The position numbers and the translations under genes are program-made. Below, piece after piece: positions 1 to 58,583 of a DNA stretch of 58,583 nt (its first letter is position 1; every line of letters starts with the position of its first letter). This DNA is from an uncultured Oscillospiraceae bacterium (GTDB lineage: Bacteria; Bacillota; Clostridia; Oscillospirales; Oscillospiraceae): assembly GCA_947625845.1 (NCBI GenBank), contig CANQQB010000006.1, positions 1-58,583 of the forward strand, given 5' to 3'. A model generated the notes under the pieces. That model was given only the letters and a program-made list of their open reading frames with translations, made no database searches and was not told the DNA's origin.

Positions 1-24
1 GGCGAGATATTCCTTCAGCGTCAA
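1..24 (-). CDS. 5' end of an unidentified gene, cut by the window edge
   Basis: Only eight codons are visible, read leftward from a TTG at 24-22 (MTLKEYLA...). The start is chosen because a GAGGTG ribosome-binding site lies at 36-31, six bases upstream, and a well-formed promoter lies just before it. An ATG at 63-61 is in the same frame but would start upstream of the predicted transcription start and has no ribosome-binding site. Too little is present to name a product. Confidence 0.3.
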
Positions 25-48
25 AGTATACACCTCACGATCAGAGAT

Positions 49-77
49 ATTATAATACGGCATTTTGCGGTTTACAA
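49..77 (-). promoter_or_regulatory. Vegetative promoter of the edge gene
   Basis: On the minus strand TTGTAA (77-72), a 17-base spacer and a perfect TATAAT (54-49). It points at the partial gene at 24-1 and sits just beyond the rnpB terminator. Confidence 0.5.
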
Positions 78-116
78 GAAACGAATCACTACAACCCAGT
101 ATCAGCCGTTATCACG

Positions 117-150
117 CAAAAAGAGACAGGAAAGATCCTGTCTCTTTTTT
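117..150 (-). terminator. Intrinsic terminator of rnpB
   Basis: GAGACAGGA and TCCTGTCTC pair around a 4-base loop, extended by A/T pairs. Read on the minus strand the stem is followed by a run of five T, immediately downstream of the RNase P RNA 3' end. Confidence 0.8.
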
Positions 151-151
151 G

Positions 152-508
152 ATAAACGAGTTTTCCTGTAAGCCGGATTCTGTTAAAAATGGCCATCTAT
201 CTAGGCGCGGCGTTGCCGCAGCGCTCCAGCCACCTCCCCGGGGGAGCCGGGCCGGCCTATTCCCCCTCCACGGTGTTGCTCCGGATAGAGTTTACAGCAG
301 CGGTCTGTCGCCAGGCCGCCGGGTGGTCTCTTACACCGCCTTTCCACCCTTACCGCGCGGAGAAACACGCGGCGGTCTGTTTCTGTTGCACTCGTCCTGA
401 TGTCGCCATCGGCGGGCGTTACCCGTTATCCTTGCCCTGTGGAGCCCGGACTTTCCTCACGCACAGCCTTTCGGCTCGTGCCCGCGGCCATTGAGAGAAC
501 TCGTTCAT
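152..508 (-). ncRNA. rnpB: RNase P RNA (bacterial)
   Basis: This is the catalytic RNA of ribonuclease P, which removes tRNA 5' leaders. On the minus strand the conserved core GAGGAAAGTCCGGGCTCC (about 462-445) lies near the 5' end and the matching AGAATCCGGCTTA segment (about 183-171) near the 3' end. The outer P1 helix forms between AACGAGTT at 505-498 and AACTCGTT at 162-155, which sets the boundaries to within a few bases. The GTGCAACAGAAA and GTGGAAAGGCGG-type internal segments are also present. It lies 20 bases after the yebC stop and ends in a clean intrinsic terminator; no separate promoter is obvious, so it may share yebC's. Confidence 0.93.
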
Positions 509-527
509 GCCAGTGCCGGCGCGGGGG

Positions 528-1268
528 TCATTCGTCCATGTTCTCCCAGTTGTGCCAGACGTTCTGCACGTCCTCGTTGTCCTCGAACACGTCCAGCATC
601 TTCTGCATGTTCTTCCGGTCGCCCTCCGCAGTGAGGGTGACGTAGGTCTGGGGGACCATCTCCTCCTGGGCGGAATCCAGCTTATAGCCATGGGAGGTCA
701 TATAATCCGCCACCGCGGTCACGTCCTCCGGCGCGGTATAGAGGGTGAACACGCCGTCCTCCGTCTCCATATCGGCGGCTCCCGCCTCCATGGCGTCCAT
801 CATGACGGTGTCCTCGTCCAGGTCTCCGTCCTCGTTGTCCACCACGATCACGCCCTTGCGGTCAAAGGACCAGCTGACGCAGTTGGTGGGCCCCAGATTG
901 CCGTTATACTTATCGAAGCAGTGACGGATGTCGCTGGCGGTACGGTTGCGGTTGTCGGTCATGGCCTCCACGATCACCGCCACGCCGCTGGGGCCATAGC
1001 CCTCATAGGTGACGGACTCGAAGCTGGAGGTGTCGCCGCTGCCCAGCGCCTTGTCGATGGTGCGCTTGATGTTGTCGTTGGGCATATTGGCGGCCTTGGC
1101 CTTGGTGATGACGGCGGCCAGGCGCATATTGTTCTTCGGGTCGCCGCTGCCGCCTTCCTTCACCGCCACGATGATCTCACGGGCGATCTTGGTGAAGGCC
1201 TGAGCCCGCTTGGCGTCGGCCGCGCCCTTGGTCTTTTGTATGTTGTGCCATTTGGAATGTCCGGACAT
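528..1268 (-). CDS. yebC: YebC/PmpR family translational/transcriptional regulator
   Basis: A 246-residue protein of the TACO1/YebC family, conserved cytoplasmic proteins described as DNA-binding regulators and, more recently, as factors helping ribosomes at difficult proline stretches. The diagnostic N-terminus MSGHSKWHNIQ is complete and is followed by the GAADAKRAQAFTKIAREI helix region; the length is that of the family. The start is fixed by a GGGGG ribosome-binding site upstream. Its own promoter lies at 1304-1332. The next gene upstream is the SipL-like gene, 65 bases away on the same strand; rnpB follows. Confidence 0.95.
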   Translation of the reverse strand: MSGHSKWHNIQKTKGAADAKRAQAFTKIAREIIVAVKEGGSGDPKNNMRLAAVITKAKAANMPNDNIKRTIDKALGSGDTSSFESVTYEGYGPSGVAVIVEAMTDNRNRTASDIRHCFDKYNGNLGPTNCVSWSFDRKGVIVVDNEDGDLDEDTVMMDAMEAGAADMETEDGVFTLYTAPEDVTAVADYMTSHGYKLDSAQEEMVPQTYVTLTAEGDRKNMQKMLDVFEDNEDVQNVWHNWENMDE

Positions 1269-1280
1269 GGTTTTTATCCC

Positions 1281-1301
1281 CCTGTATCGTTACGTTACAG
1301 G
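1281..1301. promoter_or_regulatory. Inverted repeat between the yebC promoter and ribosome-binding site
   Basis: CCTGTA and TACAGG are separated by nine bases containing the repeated CGTTAC core. The element lies just downstream of the predicted transcription start of yebC, a typical position for a repressor operator or a small 5' hairpin. Its function is not known. Confidence 0.3.
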
Positions 1302-1303
1302 TT

Positions 1304-1332
1304 ATTGTAACATAATTTTTTTCCAATATCAA
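1304..1332 (-). promoter_or_regulatory. Vegetative promoter of yebC
   Basis: Minus-strand TTGATA (1332-1327), 17-base spacer and TACAAT (1309-1304). The -35 box abuts the stop codon of the upstream SipL-like gene. Confidence 0.6.
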
Positions 1333-2835
1333 CTATCTTGCTTTGGGAATTAAAAGAAGTCCTGCCGTCTGGTCCCCGTTGGCGGCGGCGATGGCCTCCA
1401 CCGTGGAGTGATATTTCTTCGCCACGGTCCACATGTCCGCTCCCGGCTCCAGCCGCACCAGGCATATGGACGGCGCCGCCGGAGCCGCTGCCGCCGCCGA
1501 CCCGTCCTCTTCGAGCGCGCCGATGACGTCGATCGTCCGGGTGGTGACGGCGATGGCCTCCATTTGCAGCACGGCACGCACGTCCAGCGCACCAGCCGCC
1601 GCGCCGCAGTACACGTCCGCGGCCGTGACGGTCACGCTGTTGAGCGCCGTTCCGGCGGGTATATCCGTGGTGAATTCCGCCGACAGGCGGCACCGGGCCG
1701 TGGTGAAGCCGCCGTCTTCCTGCTGGAGAACCGCACGGATATTGACGGTGGTCTTGACCGTCTCCCCCTCCACCGTGACGCCGCCTACGGCGGCGGAGAC
1801 CGCGATCACCTCGCCGGAACTGCCGATGAGGTCGGCGCTGCCCGTCACGGTCTGGCGCATGGACACCGGCTGAGCCGCGCTCACGATACTCAGCTCCGAC
1901 CTCTGGCCCACCAGCACGGTCCGGTTGCTGTAGGCGTCGGCGATGTAGGTCATCTCCCGGATCTGGCGGCACACCGTCTGGGCCACAAGATGCAGCTCCG
2001 CCTTGATCTTCCCGTCGGCATCCTGGCGCTCGGGCAGGTCGAAATACGCGCCTGTGAACATCACCGTCACCCCGGCGGTCACGTCGGCGGCGTCCACGCT
2101 GACTTCCATGATCTGGGAGAGCTCTGTCTCATATTTGCCGGACCAAACGCGCCCGTCTGCTCCGCCCAGCAGCAGCGACGCGCGGATACGGCCCCGGAAA
2201 ACCACCTTGCCGCTGACGTATTTCACGTCCTCCATATGCGCGTCCACCCGCTGGAGCATGATCCGGTCCGCCTCCGCGCAGCCCGCCGGCAGCGCGTACT
2301 CGTCCGTCACCACGAAGGTCTTCTCCCGCACGTCCGCCACCGCGGCCATCGGGGCCGTGCGCGTCAGGATATGGATGGCACCGGTCTCCTCCGCCAGGCC
2401 GGAGGCGATCTCCACTGTGCGCTTTTGATACACCGCGGCCTCGCAGTCCACCTCCGCACGGACGGACAGCTTCCGGGAGTTGACCATCTTCGCGTCGATG
2501 GCCCGGACCCGCAGCCGCGCCACGGTCTGGCAGTCCTGGTCCGCGCCGGGGGCGTCCATGCGCACCTCCACCGGCACCGTCACGCTCACGCTCTGCAGCG
2601 CGCCGCCGGTCTCCGGTACGTACATCACCGATACGCTCACCGAGGCGGCCAGGGACACCGCCCCGGCCTCCGTCTCCTTGCTGCGCAGCGTGATGACGCC
2701 GTCCGCGTCGATGACAGAACCCACGTCCGGCATAGCGTCCGGGACGATGCTCTCCGCCGCGAAATCCCGGCTGAGGCTCCCCGTCCAGACCGGGACCAGG
2801 TGCTCATAGTTATCCTTTTTCAGGGACGTATCCAT
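1333..2835 (-). CDS. SPOCS (DUF3794) and LysM domain protein, SipL-like spore morphogenesis protein
   Basis: A 500-residue protein with an N-terminal and central beta-rich region of the SPOCS/DUF3794 type (repeats with VVSVSV-like strands and the 'VYVPETGG', 'VSRKLSVRAEV' style segments, about residues 30-430) and a C-terminal LysM motif (VRLEPGADMWTVAKKYHSTVEAI, split here as about 450-495). In Clostridioides difficile this architecture is SipL, the functional counterpart of SpoVID that binds SpoIVA during coat and spore envelope assembly. The family link is recognised by architecture; equivalence in function is inference. A sigma-E-like promoter lies upstream (2869-2897) and the ribosome-binding site is AAGGAG. 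No signal peptide, as expected of a mother-cell cytosolic protein. Confidence 0.82.
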   Translation of the reverse strand: MDTSLKKDNYEHLVPVWTGSLSRDFAAESIVPDAMPDVGSVIDADGVITLRSKETEAGAVSLAASVSVSVMYVPETGGALQSVSVTVPVEVRMDAPGADQDCQTVARLRVRAIDAKMVNSRKLSVRAEVDCEAAVYQKRTVEIASGLAEETGAIHILTRTAPMAAVADVREKTFVVTDEYALPAGCAEADRIMLQRVDAHMEDVKYVSGKVVFRGRIRASLLLGGADGRVWSGKYETELSQIMEVSVDAADVTAGVTVMFTGAYFDLPERQDADGKIKAELHLVAQTVCRQIREMTYIADAYSNRTVLVGQRSELSIVSAAQPVSMRQTVTGSADLIGSSGEVIAVSAAVGGVTVEGETVKTTVNIRAVLQQEDGGFTTARCRLSAEFTTDIPAGTALNSVTVTAADVYCGAAAGALDVRAVLQMEAIAVTTRTIDVIGALEEDGSAAAAAPAAPSICLVRLEPGADMWTVAKKYHSTVEAIAAANGDQTAGLLLIPKAR

Positions 2836-2868
2836 GATGCTATCGCTCCTTGCATGATTTTCTAAGCA

Positions 2869-2897
2869 AGGTTATGCCCGCCTGCTGGCGGATATGA
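2869..2897 (-). promoter_or_regulatory. Candidate sigma-E (sporulation) promoter of the SipL-like gene
   Basis: Minus-strand TCATATC (2897-2891), 14-base spacer, CATAACCT (2876-2869). This resembles the sigma-E pattern (ATA-centred -35, about 14 bases, CATACAnT -10). There is no competing TTGACA/TATAAT pair in the 67-base gap. Confidence 0.4.
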
Positions 2898-2902
2898 CAG
2901 CA

Positions 2903-3055
2903 TCAGCACTTCAAAAGCCATACGCCGCCGCCGATCAGCAGCGCCGCGCCCACCAGCCACCAGAACCACCCCGGCAATATCAGCGCCAGCACGATCACCG
3001 TCCCCGCGCAGATCGCCGCGTACGCGCAGAAGCTGCCATGTCCGTTTTTCCGCAT
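2903..3055 (-). CDS. Small hydrophobic membrane protein, 50 residues
   Basis: A short gene not recognised by name. The ATG at 3055 is chosen over an in-frame ATG further upstream because a strong GGGAGG lies seven to twelve bases before it. The product has a short polar, positively charged N-terminus (MRKNGHGSF) and then two closely spaced hydrophobic stretches with tryptophans (about residues 11-30 and 32-48), ending in KC. It looks like a one- or two-pass membrane peptide of the kind common in sporulating clostridia. Its ribosome-binding site is inside an inverted repeat (3065-3091) that recurs before the DUF3343 gene. Confidence 0.6.
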   Translation of the reverse strand: MRKNGHGSFCAYAAICAGTVIVLALILPGWFWWLVGAALLIGGGVWLLKC

Positions 3056-3064
3056 AATAATCGA

Positions 3065-3091
3065 CCTCCCACCCATTGTATGAGCGGGAGG
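3065..3091 (-). promoter_or_regulatory. Hairpin burying the ribosome-binding site of the 50-residue protein (copy 1)
   Basis: Read on the minus strand, CCTCCCGC, then CATACAATG, then GGGAGG. The GGGAGG is the ribosome-binding site of the gene at 3055 and can pair with the CCTCCC. The same order of elements occurs at 20797-20834. Confidence 0.45.
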
Positions 3092-3106
3092 CAAAACTTG
3101 TGCAGT

Positions 3107-3994
3107 TCAAGTGGTTTCCAGCATCCAGCGGTCCAACTTTTCCGCTTCTTCATACAGCCGCAGATAGGACGCGTACCGGCTGGGACTGATGTCGCCACGC
3201 TCCGCTGCGTCGCGCACAGCGCACCCCGGCTCCGTCCGGTGGGTGCAGTCGTCAAAGCGGCAGCGGTCTAAGTATGGCTCGAACTCGGGGAAAAGCGCCG
3301 CCAGGTCCTCCGGCAGGATAGGCGTTTCCGTCTCATCCCCAAAGGAGGCAAACCCCGGCGTGTCGGCCAACAGCGTGCCGTCCCCGATATCGAACAGTTC
3401 CACGTGGCGGGTGGTGTGCCGGCCACGGCCCAGCTTTTCGCTCACTTCCCCGGTGGGGATGGAAAGCCCCGGTGCCAGGGCGTTGATGAGGCTGCTCTTG
3501 CCCACGCCGGAGTTGCCGGTGAAGCAGCAGATTTTGCCCCGGATGGCCTCGCGCAGCTCTTCGATGCCCCGGCCGGTCGCGGCGCTGACGGGATAGACGC
3601 CGTACCCGGTGGTCCGGTATATCTCCAAAAGCTTCTCGCCAGGGTCCAGGTCACATTTGTTGACGACCAGCAGCACGCCGCAATGATTTTTCTCACACCG
3701 GACCGTGACCCGGTCGGCGAGATAGGGGTCCGTCACCGGCAGCGCGGCGGACAGCAGCATGACAAGATAGTCCACATTGGCCACCGCCGGACGGCTGAAC
3801 GCATTTTTCCGGGGCAGTATCTCGTCCACGGCGCCGGTGCCGTCCGGGTTCTCCGCGATACGGACCCTGTCCCCCACCAGCGGGACGAGCCCCTCCCGGC
3901 GAAAGCGGCCCCGTGCCCGGCACTGGACGAGCCCGTCGGGCGTGCGGACATAGTAAAATCCGCTGAGCGCCCGCATGATGATGCCTTCCGTCAC
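3107..3994 (-). CDS. rsgA: Ribosome small subunit-dependent GTPase A
   Basis: A circularly permuted GTPase that acts late in 30S subunit maturation. An N-terminal OB domain (about residues 1-70, with the ALSGFYYV motif) precedes the GTPase motifs in permuted order: NKCD (about 112), GNSGVGKSSLIN (about 160) and DTPGF (about 211). The C-terminal zinc site is visible as C-x(4)-C-x-H-x(5)-C in the CRFDDCTHRTEPGC region. The start is the GTG at 3994, overlapping the prkC stop as GTGA; it is supported by the family's usual 'EGxIxxALSGFYYV' beginning. An ATG at 3976 with a better ribosome-binding site is the alternative. Last gene of the long operon. Confidence 0.95.
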   Translation of the reverse strand: MTEGIIMRALSGFYYVRTPDGLVQCRARGRFRREGLVPLVGDRVRIAENPDGTGAVDEILPRKNAFSRPAVANVDYLVMLLSAALPVTDPYLADRVTVRCEKNHCGVLLVVNKCDLDPGEKLLEIYRTTGYGVYPVSAATGRGIEELREAIRGKICCFTGNSGVGKSSLINALAPGLSIPTGEVSEKLGRGRHTTRHVELFDIGDGTLLADTPGFASFGDETETPILPEDLAALFPEFEPYLDRCRFDDCTHRTEPGCAVRDAAERGDISPSRYASYLRLYEEAEKLDRWMLETT

Positions 3995-5832
3995 TCCGTA
4001 CCGCCGTCCTGGGCTGGAGGCGTTGTGGCCGCCGTGCGCGTGTTGGCAGGGCCGGTGCCGATGGTCAGGTACACCTGCGCGCCGCTGACGATCTGGGTGT
4101 TGGGCTCATAATTCTGCCACAGGACCATGCCGTTCTGCTCGGCCGTGGAGCTGGTGTAGGTGATCTGGTCCTCCGTGCAGATAAGTCCCTTGCGCTGCAA
4201 TGCCAGCAGCGCCGCGGATTTCGACAGGCCCACCAGGTTCGGCACGTCCGTGTACGTCACCTCCGGGCCGGCGCTGACGTACAGCGTCACGGTGCTGCCG
4301 CTGACCACGCTCTGGCCGGGGGCTGGGTCGGAGCTGACCACATAGTTCTCCGTGATGGTGTCGGACTGCTGGCGGGTGACGATCACGTTCATGCCCATGC
4401 CCTCCAGCTGCAACTGCGCATCCGTGAAGGGCTTGTTCACGATGTCGGCCGGCATGTTCTCCATCTGGATGCCGGAGCTGACCGTCAGCGTCAGCGCGAT
4501 GCCGTCTGTGACCTTCATCCGGTTGGAGTTGGCCGGCGGGTCCTGTTCCATGATGATGCCCTTTTCATAGGACGGGTCCGCCTTGTACACGACCCGGATG
4601 TCATATATGGCGTTGATGTCGTCGTCCGCGGTGACGGTCTCGATGTTCTCCCCCACAAAGCTGGGCAAAATCACCCGCTCGGCGTCGGAGAAGATGTCCG
4701 CCAGCCAGTACCGCCACACGAAGACGAACAGGCCCAGCGCGAACAGTCCCACCAGCGCGAAGCCCAGAAGGGTGCTGATCTTGTTGGCGCGGGTCCTCCG
4801 GCGGACGTAGCCCTCCCGGGAAAGCTCCCCAGCCCGGCTGATACGGGGCACGTTCTTGCGGACCACGTGTATCTCGTCGTGCACGATACGCACCGGCGTG
4901 CCCTCCCTGTCGGCCACGTCCTGTTCCGGCGCCTGGGCAGCCTTGGTCCTGGTCTTTTTCTCCTGCACGGGGGCGGGCGAGTCCGTGATGCTCTCCCGCG
5001 CGAAATCCTCCAGGTCGGCCAGCATCTCGTCCGCGCTGGGATAGCGCTCGTCCGGGTCCGGCTCCATGGCGTGCAGCGTGATATCCTCCAGCTCCTCCGG
5101 TATTTTCGGGTTGAACTGGCTGGGAGCGTCGGGAATGACGGAGTACTGCTGCACCGCCACCTGCTCCACCGTCTTGCCGTCGAAGGGCAGCTTGCCGGTG
5201 AGCATCTCGTACATGACCACGCCCATGGAGTATATATCGGACCGGGCGTCCACCGCCTCGCCGTGGGCCTGTTCGGGGGAAATATAATGGATGCTGCCCA
5301 CCGCCTCGGGGGAAGTCTGCTCGGAGGCCATGGCCTCCTCCATTTGCGCGATGCCGAAGTCGGCGATCTTCACCCCGCCGTCGGGCAGGATCATAATGTT
5401 CTGGGGCTTGATATCCATATGGATGATGCCCCGGCTGTGGGCGTGGGACAGGGCCCGGACCACCTGCGTGGACAGGCGCAGCACCTCCTGCCAGGGCAGA
5501 ACGAGCTTCTTGCGCATGTACTGTTTCAGGTTGATGCCGTCCACATACTCCATGACGATGTACTCCGTGTCGCCGGAGACCACCACGTCATAGACAGCCC
5601 GGATGTTGGGGTGGCTGAGCATGCCCACCGCCTGGTATTCCTTACGGAACTGGCGGCGGCTCTCCGCGTCCATGGCCACGTCGTCCCGCAGGACCTTCAC
5701 GGCCACGTCCCGCTGAAGCTGCTGGTCGTACGCCTTGTACACCACGGCCATACCGCCGATACCCAGAACGGATTCGATCCTGTACCGGTCATCCAGTATT
5801 TTCCCAAGACGCCAGTTGACCTTATTTTCCAT
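3991..5832 (-). CDS. prkC: Stk1/PrkC family PASTA-domain serine/threonine kinase
   Basis: A 613-residue membrane kinase that senses muropeptides or lipid II and phosphorylates wall, division and translation proteins. The kinase domain (about 17-280) has the glycine loop GIGGMA (24-29), Lys46, the catalytic HMD (138-140, where HRD is usual) and DFG (158-160). A basic linker leads to one membrane span (about 350-372) and three extracellular PASTA repeats to about residue 590. It overlaps the phosphatase gene stp by 11 bases, the standard pairing. The HMD variant means a non-RD kinase; several clostridial PrkC proteins also lack the arginine. Confidence 0.95.
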   Translation of the reverse strand: MENKVNWRLGKILDDRYRIESVLGIGGMAVVYKAYDQQLQRDVAVKVLRDDVAMDAESRRQFRKEYQAVGMLSHPNIRAVYDVVVSGDTEYIVMEYVDGINLKQYMRKKLVLPWQEVLRLSTQVVRALSHAHSRGIIHMDIKPQNIMILPDGGVKIADFGIAQMEEAMASEQTSPEAVGSIHYISPEQAHGEAVDARSDIYSMGVVMYEMLTGKLPFDGKTVEQVAVQQYSVIPDAPSQFNPKIPEELEDITLHAMEPDPDERYPSADEMLADLEDFARESITDSPAPVQEKKTRTKAAQAPEQDVADREGTPVRIVHDEIHVVRKNVPRISRAGELSREGYVRRRTRANKISTLLGFALVGLFALGLFVFVWRYWLADIFSDAERVILPSFVGENIETVTADDDINAIYDIRVVYKADPSYEKGIIMEQDPPANSNRMKVTDGIALTLTVSSGIQMENMPADIVNKPFTDAQLQLEGMGMNVIVTRQQSDTITENYVVSSDPAPGQSVVSGSTVTLYVSAGPEVTYTDVPNLVGLSKSAALLALQRKGLICTEDQITYTSSTAEQNGMVLWQNYEPNTQIVSGAQVYLTIGTGPANTRTAATTPPAQDGGTE

Positions 5833-6574
5833 GTTCGGCGCCGCCTTTCTTCGGATAGATCACGATCGCAGTCACATTGTCCCTGGCGTCGTTTTCGATG
5901 GCCTCCCGGATGAGTACCCTGCAAGCCGTCTCGGCGTCCTGCTCCGCCAGGAGCACGCGGTGGAGCTCTGCGTCCTCCAGCGCTTTGGTGAGCCCGTCCG
6001 AGCACAGGAGGAACCGGTCCCCCTCCCGGATGGGCACGGAAAACACGTCGCTTTTCACGAACCTGTCGCTTCCAACGGCGCGTGTGATATACCGTCGGCC
6101 GGGGTGACGCCGGCCCTGGGCCTGGGTGATCTCCCCCCGGTCGATCATCTCCTGGACCACGGAGTGGTCCTTGGTGATCTGCAAAATGCCGTCCTTGGCG
6201 ATACGGTAAGCCCGGCTGTCGCCCACGTTGACAAAATAAGCCATACCCTCCCGGAAATAGCCGCCCACCAGCGTGGTACCCATGCCGTCGTATTCCTCGG
6301 CGCGCTCGGCCAGGCGGTATACCTTCCGGTTGGCGGCGTCCGTGGCCTGGCCGAGGATCTCGCCGGCGTGCTCCCCGTCCGACGCCTCCAGCGCTGCCCG
6401 CGCAAAGGCGAAAAACCGCCCCGCCGCCAAATCGCTTGCCAGCAGTCCGTGGACCTCGCCGCCCATGCCGTCGCACACCACGGCCAGGACCCCGCTGCCG
6501 ACGGCGCCCAGATCAAAGGAATCCTGATTCTCGGTCCGATAACCGCCCTTGTCGCTCAACCCATAGAAATTCAT
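5822..6574 (-). CDS. stp: Stp1/PrpC family PP2C-type protein phosphatase
   Basis: A metal-dependent phosphatase that reverses PrkC phosphorylation in the cytoplasm. PP2C motifs are in order: DKGGYRTENQDS near the N-terminus, VVCDGMGGEVHG (about 38-49), a SDGLTKALED segment (about 190) and the DNVTAIVI end motif (about 232). The start is the ATG at 6574, giving a 4-base ATGA overlap with the rlmN stop and a GAGGAAG ribosome-binding site. A longer reading from 6610 would overlap rlmN further and is not preferred. Confidence 0.94.
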   Translation of the reverse strand: MNFYGLSDKGGYRTENQDSFDLGAVGSGVLAVVCDGMGGEVHGLLASDLAAGRFFAFARAALEASDGEHAGEILGQATDAANRKVYRLAERAEEYDGMGTTLVGGYFREGMAYFVNVGDSRAYRIAKDGILQITKDHSVVQEMIDRGEITQAQGRRHPGRRYITRAVGSDRFVKSDVFSVPIREGDRFLLCSDGLTKALEDAELHRVLLAEQDAETACRVLIREAIENDARDNVTAIVIYPKKGGAEHGK

Positions 6575-7617
6575 GTCTTCCTCATCCGCCCACGGCGCAG
6601 TTGTCCGCATGCCGCGTCAATGTCGCTGCCCAGCCGCCGCCGGACCGTCGCGGTCACACCGGCGTCGCCAAGCGCCTTGGCAAAGGCCCGCACCGTGTCC
6701 TCGTCGGAGGGCTCCAGCCCCCGTTCCGGGACATAGTTGAGCCGTATCAGATTCACGTGGCTGCCGGTCCCCCGCAGCCGCCCGGCCAGCAGCCGGGCAT
6801 GCCCTGGCGTGTCGTTCACCCCGCGGACCATGGCGTACTCGAAGGATATGCGCCGCCCGGTGGTGTGAAAATACCGCTCACAGGCGTCGAACAGCGCGTC
6901 CACGCCGTATGCGCCGTTTACCGGCATGAGCCGGGAGCGGGTCTCGTCGTCCGGCGCGTGCAGGGACACGGACAGTGTCAATTGTAAATGAAGACCGGCC
7001 AGTTTGTCAATCGCTTCCACCAGGCCGCAGGTGGAGAGCGATATATGCCGCATGCCAATGCCCGCGCCCTCCGGGTCGTTCACCAGCGCGAGAAAACGCA
7101 TCACGTTGTCGAAATTGTCAAGGGGTTCGCCGATGCCCATGAGCACGATGTTGGATATCTCCGCCCCCGCCGCGATGCCGGTGCGCAGTACCTCGTCCAG
7201 CATCTCCGAGGCCGTCAGGTCCCGGACCTTGCCGCCGATGGTGCTGGCGCAGAAGGCGCAGCCCATCCGGCAGCCCACTTGGGACGAGATGCAGACGGAA
7301 TTGCCGTGCTTATAGCGCATGAGCACCGTCTCCACGCTCTCCCCATCGGGCAGCTCCCAGAGGAATTTCTCCGTCCCGTCCACGGCCGACGTCTGCCGCC
7401 GCAGCATTGTCAGGCTGGGGATGCAATAGGCTCCGTCCAGCGTCTCCCGCAGCGCCTTGGGCAGGTCGGTCATCTCGTCGAAACCCGTCACGCCCCGGCC
7501 CAGCCAGCGAAACACCTGCCTGGCCCGGTAGCCAGGCAGACCCAGCGCCGCAAATTCCGCCGCCAGCTCCGCCGGGAGCATGGACTTTATATCTTTTTTG
7601 CCCGATCTATCCGGCAT
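6571..7617 (-). CDS. rlmN: 23S rRNA (adenine(2503)-C2)-methyltransferase
   Basis: A radical-SAM enzyme that methylates C2 of A2503 in 23S rRNA and A37 of some tRNAs. The cluster-binding CxxxCxxC is visible as C-RMG-C-AF-C (about 118-125), and the conserved cysteine near the C-terminus is expected in the SLSTCG-type and later segments. The N-terminal KDIKSM motif is family-typical and supports the start at 7617, even though this makes a 31-base overlap with the end of rsmB and has no strong ribosome-binding site. Length (348) is usual. Confidence 0.95.
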   Translation of the reverse strand: MPDRSGKKDIKSMLPAELAAEFAALGLPGYRARQVFRWLGRGVTGFDEMTDLPKALRETLDGAYCIPSLTMLRRQTSAVDGTEKFLWELPDGESVETVLMRYKHGNSVCISSQVGCRMGCAFCASTIGGKVRDLTASEMLDEVLRTGIAAGAEISNIVLMGIGEPLDNFDNVMRFLALVNDPEGAGIGMRHISLSTCGLVEAIDKLAGLHLQLTLSVSLHAPDDETRSRLMPVNGAYGVDALFDACERYFHTTGRRISFEYAMVRGVNDTPGHARLLAGRLRGTGSHVNLIRLNYVPERGLEPSDEDTVRAFAKALGDAGVTATVRRRLGSDIDAACGQLRRGRMRKT

Positions 7618-8840
7618 ATATAAAACCCGTCCGTTCCATCGATGTCCGGCCAGAAGGTCCTCTCCGTGACCTTCGTAAAATCCGTGTGTCCGCGCAAAAA
7701 CGCCTCCGTGACCGCCTCGTTCTCCGCCCGCCGCCAGGTACAGGTGGAATAAATGAGCCGTCCGCCGGGCCGCACCGCACGGGAAATGGCCTCCAAAAGT
7801 TCACCCTGCAATTCCGGCAGACCGTCCAGCTCCCGCCGGGGTCGGTAGCGCACGTCCGGCTTTTTGCGTATCACGCCCAGACCGCTGCACGGCACGTCGG
7901 CGAACACCGCGTCGTAGTCCCCAACCTCGATGTCCCGTGCGTCCCCCGGCTGACATTCGATGCAGGAAAGGCCCATTCTTTCCGCGCCGCTTTGGACCAA
8001 TGCCAGCTTCTTGGCAATGATGTCTCTGGCGGACACAAGGCCCGTGTTCCCCATTGCGATAGCCGCGCCGAAGCTCTTGCCGCCGGGGGCCGCGCAGGCG
8101 TCCAGCACCCGCATGCCCGGTTGAAGTGTCGCTGTCTCCACGGCGGCGTGGGCCGCCGGGTCCTGCACATAAAAAAGCCCCTTTTGAAACGCGTCCGACC
8201 GGGTGATGTCCCCCACCCTGTCCAGGACCAGTCCCGCCGGTGTGCGGCGAATGGGCAGGAGCTTTACAAGCTCCGCCTCGTCCGTCCGGCAGGTGTTGAC
8301 CTGCACGTACACAGGCGGCTCGGCGTTGTCCGCTGCCAGCACCGCCGCCGCGCCCTCATAGCCCCGCAGGGCTATAAGCTCTTCCGCCAGCCACAGGGGG
8401 TGGCTGTACCGCGTGGCCAGATACGCCGCCGTACCCTCGCCCGGAATGGACGGCAGAGTTTCCCGCTGCCGCTCTCGGTCCAGCCGCCGCAGCACCGCGT
8501 TGACAAGACCGGCCGCACGGGCATAACCCAGCGTCCGACAGGCGTTGACCGCCTCGTTCACCGCCGCGCTGGCCGGTATCCTGTCCATAAACAGAAGTTG
8601 ATATGTCCCCAGACGCAGGATGTCCCGCACCTTGGGCTCCAGTCGACCGCTTGTAAACGCGTCGATATAGTGGTCGCACAGGGCCATATTTTGCAGCACG
8701 CCATAAAACATCCTTGCGGCCAGGGCCGTGTCCCGCTGGTCCAGGCCCCGTTTCGCGGCGATGCTCTCCATCACCTGCCGGCTCCAGGCACTGTCCCGCC
8801 GGAAACGCTCCAGCGCCTCCAGCGCCGCCATTCTGGGCAT
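7587..8840 (-). CDS. rsmB: 16S rRNA (cytosine(967)-C(5))-methyltransferase
   Basis: A 417-residue RsmB/Sun protein. The first 140 residues form the NusB-like RNA-binding domain and the rest is a SAM-dependent methyltransferase. The SAM loop DACAAPGGKS (about 240), the DVPCSGLG motif (about 308) and the STCTWRRAENE motif with the catalytic cysteine (about 364) are all present. It starts two bases after the fmt stop and belongs to the translation-maintenance part of the operon. Confidence 0.95.
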   Translation of the reverse strand: MPRMAALEALERFRRDSAWSRQVMESIAAKRGLDQRDTALAARMFYGVLQNMALCDHYIDAFTSGRLEPKVRDILRLGTYQLLFMDRIPASAAVNEAVNACRTLGYARAAGLVNAVLRRLDRERQRETLPSIPGEGTAAYLATRYSHPLWLAEELIALRGYEGAAAVLAADNAEPPVYVQVNTCRTDEAELVKLLPIRRTPAGLVLDRVGDITRSDAFQKGLFYVQDPAAHAAVETATLQPGMRVLDACAAPGGKSFGAAIAMGNTGLVSARDIIAKKLALVQSGAERMGLSCIECQPGDARDIEVGDYDAVFADVPCSGLGVIRKKPDVRYRPRRELDGLPELQGELLEAISRAVRPGGRLIYSTCTWRRAENEAVTEAFLRGHTDFTKVTERTFWPDIDGTDGFYICRIDRAKKI

Positions 8841-8842
8841 GG

Positions 8843-9760
8843 TCAGACCTCCATGGGGTGGCCCAATAGATAAGCCCCCGCCGCCATACGCTTGCCCCCG
8901 GCGGCCTGTATCTCCGTCAGCAGGATCGTCTCCTGCCCACCGCAGGCCACCTCGATGCCGTTTTTATCAGCGCGGACAATTGACCCCGGCGCTTTCTGCG
9001 TGGGCCTGTACGTGTATTCGGCCTTGAAAACCTTGAAATCCGTCCCGGCCAGGTTGGCCGTGGCGCAGGGCCAGGGCTGCATGCCATAGATATGCTTGAG
9101 CACCATGCGGGCCGGTTTTGTCCAGTCTATAGGCGATTCCTCACGGGACAGCGGCGGCGCATACGTGGCCAAGCTGCCGTCCTGGGGCATGCGCGGGGCC
9201 GTACCGGCCTCGATGGCCCGGAGGGTCCGCACCAGAAGCTCCGCGCCCATAGGCGCGAGCCGATTGAAAAGCTCCCCGCTGGTCTCCGTCTCCCCGATGG
9301 CCGTCTCAGCGGAATATATCGTGTCCCCCTCGTCCATGCCGGAGGACAGGTACATGGTGGTCACCCCCGTGACCGCGTCGCCGGAGAGCACCGCCCGCTG
9401 GATCGGCGCGCTGCCCCGGTACTTGGGCAGCAGTGAGCCGTGGACGTTGACGCAGCCATATTTTGGCAGCGCCAGGATATCGTCCGGAATAATCCGGCCG
9501 TAGGCCACCACCGCTATAAGGTCCGGCGCCAGGTCCTGTAAGCTGGCCAGCGCCGTCCCGTCCCGGAGCTTTTCCGGCTGGTACACCGGCACGCCCGCCG
9601 CCAGGGCCGTTTTCTTCACGGCGCAGCTTTCCAGCTTATGGCCCCGGCCCTGGGGCCGGTCCGGCTGGCAGAACGCACCCGCCACGTCGAAGCCCTCGTC
9701 CAGGAGCTTTTGCAGGGAGCACGCCGCGAAGTCCGGCGTGCCCATGAACACGATCCTCAT
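8843..9760 (-). CDS. fmt: Methionyl-tRNA formyltransferase
   Basis: Transfers a formyl group from 10-formyl-tetrahydrofolate to initiator Met-tRNA. The N-terminal formyltransferase domain carries the catalytic segment NVHGSLLPKYRG (about 108-119) and SSGMDEGD (about 143-150); the C-terminal domain binds tRNA. The start ATG overlaps the def stop as ATGA. Its cofactor depends on 10-formyl-THF, normally made in such organisms by Fhs, whose gene in this same window carries a frameshift. Confidence 0.96.
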   Translation of the reverse strand: MRIVFMGTPDFAACSLQKLLDEGFDVAGAFCQPDRPQGRGHKLESCAVKKTALAAGVPVYQPEKLRDGTALASLQDLAPDLIAVVAYGRIIPDDILALPKYGCVNVHGSLLPKYRGSAPIQRAVLSGDAVTGVTTMYLSSGMDEGDTIYSAETAIGETETSGELFNRLAPMGAELLVRTLRAIEAGTAPRMPQDGSLATYAPPLSREESPIDWTKPARMVLKHIYGMQPWPCATANLAGTDFKVFKAEYTYRPTQKAPGSIVRADKNGIEVACGGQETILLTEIQAAGGKRMAAGAYLLGHPMEV

Positions 9761-10278
9761 GCGTCCCCCTCTTGCTCCTTCTGCCGGGCGTAATAGGCGT
9801 CCAGCTCTTCATCCGTCATGATATGGTCGCAAAGCTCCGTGAACATATGCCCGTCCAGGTGGTCGATCTCGTGGCAGAAAGCACGGGCCGTCAGGCCGTC
9901 GCCCTCCAGCTCGAACCAAGCGCCGTTCCTGTCCTGGGCCCGGACCTTCACGTGGTCCGGCCTTGTCACCATGCCGTACTCCCCCGGCAGGGACAGACAC
10001 CCCTCCGGGTCGGTTTGCTCGCCGCTGGCCTCCACGATCTCGGGGTTGACCAGTTCGACCACGTATTCCTCCCCTTCCGGCGTATTGGTCTCCAAAACGA
10101 CCACCGCCCGGCGGAGAATGCCCACCTGGGGCGCGGCCAGACCCACGCCGTTGGCGCTTTGCATGGTCTCGGCCATATCGTCCAGCAGTTCATGCAGCCG
10201 GTCGTTGAAATCCGTCACGGGACGGCAGCGTTTGGTCAATATCTCGTCTCCCTGTCTGCGTATGTTCCGAAGGGCCAT
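9757..10278 (-). CDS. def: Peptide deformylase
   Basis: Removes the formyl group from nascent N-termini using a bound metal. All three motifs are present: GVGLAAPQVGI (about 48-58), EGCLSLPG (about 97-104, metal-binding Cys) and HEIDHLDG (about 140-147, two metal-binding His and catalytic Glu). The start ATG at 10278 is chosen because AGGAGAG lies upstream and family members start MALRxIRxxGDxxL. 173 residues. It forms a substrate-product pair with fmt. Confidence 0.96.
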   Translation of the reverse strand: MALRNIRRQGDEILTKRCRPVTDFNDRLHELLDDMAETMQSANGVGLAAPQVGILRRAVVVLETNTPEGEEYVVELVNPEIVEASGEQTDPEGCLSLPGEYGMVTRPDHVKVRAQDRNGAWFELEGDGLTARAFCHEIDHLDGHMFTELCDHIMTDEELDAYYARQKEQEGDA

Positions 10279-10295
10279 TTTCTTGTCTCTCCTTG

Positions 10296-12749
10296 TCAGT
10301 TCAGCGGGTCGAAGTCCGCATACACAGACACGCCCCTGTATCGTTTTCCGTCGTTGCAAACCGTCAGCGCCCGGTCCACGGCAGCCCGGACCGGTCTTGC
10401 ATCCGGACAGCTCACCGTCACCCGGTAGCGCCAGGAATTGTTCACCTTGGCGATGGGCAGCGGCGCGGGACCGATGACCTTTGCGCCGGGCACGTCCCGC
10501 AGCTCCCACGCAAGGTCGTCCCGCAGGTCCCGGCAGCAGCGCAGCACCGCCGTCTCGTCCGGGCCGGAGGCCGTCAGCACGAACAGGTCCGAAAACGGCG
10601 GAGCCCCCGTCACCCGGCGCAGAGCGATCTCCCCTTCATAAAAGCCCTCGTAATCCTGTCGGGCCGCCTGGAGAATGATTTGATTCTCCGGCGTGAAGGT
10701 CTGTATCACGGCCCGGCCCGGCTTGTCGAACCGGCCACTGCGGCCGATGACCTGGGTGATGAGGGAGAACGTCCGCTCTCCGGACCGGTACTCGCTGTTA
10801 TATAGGCTCTGGTCCGCGTTCAGCACGCCTACCAGCGTGACGTTTTCAAAATTCAGTCCCTTGGTGACCATTTGCGTGCCCACCAGAATGGGGATACGCC
10901 GGACACGAAACTGCTCGAACAGCGCCCGGTGGCTGCCCACCGGGGCCACGGCGTCGGTGTCCATGCGCAGGATAGGCGTGTCCGGAAACAGCGCCTTGAG
11001 CTCGTCCACCACCTTCTGGGTGCCGGTGCCCACATAGTTCAGCTTCCCACCGCAGGCGGGACAGGCGCCGTCCACCCGCTGCACGTGTCCGCAGTAGTGG
11101 CACATGAGCCGATTGCCCACGCTGTGATAGGTCAGCGGCGCGGTGCAGTTGGGGCACTTATAAGTATACCCGCACTCCCCGCACGTCACCAGCTTGCTGG
11201 CCCCGCGCCGGTTGATGAACAAAATGGATTGCTCACCCCGGCGGAGATTTTCCTCCAGCTCGTCCCGCAGCACGGAGGAAATGCTGGTTTCGTTGCCGGC
11301 CTTCAGTTCCCGCTTCATGTCCGCGATACGGACACGGGGAAGCTGCATGGCGTTATAGCGCTCCGGCATGGTGAAAAAGTGATAGCGCCCCGTTCCGGCA
11401 TAATACCGGGAGCACACGTCCGGCGTGGCGCTTCCCAGCAGCAGCAGAGCGTTATGCCGGGCACACAGGAACTTTGCCACATCCCTCGCGTGGTAGCGGG
11501 GACTGGTCTCGGACTTGTAGGTGTCCTCCTGTTCCTCGTCGATGATGACGGCCCCCAGGTCCGACACCGGCGCGAAAATGGCGCTTCTGGTGCCGATGAT
11601 GACCCGCGCGTCGCCGGATCTTATGCGCTTCCACTCGTCGTAGCGCTCACCCATGGACAGCGACGAGTGGAGCACGGCGATGCTGTCCCCAAAGTGAGCG
11701 GAAAAGGTCTGGAGCATCTGGGGCGTCAGGGCGATCTCCGGCACCAGAAATATGGCGCTCTTGCCCCGCTCCAGCATGGTCTGGATCAGGTGGATATAGA
11801 TGGTGGTCTTGCCGCTGCCCGTGACGCCGAACAGCAGCGCAGCCTGGGGCGTCTTCCCGTCCGCCAGGGACAAAATGCCCTCAAATGCCGTGCGCTGGGC
11901 CTGGTTCAGCACCGGCAGAGGCCGCGCGCTGCCCTGGTCATAGGCAGGCCGGCGGTACACGGCTTCACGGGAAAGGGTCACAAACCCCTTTTCCGCCAGC
12001 CGTTTCACCGTCTCCCGGCCCGCACCGGTAAAATAGCAAAGGTCCGCCACATTGGCCTGGCCCAGCTCCGCCAGCACCCGCAGCACGGCGGACTGGCGCA
12101 CGGCGCGGCTGTTTTTGGCGGCCTGTTCCAATGCCTTTTCCGGACTGACGGCGAGGCTTGCCCGCAGGATGGTCTTATCCCCCGCTCGGCGGGAAGCGCC
12201 GGCCTCGGTCTGCAATATGCCCTTTTTCACCAGCGCCGCCAGTGCGGGTCCGGGATTTTTCGTCCCGAACACCGCTTCCACGTCCGCCAGCTCACACCGG
12301 CCCTTATGGCCCGTGACGGCGTCCAGTACCAGCTTTTGCGTCTTGTCGGTACCGGCGGCATCGTAGGCCCGGTCCGGGTCCACGCCGTCTGCCAGCCGGT
12401 ACACCGGCCACACGCTGTACCACAGCCCGGCCGGGAGCATGGCCCGCACCGCGTCCATCACCGTGCAGAAAAACCGCTCCCGCATCCATAGAGCCAGCTT
12501 CATCTGGGTCTCGGACAAAAGCGGTTCCTCGTCCAGCACCTCCAGAACGCTCTTGAGCTGCTTGTCCGTCTCGCCGCCCAGGGCCAGCACCACGCCCTCC
12601 CGTGGACGACTGCCCCCAAAGGGCACCGCCACCCGCACACCGGGCTTCACGGACCCCGCAAGCGTTTCCGGCACCGCATAGGTATAGGGCCGGTCCACCC
12701 AGTAGGTGACCCCGGCCACCGCTATCCGCGCTGTGGTTTGTGTGGTCAA
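10296..12749 (-). CDS. priA: Primosomal replication restart helicase PriA
   Basis: An 817-residue 3'-5' DNA helicase that reloads the replisome at stalled forks. The order is an N-terminal 3'-DNA-binding region, a winged-helix part, Walker A GVTGSGKTTIY (about 293-303), the DEEQ box (clostridial version of DEEH), then a zinc module of eight cysteines (CGECGYTYKCPNC and CHYC...CPAC, about 535-570) and the second helicase lobe ending in motif VI (QVIGRSGR). Starts 49 bases after rpoZ. Length is normal. Confidence 0.96.
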   Translation of the reverse strand: MTTQTTARIAVAGVTYWVDRPYTYAVPETLAGSVKPGVRVAVPFGGSRPREGVVLALGGETDKQLKSVLEVLDEEPLLSETQMKLALWMRERFFCTVMDAVRAMLPAGLWYSVWPVYRLADGVDPDRAYDAAGTDKTQKLVLDAVTGHKGRCELADVEAVFGTKNPGPALAALVKKGILQTEAGASRRAGDKTILRASLAVSPEKALEQAAKNSRAVRQSAVLRVLAELGQANVADLCYFTGAGRETVKRLAEKGFVTLSREAVYRRPAYDQGSARPLPVLNQAQRTAFEGILSLADGKTPQAALLFGVTGSGKTTIYIHLIQTMLERGKSAIFLVPEIALTPQMLQTFSAHFGDSIAVLHSSLSMGERYDEWKRIRSGDARVIIGTRSAIFAPVSDLGAVIIDEEQEDTYKSETSPRYHARDVAKFLCARHNALLLLGSATPDVCSRYYAGTGRYHFFTMPERYNAMQLPRVRIADMKRELKAGNETSISSVLRDELEENLRRGEQSILFINRRGASKLVTCGECGYTYKCPNCTAPLTYHSVGNRLMCHYCGHVQRVDGACPACGGKLNYVGTGTQKVVDELKALFPDTPILRMDTDAVAPVGSHRALFEQFRVRRIPILVGTQMVTKGLNFENVTLVGVLNADQSLYNSEYRSGERTFSLITQVIGRSGRFDKPGRAVIQTFTPENQIILQAARQDYEGFYEGEIALRRVTGAPPFSDLFVLTASGPDETAVLRCCRDLRDDLAWELRDVPGAKVIGPAPLPIAKVNNSWRYRVTVSCPDARPVRAAVDRALTVCNDGKRYRGVSVYADFDPLN

Positions 12750-12797
12750 TGGCAGCTCCGTCTCACGGGGCGCGAACGCGTCCCCTCCGGTCGATCG

Positions 12798-13010
12798 TCA
12801 GTCTTCTTCCTCTTGCTCGTCGCTGTTGATGGTGAGCTTGCCGGTGTATACCTCGTCGATGGCGGAGGACACAGGCTTCTTCGCCAGGGGGATACCCAGC
12901 TTTTCCGACTCCTGGGAAATGCCACGGGCCCGCTTGGACACCAGGTTGATGAGGGCGTAGCGGCTGCCGACCTTCTCCACCAGATCGGCTACGGGGGGAT
13001 AGAGCATCAT
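12798..13010 (-). CDS. rpoZ: DNA-directed RNA polymerase omega subunit
   Basis: A 70-residue omega subunit, which helps RNA polymerase assembly. The region SRYALINLVSKRAR (about 16-29) is the family signature; the C-terminus is acidic (DEQEEED). The start is the ATG at 13010, overlapping the gmk stop as ATGA and preceded by AAGGAG; a longer reading from 13061 is inside gmk and rejected. gmk-rpoZ-priA is a conserved order in Firmicutes. Confidence 0.92.
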   Translation of the reverse strand: MMLYPPVADLVEKVGSRYALINLVSKRARGISQESEKLGIPLAKKPVSSAIDEVYTGKLTINSDEQEEED

Positions 13011-13621
13011 ATGGGTCGATCTCCTTCCATGATCGTTTTCAGTCTTATTTCGCTGCGGCAAAGCTCCGCCATGATGATGGCGTCCAGCTCCGCCGCGGCT
13101 TTTTCCGCGTCGTCATTGACGACAATGTAGGCATAATTTTTCGCCAGGGCGTACTCCCGCCTGGCCCGGTCCATGCGGCCTTGTATCTTTTCCTCGCTGT
13201 CGGTGCCCCGGCCACGGAGACGGCGTTCCAGCTCCGCCATGCTGGGCGGGCACAGAAACACGCTCACCGTGTCGGGCCGCTTCTGCAATACCTGCGCCGC
13301 GCCCTGGACATCGATTTCCAGCAGGACGTGATACCCGGCGTTTAGGTTCTCCTCCACCGGCGCGGACGGCGTACCGTAGTGGTTGCCCACGTACTCGGCG
13401 TGCTCCAGAAACGCGTCCTGCGCCAGCATTTGCGCGAATTGTTCGTGGGTACGGAAGAAATAGTTTACGCCGTCCACCTCGCCTGGCCTCGGTTCCCGTG
13501 TGGTGGCGGAGACGGAAAAGCGGATGTCGCTCCGTCGGCGCATCAGCGCTCCGATCACCGTGCTCTTACCCGCCCCCGATGGGCCGGACAGCACGATCAG
13601 CAGTCCCCGTTCAGTCCCCAT
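13007..13621 (-). CDS. gmk: Guanylate kinase
   Basis: Phosphorylates GMP to GDP. The P-loop GPSGAGKST (about 13-21) is followed by the GMP-binding STxxPRxGE-type segment ([17 protein letters not shown]) and the [14 protein letters not shown] segment. 204 residues, normal length. It overlaps the remA stop by 11 bases and has an AAGGAG ribosome-binding site. Confidence 0.96.
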
Positions 13622-13868
13622 GGTCCTCTCCTTCCTGCGGCTGGGCCCTCTCCGCCAGCGCCTCCGGCGTCAGCGGACATAAGATCACGTGGCCGCTGTC
13701 CATGACCAGCACGGCCCCGGTCCGGCGGCCATAGGTGGCGTCGATGAGCCGACCGTCCTCCCTGGCCTGGGTCACGGTCCGCTTGATGGGATTGGACCCC
13801 GGATCTACCGCCGCCACGATACGCTCCGGGGCCACAAAGCTGCCAAATCCGATGCTTACCAGCTTCAT
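13611..13868 (-). CDS. remA: RemA family extracellular-matrix regulator (DUF370)
   Basis: An 85-residue DNA-binding protein of the RemA/DUF370 family; in Bacillus subtilis RemA activates matrix and osmoprotection genes. The family pattern (V[17 protein letters not shown], then SNPIKRTV and [18 protein letters not shown]) is complete. The C-terminal tail is acidic. It sits between yicC and gmk as in many Firmicutes, where it is retained even in organisms without the Bacillus matrix genes. Confidence 0.93.
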
Positions 13869-13877
13869 ATCCGGACC

Positions 13878-14756
13878 TCACTCGATGTTCTGTATCTGCT
13901 CGCGGATCTTTTCCAGCTCCGCCTTCATGTCGATGACCGTCTTGGCGATGGCGCTGTCGGCGCACTTGGAGCCGGTGGTGTTGACCTCCCGGTTCATCTC
14001 CTGGGTGAGAAAGTCCAGCTTCCGACCCACGGGGGAGCCCTCCGCCAACAGGTGCCGGAACTGGGCGATATGGCTTCTCAAACGCACCGTTTCCTCATCC
14101 ACCGCCACCTTATCGGCGTAGATGGCCGCCTCCTGGAGAATGCGGCTTTCGTCAACGGAGGCGTCGGCCAGCACGTCCCGCATGCGGCTCAGCAGCTTTT
14201 CCCGGTACTCCGTCACGGTCTCCGGCGAGCGCTGCTCCACGGCCGTCACCATGCTCTCCAGCGTGTCCAGCTTACCGGATATGTCCTCGGCCAGTTTACG
14301 CCCTTCCCTGGCGCGCATGGCGTCGAAACCCTCCAGCGCTTCCGATAAGACGCACAAAATAGCCTGGGTCAACGCGTCCTTGTCCGCGTCGGTCTTCTCC
14401 GTGCTCAGCACGTCGGGGAACCGAACCAGACTCAGGGCGCTCACGTCGGCGTCCAGATAGTACTTTACCGCCGTGTCCCGTACGGCCTTCAGATAGGCCG
14501 CCGCCAGATTGTCGTTGACACGTATGACCGCTTCCTCCGCCTGACTGGTGTCCACCGTGATGAATACATCCACCTTGCCACGGCTGATGACGCCCGCCAC
14601 GGCGGAGCGCACCGCTTCCTCGGCGAACAGACAGTTTCTGGGAAGACGCACGGACACATCCAGATACCGGTTGTTGACGCTTTTCAGCTCGGCCGTCACG
14701 CCGATGGTGTTATGCTCGCCCTTGGCGCCGCCGTAGCCGGTCATGCTCTTGATCAT
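13878..14756 (-). CDS. yicC: YicC/YloC family endoribonuclease
   Basis: A 292-residue protein with the family N-terminus MIKSMTGYGGA and the C-terminal DUF1732 core, in which acidic residues (KLDFLTQEMNREVNT, IKTVIDMKAELEKIREQ) form the catalytic and oligomeric region. YicC has been shown to be a Mn-dependent endoribonuclease involved in RNA turnover. It overlaps the upstream membrane-protein gene by four bases. Confidence 0.93.
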   Translation of the reverse strand: MIKSMTGYGGAKGEHNTIGVTAELKSVNNRYLDVSVRLPRNCLFAEEAVRSAVAGVISRGKVDVFITVDTSQAEEAVIRVNDNLAAAYLKAVRDTAVKYYLDADVSALSLVRFPDVLSTEKTDADKDALTQAILCVLSEALEGFDAMRAREGRKLAEDISGKLDTLESMVTAVEQRSPETVTEYREKLLSRMRDVLADASVDESRILQEAAIYADKVAVDEETVRLRSHIAQFRHLLAEGSPVGRKLDFLTQEMNREVNTTGSKCADSAIAKTVIDMKAELEKIREQIQNIE

Positions 14757-15256
14757 GTAAAATACCTCGCAATTTTCACCAGGTAAAACCGTATGAGCGA
14801 CGAATACGCCAGATCATACAGGAAAAACACCGCCGCGCCCAATGGGTACAGCACGTACCAGGCCAGCTCCCCGCCTGTAAACGTGAACAGTGCCTTAGCC
14901 AGCAGCCAGTACACCACGAACGCGAAGGAGTACAGCGCGAATTTGCACACCCAGCCCAAAGTCCTGTTGTGGATGCGCTCAAAAAGGCTCTTGGCGATGG
15001 GGTAATAGCCGAAAAAGGCGACGTACATAATGACCGCCGCGCCGGGATAGAGTAGCGCGCCCAGCCCCGCCGTCACGGCGAACACCGCCAGGGACCACTT
15101 CATCCCCGCCATCATCAGCGCCACGCACACCGGCAGGCTGGACAGCGCCACCAGCGCCAGCCTCCCCGCCGGCAGCCAGGAGCCGAGCAGCAGCAGCGCC
15201 ACGCCCAGTGCCGCCAGAATGGCCAGCCTGGCCAGCCGTTTCGTAGAAGCTTTCAT
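14753..15256 (-). CDS. Integral membrane protein, possibly an ECF-transporter S-component-like protein
   Basis: A 167-residue, very hydrophobic protein with five or six membrane spans and a positively charged N-terminus (MKASTKRLARL). Short polar segments (FERIHNRT, RFYLVKIARYF) link the spans. Small size, glycine/alanine-rich helices and the 'AALGVALLLLGS' beginning resemble ECF S components or DUF2232-like proteins, but no diagnostic motif was seen. No energising ATPase genes are adjacent. Function unknown. Confidence 0.6.
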   Translation of the reverse strand: MKASTKRLARLAILAALGVALLLLGSWLPAGRLALVALSSLPVCVALMMAGMKWSLAVFAVTAGLGALLYPGAAVIMYVAFFGYYPIAKSLFERIHNRTLGWVCKFALYSFAFVVYWLLAKALFTFTGGELAWYVLYPLGAAVFFLYDLAYSSLIRFYLVKIARYFT

Positions 15257-15257
15257 C

Positions 15258-15899
15258 TCACCGGCATCCGATACACGGGATCAGGTTCCCGCCCATGGCC
15301 TCGCAGCAGCAGTCCGCGCAGATCAGGTTCTGGCACATGTTGCAGGCCGCGTCGCCGCCCATCATGTCCATGCCCATGCCGCCGGCGGGCCGGTAGGCCT
15401 GTCCGCCCTGGTTCATGTATTGCACCGCGTTCCGGTACTCCGGGTTGCCGGGGTCCATGGTGGCGGCGGTGCGGTAATACTGTCCCGCCTGGTCCATCCA
15501 GCCCCTGCGCCAGTACACGCTGCCCATGAGATAATACCACTCCGCATCGTGGTTGGATATGGCGTTCAGCATGGCCTCCGCCTGGGCAAGATCGTTAGCG
15601 TTGATCAGGTTGCGGATGCGCACATACTGGGCGCTGCCCGACGCGCCGCGGCTCTGGCCGGCGCTCTGATAGGCGCTGCCGCCGTAGCTGTAGGACGAAG
15701 CGCCGCCCTGCTCCCGGCTCTTGGTGATGGTGTCGTAGGCCTCGTTGATCTCCTTCATCTTCTCCGAGGCCAGATCCGCCAGGGGGTTATCGTGATAGTT
15801 GTCGGGGTGGTATTTACGCGCCAGGTCGCGGTATGCCTTTTTGACCTCCTCGTCGCTGGCGGACGGGGATACGCCCAGCACGCTGTATGGATCGTTCAT
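15258..15899 (-). CDS. J-domain protein with C-terminal cysteine cluster
   Basis: A 213-residue protein that starts with a J domain (about 3-70) including the HPD tripeptide (HPDNYHDNP), so it should stimulate an Hsp70 ATPase. It lacks the Gly/Phe region and zinc centre of DnaJ. A flexible Ser/Gly/Tyr segment follows (about 75-105), then a short TPR-like helical stretch, and the last 30 residues hold eight cysteines (CNMC, C-x2-CCC, C-x2-C) that could bind metal. It overlaps the DUF5685 gene by four bases; the two probably act together. Client unknown. Confidence 0.82.
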
Positions 15900-16783
15900 A
15901 AGTTACTCCGTTTCCTGTGTATTTTCGCGGAAGCGTTCCAGGTCCCGGCGAACACCGCCTGCGTAGCCGCCGGAAGGCCCAGATAGATCGTATTGGATAA
16001 GATGCCCGTATAGGCGTTCTCCCCCATCAGCGCGTAGGCCGAGACCAGGGCGTTGTGGGAGTGCTGCAAGCTGGTGCGCAGCAGCTTTTCGTCCTCCGGC
16101 GCCAGCTTCCCGTCCACGGGTCGGAAGCGATAACGCAAGGGGTTGTACCGGTCTTTTTCGATATCCTCCGCCAGGTCGTCCGCCGCGTCCAGAATGTAGA
16201 TGATACGGCCCAGGGCATATAAAAGCTCCCCGGCGGCCCGCTGCCGGACCGGGTCGGCCACGCAGCCGGATATGGAGCGCAAGATCGAGGCGAACTTGTC
16301 CGCCGCCGCATCCAGACTGGGACACTTGTCCCGCTCCAGCGTTTGCAGCGCCGCGAGGTCGTTCCGCACGGTCGCCGCGAAGTCAGGCCGCCGCGCCGCC
16401 GCCTTACCATAGGCCCGCTTCAGCGCCAGGCACGCCAGCCGACAGCCAAGGGAGGCGGGAAATTGCCCGTCCCGTGCCCCGTCCGCCAGCTTCCACCAGC
16501 CCAGCACCACGGTCATGTCCGCCGCCAGGGTCAGGCTCCGGCAGCTTTCCAGGCACGCTCTTTTGCGAAAGGGGTGGGCCGGACACCGGCGCGGGCATAA
16601 ATCAGCGGGCTCGTCCTCCGCCAGGAGCATGGCCAGGAACGTGAAGTCGTAGTTGACCAAGAACCGGCTCAAAAAGCCGTATCTTCGGGCCAGCTCGTGG
16701 CACAGCCCGCAGTACACGCCCTGGAAGCGCTCGAACTCGGCGACCTTCAGCTCGCCCTTGACCGGACGGACGTAACCGTACAT
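15896..16783 (-). CDS. DUF5685 family protein
   Basis: A 295-residue protein that begins [14 protein letters not shown] and has early cysteines in the YCGLCHEL segment and again in [19 protein letters not shown] (about 68-86), followed by an all-helical region. This matches the DUF5685 family of clostridia, whose function is unknown; the aspartate pair [14 protein letters not shown] (about 208) recalls a helical prenyl-synthase-like fold, which is inference. It is translationally coupled to the J-domain gene and to rseC. Confidence 0.75.
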
Positions 16784-17181
16784 CAGCGGCTGTAGCCGGT
16801 GATCTCGTAGTCGATCTTCTTATGCCGCCGGCCGACGATAGTCACGATGGCCGCGCCAATCGCGCAGGAGACCAGGCTCAGCACGATGCACTGGCCCTGG
16901 CCCAGCTTCATCAGCGCCCCAATGGCGTAGCCCAGAAAGAGCATCGCCACCGGGATGAGATAGACCAGCACCGCCGCCTGGACGATCACGCCCGTCTCCG
17001 TTTCCAGCGTCACCTTATCGCCGGGCTTGGCGAATATCTTATTTTTCGCCGCCACCAGAATACGCTTGCCGTATACGCACTCGCCGCAGCCGGTACAGTG
17101 GCCGCAGGCGGTCCCCCGCTCCACGGCGACCTCCGCCATGCCCTGGTCCAGCAGCTTCGTTACAACTCCGTTTTGCGTCAT
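16783..17181 (-). CDS. SoxR-reducing system / RseC family protein
   Basis: A 132-residue membrane protein. The N-terminal domain carries four closely spaced cysteines (CGHCTGCGEC, about 22-31) typical of RseC, followed by two membrane spans (about 70-90 and 98-118). RseC proteins are linked to electron-transfer complexes that reduce SoxR or support Rnf; no rnf genes are in this window. TGATG overlap with DUF5685 and ATGA overlap with cdaR. Confidence 0.85.
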   Translation of the reverse strand: MTQNGVVTKLLDQGMAEVAVERGTACGHCTGCGECVYGKRILVAAKNKIFAKPGDKVTLETETGVIVQAAVLVYLIPVAMLFLGYAIGALMKLGQGQCIVLSLVSCAIGAAIVTIVGRRHKKIDYEITGYSR

Positions 17182-18458
17182 TCCTCTTCCTCCTCCAACT
17201 GCACGTACACGGGATAGGACCCCACCGCGCCGGCGTTTTCAAAGCCGTCTACATACACGGTGGTCGGCACCCTGTATCGTCCGGCCCCGTATCCGGCCAG
17301 ACCGGACAGGTCCGCCACCACGCGTATGTTGTTGGCGGTGATCCGGGGCAGGATATCGGACGGGGCACGGACCGTGACCACCTTGTTCATATCAATGATG
17401 CTGGCGTCCATGCCGTCCGGGGCGTTGATATAGCTGAGATTCGTCACGATGAACGTATCGGCGGACAGTCCTACGAACTCCAGGCTCACCTTGGCCGTGG
17501 TCTCCCCGGACAGGCACTCCACGCCGTTGGGGAGCATGATGTTGTACTCCGTCTCCGGGAACTCCAGCGCGTCCGCCAGATTGATGTTGGCCAGCGCGAT
17601 ACTGTTCAGACCGTCCAGCGTAGCCGCGTCGCCCGCCACGGTGATGGTCTCGGGCTGGATATGCTTGACCACGTTTTCCTCCGCCGTCGCGCCGCCGCCG
17701 TTCTGGAGCGTCACGTCCAGCGCCACCTGCTTGATGGTGCTCACCGGCACGGTGACGGTCACGGTGTCCGCGTCCGCCTGCACGTCCTCAAATTCCAGCA
17801 CATTGCCGCTCTCGTCCAGCAGTATGAAGTTGCCCTCGGCGGAGAAGGACGAGCTGACCGCGTCCCGGCCCACGACCACGCGCACCGCGGCGATACGGTC
17901 CAGCTCTTCCTCCGGACCGGTGAAGGTCACGTTGGCGGGGTCGAAGGTCATCTCGGCGCTGTCCACCATATAGCCATCCGCCGTAGTCCCCTCGAACGAG
18001 CCTGTCACGGGGAAGCTGACGGTGGAGAGCTTGCTGATCTGCAATCCGATGGTCGCCGGGGATTTGTTGGTGTCCCGGATGCTGGCCTGGTTGACCGTGG
18101 TGGGATACGAAATGGAATAGCTCATGGTCCGGTACCCGGCCATGGTGATGTTGGACAGGTTCACCACCGCCCGCAGATCGGCGCTGGTGATCTGGGAGAT
18201 ATCCCGCCGCGTGCCCGTCAGGGTCACGTTCACCGTGTCGGTCTCCTGGTCGGACACGACGAGATTGAGCGTGTCCCGCAAAGCCTCCTGGCCGGTGAAG
18301 GTCACCTCCACGCCGTAGAAGGTCTGGGTCCTGGTGGCCCCATAGTTCGACGTATAGTATATCCACAGCATCAGAGCCGCACACAGGCTGAAGATCACCC
18401 AGAACAGACGGCTGTCCAGGATCCTGCCGATCACATTTACTCTGCCGTTATCGCGCAT
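17178..18458 (-). CDS. cdaR: CdaR/YbbR domain regulator of diadenylate cyclase
   Basis: A 426-residue protein with one N-terminal membrane span (LFWVIFSLCAALMLWIYY, about 15-32) and several extracytoplasmic YbbR repeats. CdaR binds CdaA and modulates c-di-AMP production. It overlaps cdaA by 11 bases. The usual third partner, glmM, is not next to it here. Confidence 0.92.
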   Translation of the reverse strand: MRDNGRVNVIGRILDSRLFWVIFSLCAALMLWIYYTSNYGATRTQTFYGVEVTFTGQEALRDTLNLVVSDQETDTVNVTLTGTRRDISQITSADLRAVVNLSNITMAGYRTMSYSISYPTTVNQASIRDTNKSPATIGLQISKLSTVSFPVTGSFEGTTADGYMVDSAEMTFDPANVTFTGPEEELDRIAAVRVVVGRDAVSSSFSAEGNFILLDESGNVLEFEDVQADADTVTVTVPVSTIKQVALDVTLQNGGGATAEENVVKHIQPETITVAGDAATLDGLNSIALANINLADALEFPETEYNIMLPNGVECLSGETTAKVSLEFVGLSADTFIVTNLSYINAPDGMDASIIDMNKVVTVRAPSDILPRITANNIRVVADLSGLAGYGAGRYRVPTTVYVDGFENAGAVGSYPVYVQLEEEEE

Positions 18459-19311
18459 CGCCGCTCCCCTTTGTCCGTTTCAGCCTGGCCAGCAGCCCCT
18501 TTTGTTCGTCCTTTTCCCTTGGCAAAAGCTCCTGGCGCAGCAGCTCCTCGAAGGTGTCCCTTGTCAGGTGCCGCTTCAAAAGCCCGTCCTCCGCCACGCT
18601 GATGGCGCCGGTCTCCTCGGACACGATGACCACCAGTGCGTCGGACCGCTCGCTCATACCGATGCCGGCCCTGTGGCGCATGCCCAGGTCCCGGCTCAGG
18701 TTGGCGTTCTCGCTCAGCGGCAGCATGCATCCCGCCGCCGCCACGCGTCCCTCCTTCACGATCACCGCGCCGTCGTGCAGCGGCGAGTTGTGGAAGAAGA
18801 TATTCTTCAAAAGCTCCGCCGACACCAGCGCGTCGATCTGGGTGCCGGAGGCCATCGCGTCGTTCAAGCGGTTCGTGCGCTCAAAGACGATGAGCGCCCC
18901 CGTGCGGCTCTGGGACATGTCCTGACAGGCATAGACGGTCTGGCGGATGACCCGCACCAGCGCCTCCCCGCCCACATCCCGGCCGAACAGGGAAAACAGC
19001 CGGTAGGACCCCACGCGCTCCAGCGCGCGGCGTATCTCCGGCTGGAACAGCACGATCACCGCCAGCACGCCGATCTCGAACACCTGCCGTAAAATAAAGC
19101 TGGTCAGCGTAAGGTGCAGCGCGCTGGACAGAGCCAGCGCCACCAGCAGCAGCAGTATCCCCTGGGCAACCCGCACGGAATTGGTCCGACGGATGAAGGA
19201 TATAGCGGCGTAGATCGCCACTGCCACCAACAGTACGTCCACCACGTCCGACAGGCTCATGGACAGGATCAGCCGCAGATTGTCGGTCACGCTTTTTACA
19301 AAATCGCTCAT
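18448..19311 (-). CDS. cdaA: Diadenylate cyclase CdaA
   Basis: Makes the second messenger c-di-AMP from two ATP. Three N-terminal membrane spans (about 15-95) precede the DAC domain with the signature DGAVIV (about 190) and GMRHRAGIGMSE (about 222-233). 287 residues. First gene of the long operon. There is no ribosome-binding site directly in front of the ATG; instead a 7-codon ORF with its own site ends in an ATGA overlap with it, so translation looks coupled. Promoter at 19368-19396. Confidence 0.95.
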   Translation of the reverse strand: MSDFVKSVTDNLRLILSMSLSDVVDVLLVAVAIYAAISFIRRTNSVRVAQGILLLLVALALSSALHLTLTSFILRQVFEIGVLAVIVLFQPEIRRALERVGSYRLFSLFGRDVGGEALVRVIRQTVYACQDMSQSRTGALIVFERTNRLNDAMASGTQIDALVSAELLKNIFFHNSPLHDGAVIVKEGRVAAAGCMLPLSENANLSRDLGMRHRAGIGMSERSDALVVIVSEETGAISVAEDGLLKRHLTRDTFEELLRQELLPREKDEQKGLLARLKRTKGSGDAR

Positions 19312-19331
19312 AGAACTGGCACCATCGTCAT
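19308..19331 (-). CDS. Seven-residue leader peptide coupled to cdaA
   Basis: ATG at 19331 followed by codons for MTMVPVL and a TGA that overlaps the cdaA ATG as ATGA. The AGGA ribosome-binding site six bases upstream belongs to this ORF, not to cdaA. Existence as a translated peptide is inferred from this arrangement. Confidence 0.4.
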   Translation of the reverse strand: MTMVPVL

Positions 19332-19367
19332 TGTTTTTCCTGAATATCCATTCTGACTCAACTTTGT

Positions 19368-19396
19368 ATTATATTACAAAATCCCGCCGTTGGCAA
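19368..19396 (-). promoter_or_regulatory. Vegetative promoter of the cdaA superoperon
   Basis: Minus-strand TTGCCA (19396-19391), 17-base spacer and perfect TATAAT (19373-19368). It gives a leader of about 50 bases that contains the MTMVPVL ORF. Confidence 0.65.
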
Positions 19397-19428
19397 TACA
19401 ATTTATCCGGACCGCGCAAAACCGCGCG

Positions 19429-20544
19429 TTACGCCAACGCCAGCAGCGCCTCCGCCGCCGTCAGCGCCTCCCGGCGCGTATTGAAGGGCGAAAAGCTGAA
19501 CCGGACCGTCCCGGACGAGAGCGTGCCCGCCGTCTCATGGGCAAGAGGCGCACAGTGCAGCCCAGCCCGCACGGCAATTCCCCGCTCCGCCAGCTTGGCA
19601 GCCGCCTCTTCGCAGTCCATGCCGTCCACTTGGACGGACACGACGCCCGCCTGGGTCTGCGGATCCTCCGCCCGGAAAAGGCGCACATTGTCCGCGCCGG
19701 CCAGCCTCTTGCAAAATTCCCCCAGCAGTTCCCGCTCATGGGCCAGTATCGCCGGGCAGGAACGCTGTTGCAGCCATTTTACCCCCGCCAAAAGCCCGGC
19801 CACGCCGGGCACGTTGTGGGTCCCCGGCTCCAGCCGGTCCGGCAGAAACTCCGGCATGAACGCCTCCTGGCTCTGGGACCCGGTGCCGCCGTAAAATAGC
19901 GGCGCCGCGGCCTCGTCCCGGCAAAGGAGCACGCCTGTGCCCTGGGGACCCAGAAGGCCCTTATGGCCGGGCATGGCCGCGAAAGCGCAGCCCAGTGCGT
20001 CAAAGTCCAGCCCCACGGTGCCCGCGCTTTGGGCTGCGTCCACGATGAGAGGCACCCCCTGCTCCCGGCAAAGCGACCCGATACGCTCCACCGGCAGAAT
20101 ATAGCCGAACACGTTGGACACCTGGGTGCACACCGCCGCCTTCGCCCCCGGCAGCAGTTCCCGGAAAGCCTGCACCATATCCTCCGGTTGGAAAAGCGGT
20201 GCGCGCGCCACGCGTATATCCGCGCCCAGGCCGTGCAGAGGCCGCCAGACGGCGTTGTGCTCATACCCGGAGATCACCACCCTGTCCCCCGGCTTCACCA
20301 GGCTCCGGATGGCGATATTGAGCCCGTGGGTGGCGCTGGACGTGAACACCACATGGGCCGGGTCCCGCACGCAGAAAAGGTCCGCCAGCGCCAGCCGGCA
20401 GTCCAGCAGCGTATCCGCCGCGCGCATGGCGCTTTCGTACCCGCCCCGGCCGGGGCTGGACATGGTCCGCATAGCCTCCGACACCGCGTAGCGGACCGTG
20501 GCCGGCTTCAAAAACGACGTGGCGGCACTGTCCAGATAGATCAT
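19429..20544 (-). CDS. Class V aminotransferase / cysteine desulfurase family protein
   Basis: A 371-residue PLP enzyme. It starts MIYLDSAATSFLKP; Asp169 (VDAAQS) and Lys195 (GHKG) are the PLP-binding aspartate and Schiff-base lysine, and Cys331 in the GLHCAPL segment is the candidate sulfur-accepting cysteine. The HCAPLAHE context fits the subgroup found with DUF3343 and selenium-related genes rather than housekeeping IscS. The start overlaps the DUF3343 stop as ATGA; longer readings from 20814 run across DUF3343 and are rejected. Likely moves S or Se from (seleno)cysteine to the neighbour. Confidence 0.88.
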   Translation of the reverse strand: MIYLDSAATSFLKPATVRYAVSEAMRTMSSPGRGGYESAMRAADTLLDCRLALADLFCVRDPAHVVFTSSATHGLNIAIRSLVKPGDRVVISGYEHNAVWRPLHGLGADIRVARAPLFQPEDMVQAFRELLPGAKAAVCTQVSNVFGYILPVERIGSLCREQGVPLIVDAAQSAGTVGLDFDALGCAFAAMPGHKGLLGPQGTGVLLCRDEAAAPLFYGGTGSQSQEAFMPEFLPDRLEPGTHNVPGVAGLLAGVKWLQQRSCPAILAHERELLGEFCKRLAGADNVRLFRAEDPQTQAGVVSVQVDGMDCEEAAAKLAERGIAVRAGLHCAPLAHETAGTLSSGTVRFSFSPFNTRREALTAAEALLALA

Positions 20545-20789
20545 TCCGACACCTCCAGCGTTCCGTCCGGATGGCGCAGGATGGTCCGCTCCGGCGCAAG
20601 GCCCGCGCCGGTGAGCAGGTTCACGGCCCAGTCCCGGTTCCGGGCAGCCACGATCACGCAATAGGCGCAGCCACGGGTCGCAGCGGCCTTGGGCACGCGG
20701 GAGACCGTTCCCGTCACGCCCGCCCGCTCCAGCACCCGCGACGCCCGCTGGGCATAGGTCAGGCTCCGGAATGTCAGTAAATATTGCAT
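20541..20789 (-). CDS. DUF3343 putative Se/S carrier-like protein
   Basis: An 82-residue protein. The start ATG at 20789 follows a GGGAGG ribosome-binding site by 7 bases. MQYLLTFRSLTYAQRASRVLE and the later GCAYC motif (Cys41, Cys44) fit DUF3343, a TusA/YedF-like small protein proposed to carry sulfur or selenium. It is translationally coupled to the cysteine-desulfurase-type gene. Its ribosome-binding site is buried in a strong hairpin (20797-20834), so expression is probably conditional. Confidence 0.78.
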   Translation of the reverse strand: MQYLLTFRSLTYAQRASRVLERAGVTGTVSRVPKAAATRGCAYCVIVAARNRDWAVNLLTGAGLAPERTILRHPDGTLEVSE

Positions 20790-20796
20790 AAAACAA

Positions 20797-20834
20797 CCTC
20801 CCGCCAATGGTCACAGGCCATTGTATGCGGGAGG
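20797..20834 (-). promoter_or_regulatory. Hairpin burying the ribosome-binding site of DUF3343 (copy 2)
   Basis: CCTCCCGC/GCGGGAGG (8 bp) and CAATGG/CCATTG (6 bp) pair around a 7-base loop with a 3-base bulge. On the minus strand the 3' arm is the ribosome-binding site of DUF3343. The CCTCCCGC and CATACAATG elements are shared with 3065-3091. Confidence 0.55.
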
Positions 20835-20852
20835 CGGTCTGTTTGGTCCGTC

Positions 20853-21320
20853 TCAGGAAAGCAGCGCCACCGCGTGGGCGCTGATACCCTCGCCGGAACC
20901 GGTAAAGCCCATGTGTTCTTCCGTCGTGGCCTTGACACTGACGGCGGAAACGTCCACACCCAGGTCAGAGGCGATGTTCTCGCGCATTTTTTCTATGTAC
21001 GGGGCCAGCTTGGGCCGCTGGGCTATCACGGTCACGTCGCAGTTTTCCAGGTCGAAGCCCGCCTCGCGCACCGCCCGGACCGCCGCGCCCAAAATAACGC
21101 GGCTGTCGATGCCCTCTGTATCCGGGTCATTGTCGGGGAACATGTGCCCGATATCCCCCAGAGCCGCCGCGCCCAAAATGGCGTCCGCCAGCGCGTGCAG
21201 CAGCACGTCCGCGTCCGAGTGGCCTAAAAGCCCCTTTTCAAAGGGTATCTCCACCCCGCCCAGTATGAGCTTCCGCCCTTCCAAAAGCCGGTGAGCGTCG
21301 TAGCCGTGTCCGATCCTCAT
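20853..21320 (-). CDS. ispF: 2-C-methyl-D-erythritol 2,4-cyclodiphosphate synthase
   Basis: Step five of the MEP isoprenoid pathway. The N-terminus [12 protein letters not shown] carries the metal-binding Asp-x-His (DAH), and [15 protein letters not shown] and [11 protein letters not shown] follow as expected. 155 residues. The ATG at 21320 overlaps the ispD stop as ATGA. Isoprenoids here feed undecaprenyl phosphate for the wall. Confidence 0.96.
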
Positions 21321-22039
21321 GATTTCTCCCTCTCCTGCCAAATAAGCCGCGCCAGACGCAGGTCCAGCGGCGTGGTAATCTTGATGTTTTCCTCGCTGCC
21401 CTGGGAAATGGCGATCTTCCCGCCGATGCGCTCCACCGCCGCGCAGTCGTCGGTGACCTCCGGCGCGTTTTCCGCCGCGTCCAGCAGCGCCGCGCGGATA
21501 AGATCGGCCTGGAAGCACTGGGGTGTCTGGGCAGCAAACAAATGGGCCCTATCCGGCGTGCCCGTGACCATACCCCTGTCCGCCACCTTGACCGTGTCCC
21601 ACACCGGCACGGCCGGCACCGCCGCCGTGTGGCGGTAAGCGGCCCATAGTGCGTCCATGATGACCTTCTCCGTCACCAGGGGTCTTGCCCCGTCATGGAT
21701 GGCGATAAGCTCCGCCTCCGGCGGCACGGCCATTACACCGGCCAGACAGGACGCTGCCCTTGTCTCGCCGCCGGGGACCACCGCCGCAAGCTTGCCTATG
21801 CCGTATTGGCGGCACAGGTCCCTTACAGCATCCACGCTCTCCCGCCTTGTGGCGACCACGATGGACTTGACCGCCTCCGTGCGTTCAAAGGCCAGCAGCG
21901 TCCTTGCCAGCACGGGCATGCCGCCCAGGTCTTCCGCCAGCTTGTCGCCGCCGAAACGGGTCCCGGAGCCCCCCGCCACGATCACCGCCGCCGCAAAGGG
22001 CAGTCGCGCGGCCTTCATCTTATCCGATATCGCGCCCAT
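21317..22039 (-). CDS. ispD: 2-C-methyl-D-erythritol 4-phosphate cytidylyltransferase
   Basis: Step three of the MEP pathway. The nucleotide-binding [15 protein letters not shown] (about 15-29), IHDGARPLV (about 114-122) and TPQCF (about 171) motifs are intact. The frame is open far upstream, but that part is antisense to the flippase gene; the ATG at 22039 with GAGGA five bases before it is taken as the start (240 residues). Divergent from the SpoVB-like gene, 90 bases apart. Confidence 0.94.
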
Positions 22040-22129
22040 ATCCATCCTCAACATATCCGCCGAATTTGTCCCATATAGTGGATTATAACCATTTTGCGCG
22101 TTTTCCGCAAGGGTATGGGAGGGATCGGC

Positions 22130-23626
22130 TTGCTGCGGGACAGGACCCTGGCCTTCAACACGGCGCTGCTCACCGCCTCCGGGCTTGTCATGCGGTTCGT
22201 GGGCATGATCTGGCAGGTGTGGCTGGTGAGCCGCATTGGCGAGGCCGGCATCGGGCTTTTTCAGCTGGTCATGAGCGTGAACGCCCTGGCCGTGACGGTG
22301 GCCATGTCGGGCAGCCGCTACGCCGTCACCCGCCTGGTCAGCGAGGAACGGGGCCTGGACAGGCCGAACGGTGCGGCACAGGCGTTGGGCGAGACCATGC
22401 TCTACGGCCTCTTCTTCGGCCTGGCTGCCGGGCTCATCCTCATGCTCACGGCGGAGCCCCTGGGCTTTCTCTGGCTGGAGGATGCCCGGACCGTGCGGCC
22501 ATTGTTTATATTGGCCCTCACCATGCCGCTGACCGGCCTGGATTCGGTCATGCACGGGTACTTCACCGCCGTGGGCCGGGTGTGGAAGAGCGTGACCGTG
22601 TCCGTGTGCCAGCAGCTTCTGACCATCGGCGTGACCGCGTGCATCCTGCTGGTCGGGCCTGCGGCAAATCTGGAATTTGCCGTGGCCGGCATCACCGCCG
22701 GCGCGCTGGTGGGCGAGAGCTTCGGTCTGGCAGCGCTTGGCGTCGCCTACGCCATCGACAGGCGAAAGCACGGCATCGTCCGGGATAAGACCATCCCGCC
22801 TGTGGCGGGCATGACAAGGCGGCTTCTGACCATTGCCCTGCCGCTGGCCGCGGCGTCCTATGCCAGAAGCGGCCTTTCCACCCTCCAGCACCTGTTGGTG
22901 CCGCGAGGCCTTCGTTCCTCCGGTCTCACGGCGGAGCGTGCTCTGGCCGGGTACGGGGTCATCCAGGGGATGGCGCTGCCAGTGGTGCTGTTCCCCTCCT
23001 GCCTGATGATGGCCGTGGCGGAGCTCATCGTGCCAAAGCTCACCGAGCGGCAGATGCGCGGCCAGACCGACTCCATCCGCCAGGTGACGGAGGACGTGCT
23101 GTGGAAAAGTCTGCTTTTCTGCTCCATCACCGCCAGCCTCTTTTTGTCCCTGGGGGACAGTCTGGGCCTTGCCCTTTACGACTCCCCCCAAGCCGGGCGA
23201 TACATTCAAATTTTCGCCTGCATCGTGCCGGTCATGTACATGGATATGGCGGCGGACGGGTGCCTGAAGGGCCTGGGCGAGATGATGTTCTGCATGGTGG
23301 TCAACATTGCGGACGTGGGCCTTTCCGCGCTCATGGTGTGGCTGCTGCTGCCCCGGTGGGGGCTGGGTGCCTATATCTTCGTCATATGCTTCACGGAGGT
23401 GTTCAACTTCGCGCTGAGCATGTGGCGGCTTTGGAGAGTCTCCGGTGTGCGTCTTCCCTGGCGGCGGGTATTATTCGCGGCGCTGGCGGCGGTCATAAGC
23501 GGCGCGCTTTCCCGGCTTCTGGGCAGGTTCACCGGCGCGGACGGCAGCGTATGGGCGATGGCACTTTCCATGATGGCGGGACTGGGGCTCTACACCCTGG
23601 CCCTGCGCGGGCGCTTCGACCTTTGA
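22130..23626 (+). CDS. SpoVB/MATE-like polysaccharide flippase family protein
   Basis: About 498 residues with roughly 14 hydrophobic spans, matching the MOP-superfamily SpoVB group (lipid-linked precursor flippases; SpoVB acts in spore cortex synthesis). Typical features are the LLTASGLVMRFVGM first helix and the GVIQGMALPVVLFPSCLMMAVAELIVP-type seventh-eighth region with its family proline. A TTG at 22130 is taken as start because GGGAGGG lies six bases before it; an ATG at 22115 and a TTG at 22094 are in frame but lack a ribosome-binding site. Substrate unknown; spore cortex precursor is possible. Confidence 0.85.
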   Translation: MLRDRTLAFNTALLTASGLVMRFVGMIWQVWLVSRIGEAGIGLFQLVMSVNALAVTVAMSGSRYAVTRLVSEERGLDRPNGAAQALGETMLYGLFFGLAAGLILMLTAEPLGFLWLEDARTVRPLFILALTMPLTGLDSVMHGYFTAVGRVWKSVTVSVCQQLLTIGVTACILLVGPAANLEFAVAGITAGALVGESFGLAALGVAYAIDRRKHGIVRDKTIPPVAGMTRRLLTIALPLAAASYARSGLSTLQHLLVPRGLRSSGLTAERALAGYGVIQGMALPVVLFPSCLMMAVAELIVPKLTERQMRGQTDSIRQVTEDVLWKSLLFCSITASLFLSLGDSLGLALYDSPQAGRYIQIFACIVPVMYMDMAADGCLKGLGEMMFCMVVNIADVGLSALMVWLLLPRWGLGAYIFVICFTEVFNFALSMWRLWRVSGVRLPWRRVLFAALAAVISGALSRLLGRFTGADGSVWAMALSMMAGLGLYTLALRGRFDL

Positions 23627-23651
23627 CAGCGGCGGGAGGATATGGTAAGCT
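23623..23651 (+). promoter_or_regulatory. Promoter of the coaX-like gene
   Basis: TTGACA (23623-23628) overlapping the flippase stop codon, a 17-base spacer and a weak TAAGCT. Confidence 0.4.
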
Positions 23652-23672
23652 ATGGCCGGGAAGTGATCGAAC

Positions 23673-24446
23673 ATGCTTTTGACCGTAGATCTGTCTAACA
23701 GCCGCATCACCCTGGCAGGCATAGAGGACGGGACCGTGCGCTTTTCCTGCCAGATGGCCACCGTCAAGACCCGCACGGCGGACGAGTACGCGGCGCTGAT
23801 GCAGCTGCTTTTGACCCGCCAGGGCGCAGACTGCGCGGCGCTGGACGGGTGTATTTTGGCCTCCGTGGTGCCGGAGCTGACGCTGGTGCTGCGCCAGGGG
23901 CTGGAGCTTCTGACCGGGCTTGCCCCCATGGTGGTGGGGCCGGGCGTGAAGACCGGCCTGAACATCCGTCTGGACGACCCCTCCGAGCTGGGGGGCGACT
24001 TTGTGGCGGCCGCCGTGGCGGCTCAGGCAGACTATCCCCTGCCCGTCATTACGGTGGACATGGACACCGCCATCGGCCTGGGTGTCACCGACAGCCAATG
24101 CCGGTACATCGGCGGCGTTATCGCACCGGGCGTGCTGGCCTCCGCCGCAGCCCTTACCAGCCGGGCATCATTGCTGCACAACGTGGTCTTAAAGGCCCCC
24201 AGCCATATCATCTGCAAGAACACCGACGAGAGTATGCGTTCCGGCATCATCTACGGCGCCGCCGCCATGCTGGACGGACTGCTGGCCGGGATGGAGGAAG
24301 AGCTTGGCGGACCGGCCACCGTGGTGGCCACCGGCGTGTGGGCCCCAGCCGTCATCCCCTATTGCAGGCGGAAAGATATTCATTTGGACGAGAATCTTAT
24401 TCACCGCGGGCTATGGCTTATTTGGAAGAAAAACCAAAAATTATGA
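23673..24446 (+). CDS. coaX: Type III pantothenate kinase-like protein with degraded active-site motifs
   Basis: A 257-residue protein with the whole CoaX fold order, but the signature loops have drifted. The first phosphate loop D-x-GNT is DLSNS (about 6-10), the GxDR loop is GGDF (about 110) so that the arginine is lost, and the second phosphate loop DFGTATT is DMDTAIG (about 128-134). The C-terminal ATGG segment is ATGVW, while the terminal HLDENLIHRGL matches the family's 'DPDLTLEGL'. It may be a regulator or a dead paralogue rather than a coenzyme A enzyme. Symbol reflects family only. A terminator follows. Confidence 0.72.
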   Translation: MLLTVDLSNSRITLAGIEDGTVRFSCQMATVKTRTADEYAALMQLLLTRQGADCAALDGCILASVVPELTLVLRQGLELLTGLAPMVVGPGVKTGLNIRLDDPSELGGDFVAAAVAAQADYPLPVITVDMDTAIGLGVTDSQCRYIGGVIAPGVLASAAALTSRASLLHNVVLKAPSHIICKNTDESMRSGIIYGAAAMLDGLLAGMEEELGGPATVVATGVWAPAVIPYCRRKDIHLDENLIHRGLWLIWKKNQKL

Positions 24447-24462
24447 AAACTAATAAATAATT

Positions 24463-24493
24463 ACCGGCAGCAGATCATCCGCTGCCGGTTTTT
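24463..24493 (+). terminator. Intrinsic terminator after the coaX-like gene
   Basis: ACCGGCAGC and GCTGCCGGT pair around a 9-base loop, followed by TTTTTAT. It lies between converging genes and may also end gltA transcription from the other side. Confidence 0.8.
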
Positions 24494-24522
24494 ATACAGT
24501 TGTAACAAATTATTACAGCCGA

Positions 24523-25842
24523 TTATTTCCCCTGTATGTACCGGTGGATACCGGCCGCCGCCGCACGACCGGCCGTCATCGCGCCGATGACCGTGCCCAC
24601 GCCGGTGACCGCGTCGCCGCCGGCGAACACCCCCACGCGGCTGGTGGCGCAGCTCACCGGGTCCGCCGCGATACCGCCGGATTCCGTGGCCCCCAGGCCC
24701 GGCGTGGTGTGCAGCAGCAGCGGGTCAGGCCCCGTTCCCACGGCTACGATGACCGTGTCCGCCTCCAGCTCGTCCGGCGCCGGGCCTGACAGTTTCAGCG
24801 ACCGCACACGGCCGTTGTCCCCGGCCAATATCTCGGACACTTTTGTCTCGGGCAGGAAAACGACGCCCTCGTCCTGAGCACGGCGTACCTCTTCTCTGCG
24901 CGCCGGCAGCGCGTCCACCGGCTTTTCACACAATACCCGCGCGTCCTCCGCACCTAATCTCAGCGCCGTCCTGGCCGCGTCCACGGCCATATCCCCGTCG
25001 CCTACGACGGCCACACGTTTGCCGGCCATCGCCCCGGTTGCCAGCTCCTCCGAGCGCATCAGCAGGTCCTTGGCCGACAGCACCCCCGGCAGGTCCTCGC
25101 CGGGGACGTTCAATTTCAGGAGCATGCCCGCGCCGGAGCCGATGAACACCGCCTCGAAGCCCTGCTCAAAAAGCGCGTCCACACTGTCAGCCTTACCCAC
25201 GGTGGATTCGGTGATGATCTCCACCCCCAGGTTTTCCAAGCGCACGATCTCCATCTCCACCACGGACCGTGGCAGACGAAACGCCGGGATGCCCAGCATC
25301 ATCCGACCCCCGGCCCTGTCCATGGACTCGTACACGGTCACCTCGTAGCCCAGCCGGACAAGCTCCCCCGCGCAGGTCAGGCCCGCCGGGCCGGAGCCGA
25401 TCACCGCCACCCGGTGGCCGTTGGGCTCAGCGTACTCGTCGTCGGGCGAGGGACCGCCGTTTTGGATGTGCCAGTCCGCCGTGAACCGCTCCAGGCGTCC
25501 GATGGCCACCGGCTCACCCTTGATGCCCCGGATACACCGGCCCTCGCACAGGCTCTCCTGGGGACACACCCGGCCGCACACGGCGGGCAGATTGCTCACG
25601 GCAAAGAGCGTGTCGTAAGCGCCCTTGAAGTCGCCCTCCGCCACCTTCGCGATAAAAGCCGGAATGGGCACCGACATGGGGCAGCCCTGCACGCACCGTG
25701 GCTCCTTGCAGTTGAGGCACCGCTTGGCCTCATCAATGGCCGCCTCCGCCGTATATCCCAGCGCAGCCTCGTCAAAGTTGCTCAGCCGCGCCTTGGGGTC
25801 CTGCTCCGGCATGGGGTTTTTGTCCATGCGCATATTCGCCAT
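24523..25842 (-). CDS. gltA: GltA/NfnB-type NADPH-dependent FAD/Fe-S oxidoreductase
   Basis: A 439-residue protein of the glutamate-synthase small-subunit family. The N-terminal region has two cysteine clusters for [4Fe-4S] centres (CLNCKEPRCVQGCP about 42-55 and CGRVCPQESLCEGRC about 89-103). An FAD-binding IGSGPAGLTCAGEL (about 148) and an NAD(P)-binding VVGDGDMAVDAART (about 284) follow. Start ATG has AGGAGG before it. Neither the large glutamate synthase subunit nor the NfnA/FNR-like partner is next to it, so its electron partner is not visible. Confidence 0.85.
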   Translation of the reverse strand: MANMRMDKNPMPEQDPKARLSNFDEAALGYTAEAAIDEAKRCLNCKEPRCVQGCPMSVPIPAFIAKVAEGDFKGAYDTLFAVSNLPAVCGRVCPQESLCEGRCIRGIKGEPVAIGRLERFTADWHIQNGGPSPDDEYAEPNGHRVAVIGSGPAGLTCAGELVRLGYEVTVYESMDRAGGRMMLGIPAFRLPRSVVEMEIVRLENLGVEIITESTVGKADSVDALFEQGFEAVFIGSGAGMLLKLNVPGEDLPGVLSAKDLLMRSEELATGAMAGKRVAVVGDGDMAVDAARTALRLGAEDARVLCEKPVDALPARREEVRRAQDEGVVFLPETKVSEILAGDNGRVRSLKLSGPAPDELEADTVIVAVGTGPDPLLLHTTPGLGATESGGIAADPVSCATSRVGVFAGGDAVTGVGTVIGAMTAGRAAAAGIHRYIQGK

Positions 25843-25864
25843 GATGTGCCTCCTTTTCGGCGCT

Positions 25865-27235
25865 TTATCCCTTGTATCTCTCTGTCAACGCGTTTACGAT
25901 CTTCTCAAAACCCATGGCCCGGCTGGCCTTGACCAGCACGGCGTCCCCCGGCCGTACCAGCGCGTCCAGCCGCGCGATCAATTCCTTCGCCGTTGCGAAC
26001 CAGGGCACGTCAGCCCCCGCGCCCACGGCGATCTCTTTTGCCTCCAGTCCGCAGGCCACCACCGCGTCGCACTTTTCCGCCGCGAACGCGCCGGTGGCAC
26101 GGTGCAGAGCAGGTCCTGCCGGACCCAGCTCCCGCATGTCCCCCAAAATGGCCACATGACGTCCGGGAAGGCGCGTCAGGCTCTCAATGGCGCTGCGGGT
26201 ACTGGTAGGGTTGGCGTTGTAGCAGTCATCCAGAATGACGATCTCCCCCGCGTGGACCACCCTGCCCCGGCTGCCCACCGTCTCATAGGCGGCAATACCG
26301 GCGGCGATCTCCTCGTCCGTCAGGCCCAGCTCCAGACCCACGGCGGCGCCCATCAGAGCCGCATAGACCATATGGTCCCCAAAGGCCGGTATGGTCACCG
26401 GGATACGCCGATGGCCTGCCAGGATGGCGCACCGCATGCAGCTCTCCCCCGCGGGCTCGATATCCACGGCCCGGACGGCACAGTGCTCACCCAGGCCGAA
26501 CAAAACGGTCCGGTGTCCAAAATCATGGGCCCGGAGCAGCTCGTCGTCCCCGTTGGCGATGATCACGCCGTCGGGACCCATAACCTCCACCATCTCGCCC
26601 TTGGCCCGGAGCACGCCGGGTCTGTCCCCCAGAAATTCCAGGTGAGCGTCGCCGATGAGGGTGTACACGCCGATATTTGGCCGGACCATTTCCGTGAGCC
26701 GGCGCATCTCCCCAAAGCCGGAGATGCCCATCTCCACCACCGCGGCCTGGTGATGTTCCCGAAGCCGAAAAAGCGTCAGGGGCACGCCCAGTTCGTTGTT
26801 GAAGTTCTTCTCGGTCCTGAGCGTGTCGAATCTGGCCGACAGCACCGAGGCGATCATCTCCTTGGCGGTGGTCTTGCCCACGGAGCCGGTCACACCGATC
26901 ACGGGTATATCGAACTGCCCCCGATACCATGCCGCCAGGGTCCGCAGAGCCGCTTGGGTGTCCGGCACCTTGACCTGGCACACGTTCGCGTCCACGAACC
27001 GTTCGCACAGCACGCACGCCGCGCCCTTTTCCGCCGCCTGGCTGATAAAATCGTGGCCGTCCACGCGTGCCCCCGGAATGGCCGCAAACAGGCACCCGGC
27101 CTGGATGGTCCGGCTGTCCGTGGTGACCGCTGTCAGCTCCCCCGCCGGGAGGCTGCCGCGTATCTCACCACATGTGACGGACGCGACCGTCGCCGGCGTC
27201 AAATTCTTCATCGTCTCGCTCATCGTCTCACGCAT
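25865..27235 (-). CDS. murF: UDP-N-acetylmuramoyl-tripeptide--D-alanyl-D-alanine ligase
   Basis: Adds D-Ala-D-Ala to the wall precursor. The ATP loop GVTGSVGKTTAKEMI (about 112-126), ADP-binding FNNELGVPLTL (about 141) and later DDCYNANPTS (about 340) motifs are intact. 456 residues from the ATG at 27235; in-frame ATGs at 27223 and 27208 are alternatives. It overlaps the ddl stop by 8 bases, so the enzyme making D-Ala-D-Ala and the one using it are co-expressed. Confidence 0.95.
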   Translation of the reverse strand: MRETMSETMKNLTPATVASVTCGEIRGSLPAGELTAVTTDSRTIQAGCLFAAIPGARVDGHDFISQAAEKGAACVLCERFVDANVCQVKVPDTQAALRTLAAWYRGQFDIPVIGVTGSVGKTTAKEMIASVLSARFDTLRTEKNFNNELGVPLTLFRLREHHQAAVVEMGISGFGEMRRLTEMVRPNIGVYTLIGDAHLEFLGDRPGVLRAKGEMVEVMGPDGVIIANGDDELLRAHDFGHRTVLFGLGEHCAVRAVDIEPAGESCMRCAILAGHRRIPVTIPAFGDHMVYAALMGAAVGLELGLTDEEIAAGIAAYETVGSRGRVVHAGEIVILDDCYNANPTSTRSAIESLTRLPGRHVAILGDMRELGPAGPALHRATGAFAAEKCDAVVACGLEAKEIAVGAGADVPWFATAKELIARLDALVRPGDAVLVKASRAMGFEKIVNALTERYKG

Positions 27236-28253
27236 ATTTCTTCACGGAAGCGTCCACCAGCGCCTGACACAGCCGCTCGTAGTCCATACCCATGGCCCGG
27301 CCCATGCGAGGTATCAGGCTGGTTGGCGTCATGCCGGGCAATGAATTGGCCTCCAGGCAGTAGAAGACCCCGTCCCTGTCCATGATGAAATCCGCCCGGC
27401 CGTAGGCCTGCAGCCCTAGGGTGGCGTACACCTTCTCCGCCAGGCGCTGGATGGCGGCGGTCTGGTCCGCCGTCAGGTCGGCGGGACACGGTTCGTCCGT
27501 CAGACCGGGCTGGTACTTGTTCTTATAGTCATAAAACCCCGACTTGGGGATGATCTCGGTCACAGGCATGGCCTTGCCGTCCAGCACGCCCACGGTCAGC
27601 TCCCGCCCGGCGATAAACTGCTCCACAAGGATGCTGTCCTCGTACCGAAACGCCAGGTCCAGCGCCGCGCCGAACTGGGACGGGTCCCGGACGATGGTGG
27701 TGCCCACGCTGCTGCCGCCGGAGCAGGGCTTCACCACGCAGGGATATTTTGGCTCGGGGACCGTCTCGCCCTTATGTATGGTCACGCTGTCCGGCACAGG
27801 CACGCCTGCCGCACGGAGCAGACTTTTGGCCACGCTCTTGTTCATCGCCAGAGCGCTGGCAAGATAGCCGCTGCCCGTATAGCGCACGCCGTTAATATCA
27901 AAAAATGCCTGAAGCTTGCCGTTTTCCCCTTCTTCGCCGTGCAGGGCCAGAAAGACGATGTCCGCCGCCTTGCATATTTCCAGCACGTTTGGCCCGATCA
28001 GCCCCTGGCCGGGACGCATGGCCCGCACAGCCGCCAGGTCCGGAGCGTTCTCCGCCACGGCAAAGGCACTGTCGTTATCCTCGGCGGTGAACACGTCCTC
28101 CGGCGAGGCGCAATTATCCGTCCGACCCAGAAACAGGTCCAGCAGCACCACCCGATGGCCCAGCGTCCGCAGAGCCTTGGCAATGCCCCGGCCACTGGAC
28201 AGCGACACGTCCCGTTCGTTGGAAAGCCCGCCGCAGAGCACCGCGATCTTCAT
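27228..28253 (-). CDS. ddl: D-alanine--D-alanine ligase
   Basis: An ATP-grasp ligase that makes D-Ala-D-Ala. Seen are LCGGLSNERDVSLSSG (N-terminal motif, Glu13 type), LHGEEGENGKLQAFF (about 116-130), the PCVVKPCSGGSSVGTT loop and C-terminal EANSLPGMTPTSLIP. The 341 residues are family length. A GGAGGAGA ribosome-binding site precedes the ATG. A Tyr/Phe choice that would indicate D-Ala-D-Lac activity was not examined by alignment. Confidence 0.95.
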   Translation of the reverse strand: MKIAVLCGGLSNERDVSLSSGRGIAKALRTLGHRVVLLDLFLGRTDNCASPEDVFTAEDNDSAFAVAENAPDLAAVRAMRPGQGLIGPNVLEICKAADIVFLALHGEEGENGKLQAFFDINGVRYTGSGYLASALAMNKSVAKSLLRAAGVPVPDSVTIHKGETVPEPKYPCVVKPCSGGSSVGTTIVRDPSQFGAALDLAFRYEDSILVEQFIAGRELTVGVLDGKAMPVTEIIPKSGFYDYKNKYQPGLTDEPCPADLTADQTAAIQRLAEKVYATLGLQAYGRADFIMDRDGVFYCLEANSLPGMTPTSLIPRMGRAMGMDYERLCQALVDASVKKYA

Positions 28254-28416
28254 ATCCGTCTCCTCCTGAAATCTAAAATGTCTGCCGGTCGCTCCCTATT
28301 TTATCCGATACGAATCGCAAGGAACATTGTGCTTTGTGCTTGAAACCATGCGAAAAATGCTATGTTATGTTTCCAAATGGTTATTCTACCATACGGGGAA
28401 GATTCGTGCAATTGTA

Positions 28417-28445
28417 TTGTCATGTTTTCAAAAATATGTTACAAT
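28417..28445 (+). promoter_or_regulatory. Vegetative promoter of the DEDDh exonuclease gene
   Basis: TTGTCA (28417-28422), 17-base spacer and TACAAT (28440-28445), giving a leader of about 36 bases. The stretch 28254-28416 between ddl and this promoter is AT-rich and shows nothing else recognisable. Confidence 0.6.
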
Positions 28446-28487
28446 ATTTTGTACCGCGCGTACCGGCGCACAGGAAGGAAACACACC

Positions 28488-29444
28488 ATGCCATACATTG
28501 TGGTCGACCTGGAATGGAACCAGGCCATGAGCGCGAAATCCTCTGTTTTCAACCATCTTCCCATCCGCCTGCGAGGCGAGATCATCCAGATCGGCGCCGT
28601 CAGGCTGAACGACGACTTCACCCCCGGCGAGGAATTTCAGTGCGACGTGAGCCCCGTGTGGTTTCGGAAGATGCACTTCAAGGTCAAGAAGATCACCGGC
28701 TTCGACAACGCCCGCCTGGCCCAAGGCACCCCGTTCCCCCAGGCTCTGGAGAAGTTTCTGGCCTGGTGCGGACCGGACTGCACCTTCATGACCTGGGGCT
28801 ATGACGACAGCAGCATCATGGAGCAAAACTGTATCATCCACGACCTGGACATCGACTGGATGGGCCAGTGGGTGAACCTGCAGCTTATTTACAACATGCT
28901 CACCGAGGACCCGGATAGGAACCAGAAATCCCTGGAGACGGCCATGGAGCACTTCGGCATCGAGCAGACCCGTGTGGCCCACGACGCTCTGGGGGACGCT
29001 TACAACACCGCCCTGGTGTGCTCCAAGCTGGATATGGCCCGCGGCCTTGCCGGATATGACAGGCTGGTCCGGCAGTTGACCATCCACCCCGTCGGCGGGC
29101 AAAACGGCCTCAGGCCCCTGGAGCACTCCATCTCCGCCGAGTATAACTCCAAAGAAGCGCTGTGGGCAGCGGCGGAAGAGGCGCGGGCCGTGTGCCCCGT
29201 GTGCGGAAAGCTGCTGGAACGGACCCGCTGGGTCAGCCAGGGCGACAGGCGGTACATGTCCCTGGCCCAATGTGACGAGCACGGAGCCTATCTTTGCCGC
29301 ATACGCCTGCGCAAGCGGGAGGACGGCACCTGGATCGCCAACCGGCTTCTTTACGAGGCGGACGAGGAAATGGTCAAGAGCTTTTATGACCGGGACGAGC
29401 GCACCCGCCGCCGCAGACACCGCAGCCGCAAAAAAACACAGTAA
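28488..29444 (+). CDS. DEDDh family 3'-5' exonuclease
   Basis: A 318-residue protein starting MPYIVVDLEWN; the ATG at 28488 has GGAAGGAAA upstream. The exonuclease motifs are the first D-x-E (DLE, 7-9), the aspartate of TWGYDD (about 98-103) and HDALGDA (about 160-166), which classify it as DEDDh (KapD/RNase T-like). After about residue 230 a short C-terminal module has a CPVCGK and a later C...H...C set (about 240-275), possibly a zinc finger. Could act on RNA or DNA; no partner gene is adjacent. Confidence 0.85.
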   Translation: MPYIVVDLEWNQAMSAKSSVFNHLPIRLRGEIIQIGAVRLNDDFTPGEEFQCDVSPVWFRKMHFKVKKITGFDNARLAQGTPFPQALEKFLAWCGPDCTFMTWGYDDSSIMEQNCIIHDLDIDWMGQWVNLQLIYNMLTEDPDRNQKSLETAMEHFGIEQTRVAHDALGDAYNTALVCSKLDMARGLAGYDRLVRQLTIHPVGGQNGLRPLEHSISAEYNSKEALWAAAEEARAVCPVCGKLLERTRWVSQGDRRYMSLAQCDEHGAYLCRIRLRKREDGTWIANRLLYEADEEMVKSFYDRDERTRRRRHRSRKKTQ

Positions 29445-29470
29445 GAGAAAACGCGGCGCAGCCGCACATT

Positions 29471-29592
29471 ATGGAACGGCCCCCCTGTGTAAGGGGGGCT
29501 GTCACGCGCAAGCGTGACTGGGGGGTTGTCAACAACCCTTCCGAGCCGCCATTCGGCGGCCCACCTCCCCTTACACAGGGGAGGCTTTCCAT
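29471..29592. repeat. 122-bp palindromic intergenic repeat (MITE/REP-like)
   Basis: Inverted ends ATGGAA...TTCCAT enclose arms CCCCTGTGTAAGGGG and its complement CCCCTTACACAGGGG, with three further internal hairpins (GTCACGC/GCGTGAC, GGGTTG/CAACCC, CCGCC/GGCGG). Both ends are imperfect relative to each other. It carries no ORF. Repeats with such CCCCTGTG-type arms are common between genes of gut Firmicutes; only this one copy was seen in the window. No clear target duplication. Confidence 0.65.
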
Positions 29593-29597
29593 ATGGA

Positions 29598-29627
29598 AGG
29601 GCGCGGCCGGTTGGCCGCGCCCTGATT
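29598..29627 (+). terminator. Strong GC hairpin between converging genes, probable terminator
   Basis: AGGGCGCGGCC and GGCCGCGCCCT pair perfectly around GGTT, followed on the plus strand by GATTTTATTATTT. It can end transcription of the exonuclease gene; on the minus strand, for the leucine-rich protein gene, the T-run is absent. Confidence 0.6.
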
Positions 29628-29630
29628 TTA

Positions 29631-31556
29631 TTATTTCTTGTACGTGATGCTGTTGCTGGCTTTGTAGGGGCTCAGCAGAGTCTTTTTGTCGTTCTCACAG
29701 CAGCGGACCGTGAACATATACGTCACATTATTTTTCAAATACTTCGCCGCTCTGGTGTAACTTGTCGCCGTGGTGGTGCCTATCTTCTTCCAACCGCCGT
29801 TGCCTTCTTTATAGTACACCATGTACCTTGGCGACCCGGTGACCTTATTCCAAGTGACCTTGATACCCCCGGCCACCTTGGCGATCTTCACGGTCGGCGC
29901 GGCGAGTTGAGCGGTGTACTTGAGGCTATTACTCGCCTTATACAGCCCAAGGAGCGTTTTCTTGTCGTTTGCGCAGCAGCGGACGGTGAAGGTGTAGGTC
30001 ACGCCGTTTTTCAAATTGGCCGCCTTGCGCGTATAGGTCGTGCTGGTGGTCGTCCCGATTTTCTTCCAACTACCGTTGCCCTCTTTGTAGTAGACCATAT
30101 ACCGCGGCGAGCCAGCGACCTTATTCCAGCTAACCTTAATGCCCGTAGAAACCTTTTCGATCTTCACCGTCGGCGCAGCCAATTGCGGCTTAGGCGTGGC
30201 CGTGGGTTCGGGCGTAAGCACAGGCGTGGGCTCAGGCGTTGGCTCCGCCGTGGGCTCGGGGGTGGGCTCTGCCGTGGGCACCGGCGTGGGTTCGGGTGTA
30301 GGCTCCGCTGTGGGCTCAGGGGTGTTCGTGGGTCTGGGGGTATTAGGTATAGGCGTATGTGCGGGTGTTGCTGTTGGCTCCGGCGTGGGGTTAGAATCGA
30401 TGGATCGGAACGTATAGCCGTATATTGCAGCATGCGTCTGGGCCGTAGAACCGTTGTGACCTTGGATGACCGTGGTCGCGGGATAACCCAGCGTATACCT
30501 GGTGTATCCATCAAGGGAAATAGGATTCGCAATGACGCAATTCTGGTTCAGCACCGTCAGGCTTGTCAGCGCCTCGCAGCCATAAAACGCTTCCGCGCCT
30601 ATGTTGGTCACACTGTTCGGAATCGTCACGCTCGTCAGCGCCATACAGTAGATAAACGCTTCCGCGCCTATGTTGGTAACACTGTTCGGGATCGTCACGC
30701 TGGTCAACGACGTGCAGGCCCCAAACGCACCTTCCCCAATGCTGGTTACACTATTCGGGATTGTCACATTGGTGTCAGACCCCTGGTATTGCAGAAGAAC
30801 ACCATGGTAGATCGCAAAATCACCTTGTGCCTCCAGCCAAGGTGTGGCAGAAAACGCAAGGCTCCCTATGCTGATCGCGCTCTCCGGGAGGGTCACACTG
30901 GTCAGGGATGTGCAGTCAGAAAACGCCCCCTGCCCTATGCTGGTCACGCTGTTCGGAATCGTCACGCTAGTCAACGACGTGCACTTCCAAAACGCGATGG
31001 TCCCGATGCTGATCACACTTTCCGGGATCGTCACGCCGGTCAACGACGTGCAGGTCCCAAACGCGCCGCTGCCGATGCTGATAACACCGCTTTGGATGGT
31101 GAGGTCAGCCAGCGAGTGGCAGTCCTCAAAAGCGCCGGAGCCGATGGTTTGTACGCTGCCGGGGATGGTGGCGCTAACCAGCGAGTAGTAATCTCTGAAC
31201 GCATTTTCGCCGATGTAGGTCACGCCGTCGTTGATGACCACCGAGGTGATAGTATCCGGCCATGGCGTCAAGTAATAATCTGGGTCATACTCGTAATCGC
31301 TCATAGGGCCTGTGCCGGAGATGGTCAGGGCGGTACCATTCACCTCCCAGGTCAGGCCATCGCTGGTGGTGCCGGACGTGGCCGCCGCGGGCTCCGGTTC
31401 CGCTACTTCCTCCACTACTTCCTCCGGTTCAATGACCGGTTCCTCCGTCACAACGGGTTCTTCCGCCGTGACCGGTTCTTCCTCCGCGAACGCTGGAACG
31501 CTCAGCGAAAAGAGCGTCGCCAGCGCCAGGAGCATACATAGACCGCGCTTTGCCAT
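29631..31556 (-). CDS. BspA-like leucine-rich repeat surface protein with paired C-terminal Fn3-like domains
   Basis: A 641-residue secreted protein. Signal peptide 1-25 (ends VPAFA), an acidic EEPV-rich segment (to about 65), a short beta domain (GLTWEVNGTALTISGTG, about 70-90), then LRR_5/BspA repeats of the 'LTSVTIPNSVTSIGxxAF' type (about 105-375). A long Pro-Thr-Glu linker (about 395-465) leads to two near-identical Fn3-like domains of about 87 residues, each with the PRYMVYYKEGNG and VRCC motifs. No LPXTG, SLH or wall-binding motif is seen, so attachment is unknown. BspA-type proteins are often adhesins; that role is inference. It is preceded by the structured RNA at 31583-31841. Confidence 0.85.
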   Translation of the reverse strand: MAKRGLCMLLALATLFSLSVPAFAEEEPVTAEEPVVTEEPVIEPEEVVEEVAEPEPAAATSGTTSDGLTWEVNGTALTISGTGPMSDYEYDPDYYLTPWPDTITSVVINDGVTYIGENAFRDYYSLVSATIPGSVQTIGSGAFEDCHSLADLTIQSGVISIGSGAFGTCTSLTGVTIPESVISIGTIAFWKCTSLTSVTIPNSVTSIGQGAFSDCTSLTSVTLPESAISIGSLAFSATPWLEAQGDFAIYHGVLLQYQGSDTNVTIPNSVTSIGEGAFGACTSLTSVTIPNSVTNIGAEAFIYCMALTSVTIPNSVTNIGAEAFYGCEALTSLTVLNQNCVIANPISLDGYTRYTLGYPATTVIQGHNGSTAQTHAAIYGYTFRSIDSNPTPEPTATPAHTPIPNTPRPTNTPEPTAEPTPEPTPVPTAEPTPEPTAEPTPEPTPVLTPEPTATPKPQLAAPTVKIEKVSTGIKVSWNKVAGSPRYMVYYKEGNGSWKKIGTTTSTTYTRKAANLKNGVTYTFTVRCCANDKKTLLGLYKASNSLKYTAQLAAPTVKIAKVAGGIKVTWNKVTGSPRYMVYYKEGNGGWKKIGTTTATSYTRAAKYLKNNVTYMFTVRCCENDKKTLLSPYKASNSITYKK

Positions 31557-31582
31557 GCTTTCATACCGTTCCTTTCTTAAAT

Positions 31583-31841
31583 TGTTTCCCGGCAGTCAGG
31601 CCCGGAGCGGGTTTTGCCCACTCCGTGGCCCTTCCACCGGGATAAACAAAAGACGGCGCAGGGAAACTTCCCTACACCGTGGAACGACAGCACGACCCCA
31701 ATATAACCCGTCCTTGTAAAAACAAATGGTTACGGTTATAATGGGTCCGGCGCAGTAATCCTGCTGTGTGGGAGGTGTGGCTCCTGCATAGGGGCGTGGA
31801 GGACGGCCATCCTTCACGTCCCGCCTTTTGTTTACCTCGTA
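31583..31841 (-). ncRNA. Long structured RNA (about 260 nt) in the leader of the leucine-rich protein gene; possibly raiA-like
   Basis: On the minus strand this stretch has its own promoter and folds into successive helices: GGACG/CGTCC within GGCG/CGCC near the 5' end; GGAG/CTCC; a long rod whose outer arms are CCCACACAGCA and TGCTGT...GTGTAGGG, whose middle is GGACCC/GGGGTC and whose tip is TATAACC/GGTTATA; and a 3' hairpin CCCGG...GGCC...GAG-GGG/CCC-CTC...GGCC...CCGGG. No protein-like reading is convincing and there is no terminator before the gene. Size and multi-helix layout recall large Firmicute RNAs such as raiA, but this was not confirmed. Ends are approximate. Confidence 0.5.
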
Positions 31842-31846
31842 TCCTT

Positions 31847-31875
31847 ATTGTAGCGCATTATTGCACGCAACGCAA
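31847..31875 (-). promoter_or_regulatory. Promoter of the structured RNA / leucine-rich protein transcript
   Basis: Minus-strand TTGCGT (31875-31870), 17-base spacer and TACAAT (31852-31847). The predicted start is near 31840, about 285 bases before the protein start codon. Confidence 0.6.
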
Positions 31876-31878
31876 GCA

Positions 31879-31911
31879 TAAAAATCGGCAGGACCCGAAA
31901 AACGGGTCCTG
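31879..31911 (-). terminator. Intrinsic terminator of xerD
   Basis: CAGGACCCG and CGGGTCCTG pair around five T on the minus strand; ATTTTTATG follows three bases later. The plus-strand side also has TCTTTTT, so it can work in both directions. Confidence 0.75.
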
Positions 31912-31917
31912 TCTTTT

Positions 31918-32808
31918 TCACGCCCTGGGGTGGGCTTTGACGTACACGTCCTTGAGCTGCTTTTTCACAAGCTGGGAATAGATCTGCGTGGAGCTGATGT
32001 CCGCGTGGCCCAGCATCTCCTGGATGGAGCGCAGGTCCGCGCCGTTTTCCAGCAAATGGGTGGCGAAGCTGTGACGGAGCGTATGGGGTGTGATGTCCTT
32101 TTCGATGCCGGCCTTCTGCTGATAGCTCTTGACGATTTTCCAGAACCCCTGGCGGCTCATGCGCTCGCCGCTGACGTTGACGAACAGAGCCCGCTCCCCC
32201 GGCGTGGCCAGCATCTCCGGCCGGATGAACTCCACGTAATCCTTCAGCGCCTTGATGGCCTTGGGGTACAGCGGGATGGCCCGGACCTTGTTCCGCCCCC
32301 GGCAGTTGATGATGCCGGCGGACAGGTTCAGGTCCGTCACGTCCAGACCGATAAGCTCGCTGACCCGGATGCCCGTTGCGTACAGAAGCTCCAGCATGGC
32401 ACGGTCCCGATAGCCCTTGCGGTCGCTGCACTGGGGTTGTGCCAGCAGCAGCTCCACCTCCTGGGCCGTCAGTATCTCCGGCAGCTTGTGCGTGGCCTTG
32501 TCCGGCACCAGCTTGCCGGTGGGGTTCGTCTCCACATAGCCGCGCTGCACCATCCAGACATAGAAGTTTTTCAGCGACGCAATGCTGCGGGAGACCGTCG
32601 CCACCGATTTGCCCGCCTGGCGCAGGTGGTCGATGTAACCGCACAGATCGTCCTCGTCCGCAGTAACATAATCGACGCCATCCGCCTCTATGTACTCGCC
32701 GAATTGCCGCACGTCCCGGAGATAGGAGCTGAGCGTGTTTTTCGACGCCCGCTTCTCGTCCGTGAGATAGCGCTCATACCCGCTCAGGCATTCTGCATTC
32801 GTCACCAT
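31918..32808 (-). CDS. xerD: XerD-type tyrosine site-specific recombinase
   Basis: A 296-residue recombinase that resolves chromosome dimers at dif. An N-terminal SAM-like core-binding domain (about 8-90) precedes the catalytic domain with Arg (TGIRVSEL, about 148), HTLRHSFATH (about 241-250; His and Arg) and GHADISSTQIY (about 265-275; His and the nucleophilic Tyr). The ATG at 32808 is used because AGGAG is seven bases upstream; a GTG at 32814 is too close to it. No phage or integron genes accompany it, so a housekeeping Xer role is likely. Confidence 0.92.
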   Translation of the reverse strand: MVTNAECLSGYERYLTDEKRASKNTLSSYLRDVRQFGEYIEADGVDYVTADEDDLCGYIDHLRQAGKSVATVSRSIASLKNFYVWMVQRGYVETNPTGKLVPDKATHKLPEILTAQEVELLLAQPQCSDRKGYRDRAMLELLYATGIRVSELIGLDVTDLNLSAGIINCRGRNKVRAIPLYPKAIKALKDYVEFIRPEMLATPGERALFVNVSGERMSRQGFWKIVKSYQQKAGIEKDITPHTLRHSFATHLLENGADLRSIQEMLGHADISSTQIYSQLVKKQLKDVYVKAHPRA

Positions 32809-32849
32809 GGTCACGCTCCTTACGCATGCTTAACATAATCAGTGACCAT

Positions 32850-32878
32850 AATATAGTACAAATTCAGAGAGTAATCAA
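32850..32878 (-). promoter_or_regulatory. Vegetative promoter of xerD
   Basis: Minus-strand TTGATT (32878-32873), 17-base spacer and TATATT (32855-32850). Confidence 0.55.
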
Positions 32879-32879
32879 G

Positions 32880-33094
32880 TGGTTTTCATAAAAAATGTAA
32901 TTTTTGTTACTTTTAACGGACGTTATGTCAATCGTTACCTTAAGAAAGTTACGTTTTGTAATTATTAATTTCCCATATTCGCTGGATTTTGGTCTACCGA
33001 TGGTATCAATCGTTACAATTTATGACGAGATTTAGTGTTTTTGTAATTAAATCAATGTGGTCACGAGGTAATAACAAATAGTTATTAAAATTGC
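32880..33094. other. AT-rich intergenic patch with repeated TCAATCGTTAC and TGTAATT words
   Basis: The 215 bases between the xerD promoter and the TIGR04086 gene are strikingly AT-rich compared with everything around them and contain no ORF with a ribosome-binding site. TCAATCGTTAC occurs twice (about 32929 and 33008), TTGTAATT-type words several times, and TAATAAC/GTTATTA form a perfect inverted repeat at 33069-33087. No promoter could be assigned to a gene from it. A protein-binding or origin-like region is possible. Confidence 0.4.
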
Positions 33095-33496
33095 CTAACG
33101 GCGGTGTCTTTTATGGGTATTTTGACGAATGGAGGCCACAGCGCCCAGGGCTCCGCCCAGCAAAACCGCCGCCGCAAGATAGACAAGCCACGGCCCGAAT
33201 GCGCTGTTTCTCCCCGCCAGAGCGCACACAAGCGCCGCCAGCAGGATATAGGTCCCTGCGATAGCGCCTCCCGTTGCCAGTGCCTCCTTGCCCCGGCTTT
33301 TGGCGATCAGGACCGTCACGGCCAGTACGGACAGCCCCGCCGCGACAGACGCCGCCACGCTACCCGCCGCCTCCGGCAGGACCTCGCGCGTGATGGCCCA
33401 TGCCAGCGGCAGACACAGCAGCGCCGTCAGCGCCAGTGCGCACCCCTCCCCCACGGCCGCGCAGATGAGGAATGAGCGTTTTTTGAAAAATGTCAT
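33095..33496 (-). CDS. TIGR04086 family membrane protein
   Basis: A 133-residue protein with four membrane spans and basic ends (MTFFKKR; TRQNTHKRHRR-like tail). It follows yajC on the same strand, which is the usual neighbourhood of the clostridial TIGR04086 family. The family has no known function; the link to the Sec accessory protein YajC is only positional. Its ribosome-binding site lies inside a long hairpin (33506-33548). Confidence 0.75.
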   Translation of the reverse strand: MTFFKKRSFLICAAVGEGCALALTALLCLPLAWAITREVLPEAAGSVAASVAAGLSVLAVTVLIAKSRGKEALATGGAIAGTYILLAALVCALAGRNSAFGPWLVYLAAAVLLGGALGAVASIRQNTHKRHRR

Positions 33497-33505
33497 GATA
33501 AAGAT

Positions 33506-33548
33506 ACCCCCCGGAAATCAGGCTGGTAAAGCCTATTCCCGGAGGGGT
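33506..33548 (-). promoter_or_regulatory. Long hairpin between yajC and the TIGR04086 gene
   Basis: About 18 base pairs with two bulges and a 5-base loop: ACCCC/GGGGT, CCGG/CCGG and AGGCT/AGCCT. On the minus strand the 3' arm ends GGGGGGT, the only ribosome-binding site of the downstream gene. There is no T-run, so it fits translation control or RNA processing better than termination. Confidence 0.45.
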
Positions 33549-33575
33549 AAGAACATGCTTATGAAATTTTCGCCG

Positions 33576-33983
33576 TTACTCCTTAGGCTCCTCGGTCTGC
33601 TTGCCCACGCTGGACACGGCCCACTTCATCAGCTGCAAGCGCACCCGATCGTCGCTGGTCTCGATGACGATGGCGTTTTCGCGGACATTGACCACCTTGC
33701 CCATGATGCCGCCGATAGTGGTGACGGTGTCGCCCACCGCCAGGTTATCGCGCATCTGCTGAGCCTGCTTTTTCCGCTTGTTCTCCGGCCGGATCATGAG
33801 GAAGTAGAACACGCCGATCATGAGCACCAGCATAATGATCATGCTGATGCCGCCGCCGGCGGCGGAGGCCGTTGCCGCGCCGTCTTCCGTGGTCGCCGCG
33901 GGCACGCAGCCGCTGGCCATGAACACACCCAGCGCCACCATCACAAAAAGGGCCAGGACCCTGGTAAAGCGAGAAAGTTTCAT
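33576..33983 (-). CDS. yajC: Preprotein translocase subunit YajC with an unusual lipoprotein-like N-terminus
   Basis: A 135-residue YajC, accessory to SecDF-YajC. The usual single span (MIIMLVLMIGVFYFLMIRP, about 45-63) and the following KKQAQQMRDNLAVGDTVTTIGGI region are intact. Unlike ordinary YajC it has an extra N-terminal hydrophobic segment ending MASGC (Cys26), which looks like a lipoprotein signal. The start ATG at 33983 is fixed by GGAGG. It sits after queA and tgt, the classic order. Confidence 0.9.
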   Translation of the reverse strand: MKLSRFTRVLALFVMVALGVFMASGCVPAATTEDGAATASAAGGGISMIIMLVLMIGVFYFLMIRPENKRKKQAQQMRDNLAVGDTVTTIGGIMGKVVNVRENAIVIETSDDRVRLQLMKWAVSSVGKQTEEPKE

Positions 33984-34023
33984 CTGTATACCTCCAAATA
34001 GATTAGCACCATTATAAATGCGA

Positions 34024-35178
<1,155 letters not shown>

Positions 35179-36213
35179 TTAATGGATAAACATGGCGTCG
35201 CCGAAGCTGAAAAACCGGTACTCCCGCCGCACCGCCTCGGCGTAGGCGTTCAGGATGTTCTCCCGCCCGGCCAGCGCGGACACCAGCATCACCAGCGTGG
35301 AGCCGGGCAGGTGGAAGTTGGTCACCAGCGCGTCGACGCACTTGAATTTGTACCCCGGATAGATGAAGATGTCCGTCCACCCGCTCTCCGGCCGGAGAAG
35401 GCCGTCCGCCCCCGTGAAGCTCTCCAGCGTCCGGCAGGACGTGGTGCCCACGGAAATGACCCGTCCGCCGGCGGCTTTGGCCCGGTTCACCGCCTCCGCC
35501 GTTTCCATGGGCACGGTGCAGTACTCGCTGTGCATCTCGTGGTCTTCGATGTTCTCCGCCTTCACAGGCCGGAACGTGCCCAGGCCCACGTGCAGCGTCA
35601 CGAACCGCACGTCCACGCCCATAGCCCGTATCTTGTCCAGCAACTCAGGTGTAAAGTGCAGCCCTGCCGTGGGAGCCGCCGCGCTGCCCGGATGGACGGA
35701 ATAGACGGTCTGGTACCGCTCCGGGTCGTCCAGCTGCTCCTTGATATAGGGCGGCAGAGGCACACGGCCCAGCTTTTCCAGCACCTCCAGAAAGATGCCC
35801 TCGTAGGCAAAGCGCACGACCCGGTTGCCGTCGGGCAGCACTTCCTCCACCCTGCCCTTCAGCTCCCCGTCGCCGAAGATGATCTCCGCGCCGTCCCGCA
35901 GCTTTTTCCCCGGCCGAACCAGGCACTCCCAGCGCCCTTCGCCCATATCCCGCAGCAGCAGCACCTCCGCCGCGCCGCCGGTAGGCCGTGCGCCGACGAG
36001 CCGGGCCGGTATCACACGGGAGTCGTTGAGCACCATGCAGTCCCCTGGCCGGAGATAGTCGGGCAGATCGTAAAAATGCCGGTGTTCCATCTCGCCGGTG
36101 GTCTTGTCCAGCGCCAGCAGCCTGGACCCGTCCCGGCGTTCCAAAGGCGTCTGGGCGATCAGCCGCTCCGGCAGTTCGTACATAAAATCGGATGTCTTCA
36201 ACTCAGCCTCCAC
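35179..36213 (-). CDS. queA: S-adenosylmethionine:tRNA ribosyltransferase-isomerase
   Basis: Converts preQ1 in tRNA to epoxyqueuosine after Tgt. The family N-terminus [17 protein letters not shown] and segments [14 protein letters not shown] and TAGLHFT are conserved; 344 residues. It overlaps the upstream SLH/SpoIID gene by 11 bases and is followed by tgt. Together the two genes give the final steps of tRNA queuosine synthesis from an imported or synthesised base. Confidence 0.96.
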
Positions 36214-37858
36214 TCTGGATGCTGGTCCCGGTGTAGTAAAAGCCCAGGATCGCCTCGCAGCTCTTATTGTAATATTTCCCCATGGCGTAAGCTCCCCAGG
36301 CGCTCATGCCCACCCGGTGGCTGGCGCTGACCATGGAGCTGTAGTTGCCGCCGCCTGCGGCGATATCGCTCTTGGCCGCCTGCTCGTAGGGGTCCGCCTT
36401 ACCCACCAGATAGGGGTAGTTCGTGCCGTAGACCGCGGACGAATCCAATGTCTGCCCGCCGTCACAGGAGGAATAGCAGGTCACACATATCTTGCCGTTA
36501 TAGGTCAGATACTGACCACTTGTCGCGTCCACCGCCGCGTCCGACGCGGCAAACCAGCTCTCGTCATAGCTTTTGGCCCGGCCATAGTAAATCTGCGTCC
36601 CGGAGCCGGTTACGATGTCCATGCCGTACGCGCCGTATATGCTCCAATTATAGCTCATCGCATAGCTTCTGCATACGATGGCCACCGCCTTCATGACCTC
36701 CGCCGGCCAGCTGTTGGAGAACTCAAAGGGCAGCACGCCCTTCACGTAATCCTCCACGTCCACGTAATTCACAACGGTTATGTACCCGGGCTTTCCGGTG
36801 GCCTGGGTGAGTTCAAAGTCGCCAAAATATCTGTAATTCCCATTCACCCGCGTCACGGCCTTGCCGCCGCTCGCCGGGTGCAGGGCCAGCGTCCCCTCGG
36901 TGGTATAGACCACGTTCCCCGCGCCGTCACTGACCGTGAAGACCGTGCCGTCGGTGGTGACGGTGACGCTTGTGCTGTCCACGGACCCCACGGCGGAGAA
37001 CTGTCGGCCGGACATGACGCCGTAGGCAAAGCCCGAGCCGTTTTCACAGTTCAGTGTCACGGTCTGGACGCAGGTGTCGATGTTCTTCGTCTTGACCAGC
37101 ACGCCCACCCGGATCACATTGGACTGGATGGCCACGGTCCCGCCGGGGCGTGTGGCCGGCGTATCCGGCAGGGTGTTGGGGTCCAAAGTTTCCGGCTGGT
37201 CACCGGCGGACGGAGTCCCGCCGCCGGAGCCGGCAAAGCGCATGAGCATGGTGGCCGCCTCCGCACGGGTGGCGGAGCCGAGGGGGTTCAATTTACCGTT
37301 GGCATTGCCCTGTATCACGCCGCAGCGCTGCATCGCGTCCACGTCGGCCTTCGCCCAGGCGCTGATCTGGCCGCTGTCCGGAAACGTATTGACCGCGCCC
37401 GACTGGCCCAGAGCCAGCCCCATCGCGGCGGCGAACCGGTTCAGCATCGCGCACATCTGCTCCCGTGTGATGTTGGCGTCGGGGCTGAACTTATTGTTGC
37501 CCGTGCCGGAGACCACGCCCGCGGCCTTCGCCCAGGCGGCGTAACCGGCGTAATAGGCCCCGGCGGGCACGTCGGTGAAGCCCGCGTCCTTCCACCCCGC
37601 CGGGTCCACCCCGGCGTACCGGCCCAGCACGGTCACGAACATAGCCCGTGACATGCTCAGGTTCGGGGAAAATGCCGTGTCGCTGGTGCCCTTGAAAAGG
37701 CCCCGTCCCACCACGTAGTTCACGGCTTCGTAATACCAGTTGGAGCCGTTCACATCGGAAAACCCGGCGGCCTCCGCCCCTGTGGGCAGGCATACCGCCG
37801 CCAGCAGGACCATCGCCAGAGCCGCCGCGAAACGGCGGACGCGCCGCTTGTTGTGCAT
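36203..37858 (-). CDS. S-layer-homology protein with SpoIID/LytB domain
   Basis: A 551-residue exported protein. Signal peptide about 1-30 (basic [10 protein letters not shown], cleavage after AEA), three SLH repeats (about 32-200; [25 protein letters not shown], then [17 protein letters not shown], then [15 protein letters not shown], each quoted in part), a short Gly/Pro linker and a SpoIID domain (about 250-545) with [12 protein letters not shown] and a Cys-rich [13 protein letters not shown] segment. SpoIID proteins are lytic transglycosylases or amidase enhancers; here the SLH repeats should hold it on the wall. The ATG at 37858 is fixed by GGAGG. It has its own promoter. Confidence 0.88.
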
Positions 37859-37892
37859 AAGTGACCTCCTTCCCGCCAAAAATGCGTATCTG

Positions 37893-37921
37893 TTGACGGA
37901 AAAGTGCGCAAGTGCTATACT
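37893..37921 (+). promoter_or_regulatory. Vegetative promoter of asd-dapA
   Basis: TTGACG (37893-37898), 17-base spacer and TATACT (37916-37921). It gives an asd leader of about 110 bases, which crosses the oppositely oriented promoter at 37947-37975. Confidence 0.6.
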
Positions 37922-37943
37922 TTACAGGCTGTACTTTACGGGC
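37916..37943. repeat. Tandem 14-bp repeat in the asd / SLH-protein divergent promoter region
   Basis: TATACTTTACAGGC is followed directly by TGTACTTTACGGGC (12 of 14 identical). The first unit contains the asd -10 box and the pair lies just beyond the start of the opposite promoter, a position suited to a regulator of both genes. Confidence 0.4.
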
Positions 37944-37946
37944 AAT

Positions 37947-37975
37947 ACTATATACAAAAACCGACATATTGTCAA
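37947..37975 (-). promoter_or_regulatory. Vegetative promoter of the SLH/SpoIID gene
   Basis: Minus-strand perfect TTGACA (37975-37970), 17-base spacer and TATAGT (37952-37947). Confidence 0.65.
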
Positions 37976-38038
37976 CGATTATGTAACCTTGCACCCCTTT
38001 TTCGCGGCTGCATACACTGATTCAGGAGGTCATCAAAC

Positions 38039-39124
38039 ATGGAAAAGCTGAAAGTTGGCGTCATCGGCGGCACCGGTATGGTGGGGCAGCGTTTTGTCTC
38101 CCTGCTGGCGGAGCACCCCTGGTTCGACCTGACGGTCATCGCGGCCAGCGGCCGCAGCGCCGGAAAGACTTACGAGCAGGCCGTTGGAACCCGCTGGGCA
38201 CTGGAGGTGCCCATGCCGGAAAAGGCCAAGGCCATCGTGGTCAAAAACGCCGTGGACGATATGGCCGCCATCGCCGCGGAGGTGGACCTGGTGTTCTCCG
38301 CCGTGGATATGAAGACCGACGAGATACGCGCGCTGGAGGAAGGCTACGCGAAGCTGGAGTGTCCGGTGGTATCCAACAACAGCGCCCACCGCTGGACGCC
38401 TGACGTGCCCATGGTGGTGCCGGAGATCAACCCGGAGCACCTGGCCGTCATCCCGGCCCAGCGCAAGCGTCTGGGCACCAGACGCGGCTTCATCGCCGTC
38501 AAGAGCAACTGTTCCCTGCAAAGCTACGTTCCCGCGCTGCACCCGCTGAAGGACGAGTTCGGCCTGGAAAAGGTGCTGGTGTGCACCTATCAGGCCATAT
38601 CCGGCGCGGGCAAGACCTTTGAGACCTGGCCGGAGATGGCGGACAACGTGATACCCTACATCGGCGGCGAGGAGGAAAAGAGCGAGCAGGAGCCCATGAA
38701 GCTCTGGGGCCATGTGGAAAACGACCGGATCGTGAACGCGTCCGCTCCGTCCATCACCGCCCAGTGCCTGCGCGTCCCCGCCAGCAACGGCCATATGGCC
38801 GCCGTATTCGCCAGCTTTGCCAAAAAGCCCTCCAAGGAGGAAATCCTGGCCCGCTGGACCGCCTTTTCCGGCAAGCCCCAGCAGTTGGCGCTCCCCTCCG
38901 CCCCCAAACAGTTCCTCCACTATTTCGAGGAGGACAACCGGCCCCAGACAAAGCTGGACCGGAATCTGGAAGGCGGTATGGCCGTGAGCGTCGGACGGCT
39001 TCGGCCCGACACCCAGTATGACTACAAGTTCGTGTGCCTGAGCCACAATACCCTGCGTGGCGCGGCCGGCGGCGCGGTGCTGCTGGCGGAGCTTCTCCGG
39101 GCAGAGGGCTGGCTGGATAAATGA
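38039..39124 (+). CDS. asd: Aspartate-semialdehyde dehydrogenase
   Basis: Second step from aspartate to lysine, threonine and methionine. GVIGGTGMVGQRF (about 7-19) binds NADP, SNCS (about 157-160) holds the catalytic cysteine, and HR/E residues follow in the EEEKSEQEPMK region. The 361-residue length and this last region place it in the archaeal/fungal-like class of ASADH rather than the short bacterial class. Ribosome-binding site AGGAGG. Followed by dapA. Confidence 0.94.
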   Translation: MEKLKVGVIGGTGMVGQRFVSLLAEHPWFDLTVIAASGRSAGKTYEQAVGTRWALEVPMPEKAKAIVVKNAVDDMAAIAAEVDLVFSAVDMKTDEIRALEEGYAKLECPVVSNNSAHRWTPDVPMVVPEINPEHLAVIPAQRKRLGTRRGFIAVKSNCSLQSYVPALHPLKDEFGLEKVLVCTYQAISGAGKTFETWPEMADNVIPYIGGEEEKSEQEPMKLWGHVENDRIVNASAPSITAQCLRVPASNGHMAAVFASFAKKPSKEEILARWTAFSGKPQQLALPSAPKQFLHYFEEDNRPQTKLDRNLEGGMAVSVGRLRPDTQYDYKFVCLSHNTLRGAAGGAVLLAELLRAEGWLDK

Positions 39125-39143
39125 CCTCCCAAATTTGATGCAA

Positions 39144-39176
39144 AAGACGCTGTGGACCGATCGTCCGCGGCGTCTT
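39144..39176 (+). terminator. Hairpin between asd and dapA
   Basis: AAGACGC...GGAC and GTCC...GCGTCTT pair with two mismatches. There is only a short T-run, so it may be a weak terminator or processing site. Confidence 0.35.
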
Positions 39177-39195
39177 CCCATTAGGAGGAATCGAA

Positions 39196-40083
39196 TTGAA
39201 AACGCCGATATTTACCGGCTCCGGCACCGCCATCGTGACGCCGATGCTGGATGGCGCCATCGATCTTGACGCCTTTGCCCGCCTCATCGAGGCTCAGGCC
39301 GCCGGCGGCACCGCCGCGCTCATCGTCTGCGGCACCACCGGCGAAGGCGCTACACTCACCCCGGACGAGCGGGAAAAGCTCTTTCGCTTCGCCGTCAAAA
39401 AAAGCGGCGGCCGGATGAAGATCGTGGCCGGCGTCGGCTCCAACGACACCGCCGCCGCTCTGGCAATGGCCAAGCGGGCCGAGAGCGCCGGCGCGGACGG
39501 GCTGCTGCTGGTCACGCCCTATTACAATAAGACCACCCAGGCCGGCCTCGTCAAGCACTTCACCTATATAGCGGACCGGACCGAGCTTCCCATCATCGTC
39601 TACAATGTCCCCAGCCGGACAGGCGTGGGAGTGACGCCGGAAACATACGCCGTCCTGGCCGACCACCCCCGCATCAACGCCGTCAAGGAGGCCAACGGGG
39701 ACATCGGCGCATTCGCCAGGACCTGCGCCCTGTGCGGCGACAGGCTGCACTTTTACAGCGGCAACGACAGCGACACCGTGGCCATGATGGCCCTGGGGGC
39801 AAAAGGCGTCATATCCGTGGCCAGCAACATCGTGCCCGCCGCCGTGGGCCGCCTGTGCGCGCTGTGCCTGGCCGGGGACTATACGGCCGCGGCGGCGCTC
39901 AACCGGGAATACATGGACCTGTTCACCGCCCTGTTCCGGGAGGTGAACCCCATCCCCGTCAAGACCGCCATGGGCATGATGGACCTGTGCTCGCCCGAGA
40001 TGCGCCTGCCGCTGGTCCCCATGGGCGACGGCAACAGAGCCGCGCTGGCGGAAGTGCTGGCCAAGCACGGCCTCATCCGATAA
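39196..40083 (+). CDS. dapA: 4-hydroxy-tetrahydrodipicolinate synthase
   Basis: Condenses aspartate semialdehyde with pyruvate. TIM-barrel protein of 295 residues with the GTTGEGATL loop (about 44-52), the catalytic tyrosine in VYNVPSRTG (about 135) and the Schiff-base lysine in AVKEANGD (about 163). The start is TTG with AGGAGG six bases upstream. It uses the product of asd just before it, towards diaminopimelate, lysine and dipicolinate for spores. Confidence 0.95.
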   Translation: MKTPIFTGSGTAIVTPMLDGAIDLDAFARLIEAQAAGGTAALIVCGTTGEGATLTPDEREKLFRFAVKKSGGRMKIVAGVGSNDTAAALAMAKRAESAGADGLLLVTPYYNKTTQAGLVKHFTYIADRTELPIIVYNVPSRTGVGVTPETYAVLADHPRINAVKEANGDIGAFARTCALCGDRLHFYSGNDSDTVAMMALGAKGVISVASNIVPAAVGRLCALCLAGDYTAAAALNREYMDLFTALFREVNPIPVKTAMGMMDLCSPEMRLPLVPMGDGNRAALAEVLAKHGLIR

Positions 40084-40099
40084 ATTCCATACTATGGCA

Positions 40100-40125
40100 A
40101 AGCGGCCCGGAAATCCGGGCCGCTT
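40100..40125 (+). terminator. Perfect GC hairpin after dapA
   Basis: AAGCGGCCCGG and CCGGGCCGCTT pair over 11 bp around AAAT. T-runs are weak on both sides, but its place between converging genes suggests a two-way terminator. Confidence 0.5.
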
Positions 40126-40140
40126 GTGCGGTATTCAGGT

Positions 40141-40536
40141 TTAGTCCTTGTCGCTGTGCTCGGGCGTGGCCTCGGGGTTGGTGCTGGCCTGGGCGTTGTT
40201 GTCCCTGGCGCTGCCGTTATCCTGGCCGTTGCCGGTCATGTCGTCCACCATGTCCTCTCCGGCGTCCACGATGTCGTCCACCGCGTCCTCACCGGCGCCG
40301 ACGACGCCGTCCACCGCGTCCCGGCCGTCGTCGATGATACCGTCCGCCGTGCTGTCGTCAGGCTCGTCGGTGGGTTCTGGCGTGGCCGTGGGTCCCTCGG
40401 TAGGCGTGGGCTTGGTCGTGGCGGTGACTGCGGGCGTGGCCGTGGGACGGTTCTCCCCGCTCATGTCCTTGGCGCAGCCACCCAGCAGGCTCAGCAGCAT
40501 CACAGCCGCGAGTATGATCGTCAAGATGCTTTTCAT
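40141..40536 (-). CDS. Small acidic lipoprotein with short repeats
   Basis: A 131-residue protein not recognised by name. Lipoprotein signal with lipobox LLGGC (Cys21), then a Thr/Pro-rich stretch (about 28-60), then an acidic segment with a repeated D-x-VD-x-(V/I)V-x-AGEDxVDD pattern (about 70-102). The end is polar. Probably surface-exposed and held by a lipid. The Thr-Pro stretch resembles those of the two leucine-rich proteins in this window. Confidence 0.65.
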   Translation of the reverse strand: MKSILTIILAAVMLLSLLGGCAKDMSGENRPTATPAVTATTKPTPTEGPTATPEPTDEPDDSTADGIIDDGRDAVDGVVGAGEDAVDDIVDAGEDMVDDMTGNGQDNGSARDNNAQASTNPEATPEHSDKD

Positions 40537-40584
40537 CTTTATGCCTCCGTCGAATAGTATTGTAACAGCTCTTATTATGCCTAC

Positions 40585-40598
40585 ATTTCCGCGGAAAT
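40585..40598. promoter_or_regulatory. Perfect 14-bp palindrome ATTTCCGCGGAAAT
   Basis: It lies midway between the divergent lipoprotein and SLOG-protein genes, about 40-70 bases from each promoter region. Likely a dimer-binding site; regulator unknown. Confidence 0.35.
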
Positions 40599-40634
40599 TT
40601 CATGTGTGCAAAAATTTTTCTTTCCAATATGCTA

Positions 40635-40663
40635 TTGCGGCAAACGGCCGCGTGTGTCATAAT
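40635..40663 (+). promoter_or_regulatory. Promoter of the SLOG-family gene, predicting a leaderless transcript
   Basis: TTGCGG (40635-40640), 17-base spacer and CATAAT (40658-40663). The expected start, seven bases after the -10 box, is the A of the ATG at 40670. Confidence 0.5.
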
Positions 40664-40669
40664 ATACCC

Positions 40670-41188
40670 ATGGAACGAGAAAAGACCTGTTGTTTTACCG
40701 GCCACCGGGCCGAGAAGCTGCCCTGGCGGAACGACGAGCGCGCGCCGGGCTGTCTGCGTCTGAAAGCCGCGCTGGCGGACGTGCTGTCGAGCCTTTACGC
40801 CGGCGGCGTACGGCATTTTATATGCGGTATGGCCACCGGCGCGGACATGTACTTCGGCGAGGCGGTGTGCGCCCTGCGGGAGGAACACCCGGACGTGATG
40901 CTGGAGGCCGCCGTGCCCTTTCAGGGCCAGGAGCAGCGCTGGGACGAGCGTTGGCGGCGGCGCTATTTCCGCCTGGCTGAGTCCTGCGACAAGATCACCG
41001 TCCTGCACAGCGCCTATACGCCCACCTGCATGCGCGACCGCAACCAGTATATGGTGGACGCCTCTGGCGTTCTTGTGGCCGTCTATAACGGCGAGCGCGG
41101 CGGCACGCAGAGCACCATGCTCTACGCCATGCGCCAGGGACTGGAGATCATCGAACTGTCCCCGGACGGCCAGTGGCGGACCGTCTGA
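40670..41188 (+). CDS. SLOG family (DUF1273/YpsA-like) protein
   Basis: A 172-residue Rossmann-like protein with the family N-terminus CCFTGHRAEKLPW, the FICGMATGADMYFGE nucleotide-binding loop (about 47-61) and a VAVYNGERGGT loop (about 140-150). SLOG proteins are predicted to bind nucleotide-derived ligands; YpsA of Bacillus affects division. The ATG has no ribosome-binding site and coincides with the predicted transcription start. No toxin or defence partner is adjacent. Confidence 0.85.
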   Translation: MEREKTCCFTGHRAEKLPWRNDERAPGCLRLKAALADVLSSLYAGGVRHFICGMATGADMYFGEAVCALREEHPDVMLEAAVPFQGQEQRWDERWRRRYFRLAESCDKITVLHSAYTPTCMRDRNQYMVDASGVLVAVYNGERGGTQSTMLYAMRQGLEIIELSPDGQWRTV

Positions 41189-41218
41189 ACGCCCAGGCAG
41201 GATTTTTGCACAAAGCTC

Positions 41219-41247
41219 TTGACATTCCCGGCGATTTACGGTAGAAT
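41219..41247 (+). promoter_or_regulatory. Promoter of tRNA-Val
   Basis: Perfect TTGACA (41219-41224), 17-base spacer and TAGAAT (41242-41247), starting 8-9 bases before the mature tRNA. Confidence 0.75.
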
Positions 41248-41261
41248 ACCAAACGCTGAAC

Positions 41262-41337
41262 GGACGATTGGCGCAGCTGGTAGCGCATCCGCTTGACGTG
41301 CGGGAGGTCACAAGTTCGAGTCTTGTATCGTCCACCA
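41262..41337 (+). tRNA. tRNA-Val (anticodon GAC)
   Basis: 76 bases with acceptor stem GGACGAT/ATCGTCC, discriminator A and encoded CCA (41335-41337). The D arm is GGCGCAGCTGGTAGCGC-like, the anticodon loop TTGACGT presents GAC, and the T arm contains GTTCGAG. It reads valine codon GUC and, by wobble, GUU. Single tRNA with its own promoter and terminator. Confidence 0.95.
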
Positions 41338-41342
41338 TAAAG

Positions 41343-41377
41343 AAAACCCCGACGACCATCAGGTCGCCGGGGTTTTT
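41343..41377 (+). terminator. Intrinsic terminator after tRNA-Val
   Basis: AACCCCG-CGACC pairs with GGTCG-CGGGGTT around ATCA and is followed by TTTTT. The minus side also has a T-run, so it can end the guaB-to-lyase operon too. Confidence 0.85.
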
Positions 41378-41391
41378 GCTGTCTATGCCGT

Positions 41392-42327
41392 TTATTGATT
41401 GGCCCGGATTCGCGCGGCGATGTCCAGACCGATCTGCTCCCGCTCGTCCAGGTCGAGCAGCGCGTCCACCAGATGCTTTTCCTCGTCCGCGCTGAAGTTG
41501 TTGAACGGCCGCCGGACGTAGCCCACCGGCACGCCGGCCGCCCGCAGCCACAGCTTCAGGCAGGCCATCATGCTGCCGCTGGCGATGCCCAGCTCGATGA
41601 CATGCAGGGCCTTCTTTTGCAGCATGGCCGCAGCCGCCGCGTCGTTTTTCTTCACCGCGTCCCAAATACGCAGGTACAGGTCCGGGATGCAGTTATAGAA
41701 AGAGCCTATCACGCCGTCCACACCCAGCGCGATGTTGGACGCGCCCATCTCGTCGCAGCCGCCGTAGACCAGAAAGTCCTCCCCGCAGGCGTCCTTGAAC
41801 TGGGTGACCTCATAGAGGGCAGTTCCGGTGTACTTCACGCCCTGCACGTTTTCGATCTTGCCCAGCCGGCCGATCATGTCCGCGCTCAGCATGCCCGCCA
41901 AGGGGATATTGTACACGATCATAGGCAGGTCCACCGCCTCGGCGATATCCCGGTAATAATCGTAGACCTGCTGCTCGGAGAACTTATAGTAAAACGGCGG
42001 CACGCTGGAGATTCCCACCGCTCCGGCACGCTGAGCGTGCTTGGCCAGGTCGATGGACATTTTGGTGGAGATGGCGCCCACGTGCACCACCACCGGCAGC
42101 TTGCCGCCTACCTCGTCCATCACCACTTCCACCTGGCGCATGCGCTCGGCGCTGTCCTGCAAAAAGGCCTCGCCGGTGGAACCGGTCAGGTACAGCCCGC
42201 CGATGTCATAGCACATCAGATGGCGGATGAACGCGCGGGTAGCCTTCTCGTCCGGCTGTTCGTCCCTGCCGAACACCGACAGCACCGCCGGGATGACGCC
42301 CTTGAAGTCCGTGATATTGCAGCTCAT
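41392..42327 (-). CDS. DapA/N-acetylneuraminate lyase family aldolase
   Basis: A 311-residue pyruvate-dependent TIM-barrel lyase. The loop is GLYLTGSTGEAF (about 44-55) and the Schiff-base lysine lies in GVKYTG (about 164-169); both are closer to N-acetylneuraminate lyase than to DapA (GTTGE, VKEA). Sialic acid cleavage is therefore the first guess, but no sialidase, epimerase or transporter genes are nearby, and another keto-acid aldolase activity is possible. It is the last gene of the guaB-fhs-tmk run. Ribosome-binding site AGGAGG. Confidence 0.82.
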   Translation of the reverse strand: MSCNITDFKGVIPAVLSVFGRDEQPDEKATRAFIRHLMCYDIGGLYLTGSTGEAFLQDSAERMRQVEVVMDEVGGKLPVVVHVGAISTKMSIDLAKHAQRAGAVGISSVPPFYYKFSEQQVYDYYRDIAEAVDLPMIVYNIPLAGMLSADMIGRLGKIENVQGVKYTGTALYEVTQFKDACGEDFLVYGGCDEMGASNIALGVDGVIGSFYNCIPDLYLRIWDAVKKNDAAAAAMLQKKALHVIELGIASGSMMACLKLWLRAAGVPVGYVRRPFNNFSADEEKHLVDALLDLDEREQIGLDIAARIRANQ

Positions 42328-42343
42328 AGTCGTTCCTCCTAAT

Positions 42344-43009
42344 TCAAATATGCAGTTTATCCAATACTTCCCCGTGGATGTCCTCCGCCGTGCGCATGGA
42401 CCCGTCCCGGACGCAGTGGACCTCGGTCCAGCCCAGCTTTTCCGCGCAGTATTCCGCTGCCTGACGGGAGCGTGCCATATAGGCCCTATCCGCCTCGTGG
42501 ATGTCCTCCCGGCTCTCGTCGCCGTGGTAGCGCTTTAAGAGCAGCTTTTCCGTCACCGCCGCCTCGGTGCGCAAAAAGAACACCTGGTCAGGCGCGGGGA
42601 TGGACAACAGCTCATATTCAAAGTGGAAAAGCCAGTCCAAAAACCCCTGCCACTCATCCTCCGGCAGCTTGGAGCACTGGTGCACGGCGTTGGAGGTAGT
42701 ATACCGGTCCGCGACCACCACGCCGCCGGCGCGATAAAACGCCTCCCAGTCCTTTTTGAAGCTGGCGTAGCGGTCCACAGCGTAAAAGCTGGACGCGGCG
42801 TAGGCGTTCACGTCTCCGGGCTCCTTGCCGAAGTCCCCCCGCAGATACATCTTCACCAGCGCCGAGGAATCGCTTTCGTAGTCCGGGAAGGACACCTGTC
42901 GGACATTGACGCCACGGCTTTTGAGCGTCTCAAACAGCATTTTTGCCTGGGTAGCCTTGCCGCTGCCGTCCACGCCCTCCAGCACGATCAGTTTTCCTTT
43001 TCCTTCCAT
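42344..43009 (-). CDS. tmk: Thymidylate kinase-like nucleoside monophosphate kinase
   Basis: A 221-residue dTMP kinase-family protein. P-loop GVDGSGKATQA (about 12-22; alanine where Ser/Thr is usual), the DR-Y motif in VVADRYTTSNAVHQ (about 100) and the LID region KRYHGDESREDIHE (about 160). The GKATQ form is seen in a clostridial subgroup. It begins six bases before the fhs stop region and has a closely placed GAGGG. Confidence 0.88.
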   Translation of the reverse strand: MEGKGKLIVLEGVDGSGKATQAKMLFETLKSRGVNVRQVSFPDYESDSSALVKMYLRGDFGKEPGDVNAYAASSFYAVDRYASFKKDWEAFYRAGGVVVADRYTTSNAVHQCSKLPEDEWQGFLDWLFHFEYELLSIPAPDQVFFLRTEAAVTEKLLLKRYHGDESREDIHEADRAYMARSRQAAEYCAEKLGWTEVHCVRDGSMRTAEDIHGEVLDKLHI

Positions 43010-43014
43010 TTCCC

Positions 43015-44681
43015 TCAAAACAGGCCGGAGATGACGCCCGCATCGTCCACGTCGATCTTCTCCGCCGCCGGAACTTTGGGAAGTCCCGGCATGGTCATGA
43101 TGTCCCCGGTGAGGACCACCACGAAGCCCGCGCCGGCGGAGACCTTGACCTCCTTCACCGTGACGGTGAAGCCCTCCGGCGCGCCCAGTTTCGAGGGGTC
43201 GTCGGAAAAGCTGTACTGCGTTTTGGCGATGCACACGGGAAGATCCCCGAAGCCCAGCTCCGTGAGCCGCGCGATCTGCTTTTGCGCCGCCGGCAGGATG
43301 GAAATGCCCGCGCCGCCGTAGACCTTTTGCACCACCGCCTCGATCTTCTTCTCCAGCGGCATATCCAGCACATAACTGAACCGAAAATCGGGCTTTTCAC
43401 TCTCGCACAGCCGCACGACCTCGCCCGCCAGATCCACGGCGCCAGCGCCTCCCTTGGCCCAGAAGTCCCCCAGCACGGCCTTCACACCAAGCTTGGCACA
43501 GCTTTCGATGACCTGTGTCACCTCCGCGTCCGTGTCCGTGGGGAAGCGGTTCACCGCCACCACGCAGGGCAACCCGTAGATGTTTTTGATGTTGGACACA
43601 TGCCGCAGCAGGTTCGGCATGCCCTTTTCCAGCGCCGCCAGGTCCTCGCGGCCCAGCTCCGACTTGGCCAGCCCGCCGTGCATTTAAGCGCCCGTATGGT
43701 CGCGACGACCACCACCGCCGAGGGGGCCAGGTTCGCATAGCGGCACTTTATGTCCAGGAATTTTTCCGCGCCCAGGTCCGCGCCGAAGCCGGCCTCGGTC
43801 ACGGCGTAGTCCCCCAGCTTCATGGCCATCCGGGTAGCCAGCACGCTGTTGCACCCGTGGGCAATGTTGGCGAAAGGCCCGCCGTGGACAAACGCCGGGG
43901 TGCCCTCCAATGTCTGGACCAGATTGGGCTTCAGCGCGTCCTTCAAAAGGGCCGCCATTGCCCCCACCGCCTTCAAATCCTTGGCCGTCACCGGCGCGCC
44001 GTCATAGGTATACGCCACCACAATGCGCCCCAGCCGCTCTTTCAGGTCGTGGACAGACCCGGCCAGACAGAACACCGCCATGATCTCCGTGGCCACGGTG
44101 ATGTCGTACCCGTCCTCCCGTGGCACGCCGTTGACACGCCCGCCCAGGCCGTCCACCATGTGGCGAAGCTGTCGGTCGTTCATGTCCACGCAGCGCTTCC
44201 AGGTCACGCTCTTTGGATCGATATTTAAAGCGTTGCCCTGATAGATATGGTTATCCAGCATCGCGGCCAGCAGGTTATTGGCCGCGCCGATGGCGTGAAA
44301 GTCGCCGGTGAAGTGCAGGTTGATGTCCTCCATGGGCACCACCTGTGCGTACCCGCCGCCGGCCGCGCCGCCTTTGACGCCGAACACCGGGCCCAGAGAG
44401 GGTTCACGCAGGGCCAGGATGGCGTTTTTGCCCATGCGCCGCAGGCCATCCGCCAGGCCGATGCTGGTGGTGGTCTTGCCCTCGCCAGCGGGGGTAGGCG
44501 TGATGGCGGTCACCAGCACCAGTTTCCCGTCGGGCCGTTGACTCTCGGTCAGCAGCGCATAATCCACCTTGGCCTTGTACCTGCCGTAGGGCTCCAGGTA
44601 TTTTTCGTCCACGCCGGCCTTTTCGGCGATAGCGCCGATGGGCTCCATCTTGCAGGCCTGCGCGATCTCGATATCGGTCAT
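43015..44681 (-). pseudogene. fhs: Formate--tetrahydrofolate ligase, interrupted by a one-base frameshift
   Basis: Makes 10-formyl-THF from formate, ATP and THF. The first part (44681 to about 43684) has [20 protein letters not shown] (P-loop, in part) and [19 protein letters not shown]-type segments and ends ...[10 protein letters not shown]. The second part (43683-43015) continues in another frame as [11 protein letters not shown]... to the family C-terminus. Restoring one A in the AAA run at 43685-43683 (CTTAAATG to CTTAAAATG) gives one protein of about 555 residues, the normal length. Either a true recent mutation or a base-calling/assembly error in a homopolymer. Neighbours guaB, tmk and (elsewhere) fmt need or relate to one-carbon units. 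Confidence 0.9.
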
Positions 44682-44696
44682 GGGTGTTCCCCCTTT

Positions 44697-46199
44697 TTAT
44701 TGCATAGCGCTGGTGTTGCGCAGCGTCACGTCGTGATAGCCGCCCTCCACGATGCTGGTCTCGCTGACCAAAGTGAGCCGCGCGTCCCGCTGCAGAGCGG
44801 GTATGTCGGTGACGCCGCAGTTGCACATGGTGGACTTGACCTTGTACAGCGTCTTCTGCACATTCTCATGCAGCCCGCCGGCGTAGGTGACGTAGCTGTC
44901 CACGCCCTCTTCAAAGCTGAGACTCTCGCCGCCGCCCAGATCGTACCGCTGCCAGTTCCGTGCCCGGTTGGACCCCTCGCCCCAGTACTCCTTCACGATG
45001 GTGCCGTTGATGTTCAGCTTTGGCGTGGGGCTCTCGTCAAAGCGGGCAAAGTACCGGCCCAGCATGACGAAATCCGCGCCCATGGCCAGCGCCAAAGTGA
45101 TGTGATGGTCCATCACGATACCGCCGTCGGAGCAAATGGGCACATAGACGCCCGTTTCCTTAAAATACTCGTCCCGTGCCTTCGCCACCTCGATGACCGC
45201 CGTGGCCTGACCGCGGCCGATACCCTTCGTCTCCCGTGTGATGCAGATGGACCCGCCGCCGATGCCTACCTTCACGAAATCCGCCCCGGCGTCCGCCAGA
45301 AACCGGAAGCCCTCCGCGTCCACCACGTTGCCCGCGCCGACTTTCACGCTCTCGCCGTAGCGTTCCCGTATCCATTCGATGGTCCGCTTCTGCCAGACGG
45401 AATGGCCCTCGGACGAGTCGATGCACAGCGCGTCCGCACCGGCCTCGACCAGAGCCGGGACCCGCTGGGCATAGTCGCGGGAATTGATGCCCGCGCCCAC
45501 CATCAGCCGCTTTTCCCCGTCCAGCATCTCGTCCGGGTTTTCCTTATGGCTGGCGTAGTCCTTGCGGAAGACGAAATACTCCAGCCTGCCGTCCGCCGAC
45601 ACGATAGGCAGAGCGTTGAGCTTATGGTCCCAGATGATGTCGTTGGCCACCTTCAGGCTCGTGCCGGCGGGGGCGGTGACCAGCTTTTCCAGAGGGGTCA
45701 TGAAGTCCCGCACCCGCTCGTCGGTGGACATGCGGCTGACCCGGTAGTCCCGGCTGGTGACGATGCCCAGAAGCTTGCCGTTAGCGGTGCCGTCTTCGGT
45801 CACGGCCACGGTGGAAAAGCCGTTTTTCGCCTTCAGTGCCAGGATATCGGCCAGCGTGGCGTCGGCCGTCACGTTGGAGGCGCTGACCACAAAGCCGGAT
45901 TTATAGTTCTTCACCCTGGCCACCATAGCCGCCTCGTCTTCGATGGACTGGGAGCCGTAGATGAAGGAAAGTCCGCCCTCCCGTGCCAGGGCAATAGCCA
46001 GGGTGTCGTTGGACACGGACTGCATGATGGCGCTGACCATGGGGATACTGAGCGTGATGGCCGGCGTCTCACCCTTTTTGAAGCGCACCAGGGGCGTTTT
46101 CAGACTGATGTTGTCCGGCACGCACTGTTCCGATGTGTACCCCGGAATGAGCAGATACTCGCTGAACGTGTGGGACGGCTCGCTGTAATAATAGGCCAT
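44697..46199 (-). CDS. guaB: IMP dehydrogenase
   Basis: Oxidises IMP to XMP, the first step to GMP. TIM barrel with two inserted CBS domains (about 100-220); the catalytic loop [12 protein letters not shown] (about 325-336) holds the cysteine and the GRGQATAV segment follows. The ATG at 46199 (AAGGAGG upstream) gives 500 residues; a longer reading to 46295 has no ribosome-binding site. It leads the minus-strand run towards fhs and tmk. Confidence 0.93.
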
Positions 46200-46302
46200 A
46201 GAAACCTCCTTGCGGGCAGGCCCACCGGCGCGCCCGCGGATTTTTCTGTCATTGTAGCATGAAGCAAATTCCAATGCGTTACAAAATGACACCAATTTTA
46301 AC

Positions 46303-46331
46303 TTGTACAGGAAAAAGCTATAGTGTAATAT
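46303..46331 (+). promoter_or_regulatory. Promoter of the Na/Pi cotransporter gene
   Basis: TTGTAC (46303-46308), 17-base spacer and TAATAT (46326-46331). Confidence 0.55.
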
Positions 46332-46393
46332 GGATGCTGGTGTAAGTTCGACATATGACGTTTTGGGGAAATGACCCCGGAGATACGCACTAT

Positions 46394-48223
46394 ATGGATA
46401 CGTTCTACAAGATCATCGCCCTGTTGGGTGGTCTGGCCATGTTCCTGTACGGCATGCGCGTCATGGGAGACGGGCTGAAAAGCTGCTCCGGCAGCGCCAT
46501 GAAGGCGGCGCTGGCCAAGGTCACCAGCAAGCCCGCTCTGGGCTTTTTGCTGGGCACGCTGGTCACCTGCATGATCCAGAGCTCCACCGCCACCATCGTG
46601 CTGACCGTGGGCCTGGTAGGCGCGGGCTTTCTCACCTTCCGCCAGTCCATCGGCATCGTCCTTGGCGCGAACGTGGGCACTGCCATCACCGCTCAGATCA
46701 TCCGGCTCATGGACCTGCAGGCCGGCGCTTCCAGTCTGTTGTACCTTTTCAACGCGGAAAATCTCGCGCCCATCGCCCTTATCATCGGCATCGTGCTTTT
46801 GATGTTCATCCACGGCAGCTCCGCCCAGAACATCGGCACCATCGCCATGGGCTTTGGCGTGCTGTTCATGGGGCTTATCTTCATGAGCGACGCGGTGAGC
46901 AGCTTTGGCGACGCCCTGAGCGGCCTTCTGACCGCCTTTGAGGGCAACCACTTCCTGGGCTTTCTGGCCGGCACGGCGGTGACCGGCGTCATCCAGAGTT
47001 CCTCCGCCGTCATCGGCATCCTGCAGACCTTCGCAAGCTCCGTGGGCGTGCACCTGTCCGGCGTGGTAGGCGTCATCATCGGCGTCAACATCGGCGACTG
47101 CCTGACCACGTTCCTCGTCTGCCGCATCGGCGCCAAGCCCGAGCAGATACGCACGGTCACGGTACACGTCATATACAATATCTGCGCCGCGCTTCTCATC
47201 ACCGTGACCCTGGCCGTGCTGCGCGCCACAGGCGTCATCGGCGACGGCCTCTGGTACGCCACGCTGGACTCCGGCGGCGTGGCCAACGTGCACGGCCTGT
47301 TCCGGCTTCTGCCGGCGGTGCTGTTCCTGCCCCTGTCCGGCGTGTTCGCCCGTCTGGCGGAGAAGCTTGTGCCGGACAAGCCCGCGCCCCCGGAATATCT
47401 GGACATCGTGGAGAACCTGCGGGAGCTGGACAGCCACCTGGTCACCAACCCCCGCATCGCCCTGGACCAGTCCGCCCACCTCATCGGCCATATGGCCGAT
47501 GTGGCCCAGAGCAGCTACCGCCTGGCCACCAGCCAGCTTTTTGAATTTGACGCTAAGCAGACCGAGCGCCTCTCCCGGCGGGAGGCCCTGCTGGATAAGA
47601 TGGCCGACGCCACCAACCAATACCTGGTCAACCTCTCCCCCCACATCACCGTCACCTCGGACAACCTGAGCCAGAGTTTCCAGGTCAAGGCGCTGACGTG
47701 CTTTGAGCGCATCGGCGACCTGGCCGTGGACATTGAGCACGACGCCCAGCTATTGCACGAAAGCGGCAAATCCCTGTCCGAGCAGGCCCGTGTGGACTTG
47801 GAGAACACCATTTGCGCCGTGACCGACATCCTGACGCTCTCCTGCCGGACGTTCAAGCAGAACGACACCCGCAGCGCGCGGGCCGTAGAGCCCCTGGAGG
47901 AAGTCATCGACGACCTCATCGAGGCCATGAAGGCCCGGCACGTGGACCGCATGACCCACGGCATCTGCGACGTGTACACCGGCATCCTCTACCAAAACAT
48001 CCTGCAAAGCCTGGAGCGGGTGTCCGACCAGTGCTCCGACCTGGCCGTGTATATTTTGAGCCGCAACGACAGCGCCATCACCGGCCAGGAGCACCAGTAC
48101 CTGCACGATCTGCACCACTCCGCCAACGAGGCCTACCGGCAGATGTTCCGGGACAACTACGCCAAGTATTTCCACGCGGACGAGCCCCCCGCCTCCCCGG
48201 CGGCGAAACAAGAAAAGACTTGA
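46394..48223 (+). CDS. Na/Pi cotransporter family protein with C-terminal PhoU domain
   Basis: A 609-residue protein. The first 330 residues are a NptA/PNaS-type membrane domain with the duplicated QSS motifs (IQSSTAT, about 59; IQSSSAV, about 200) that mark the phosphate-binding repeats. The rest (about 350-600) is a helical PhoU-like cytosolic domain with acidic metal-binding helices ([28 protein letters not shown]). It probably takes up or exports phosphate with sodium. The ATG at 46394 with GGAGA upstream is preferred to one at 46355 without a ribosome-binding site. Confidence 0.92.
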
Positions 48224-48248
48224 CAACTTCCCCTTATGGGTCTATACT
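48220..48248 (+). promoter_or_regulatory. Promoter of asnB
   Basis: Perfect TTGACA (48220-48225), 17-base spacer and TATACT (48243-48248). The -35 box overlaps the stop codon of the cotransporter gene. Confidence 0.7.
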
Positions 48249-48254
48249 GCGGAT

Positions 48255-48295
48255 AAGAGCAACGACGTTCTTGATAACGCCGCTGCTCTTTTTTT
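48255..48295 (+). terminator. Terminator-like hairpin at the very 5' end of the asnB transcript
   Basis: AAGAGCA...CG...CGTT pairs with AACG...CG...TGCTCTT around CTTGAT, followed by a run of seven T (48289-48295). It begins at the predicted asnB start (about 48255). It can end the cotransporter transcript and would also act on asnB's own. Confidence 0.7.
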
Positions 48296-48318
48296 GCTGT
48301 AAGGAGAGGTAAAAAGCT

Positions 48319-49899
48319 ATGTGCGGTATCATGGGATTTACAAAAAGGACGCTGACAGAGGACCAGCTTCGGCCCTATTTCGATAGGACCTGTTTCCGCG
48401 GCCCGGACATGACCCGTGTGGAAAAGGCCGGGAGCGGCTGGCTGTGCTTCCACCGTCTGGCCATCATGGGTCTGCACCCCAACGGCATGCAGCCGTTCCA
48501 CCTGGACGGGGATATGGCCGTGTGCAACGGAGAGCTCTATCTTTTCCGGCCCATCAAAGCGGAGCTTGCCAAAGAATATACTTTCCGCAGCGAATCCGAC
48601 TGCGAGATCATCCTGCCCATGTACCGCAAGTACGGGTTGGACATGTTCGCCATGCTGGACGCGGAATTTGCCATGATCATCTACGACAGCCGAAAGGACC
48701 GGTTCGTCGCCGCCCGTGACCCCATCGGCATCCGGCCGCTGTTCTACGGCTATCTGGACGACGGCAGCATGGTCTTCGCCAGCGAGGCGAAAAACCTGGT
48801 GGGGCTGTGCCGCGAGATCGTCCCCTTCCCGCCCGGCCACTATTACGCCGACGGAAAATTCGTCCGCTACGCCGACGTGACCACCGTAGACAAATATGTG
48901 GACGACGACTTGGAGACCGTGTGCCGCAACATCCGGGAAAAGCTGATCTTAGGCGTGGACAAACGCCTGGACGCGGACGCGCCTCTGGGCTTTCTCCTGT
49001 CCGGCGGGCTGGACTCCAGCCTTGTCTGCGCCATATCCGCCCGGATCCTGGGCAAGCACATCCGCTCCTTCGCCATCGGCATGGATAAAGACGCCATCGA
49101 CCTCAAATACGCCCGCCAGGTGGCGGACTACATCGGCGCGGACCACACGGAGGTGTACATGACCCGCCAACAGGTGCTGGACACCCTGGAGGAGGTCATC
49201 GCCATGCTGGGCACCTGGGACATCACCACCATCCGGGCCAGCATGGGCATGTACCTGTGCTGCAAGGCCATCCATGACACCACCGACGTGCGGGTGCTGC
49301 TCACCGGGGAGATATCCGACGAGCTGTTCGGGTATAAATACACCGACTTCGCCCCCTCTCCGGAGGCATTCCAGCAGGAGGCCAAAAAGCGGGTCGACGA
49401 GCTTTACATGTACGACGTGCTCCGAGCCGACCGGTGCATCTCCGCCAACTCCCTGGAGGCCCGCGTGCCCTTTGGGGACCTGGAATTTGTCAGGTATGTC
49501 ATGAGCGTGGACCCGAAGCGCAAAGTGAACAGCTACAACATGGGCAAGTATTTACTGCGCCACGCCTTTGAAAAGGACCACATCCTCCCCGACGGCATCC
49601 TGTGGCGGCAGAAGGCGGCCTTCTCCGACGCGGTGGGCCACTCCATGGTGGACGACCTGAAGGAGTACGCCGAGACAAAGTACACCGACGAGGAATTTGA
49701 AAAGCGCCGTCTGGCCTATGACTTCGCCCGGCCCTTCACCAAGGAGAGCCTTCTCTACCGGGAGATATTTGAGAAATATTACCCCGGCCAGGCCCCCATG
49801 GTCAAGGACTTCTGGATGCCCAACAAGTCCTGGGCAGGCTGCGACGTGAACGACCCCAGCGCCCGCGTGCTGGCCAACTACGGCGCCAGCGGCCAATAA
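48319..49899 (+). CDS. asnB: Asparagine synthase (glutamine-hydrolysing)
   Basis: A 526-residue two-domain enzyme. After Met removal Cys2 (MCGIMGF) is the glutaminase nucleophile; the N-terminal amidotransferase domain runs to about 205. The synthetase domain has the pyrophosphate loop LLSGGLDSSLVC (about 231-242) and the GEISDELFGY segment (about 329-338). The ribosome-binding site is AAGGAGAGG. The terminator-like hairpin between promoter and gene suggests attenuation. Confidence 0.93.
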   Translation: MCGIMGFTKRTLTEDQLRPYFDRTCFRGPDMTRVEKAGSGWLCFHRLAIMGLHPNGMQPFHLDGDMAVCNGELYLFRPIKAELAKEYTFRSESDCEIILPMYRKYGLDMFAMLDAEFAMIIYDSRKDRFVAARDPIGIRPLFYGYLDDGSMVFASEAKNLVGLCREIVPFPPGHYYADGKFVRYADVTTVDKYVDDDLETVCRNIREKLILGVDKRLDADAPLGFLLSGGLDSSLVCAISARILGKHIRSFAIGMDKDAIDLKYARQVADYIGADHTEVYMTRQQVLDTLEEVIAMLGTWDITTIRASMGMYLCCKAIHDTTDVRVLLTGEISDELFGYKYTDFAPSPEAFQQEAKKRVDELYMYDVLRADRCISANSLEARVPFGDLEFVRYVMSVDPKRKVNSYNMGKYLLRHAFEKDHILPDGILWRQKAAFSDAVGHSMVDDLKEYAETKYTDEEFEKRRLAYDFARPFTKESLLYREIFEKYYPGQAPMVKDFWMPNKSWAGCDVNDPSARVLANYGASGQ

Positions 49900-49925
49900 A
49901 TGGCTATACAGATTTGACAAAATAT

Positions 49926-49933
49926 GCTATAAT
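49926..49933 (+). promoter_or_regulatory. Extended -10 promoter of the DUF554 gene
   Basis: The -10 box TATAAT (49928-49933) is preceded by TG one base upstream; there is no -35 box at normal distance (a TTGACA lies only 8 bases before it). Confidence 0.45.
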
Positions 49934-49967
49934 CCCGAAGACTTAAATCGAGCGAGGGATAAAAACC

Positions 49968-50753
49968 GTGTGGAAGTATTTTGGCGTAGTCTGTAATGTT
50001 TTGACGGTGCTGCTGGGTGGGTGTCTGGGGCTGCTGCTGCGGCGCAGGTCCGGCGGCGCGCCCCGGACACAGACGGGAAAGTTCCCGCCCCGCGAGCCTC
50101 TGCCGGAGACCATGATGGTGTGCCTGGGCTTTTGCACCGTGTTCGCGGCGGCCGGCGGCATCGTAGGCGTGACCAGCGGCGTGCAGGCGCTTATCTGCGT
50201 GGCCAGTATGGCGGCGGGTCTGCTCATCGGCTGGCTGCTGCGCCTGGACGACAGGCTCAACCGCCTTGGCGACGCGGTGCTGGCCAGAATTGGCGGCGGC
50301 GCGGAGGGCGTGAACAACCCGGCGGAGGGATTCGTGACGGCCTGTCTTCTTTTCTGCATCGGGTCCATGACGGTGCTGGGCTCCTTTGAGAGCGCCGCCA
50401 ATCCGGCGGGACGGCTGACCCTGGAGTGCCACACAACATTGCTCATCAAGTCCATGCTGGACTTTGTGTCCTCCACCTGCCTTTCCGTGACATACGGCGC
50501 GTCGGTACTGGCGTCGGCGGCGTTCGTGCTTGTCTTTCAGGGAGCGCTGGTAGCCCTGGCAGCCTCCATACAGCCCTTTTTGGCCCGCATCGGCGCCATG
50601 CCGGCCATGAGCTGCGTAGGCTCGCTGGTGCTGCTGGCCATCGCGCTGAATCTGCTGGGACTGAAAAAGATCAAGACCGCCGACTACCTGCCGGCGCTGT
50701 TTCTGCCCATCCTGATCTGCTGGGCTCTGACCGGCCTTGGCGTGGCGATCTGA
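49968..50753 (+). CDS. DUF554 family membrane protein
   Basis: A 261-residue, six- or seven-span membrane protein starting at a GTG with GAGGG upstream. The segments GVVCNVLTVLLGGCLGLLL and FVTACLLFCIGSMTVLGSFE fit the DUF554 (YdfK/YqgA) family, whose function is unknown. A polar loop (about 28-48) follows the first span. It stands alone with its own promoter. Confidence 0.85.
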   Translation: MWKYFGVVCNVLTVLLGGCLGLLLRRRSGGAPRTQTGKFPPREPLPETMMVCLGFCTVFAAAGGIVGVTSGVQALICVASMAAGLLIGWLLRLDDRLNRLGDAVLARIGGGAEGVNNPAEGFVTACLLFCIGSMTVLGSFESAANPAGRLTLECHTTLLIKSMLDFVSSTCLSVTYGASVLASAAFVLVFQGALVALAASIQPFLARIGAMPAMSCVGSLVLLAIALNLLGLKKIKTADYLPALFLPILICWALTGLGVAI

Positions 50754-50780
50754 CCATTTCGGTTTTTTGCAAACTGACGG

Positions 50781-50809
50781 TTGCAGTTTCCGGAAAAATG
50801 TGGTTAAAT
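50781..50809 (+). promoter_or_regulatory. Promoter of the E2-fold protein gene
   Basis: TTGCAG (50781-50786), 17-base spacer and TTAAAT (50804-50809). Confidence 0.45.
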
Positions 50810-50849
50810 ATATTGAAGCAATTACCATTGACCACAAGGAGGTGCGCAC

Positions 50850-51704
50850 ATGGGAAGACCTGACGGCATCCGCGTCCGGGAATCCTCTAACCCGATATAC
50901 TATCTGATCCCCCAGTTCATGCCGCACCGGCACGACTCCATGAACATGATCACGGTGGACATCCCCGTGGAGCCGCTGCGCCAGTACATGAACGCCAAGC
51001 GCCGTGAGGGCAAGCACATCAGCCATATGGCCCTTATCATGACGGCCTATGCCCACACGGTGGCCGCGTTTCCGCTGCTGAACCGCTTTTTGGTGAACAA
51101 GCGGATATACGAGCACAAGGACCTGAAGGTGGCGCTGGTGGTGCTCCGCGCCGGCGGCGGCGCCAACGACGATACCGAGTCCAAGCTGGACATCAGCCCG
51201 TCGGACACCATCTTCGACATCCAGAACAAGATCGACAAATACGTGGAGGAAAACACCGCCGGCGCCGACGAAAGCGAGACCAGCATCGACAAGGTCATGG
51301 GTGCGATCCTGAAGTTTCCCTGGCTGATCAACTTCATCGGCTGTGTCCTCCGCTTCGGGGACAAGCACGGTCTGATCCCCCAGTCCCTGCTGGACGTGAG
51401 TCCCTTCCACGCCAGCGTCCTGATCACCAACCTGGCCAGCATCCGCACCAACCACATCTATCACCACGTCTACGACTTCGGCACCACCTCCATCTCCATC
51501 GCCATGGGCAATATGCGCGACATCGTCAAGCGCGGCAAAGGCGGCCAGCCCGAGGTGATCCGGTGCATCCCCCTGGGCATCGTCATGGACGAGCGCATCG
51601 CTTCGGGGCACTACTTCGCCCTGGCCTTCGCCCACATGCGGGACCTTCTGGCCCACCCGGAGGAAATGGAAAAACCGGCGGATACCTCCCACCCAGTGCT
51701 GTAA
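50850..51704 (+). CDS. 2-oxo acid dehydrogenase E2-fold (CAT superfamily) protein lacking the catalytic histidine
   Basis: A 284-residue stand-alone protein similar to the acyltransferase core of dihydrolipoamide acyltransferases, with no lipoyl or E1/E3-binding domain and no dehydrogenase genes nearby. The fold segments are recognisable (HISHMALIMTAYAHTV; ASVLITNLASIRTNHIYHH). The catalytic D-H-R-x-x-D-G motif reads DERIASG (247-253), so both the histidine and the aspartate are replaced. It is unlikely to transfer acyl groups by the known mechanism. Ribosome-binding site AAGGAGG. Confidence 0.8.
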   Translation: MGRPDGIRVRESSNPIYYLIPQFMPHRHDSMNMITVDIPVEPLRQYMNAKRREGKHISHMALIMTAYAHTVAAFPLLNRFLVNKRIYEHKDLKVALVVLRAGGGANDDTESKLDISPSDTIFDIQNKIDKYVEENTAGADESETSIDKVMGAILKFPWLINFIGCVLRFGDKHGLIPQSLLDVSPFHASVLITNLASIRTNHIYHHVYDFGTTSISIAMGNMRDIVKRGKGGQPEVIRCIPLGIVMDERIASGHYFALAFAHMRDLLAHPEEMEKPADTSHPVL

Positions 51705-51722
51705 AAACTACATAGGCATGCG

Positions 51723-51755
51723 AAAACGCCGCGGATATCTCGTCCGCGGCATTTT
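51723..51755. terminator. Bidirectional intrinsic terminator
   Basis: GCCGCGGA and TCCGCGGC pair around a 7-base loop with AAAA on the left and ATTTT on the right, between converging genes. Confidence 0.75.
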
Positions 51756-51770
51756 GTCGTTCATATGAGC

Positions 51771-52445
51771 TCAGAACTTGTCCTGCATGCGCTTGTCGCT
51801 CTGGCCCGCCGTCCGGCCCCACTTGACCTTCGGCTCCCGATGCTCCAGAAGCCGGAAGATATTGCCCCGATGGCGCCAGATGATGAACAGCGCCATAATG
51901 AGCACCAGCGAGCCGCACAGGCCCCGCAGGTTCTCCGTGGGGGTAAAAAGCCACGTGGCCAGCGCGCCCACGAAGCAGGCGCACATACTGGCCAGGGACA
52001 CGAACTGGGAGAACGCCACCACGATGACGAACACGCCCGTGGCCACCAGACCCACCCGCCAGTCCGCCAGCCACAGCGTGGCCATGCAGCACACGACGCC
52101 CTTGCCGCCCCGGAACTGGTACTGCACCGGGTACATATGCCCCAGCATGGCGCAGAACCCGGCGAACAGCCGTCCCACGGTCACGTAGGTCCCGTCGCCG
52201 TCCACGATCAGCATGATGAGCCCGCCCGCCAGCACGGCGATGGCCGTTTTCAGCACGTCCACCGCGAACACCGCCGGACCCCACTTGGCGCCGAACACCC
52301 GGACAAAGTTGGTGTACCCGGCGTTGTGGGAGCCATATTTGCGGATGTCCTTGTGAAAGACGAACTTGCTGAGGATCATAGCCCCGTTCAAGGCGCCCAG
52401 GCCATAGGACAAAATGGCGATGAGAACGAAAAGAAGCGGTATCAT
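51771..52445 (-). CDS. plsY: Acyl-phosphate:glycerol-3-phosphate acyltransferase
   Basis: First acylation step of phospholipid synthesis in the PlsX/PlsY route. A 224-residue membrane protein with about five spans and the three PlsY motifs: GSHNAGYTNFVRVFG (about 37-51; family has GSGNxGATN), an intracellular HMYPVQYQFRGGKGV segment (about 100-115) and a third near the C-terminus. The first motif is diverged. Overlaps der by 4 bases. Confidence 0.9.
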   Translation of the reverse strand: MIPLLFVLIAILSYGLGALNGAMILSKFVFHKDIRKYGSHNAGYTNFVRVFGAKWGPAVFAVDVLKTAIAVLAGGLIMLIVDGDGTYVTVGRLFAGFCAMLGHMYPVQYQFRGGKGVVCCMATLWLADWRVGLVATGVFVIVVAFSQFVSLASMCACFVGALATWLFTPTENLRGLCGSLVLIMALFIIWRHRGNIFRLLEHREPKVKWGRTAGQSDKRMQDKF

Positions 52446-53767
52446 TCGTTTTCTCCTTTCTGACGGATCGTCAGCTTGACCGGCGTTCCCTCCAGGCCGA
52501 ACACGGCCCGGATACGGTTCTCGATATATCTCTGATAGGAAAAATGGAACAATTCCCTGCTGTTGCAGAAGATGACGAAGTGCGGCGGCTTGACGCCGGT
52601 CTGGGTCATGTAATAGACCTTCAGGCGGCGTCCCTTGTCCGTAGGCGGCTGCTGCCTTGCCTGAGCGTCGGCCAGCAGATCGTTCAGCTTTCCGGTGGAG
52701 ATGCGCAGCGACGCCTGCTCATTGGCGGCGTTTATCATATCAAATATACGCCCTGTTCGCTGTCCCGTCAAGCAGGAGATGAACACCACCGGCGCGTAAT
52801 CCATAAACGCCAGGTCCTGCTTCACCATTTTCCGCATCCGTTCCATGGTGTTCGTGTCCTTTTCCACCAGGTCCCATTTATTCACCACAACTATGCTGGC
52901 CTTTCCGGCCTCGTGGGCAAGCCCTGCGATCTTGGTGTCCTGCTCTGTCACGCCGTCTCTTGCGTCGATCATGATGAGGCACACGTCGCTTCGCTCCACG
53001 GCCAGTTGAGCCCGCAGCACGGAGAACTTCTCCACCCGGTCGTTGACCTTGCTCTGGCGGCGGATACCGGCGGTGTCGATGAAGAGATAGCTGCCAAATT
53101 CATTGTCCACGGGCGTGTCCACCGCGTCCCGGGTGGTACCGGGCATGTCGGCCACGATCACCCGCTTTTCGCCCAGGATATAGTTTATCAGCGAGCTCTT
53201 GCCCACGTTGGGCTTGCCGATGACGGCCACGCGGATACGGCCGTCCTCCGCCTCTTCATCTTCCGGCGGCGGGAAGTGAGCCACGCAGGCGTCCAGCAGG
53301 TCGCCGGTACCGTGGCCGTGCACGGCGGACAGAGCGATGGGGTCCCCCAGGCCCAGGTTGTAAAACTCATAGATGCCGGGGTCGTTGGGACCGATGGCGT
53401 CCATCTTGTTCACCGCCAGCACCACGGGTTTGCCGCTGCGCCGCAGGATATCGGCCACGTCCTTATCCGCCGCCGTGACGCCGGAGCCGATGTCCGCCAC
53501 CATGACGATCACGTCCGCGCTGTCGATGGCCAGCATGGCCTGTTCCCGCATGAACAGCAGGATCTCATTGGCCGTGTTGGGCTCGATGCCGCCGGTATCC
53601 ACGATGTCAAAGGTCCGTCCCGTCCACTCGCAGGAGGCGTATAACCTATCCCGCGTCACGCCGGGGGTATCCTCCACGATGGACAGGCGCTTTCCGGCCA
53701 GCCGGTTAAAAAGCAGGCTCTTGCCCACGTTAGGCCGGCCCACGATGGCCACCAGAGGTCGTGCCAT
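52442..53767 (-). CDS. der: Ribosome biogenesis GTPase Der
   Basis: A 441-residue double GTPase for 50S assembly. First domain GRPNVGKSLLFN (about 10-21), DTGG (about 57); second domain GKPNVGKSSLIN (about 183-194), DTAG (about 231) and NKWD (about 296); a KH-like domain ends the protein. der-plsY is a conserved pair. Confidence 0.96.
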   Translation of the reverse strand: MARPLVAIVGRPNVGKSLLFNRLAGKRLSIVEDTPGVTRDRLYASCEWTGRTFDIVDTGGIEPNTANEILLFMREQAMLAIDSADVIVMVADIGSGVTAADKDVADILRRSGKPVVLAVNKMDAIGPNDPGIYEFYNLGLGDPIALSAVHGHGTGDLLDACVAHFPPPEDEEAEDGRIRVAVIGKPNVGKSSLINYILGEKRVIVADMPGTTRDAVDTPVDNEFGSYLFIDTAGIRRQSKVNDRVEKFSVLRAQLAVERSDVCLIMIDARDGVTEQDTKIAGLAHEAGKASIVVVNKWDLVEKDTNTMERMRKMVKQDLAFMDYAPVVFISCLTGQRTGRIFDMINAANEQASLRISTGKLNDLLADAQARQQPPTDKGRRLKVYYMTQTGVKPPHFVIFCNSRELFHFSYQRYIENRIRAVFGLEGTPVKLTIRQKGENE

Positions 53768-53856
53768 ATCCCTCTCCGCCTCCTTCCTTATCGGTATAGC
53801 GTTCTAGGGACGGCATGCGCCGCCCCATAGAATCGATGATTGAAGTCCGTGTCAGC

Positions 53857-53879
53857 AAAAAAGGGAGGCGCGGCCTCCC
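53857..53879 (-). terminator. Intrinsic terminator of yceD-rpmF
   Basis: GGGAGGC and GCCTCCC pair around CGC; six T follow on the minus strand, 15 bases after the rpmF stop. Confidence 0.85.
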
Positions 53880-53893
53880 AGTCTTGCAGAAGA

Positions 53894-54085
53894 TCACTTC
53901 TCCTCGTCGCCCACGGCAACGACCTCACGGCCGTCGTACTTGCCGCACTTGGGGCACGCACGGTGAGGCACGTGGTACTCGCCGCAGTTGGGGCATGCGA
54001 CCAGCTTAGGCGCGCTCAGCTTCCAGACGCTGGAACGCCGCTTGCTCTTTCTGGCATGGGAGACCTTTCTTTTTGGGACCGCCAT
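53894..54085 (-). CDS. rpmF: 50S ribosomal protein L32
   Basis: A 63-residue ribosomal protein with the family N-terminus MAVPKRKVSHARKSKRR and a zinc ribbon C-PN-C...C-PK-C (about 34-50). All four cysteines are present (the zinc-binding form). It follows yceD by three bases, the standard pair. Confidence 0.97.
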   Translation of the reverse strand: MAVPKRKVSHARKSKRRSSVWKLSAPKLVACPNCGEYHVPHRACPKCGKYDGREVVAVGDEEK

Positions 54086-54088
54086 CGT

Positions 54089-54595
54089 TCACACCTCCTG
54101 AATATCATCCAACAGCTGCCCAAGGGCCGCCATTCTCGGATCGATCTCATTTTTGCAGCCGCAGGGGCCGTCGTTCAGGTCCTTCCCGCACACAGGGCAC
54201 AGCCCCTTGCAGTCCGGCCGACACAGGAATTTCCTGTCCATGTCCAGAATCATACACGTCTCCGCCACATCGGCCACGTCCACGCCGTCCCCGTCCAGGG
54301 GAAAGATGTTTTCGCTGTCCGCGTCCTCCGCGTCCGCCTGCAATGTGGCGGTATAGCGGGGCGTGAGGCGCTTTTCAAAGGGCTTTCCGCACCGGTCGCA
54401 CAGCACGGTCATATCCGCCTGAACGTCCGCTGTCAGCGTCAGCACACCGGCGGTATTCTTCACCGTACCCTGCGCTGTCACCGGCCCGTGGAAAGCCTCC
54501 AGACCCGGAAACGCCAGTCGCTCCCGGTCCAGCTCGCACCGGAAAGATACGCTCTTTCCCGGCGCTTCGATGATTTCGTGCAGATCTAAGATCAT
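54089..54595 (-). CDS. YceD/DUF177 family protein
   Basis: A 168-residue protein of the DUF177 family, linked to 23S rRNA accumulation and always next to rpmF. Cysteine pairs CDRC (about 62-65) and C...CKGLCPVC...CGC (about 128-152) suggest bound zinc. The ATG at 54595 is chosen (GAGG eight bases upstream) over an in-frame start at 54619. Confidence 0.9.
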   Translation of the reverse strand: MILDLHEIIEAPGKSVSFRCELDRERLAFPGLEAFHGPVTAQGTVKNTAGVLTLTADVQADMTVLCDRCGKPFEKRLTPRYTATLQADAEDADSENIFPLDGDGVDVADVAETCMILDMDRKFLCRPDCKGLCPVCGKDLNDGPCGCKNEIDPRMAALGQLLDDIQEV

Positions 54596-54622
54596 TGGAC
54601 AAACCTCTACAGTCGCCAAAGT

Positions 54623-54651
54623 ATTATAAATTAAGACAATCCCGTTGTCAA
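54623..54651 (-). promoter_or_regulatory. Strong promoter of yceD-rpmF
   Basis: Perfect TTGACA (54651-54646), 17-base spacer and perfect TATAAT (54628-54623) on the minus strand. Its -35 box overlaps that of the divergent rluA-type promoter. Confidence 0.8.
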
Positions 54652-54673
54652 TGCTAAATTTTCATGATACACT
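54645..54673 (+). promoter_or_regulatory. Promoter of the rluA-type gene, predicting a leaderless transcript
   Basis: TTGTCA (54645-54650), 17-base spacer and TACACT (54668-54673). The expected start is at 54680, the A of the start codon. Confidence 0.5.
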
Positions 54674-54679
54674 GTATTT

Positions 54680-55675
54680 ATGAAAGAGTTTACCGTGACA
54701 AAAAACGACGCCGGCCAGCGTGCGGACCGATTTGCCGCCAAAGCTGCCCCGTCCATCCCGTCCTCCCTGCTGCAAAAGGCATTTCGCCGCAAGGACGTGA
54801 AGGTCAACGGCCATTGGGTCCGGCCCGACGTACGCCTTCAAGAGGGTGACACCGTTCGGCTATACATCCCGGACGGATTTTTTGCCCCGCCGGAGAGAGA
54901 GCCGTCCGGCTGGCTGGAGACGCTGCGGCCAAAGCTTGATATAGTCTACGAGGACGACAATATCCTGCTGGTGAACAAGCGGCCCGGGGTTCTCTGCCAC
55001 GAAGCTCAGGGCTGGTCGACTGACACCCTCATCGCCCATATCCAAGCATACGCCTACCAGTCCGGCCAGTGGGACCCGCGGTCGGAAAACAGCTTCGCCC
55101 CCGCCCTGTGCAACCGCATCGACCGGGGCACCGGCGGCATCGTGATAGCGGCAAAAAACGCCCCCGCCCTGCGGGCTATGGACGAGATGATACGCGCCCG
55201 CCAGGTGGACAAGCAGTATCTTTGCGTGTGCCTTGGCAAGCCGGAACCGCCATCCGGACGGCTGGAGGGATGGTTATTTAAGGACGCGGCGAAAAACCAG
55301 GTCTACGTCAAGTCCGGACAGGGACCCGGTGCCGTCTTCGCCGCCACGGACTATGCGCTTTTGGCGTTTCGGGACGGCCTCAGCCTCGTTTCCTGTCGGC
55401 TCCACACAGGCCGCACCCACCAGATACGTGTCCAGATGGCCAACGCCGGCTGGCCCCTTTTAGGCGACAGCAAGTACGGCCGGGAGAAGATGAACCGCCA
55501 GCACGGCGAGCACCGGCAGCTTCTCTGGTCCTGGCGGCTCACCTTCGCCTTCACCTCCGACGTCGGCGCGCTGGGCTATCTCGCCGACCGGACCTTCACC
55601 GTGTCGGACGTGCCCTTCGTGGGGAAGTATTTTCCGGCGTTCGACCTGTCCCCCGCCATCTTGCGTATTGAATAA
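54680..55675 (+). CDS. RluA family RNA pseudouridine synthase
   Basis: A 331-residue enzyme with an N-terminal S4-like RNA-binding domain (about 1-65; ends VKVNGHWVRPDVRLQEGD-like) and the pseudouridine synthase domain. The catalytic aspartate is in NRIDRGTGGIVIAAKN (about 147-162), and the HTGRTHQIRVQ motif (about 240) is conserved. Target base (rRNA or tRNA) cannot be told. No ribosome-binding site precedes the ATG, and the N-terminal MKEFTVTKNDAGQRAD matches the family, so the start is reliable and the message probably leaderless. Confidence 0.92.
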   Translation: MKEFTVTKNDAGQRADRFAAKAAPSIPSSLLQKAFRRKDVKVNGHWVRPDVRLQEGDTVRLYIPDGFFAPPEREPSGWLETLRPKLDIVYEDDNILLVNKRPGVLCHEAQGWSTDTLIAHIQAYAYQSGQWDPRSENSFAPALCNRIDRGTGGIVIAAKNAPALRAMDEMIRARQVDKQYLCVCLGKPEPPSGRLEGWLFKDAAKNQVYVKSGQGPGAVFAATDYALLAFRDGLSLVSCRLHTGRTHQIRVQMANAGWPLLGDSKYGREKMNRQHGEHRQLLWSWRLTFAFTSDVGALGYLADRTFTVSDVPFVGKYFPAFDLSPAILRIE

Positions 55676-55689
55676 AAACATAGTATAAT
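55661..55689 (+). promoter_or_regulatory. Promoter of the second leucine-rich surface protein
   Basis: TTGCGT (55661-55666), 17-base spacer and perfect TATAAT (55684-55689); the -35 box lies in the last codons of the rluA-type gene. Confidence 0.7.
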
Positions 55690-55740
55690 ATGATTTTGTA
55701 AGTTGTTTTTTATTGGTTTCCAGCGAAAGGAGTGTGCCCT

Positions 55741-58583
55741 ATGACCAAAAAGCGCCTGAGCCTGTTTCTGGCGATCCTGATGACCTTCCTGGCCGCTGTC
55801 CCCGGTCTGGCGGACAGCGCGCCTGTAGAGACGCAGGTCCCCACGGCAGAGCCCGTGCCCGTGGACACGCAGGTCCCCACGGCAGAGCCCGCGCCCGTGG
55901 ACACTGATGTCCCCACGGCAGAACCCGCGCCCGTGGACACTGAGGTCCCCACGGAAGAGCCCGCGCCCGTGGACACGCAGGTCCCCACAGAAGAGCCCGT
56001 GCCCGTCGTCACGGAGGCACCCGCGGCGGAGCCCATGCCCGTAGAGACGGAAGCGCCGGAGATCACGGAAGCCCCTGAACCCACAGAGGCCCCCGAGGAT
56101 GCCGACGGCGCGGAACCGGCGGCCATAGCCGAGGTCGGCTCTGTGGCGGCGTCCGGCAATTGCGGCACCGGTCTGACGTGGACCCTGACGGTGAACGGCT
56201 CCACAACGGTGGGTAAGGAGGGTCAAAAGACGCAGGATACATACACCCTCACCATCTCCTGCACCAGTACCGACACCGACACCAATACCAATACCGGCGC
56301 GATGAACAGTTACACCGCCACCAGCACCGCCCCCTGGATGGCCGGCGGGAAAAACCGGTACATCACCGAGGTCAAGCTCGACAGCGGCGTGACCACCATC
56401 GGCAATTACGCTTTTGCCTTTTTGACCGCGCTGACCAAGGCGGACATCCCCGGCACCGTGACCAACATCGGCTCCTACGCCTTTTACGGCTGCTCCAAGC
56501 TCGCCTCTGTCACCATTCCCGAAGGCGTCACCAATATGGGCAGCAGCGTCTTCACCGGCAGCGGCCTGACCTCCCTCAGCATCCCCGCCTCCGTTACCAA
56601 GATCGCTGCGGATACCTTCAGCGGCTGCGAGCATCTGGAAAAGATCGATGTAGCCCCGGCCAACAAAAATTACTGTTCTGAGGACGGCGTACTGTTCAGC
56701 GAGGTCAGCGGCAGGAGAGGCGCGGGCTTGTACCTGTACCCGAAGGGCAAGCCTGAGACCTCCTATGCCATCCCCGACAACGTCTTGTACATCTACAGCA
56801 ACGCGTTTGCGTACTGCGACCAACTGAAGTCTGTCACCATCCCCTCCAACGTGACCCTGATCTATCGCAACGCCTTCTACGGCTGCTCCGGGCTCACGTC
56901 CATCACCCTGCCCGCCAGTCTGACGTCCATCGGCCAGGCTGCCTTCCAGGGCTGCACCGGCCTCACGTCCGTGACCATCCCTGCCAATGTGACCACCATC
57001 GGCGAGGCCGCGTTCTGTTACTGCAAAGGGCTTACCTCCGTCACGTTTTCGGGCAGCGCCCTGACCACCATCGGCAACGGCGCGTTTGCCGACTGCTACG
57101 CCCTGAAGCGCATACCCATCCCCGGCACCGTCAAAGACGGCGTCAAAGACGCGGATGGGAACTTCACTGGCTTTGGCGAGAGCGTCTTTTTCCGCTGCGT
57201 CAGCCTTACGAGCGTGACCCTCCCCTCCGGCCTTACGAGCATCCCGAAGGAGACGTTCGCCGGCTGCGAGTCCCTCGCAAGCGTGACCATTCCCAGCGGC
57301 GTGACCTCCATCGGCAAAAACGCCTTCGCTTCCTGCACATCCCTCACGGGCATCACCCTCCCCACCGGGCTCACAACCATTGGGAACGGCGCCTTCTCCG
57401 GCTCCGGACTGCGCAGCGTCAACATTCCCACCGGCGTCACCAGCATCAGCCACTCCGCCTTCTACAACTGCAAAAACCTCTCCAGCGTTTCCCTGCCGAC
57501 CCGCCTTGTTTCTATCGGCACCTGCGCCTTTGCCGGCTGCGAAAAGCTGACGAGCCTGACCCTTTACAGTTCCCTGACCACCGTTGGCGCTATGGCCTTC
57601 GACGGTACCGGCCTGCGAAACGTTTCGCTGCCGTCCTCGGTGACCACGATCTGTTACGGGGCTTTCGGCAACTGCAGCGATTTGACGAGGCTCACCATCA
57701 ACAACCCCAAATGCGCGCTCTCACTGACCTCTCCCAGCGGTTTGGCCGACGGCCAGCCCGCCGGCTCCCAGGCCGGCACCCTGGGCATGCCCGGCAAGAC
57801 GACCATCTATGTCCCCGGCGCCACAGAGTATACCTCTCTCATCTCCTTTGCGGTAGAGAACGGCTTTACCCTCGGCACGTCCGTACCCACCCCCTCGCCC
57901 TCACCCGTGCCCACGGTGTCACCCAGTCCCTCGCCGTCGCCTTCACCCAGTCCTTCGCCCTCGCCCAGCCCCTCGCCTTCACCCAGTCCTTCGCCGACTC
58001 CCACACCCACGCCTACGCCTACGCCCACGCCAACTCCCACGCCTACACCCACGCCCACTCCCACACCCGTGCCCACGGCCACGCCCACGGCCACGCCCGT
58101 GCCCACGGCCACGCCGACCCCGGTGCCCGCGGTGACCATCGCCCAGACCGACGACGGCATCCGGGTTACCTGGAACGAGATACCCGGCACGCCCCGGTAT
58201 ATGGTCTATTATAATGAAAACGGCGGCGGCTGGCACAAGATCGGCACCACCACCGCCACCACGTACACGCGTGCGGCAAAGTACCTGAAAAACGGCGTGA
58301 CATACCAGTTTACCGTCCGCTGCTGCGCCGACGACAAGGTGACCATGCTCAGCGGCTACGAGGCCAGCAATTCCCTCGAATACGTCTCCAACGTCCCGGA
58401 GGTGACCATCTCCCTGGCGTCCGACGGCATCAAAGTCTCCTGGAACGAAATACCCGGCACGCCCCGGTACATGGTCTACTACAGGGAAAACGGCGGCTCC
58501 TGGCACGCCATCGGCACCACCACCGCCACCACCTACACCCGCAAGGCGGCGAACCTGAAAAACGGCGTGACCTATCAATTCAC
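55741..58583 (+). CDS. Large BspA-like leucine-rich repeat surface protein, C-terminus beyond the window
   Basis: At least 947 residues, no stop before the window ends. Start ATG at 55741 with AAGGAG upstream. Signal peptide 1-25 ([20 protein letters not shown]..., cleavage near GLA-D). Six 12-residue acidic/proline repeats (33-104), a beta segment (about 140-155), many LRR_5 repeats of the '[18 protein letters not shown]' kind (about 200-670), a 80-residue Ser-Pro/Thr-Pro linker (about 714-795), then one complete and one partial Fn3-like domain with [16 protein letters not shown], the same module as the other leucine-rich protein here. Probably an adhesin or surface receptor; anchoring is outside view. 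Confidence 0.85.
55837..56052 (+). repeat. Six tandem 36-bp units coding VPTAEPxPVDTx
   Basis: The unit GTCCCCACGGCAGAGCCC... repeats with few changes six times, coding 12 residues each. The DNA-level similarity is high enough for length change by slippage or recombination. Confidence 0.75.
57888..58125 (+). repeat. Low-complexity Ser-Pro / Thr-Pro coding tract
   Basis: About 80 codons of alternating proline with serine, then threonine, using short repeated DNA words (CCTTCACCC, CCCACGCCT). It forms an extended linker between the leucine-rich and Fn3-like domains. Confidence 0.8.

Follow-up and report, generated by a model that had tools for sequence, protein, structure and literature searches.

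The window, a stretch of 58,583 nucleotides of contig CANQQB010000006.1 from an uncultured Oscillospiraceae bacterium, raises the question of what kind of element occupies the segment of nearly 260 nucleotides that separates a promoter from a gene for a surface protein. A preliminary description had read this segment as a structured RNA with its own promoter, and had offered a large RNA such as raiA or a cis-acting leader of the surface-protein gene as candidate identities. The parts of the locus are given below; the helices follow one another, 5' to 3', as P1 (joining the ends of the core), P2, P3, P4h, the P4 arm, P5 and P6, with the Shine-Dalgarno sequence thereafter.

31918-32814, minus strand: tyrosine-recombinase-like gene, ending just upstream of the leader promoter, whose product we take to be XerC/XerD-like
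31887..31913, listed on both strands: terminator-like hairpin, 3' of the upstream tyrosine-recombinase-like gene
31847..31875, minus strand: promoter, TTGCGT (31875-31870), 17-nt spacer and TACAAT (31852-31847), read from the sequence
31581..31840, minus strand: structured leader RNA, the whole element P1-P6, about 260 nt
31642..31838, minus strand: conserved core, recognised with 158.7 bits (E 4.2e-41) by covariance model R2, a model whose training set of 62 sequences already included the window core (as L039)
31643..31834, minus strand: P1, in which 31834-31825 pairs with 31652-31643 (strand-swap test, 82 members)
31792..31822, minus strand: P2 hairpin, with strong covariation
31771..31784, minus strand: P3 hairpin GGAG/CTCC, 3' of the highly conserved CCCTATGCA
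31752..31764, minus strand: P4h hairpin GCAG/CTGC, from alignment and covariation
31737..31742, minus strand: near-invariant ATTATA segment inside the longer P4 arm
31653..31680, minus strand: P5 hairpin, followed by a U-rich run; terminator-like (97% of cells paired, 62 members)
31588..31641, minus strand: P6, the GC-rich 3' hairpin, sharing nucleotides of its 5' arm with the end of P1
31571..31575, minus strand: likely Shine-Dalgarno sequence AAAGG
29631..31556, minus strand: gene for a BspA-type LRR protein of 641 aa (LRR_5 E 2.5e-73)

The promoter, the nested helices and the GC-rich 3' hairpin of the preliminary description are thus all present, the helices in the predicted fold; a stricter promoter scan omitted the window promoter, whose -35 box matches 3 of 6 bases only. 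The downstream gene had been taken to encode a secreted leucine-rich protein, which agrees with its LRR domains and with a signal peptide, judged from its sequence; the protein has the signal-peptide-like start MAKRGLCMLLALATLFSLSVPAFA, a Pro/Thr-rich linker and fibronectin-like repeats. A sequence resembling the hairpin at 31887..31913 also precedes some of the other close leader copies in the same genome. The core model also matches 22049-22132 (plus strand) weakly and in part (13.5 bits, E 0.018), probably by chance.

The first matter to be decided was whether the segment is a structured RNA at all. Folding of the window stretch 31845-31570 gave -130.4 kcal/mol, with a z-score of -7.65 and none of 200 shuffles equally good, and the median z-score across 83 members of the family was -6.65 (20 shuffles per member). 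The covariation, promoter and z-score analyses were performed on these 83 of 103 members, namely those below 85% identity, the 103-leader set excluding the truncated L105 and L115 and two reverse-strand matches; the alignment used for covariation (A5) holds 62 of 79 eligible members. In a structure of 49 pairs, 86.3% of the cells are paired, as against 39.8-53.7% with slid partners, a comparison that favours the real version since the structure was drawn on the same 62-sequence alignment. Changes on both sides are found in 37 of the 49 pairs, amounting to 342 cells, compared with 115 (sd 8) after shuffling and 54-103 with slid partners. On this alignment pairing reaches 86-97% in P2, P3, P4h and P5, all of which show compensatory changes, and 72-73% in P1 and the P4 arm. 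Against a tree-based null, calculated with a purpose-written script in R-scape style rather than R-scape itself, six pairs are significant, all inside or directly extending P2, P3, P4h or P5, and three of them have at least 80% standard pairs. The fold withstands the kind of covariation analysis that the preliminary description had proposed. P1, being poorly aligned by MAFFT, was examined without alignment by strand swapping, whereby a member's own strands gave stronger pairing than strands borrowed from other members (47 of 82 members in the best tenth; median rank 0.09). The ACAGCA/TGCTGT collar that had been described stands in part: the ACAC/GTGT columns do pair (86% of cells, with zero pairs changed on both sides, in 62 members), but the GCA portion belongs to the separate GCAG/CTGC hairpin, which is 92% paired and covarying in the same 62 members.

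A protein-coding reading was considered and rejected. Of the 103 members, 25 keep the 73-aa frame across the element free of stops up to its end, and 50 have its start codon in place; the earlier remark that the translation is not protein-like is borne out by a frame so poorly kept. It is virtually certain that the element, one of 16 copies in its genome, is a conserved structured RNA.

The RNA was then compared with known families. Neither in the window nor at 40 relative loci did any Rfam 15 family score at threshold on the element; the threshold matches lie elsewhere and comprise RNase P, tRNAs and a skipping-rope RNA, those of the window itself being a class A RNase P RNA at 153-503 (minus strand) and a tRNA at 41262-41334 (plus strand). 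The skipping-rope RNA (RF02924) is situated at L298:2666-2749, near a distant leader and at a separate place. Sub-threshold matches are weak and include miRNA families, sX7, cyano_tmRNA and whalefall-1. The raiA candidate was rejected: RF03072 gives no match at E<=10 in 31450-32000 and none in the whole genome, while the same model does detect raiA in the class, in 17 of 99 genomes with one match each. Two raiA sequences from those 17 genomes, read directly, are unlike the element, and the resemblance is limited to size and host group. A divergent raiA or another known Rfam RNA is a most improbable identity. No description of the leader was met in the titles and abstract openings listed by the literature search, nor in term searches within two motif-discovery papers (PMC11109978 and PMC8632094).

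The element belongs to a family, with several copies in its own genome. DNA searches of its own genome gave 15 matches, the window copy included, and the covariance model gave 15 strong copies and one weaker, divergent copy, i.e. 16 in total; reverse-strand matches in this search are palindrome artefacts. In the larger searches, copies per genome are lower bounds, because only 6-21 candidates per genome were scored when more than 40 genomes were searched. In the Oscillospiraceae the model (E<=0.001) is positive in 78 of the 300 genomes searched, representing 40 of the 106 genera sampled. A model of the core, trained on 62 diverse members, is positive in 57 of 394 genomes of the order, 21 of 391 of the class and 7 of 299 of the phylum (the seven comprising the own genome and at least one false positive). 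All of these tallies, that for the family included, are slightly high because the weak matches include false ones: L333, from its letters, reads as a tRNA on the opposite strand, and L294, L297 and L303-L305 are doubtful. The element is sparser outside the Oscillospiraceae. Among the matches listed, named records carrying the exact pattern are mostly uncultured Oscillospiraceae, the others being Flavonifractor sp. An82 and An10, Flintibacter muris, Oscillibacter and Pseudoflavonifractor. A mobile or phage origin was also considered and set aside, phage and plasmid records being without a match and viral contigs giving two matches with one pattern and none with another.

The promoter is a regular part of the family. 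A TTG/-10 pair lies within 75 nt upstream in 81 of the 83 non-redundant members (window copy included), compared with a shuffle mean of 7.6; the spacing is 17 nt in 74 of them and the -10 box lies 21-23 nt from one anchor in 58, so that the position of the promoter is kept in most members. At the other end of the core, P5 and the U-rich run after it look like an intrinsic terminator, with at least five T in nine nucleotides in 81 of 83 members. The preliminary statement that no terminator intervenes before the gene is therefore to be qualified. A terminator-like hairpin with a U-run before the gene is the arrangement of a transcription attenuator, the terminator here being a predicted one.

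These same features could be read as those of a stand-alone, trans-acting small RNA of about 200 nt, terminated at P5 and the U-run, with the downstream gene expressed by read-through. Its own promoter, the terminator-like hairpin and the 16 genomic copies are all in keeping with such an RNA, and a few members (L148, L147 and L074 among them) have no clear ORF nearby. However, start codons close after the RNA suggest a constraint in cis, the class of downstream genes is biased, and in some distant relatives a P1-linked sequestration of the Shine-Dalgarno sequence, described below, would be sensible only in cis. A trans-acting RNA is accordingly judged unlikely.

The downstream genes bear on the function of the element. 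A protein with a signal peptide, called by a simple rule of hydrophobicity and charge rather than by SignalP, is next in 75 of the 103 leaders, compared with 4 of 22 control ORFs, which were taken mechanically from the window with a minimum length of 150 aa; it is also next to 15 of the 16 copies in the own genome. Its start codon lies at a median of 24 nt past the RNA, and within 46 nt in 65 of the 75 signal-peptide members, although the picking rule favours near starts. The 28 downstream ORFs that fail the rule include at least one that was mis-picked and some that look cytosolic. A Pfam scan was performed on 83 of the 103 proteins, excluding seven own-genome paralogues, L063 (frame mis-picked), five proteins below 50 aa and seven ORFs taken as mis-picked, all of which fail the signal-peptide rule. 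SLH domains, the commonest downstream class, were found in 24 and LRR_5 in 23 of these proteins, and, among the 25 of 45 domain families listed, the copper amine oxidase N-terminal domain in five, with transglutaminase, CAP, NPCBM, VanY, lipase and SH3 domains in one or two proteins each. Exceptions in the scan are an acyltransferase and an ABC transporter; a protein that we take to be PH-like and some presumably double-glycine-like peptides are further exceptions, and a Pfam search with the PH-like protein and a double-glycine-like peptide gave no match. Signal-peptide proteins were also seen by eye to be next in other families of the order (L275, L280, L283, L285, L324, L325), and in two genomes outside the class (G1238, G1214) the core precedes LRR-like surface proteins.

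Some smaller downstream products also recur. A protein of about 50-90 aa beginning MVDYxKMYxxLFN, a further exception to the export pattern, is found behind the leader at seven loci in several genomes (L083, L106, L108, L123, L133, L135, L150), and neither of the two members scanned has a Pfam match. At L114:1185-1364 and L117:908-1078 the leaders precede short peptides with the double-glycine-like leader LDDxVLEAVSGGE, which we take to be perhaps exported peptides or bacteriocin precursors; that of L114 is without a Pfam match.

The downstream genes are thus mostly exported yet non-homologous, and the reading as a cis-acting leader, one of the two originally proposed, is strongly supported because the RNA recurs close before non-homologous genes for exported proteins; we regard it as very probable. 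It might be argued that the leader is a passive passenger, copied together with promoter and signal peptide as a gene family expanded, or retained as a recombination anchor. Within the window's own genome, the paralogues of the LRR gene mostly share the signal peptide MAKRGLCxLLALxTxFSLxxPAFAEE while their mature domains vary (LRR, transglutaminase-like and others). The sharing of leader and, mostly, signal peptide between the copies of one genome would suit a passenger, as would the upstream hairpin that several have in common, but elsewhere the RNA persists, with compensatory changes, in front of unrelated genes, a covariation that disfavours this reading, and the eight genomic DNA matches closest to the window copy are 78-88% identical to it. 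A mere passenger is very improbable.

If the leader acts in cis, the question becomes whether it switches. As its 3' strand P1 uses the U-run that follows P5, continuing into the 5' arm of P6, and this strand may be available to more than one partner. Riboswitches with translational expression platforms generally have a core closed by a P1 helix and an anti-Shine-Dalgarno hairpin. At 19 loci from four other families (genomes G324, G845, G1001, G884, G357, G757, G843, G824, G758 and G902), picked by eye for showing this layout, a hairpin after the core buries the Shine-Dalgarno sequence, and the burying strand is the 3' strand of P1. Energies were calculated for 16 of the 19, three near-identical loci being omitted: the Shine-Dalgarno sequence is fully paired in all 16, and in 15 of these chosen loci some of its partners lie within P1, which as modelled makes P1 and this hairpin mutually exclusive. 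The two alternatives mostly differ little in energy (e.g. -16.0 and -15.8 kcal/mol), and the three strands co-vary between loci, as in AGGG/CCCTCC/GGAGGG, GAGG/CCTCTC/GAGAGG, AGGGG/CCCCTCC/GGAGGGG and AAGG/CCTTTC/GAAAGG. Further related loci agree with the layout in 9 of 11 cases, the set including L352, a wrongly cut repeat of L301 (0/6), and the unreadable L353. Inspection by eye of 18 of the 19 loci also suggested a pseudoknot in these distant relatives between GGC/GNYGC after P1 and GCC/GCRAC after P4h. As modelled, the layout of the distant set is that of a translational riboswitch in which P1 would be the on state, and control of translation by P1 in this set is considered quite likely.

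The genes following this set encode mostly small proteins, together with a SymE-like and a recombinase-like protein, and not surface proteins. In one distant family (L300, L315) a SymE-type protein follows the RNA (PF08845, E 2.9e-12, for the L300 protein). The layout was not seen by eye at other distant loci, including six of G1019, L289, L332 and others. The six core matches of G1019 (L291, L316-L320) carry insertions in the core, and four of them precede XRE-type regulators, as read from the ORFs.

The situation in the Oscillospiraceae was examined at 51 non-redundant loci having a signal peptide, a start within 60 nt and a recognisable Shine-Dalgarno sequence. Here, as in the window, the 3' strand of P1 is shared with the downstream P6 hairpin, in which a median of 13 of its 15 nucleotides find partners as well, and this strand sharing has no consistent effect on the Shine-Dalgarno sequence, whose modelled mean accessibility barely shifts with P1 (0.59 to 0.65); changes above 0.2 are gains in 10 loci and losses in 7. 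The downstream segment is folded at about -36 to -63 kcal/mol, compared with -10 to -29 for P1. Sequestration of the Shine-Dalgarno sequence is thus unsupported as a general mechanism in this family, and the two-state switch is not simply transferable to it, because accessibility barely shifts and the downstream fold outweighs P1. P5 and its U-run make attenuation an equally good predicted output in the Oscillospiraceae. A switch of some kind in the window's own clade is held to be somewhat favoured.

A constitutive role, in which the leader stabilises highly expressed surface-protein mRNAs or enhances their translation without any switching, would accord with the predominance of SLH genes downstream, the conserved promoter and the very stable fold. 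The conserved loops and the covarying multibranch fold would, in our estimation, exceed the needs of such an element, and the balanced, mutually exclusive P1 and Shine-Dalgarno hairpins of the distant set argue against it. This role is somewhat less improbable than that of a trans-acting RNA, though still unlikely.

The reading that we prefer, and consider probable, is that of a family of promoter-driven, cis-acting regulatory leaders outside Rfam 15, consisting of P1-P5 (about 200 nt) and a 3' hairpin and fused to genes for exported proteins; it is possibly an orphan riboswitch class. In such a leader P1 would be the switching helix: when the core is stable, P1 would form and take the strand downstream of P5, and when the core is unstable, that strand would pair into the downstream hairpin instead. 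In the distant loci this hairpin would bury the Shine-Dalgarno sequence, so that translation would be on with P1 formed, and in the Oscillospiraceae the candidate outputs are attenuation at P5 and the U-run, translation, or mRNA stability. The signal stabilising the core would most likely be one that coordinates the surface proteome. More tentatively, at somewhat below even chances, the element may be an orphan riboswitch of several clostridial families, responding to one intracellular signal common to its copies and switching the proteins that gut Oscillospiraceae display or secrete, its core being reused in other families before small regulatory or mobile-like genes. A small-molecule ligand of the leader is given about the same chances. 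A widespread RNA class outside Rfam 15 could explain how some gut bacteria coordinate many surface proteins, and the strand shared by P1 and the anti-Shine-Dalgarno hairpin provides a directly testable candidate switch. Should a ligand be bound, the family would represent a large new riboswitch class; failing that, it would stand as a leader of a new kind on mRNAs of exported proteins.

Among the known systems, the long stabilising leaders of S-layer mRNAs likewise precede surface-layer genes; here, in contrast, one covarying fold spans genera and unrelated genes. The c-di-GMP-I riboswitch (RF01051) has surface and motility genes among its targets and is, like the present element, a class of leader before surface-protein genes, but the latter is without an Rfam match at threshold; RF01051 was found nowhere in the own genome, in a search that is weak since the control genomes were equally silent. 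The raiA motif/ModT RNA is also a structured clostridial RNA of about 200 nt, but it differs in sequence and is reported to act in trans (Lence et al. 2024, PMC11706538). In general architecture there is a likeness to the translational riboswitches, with which the family shares a P1-closed multibranch core, conserved loops, a position in the 5' leader and, in a set of distant members, a strand common to P1 and the anti-Shine-Dalgarno hairpin; it differs from them in its core of about 200 nt, in its own terminator-like P5, and in target genes that share export rather than a pathway. With a conserved, covarying, aptamer-like fold in the 5' leader, the element appears to act like a regulatory leader and, as modelled in some clades, like a riboswitch.
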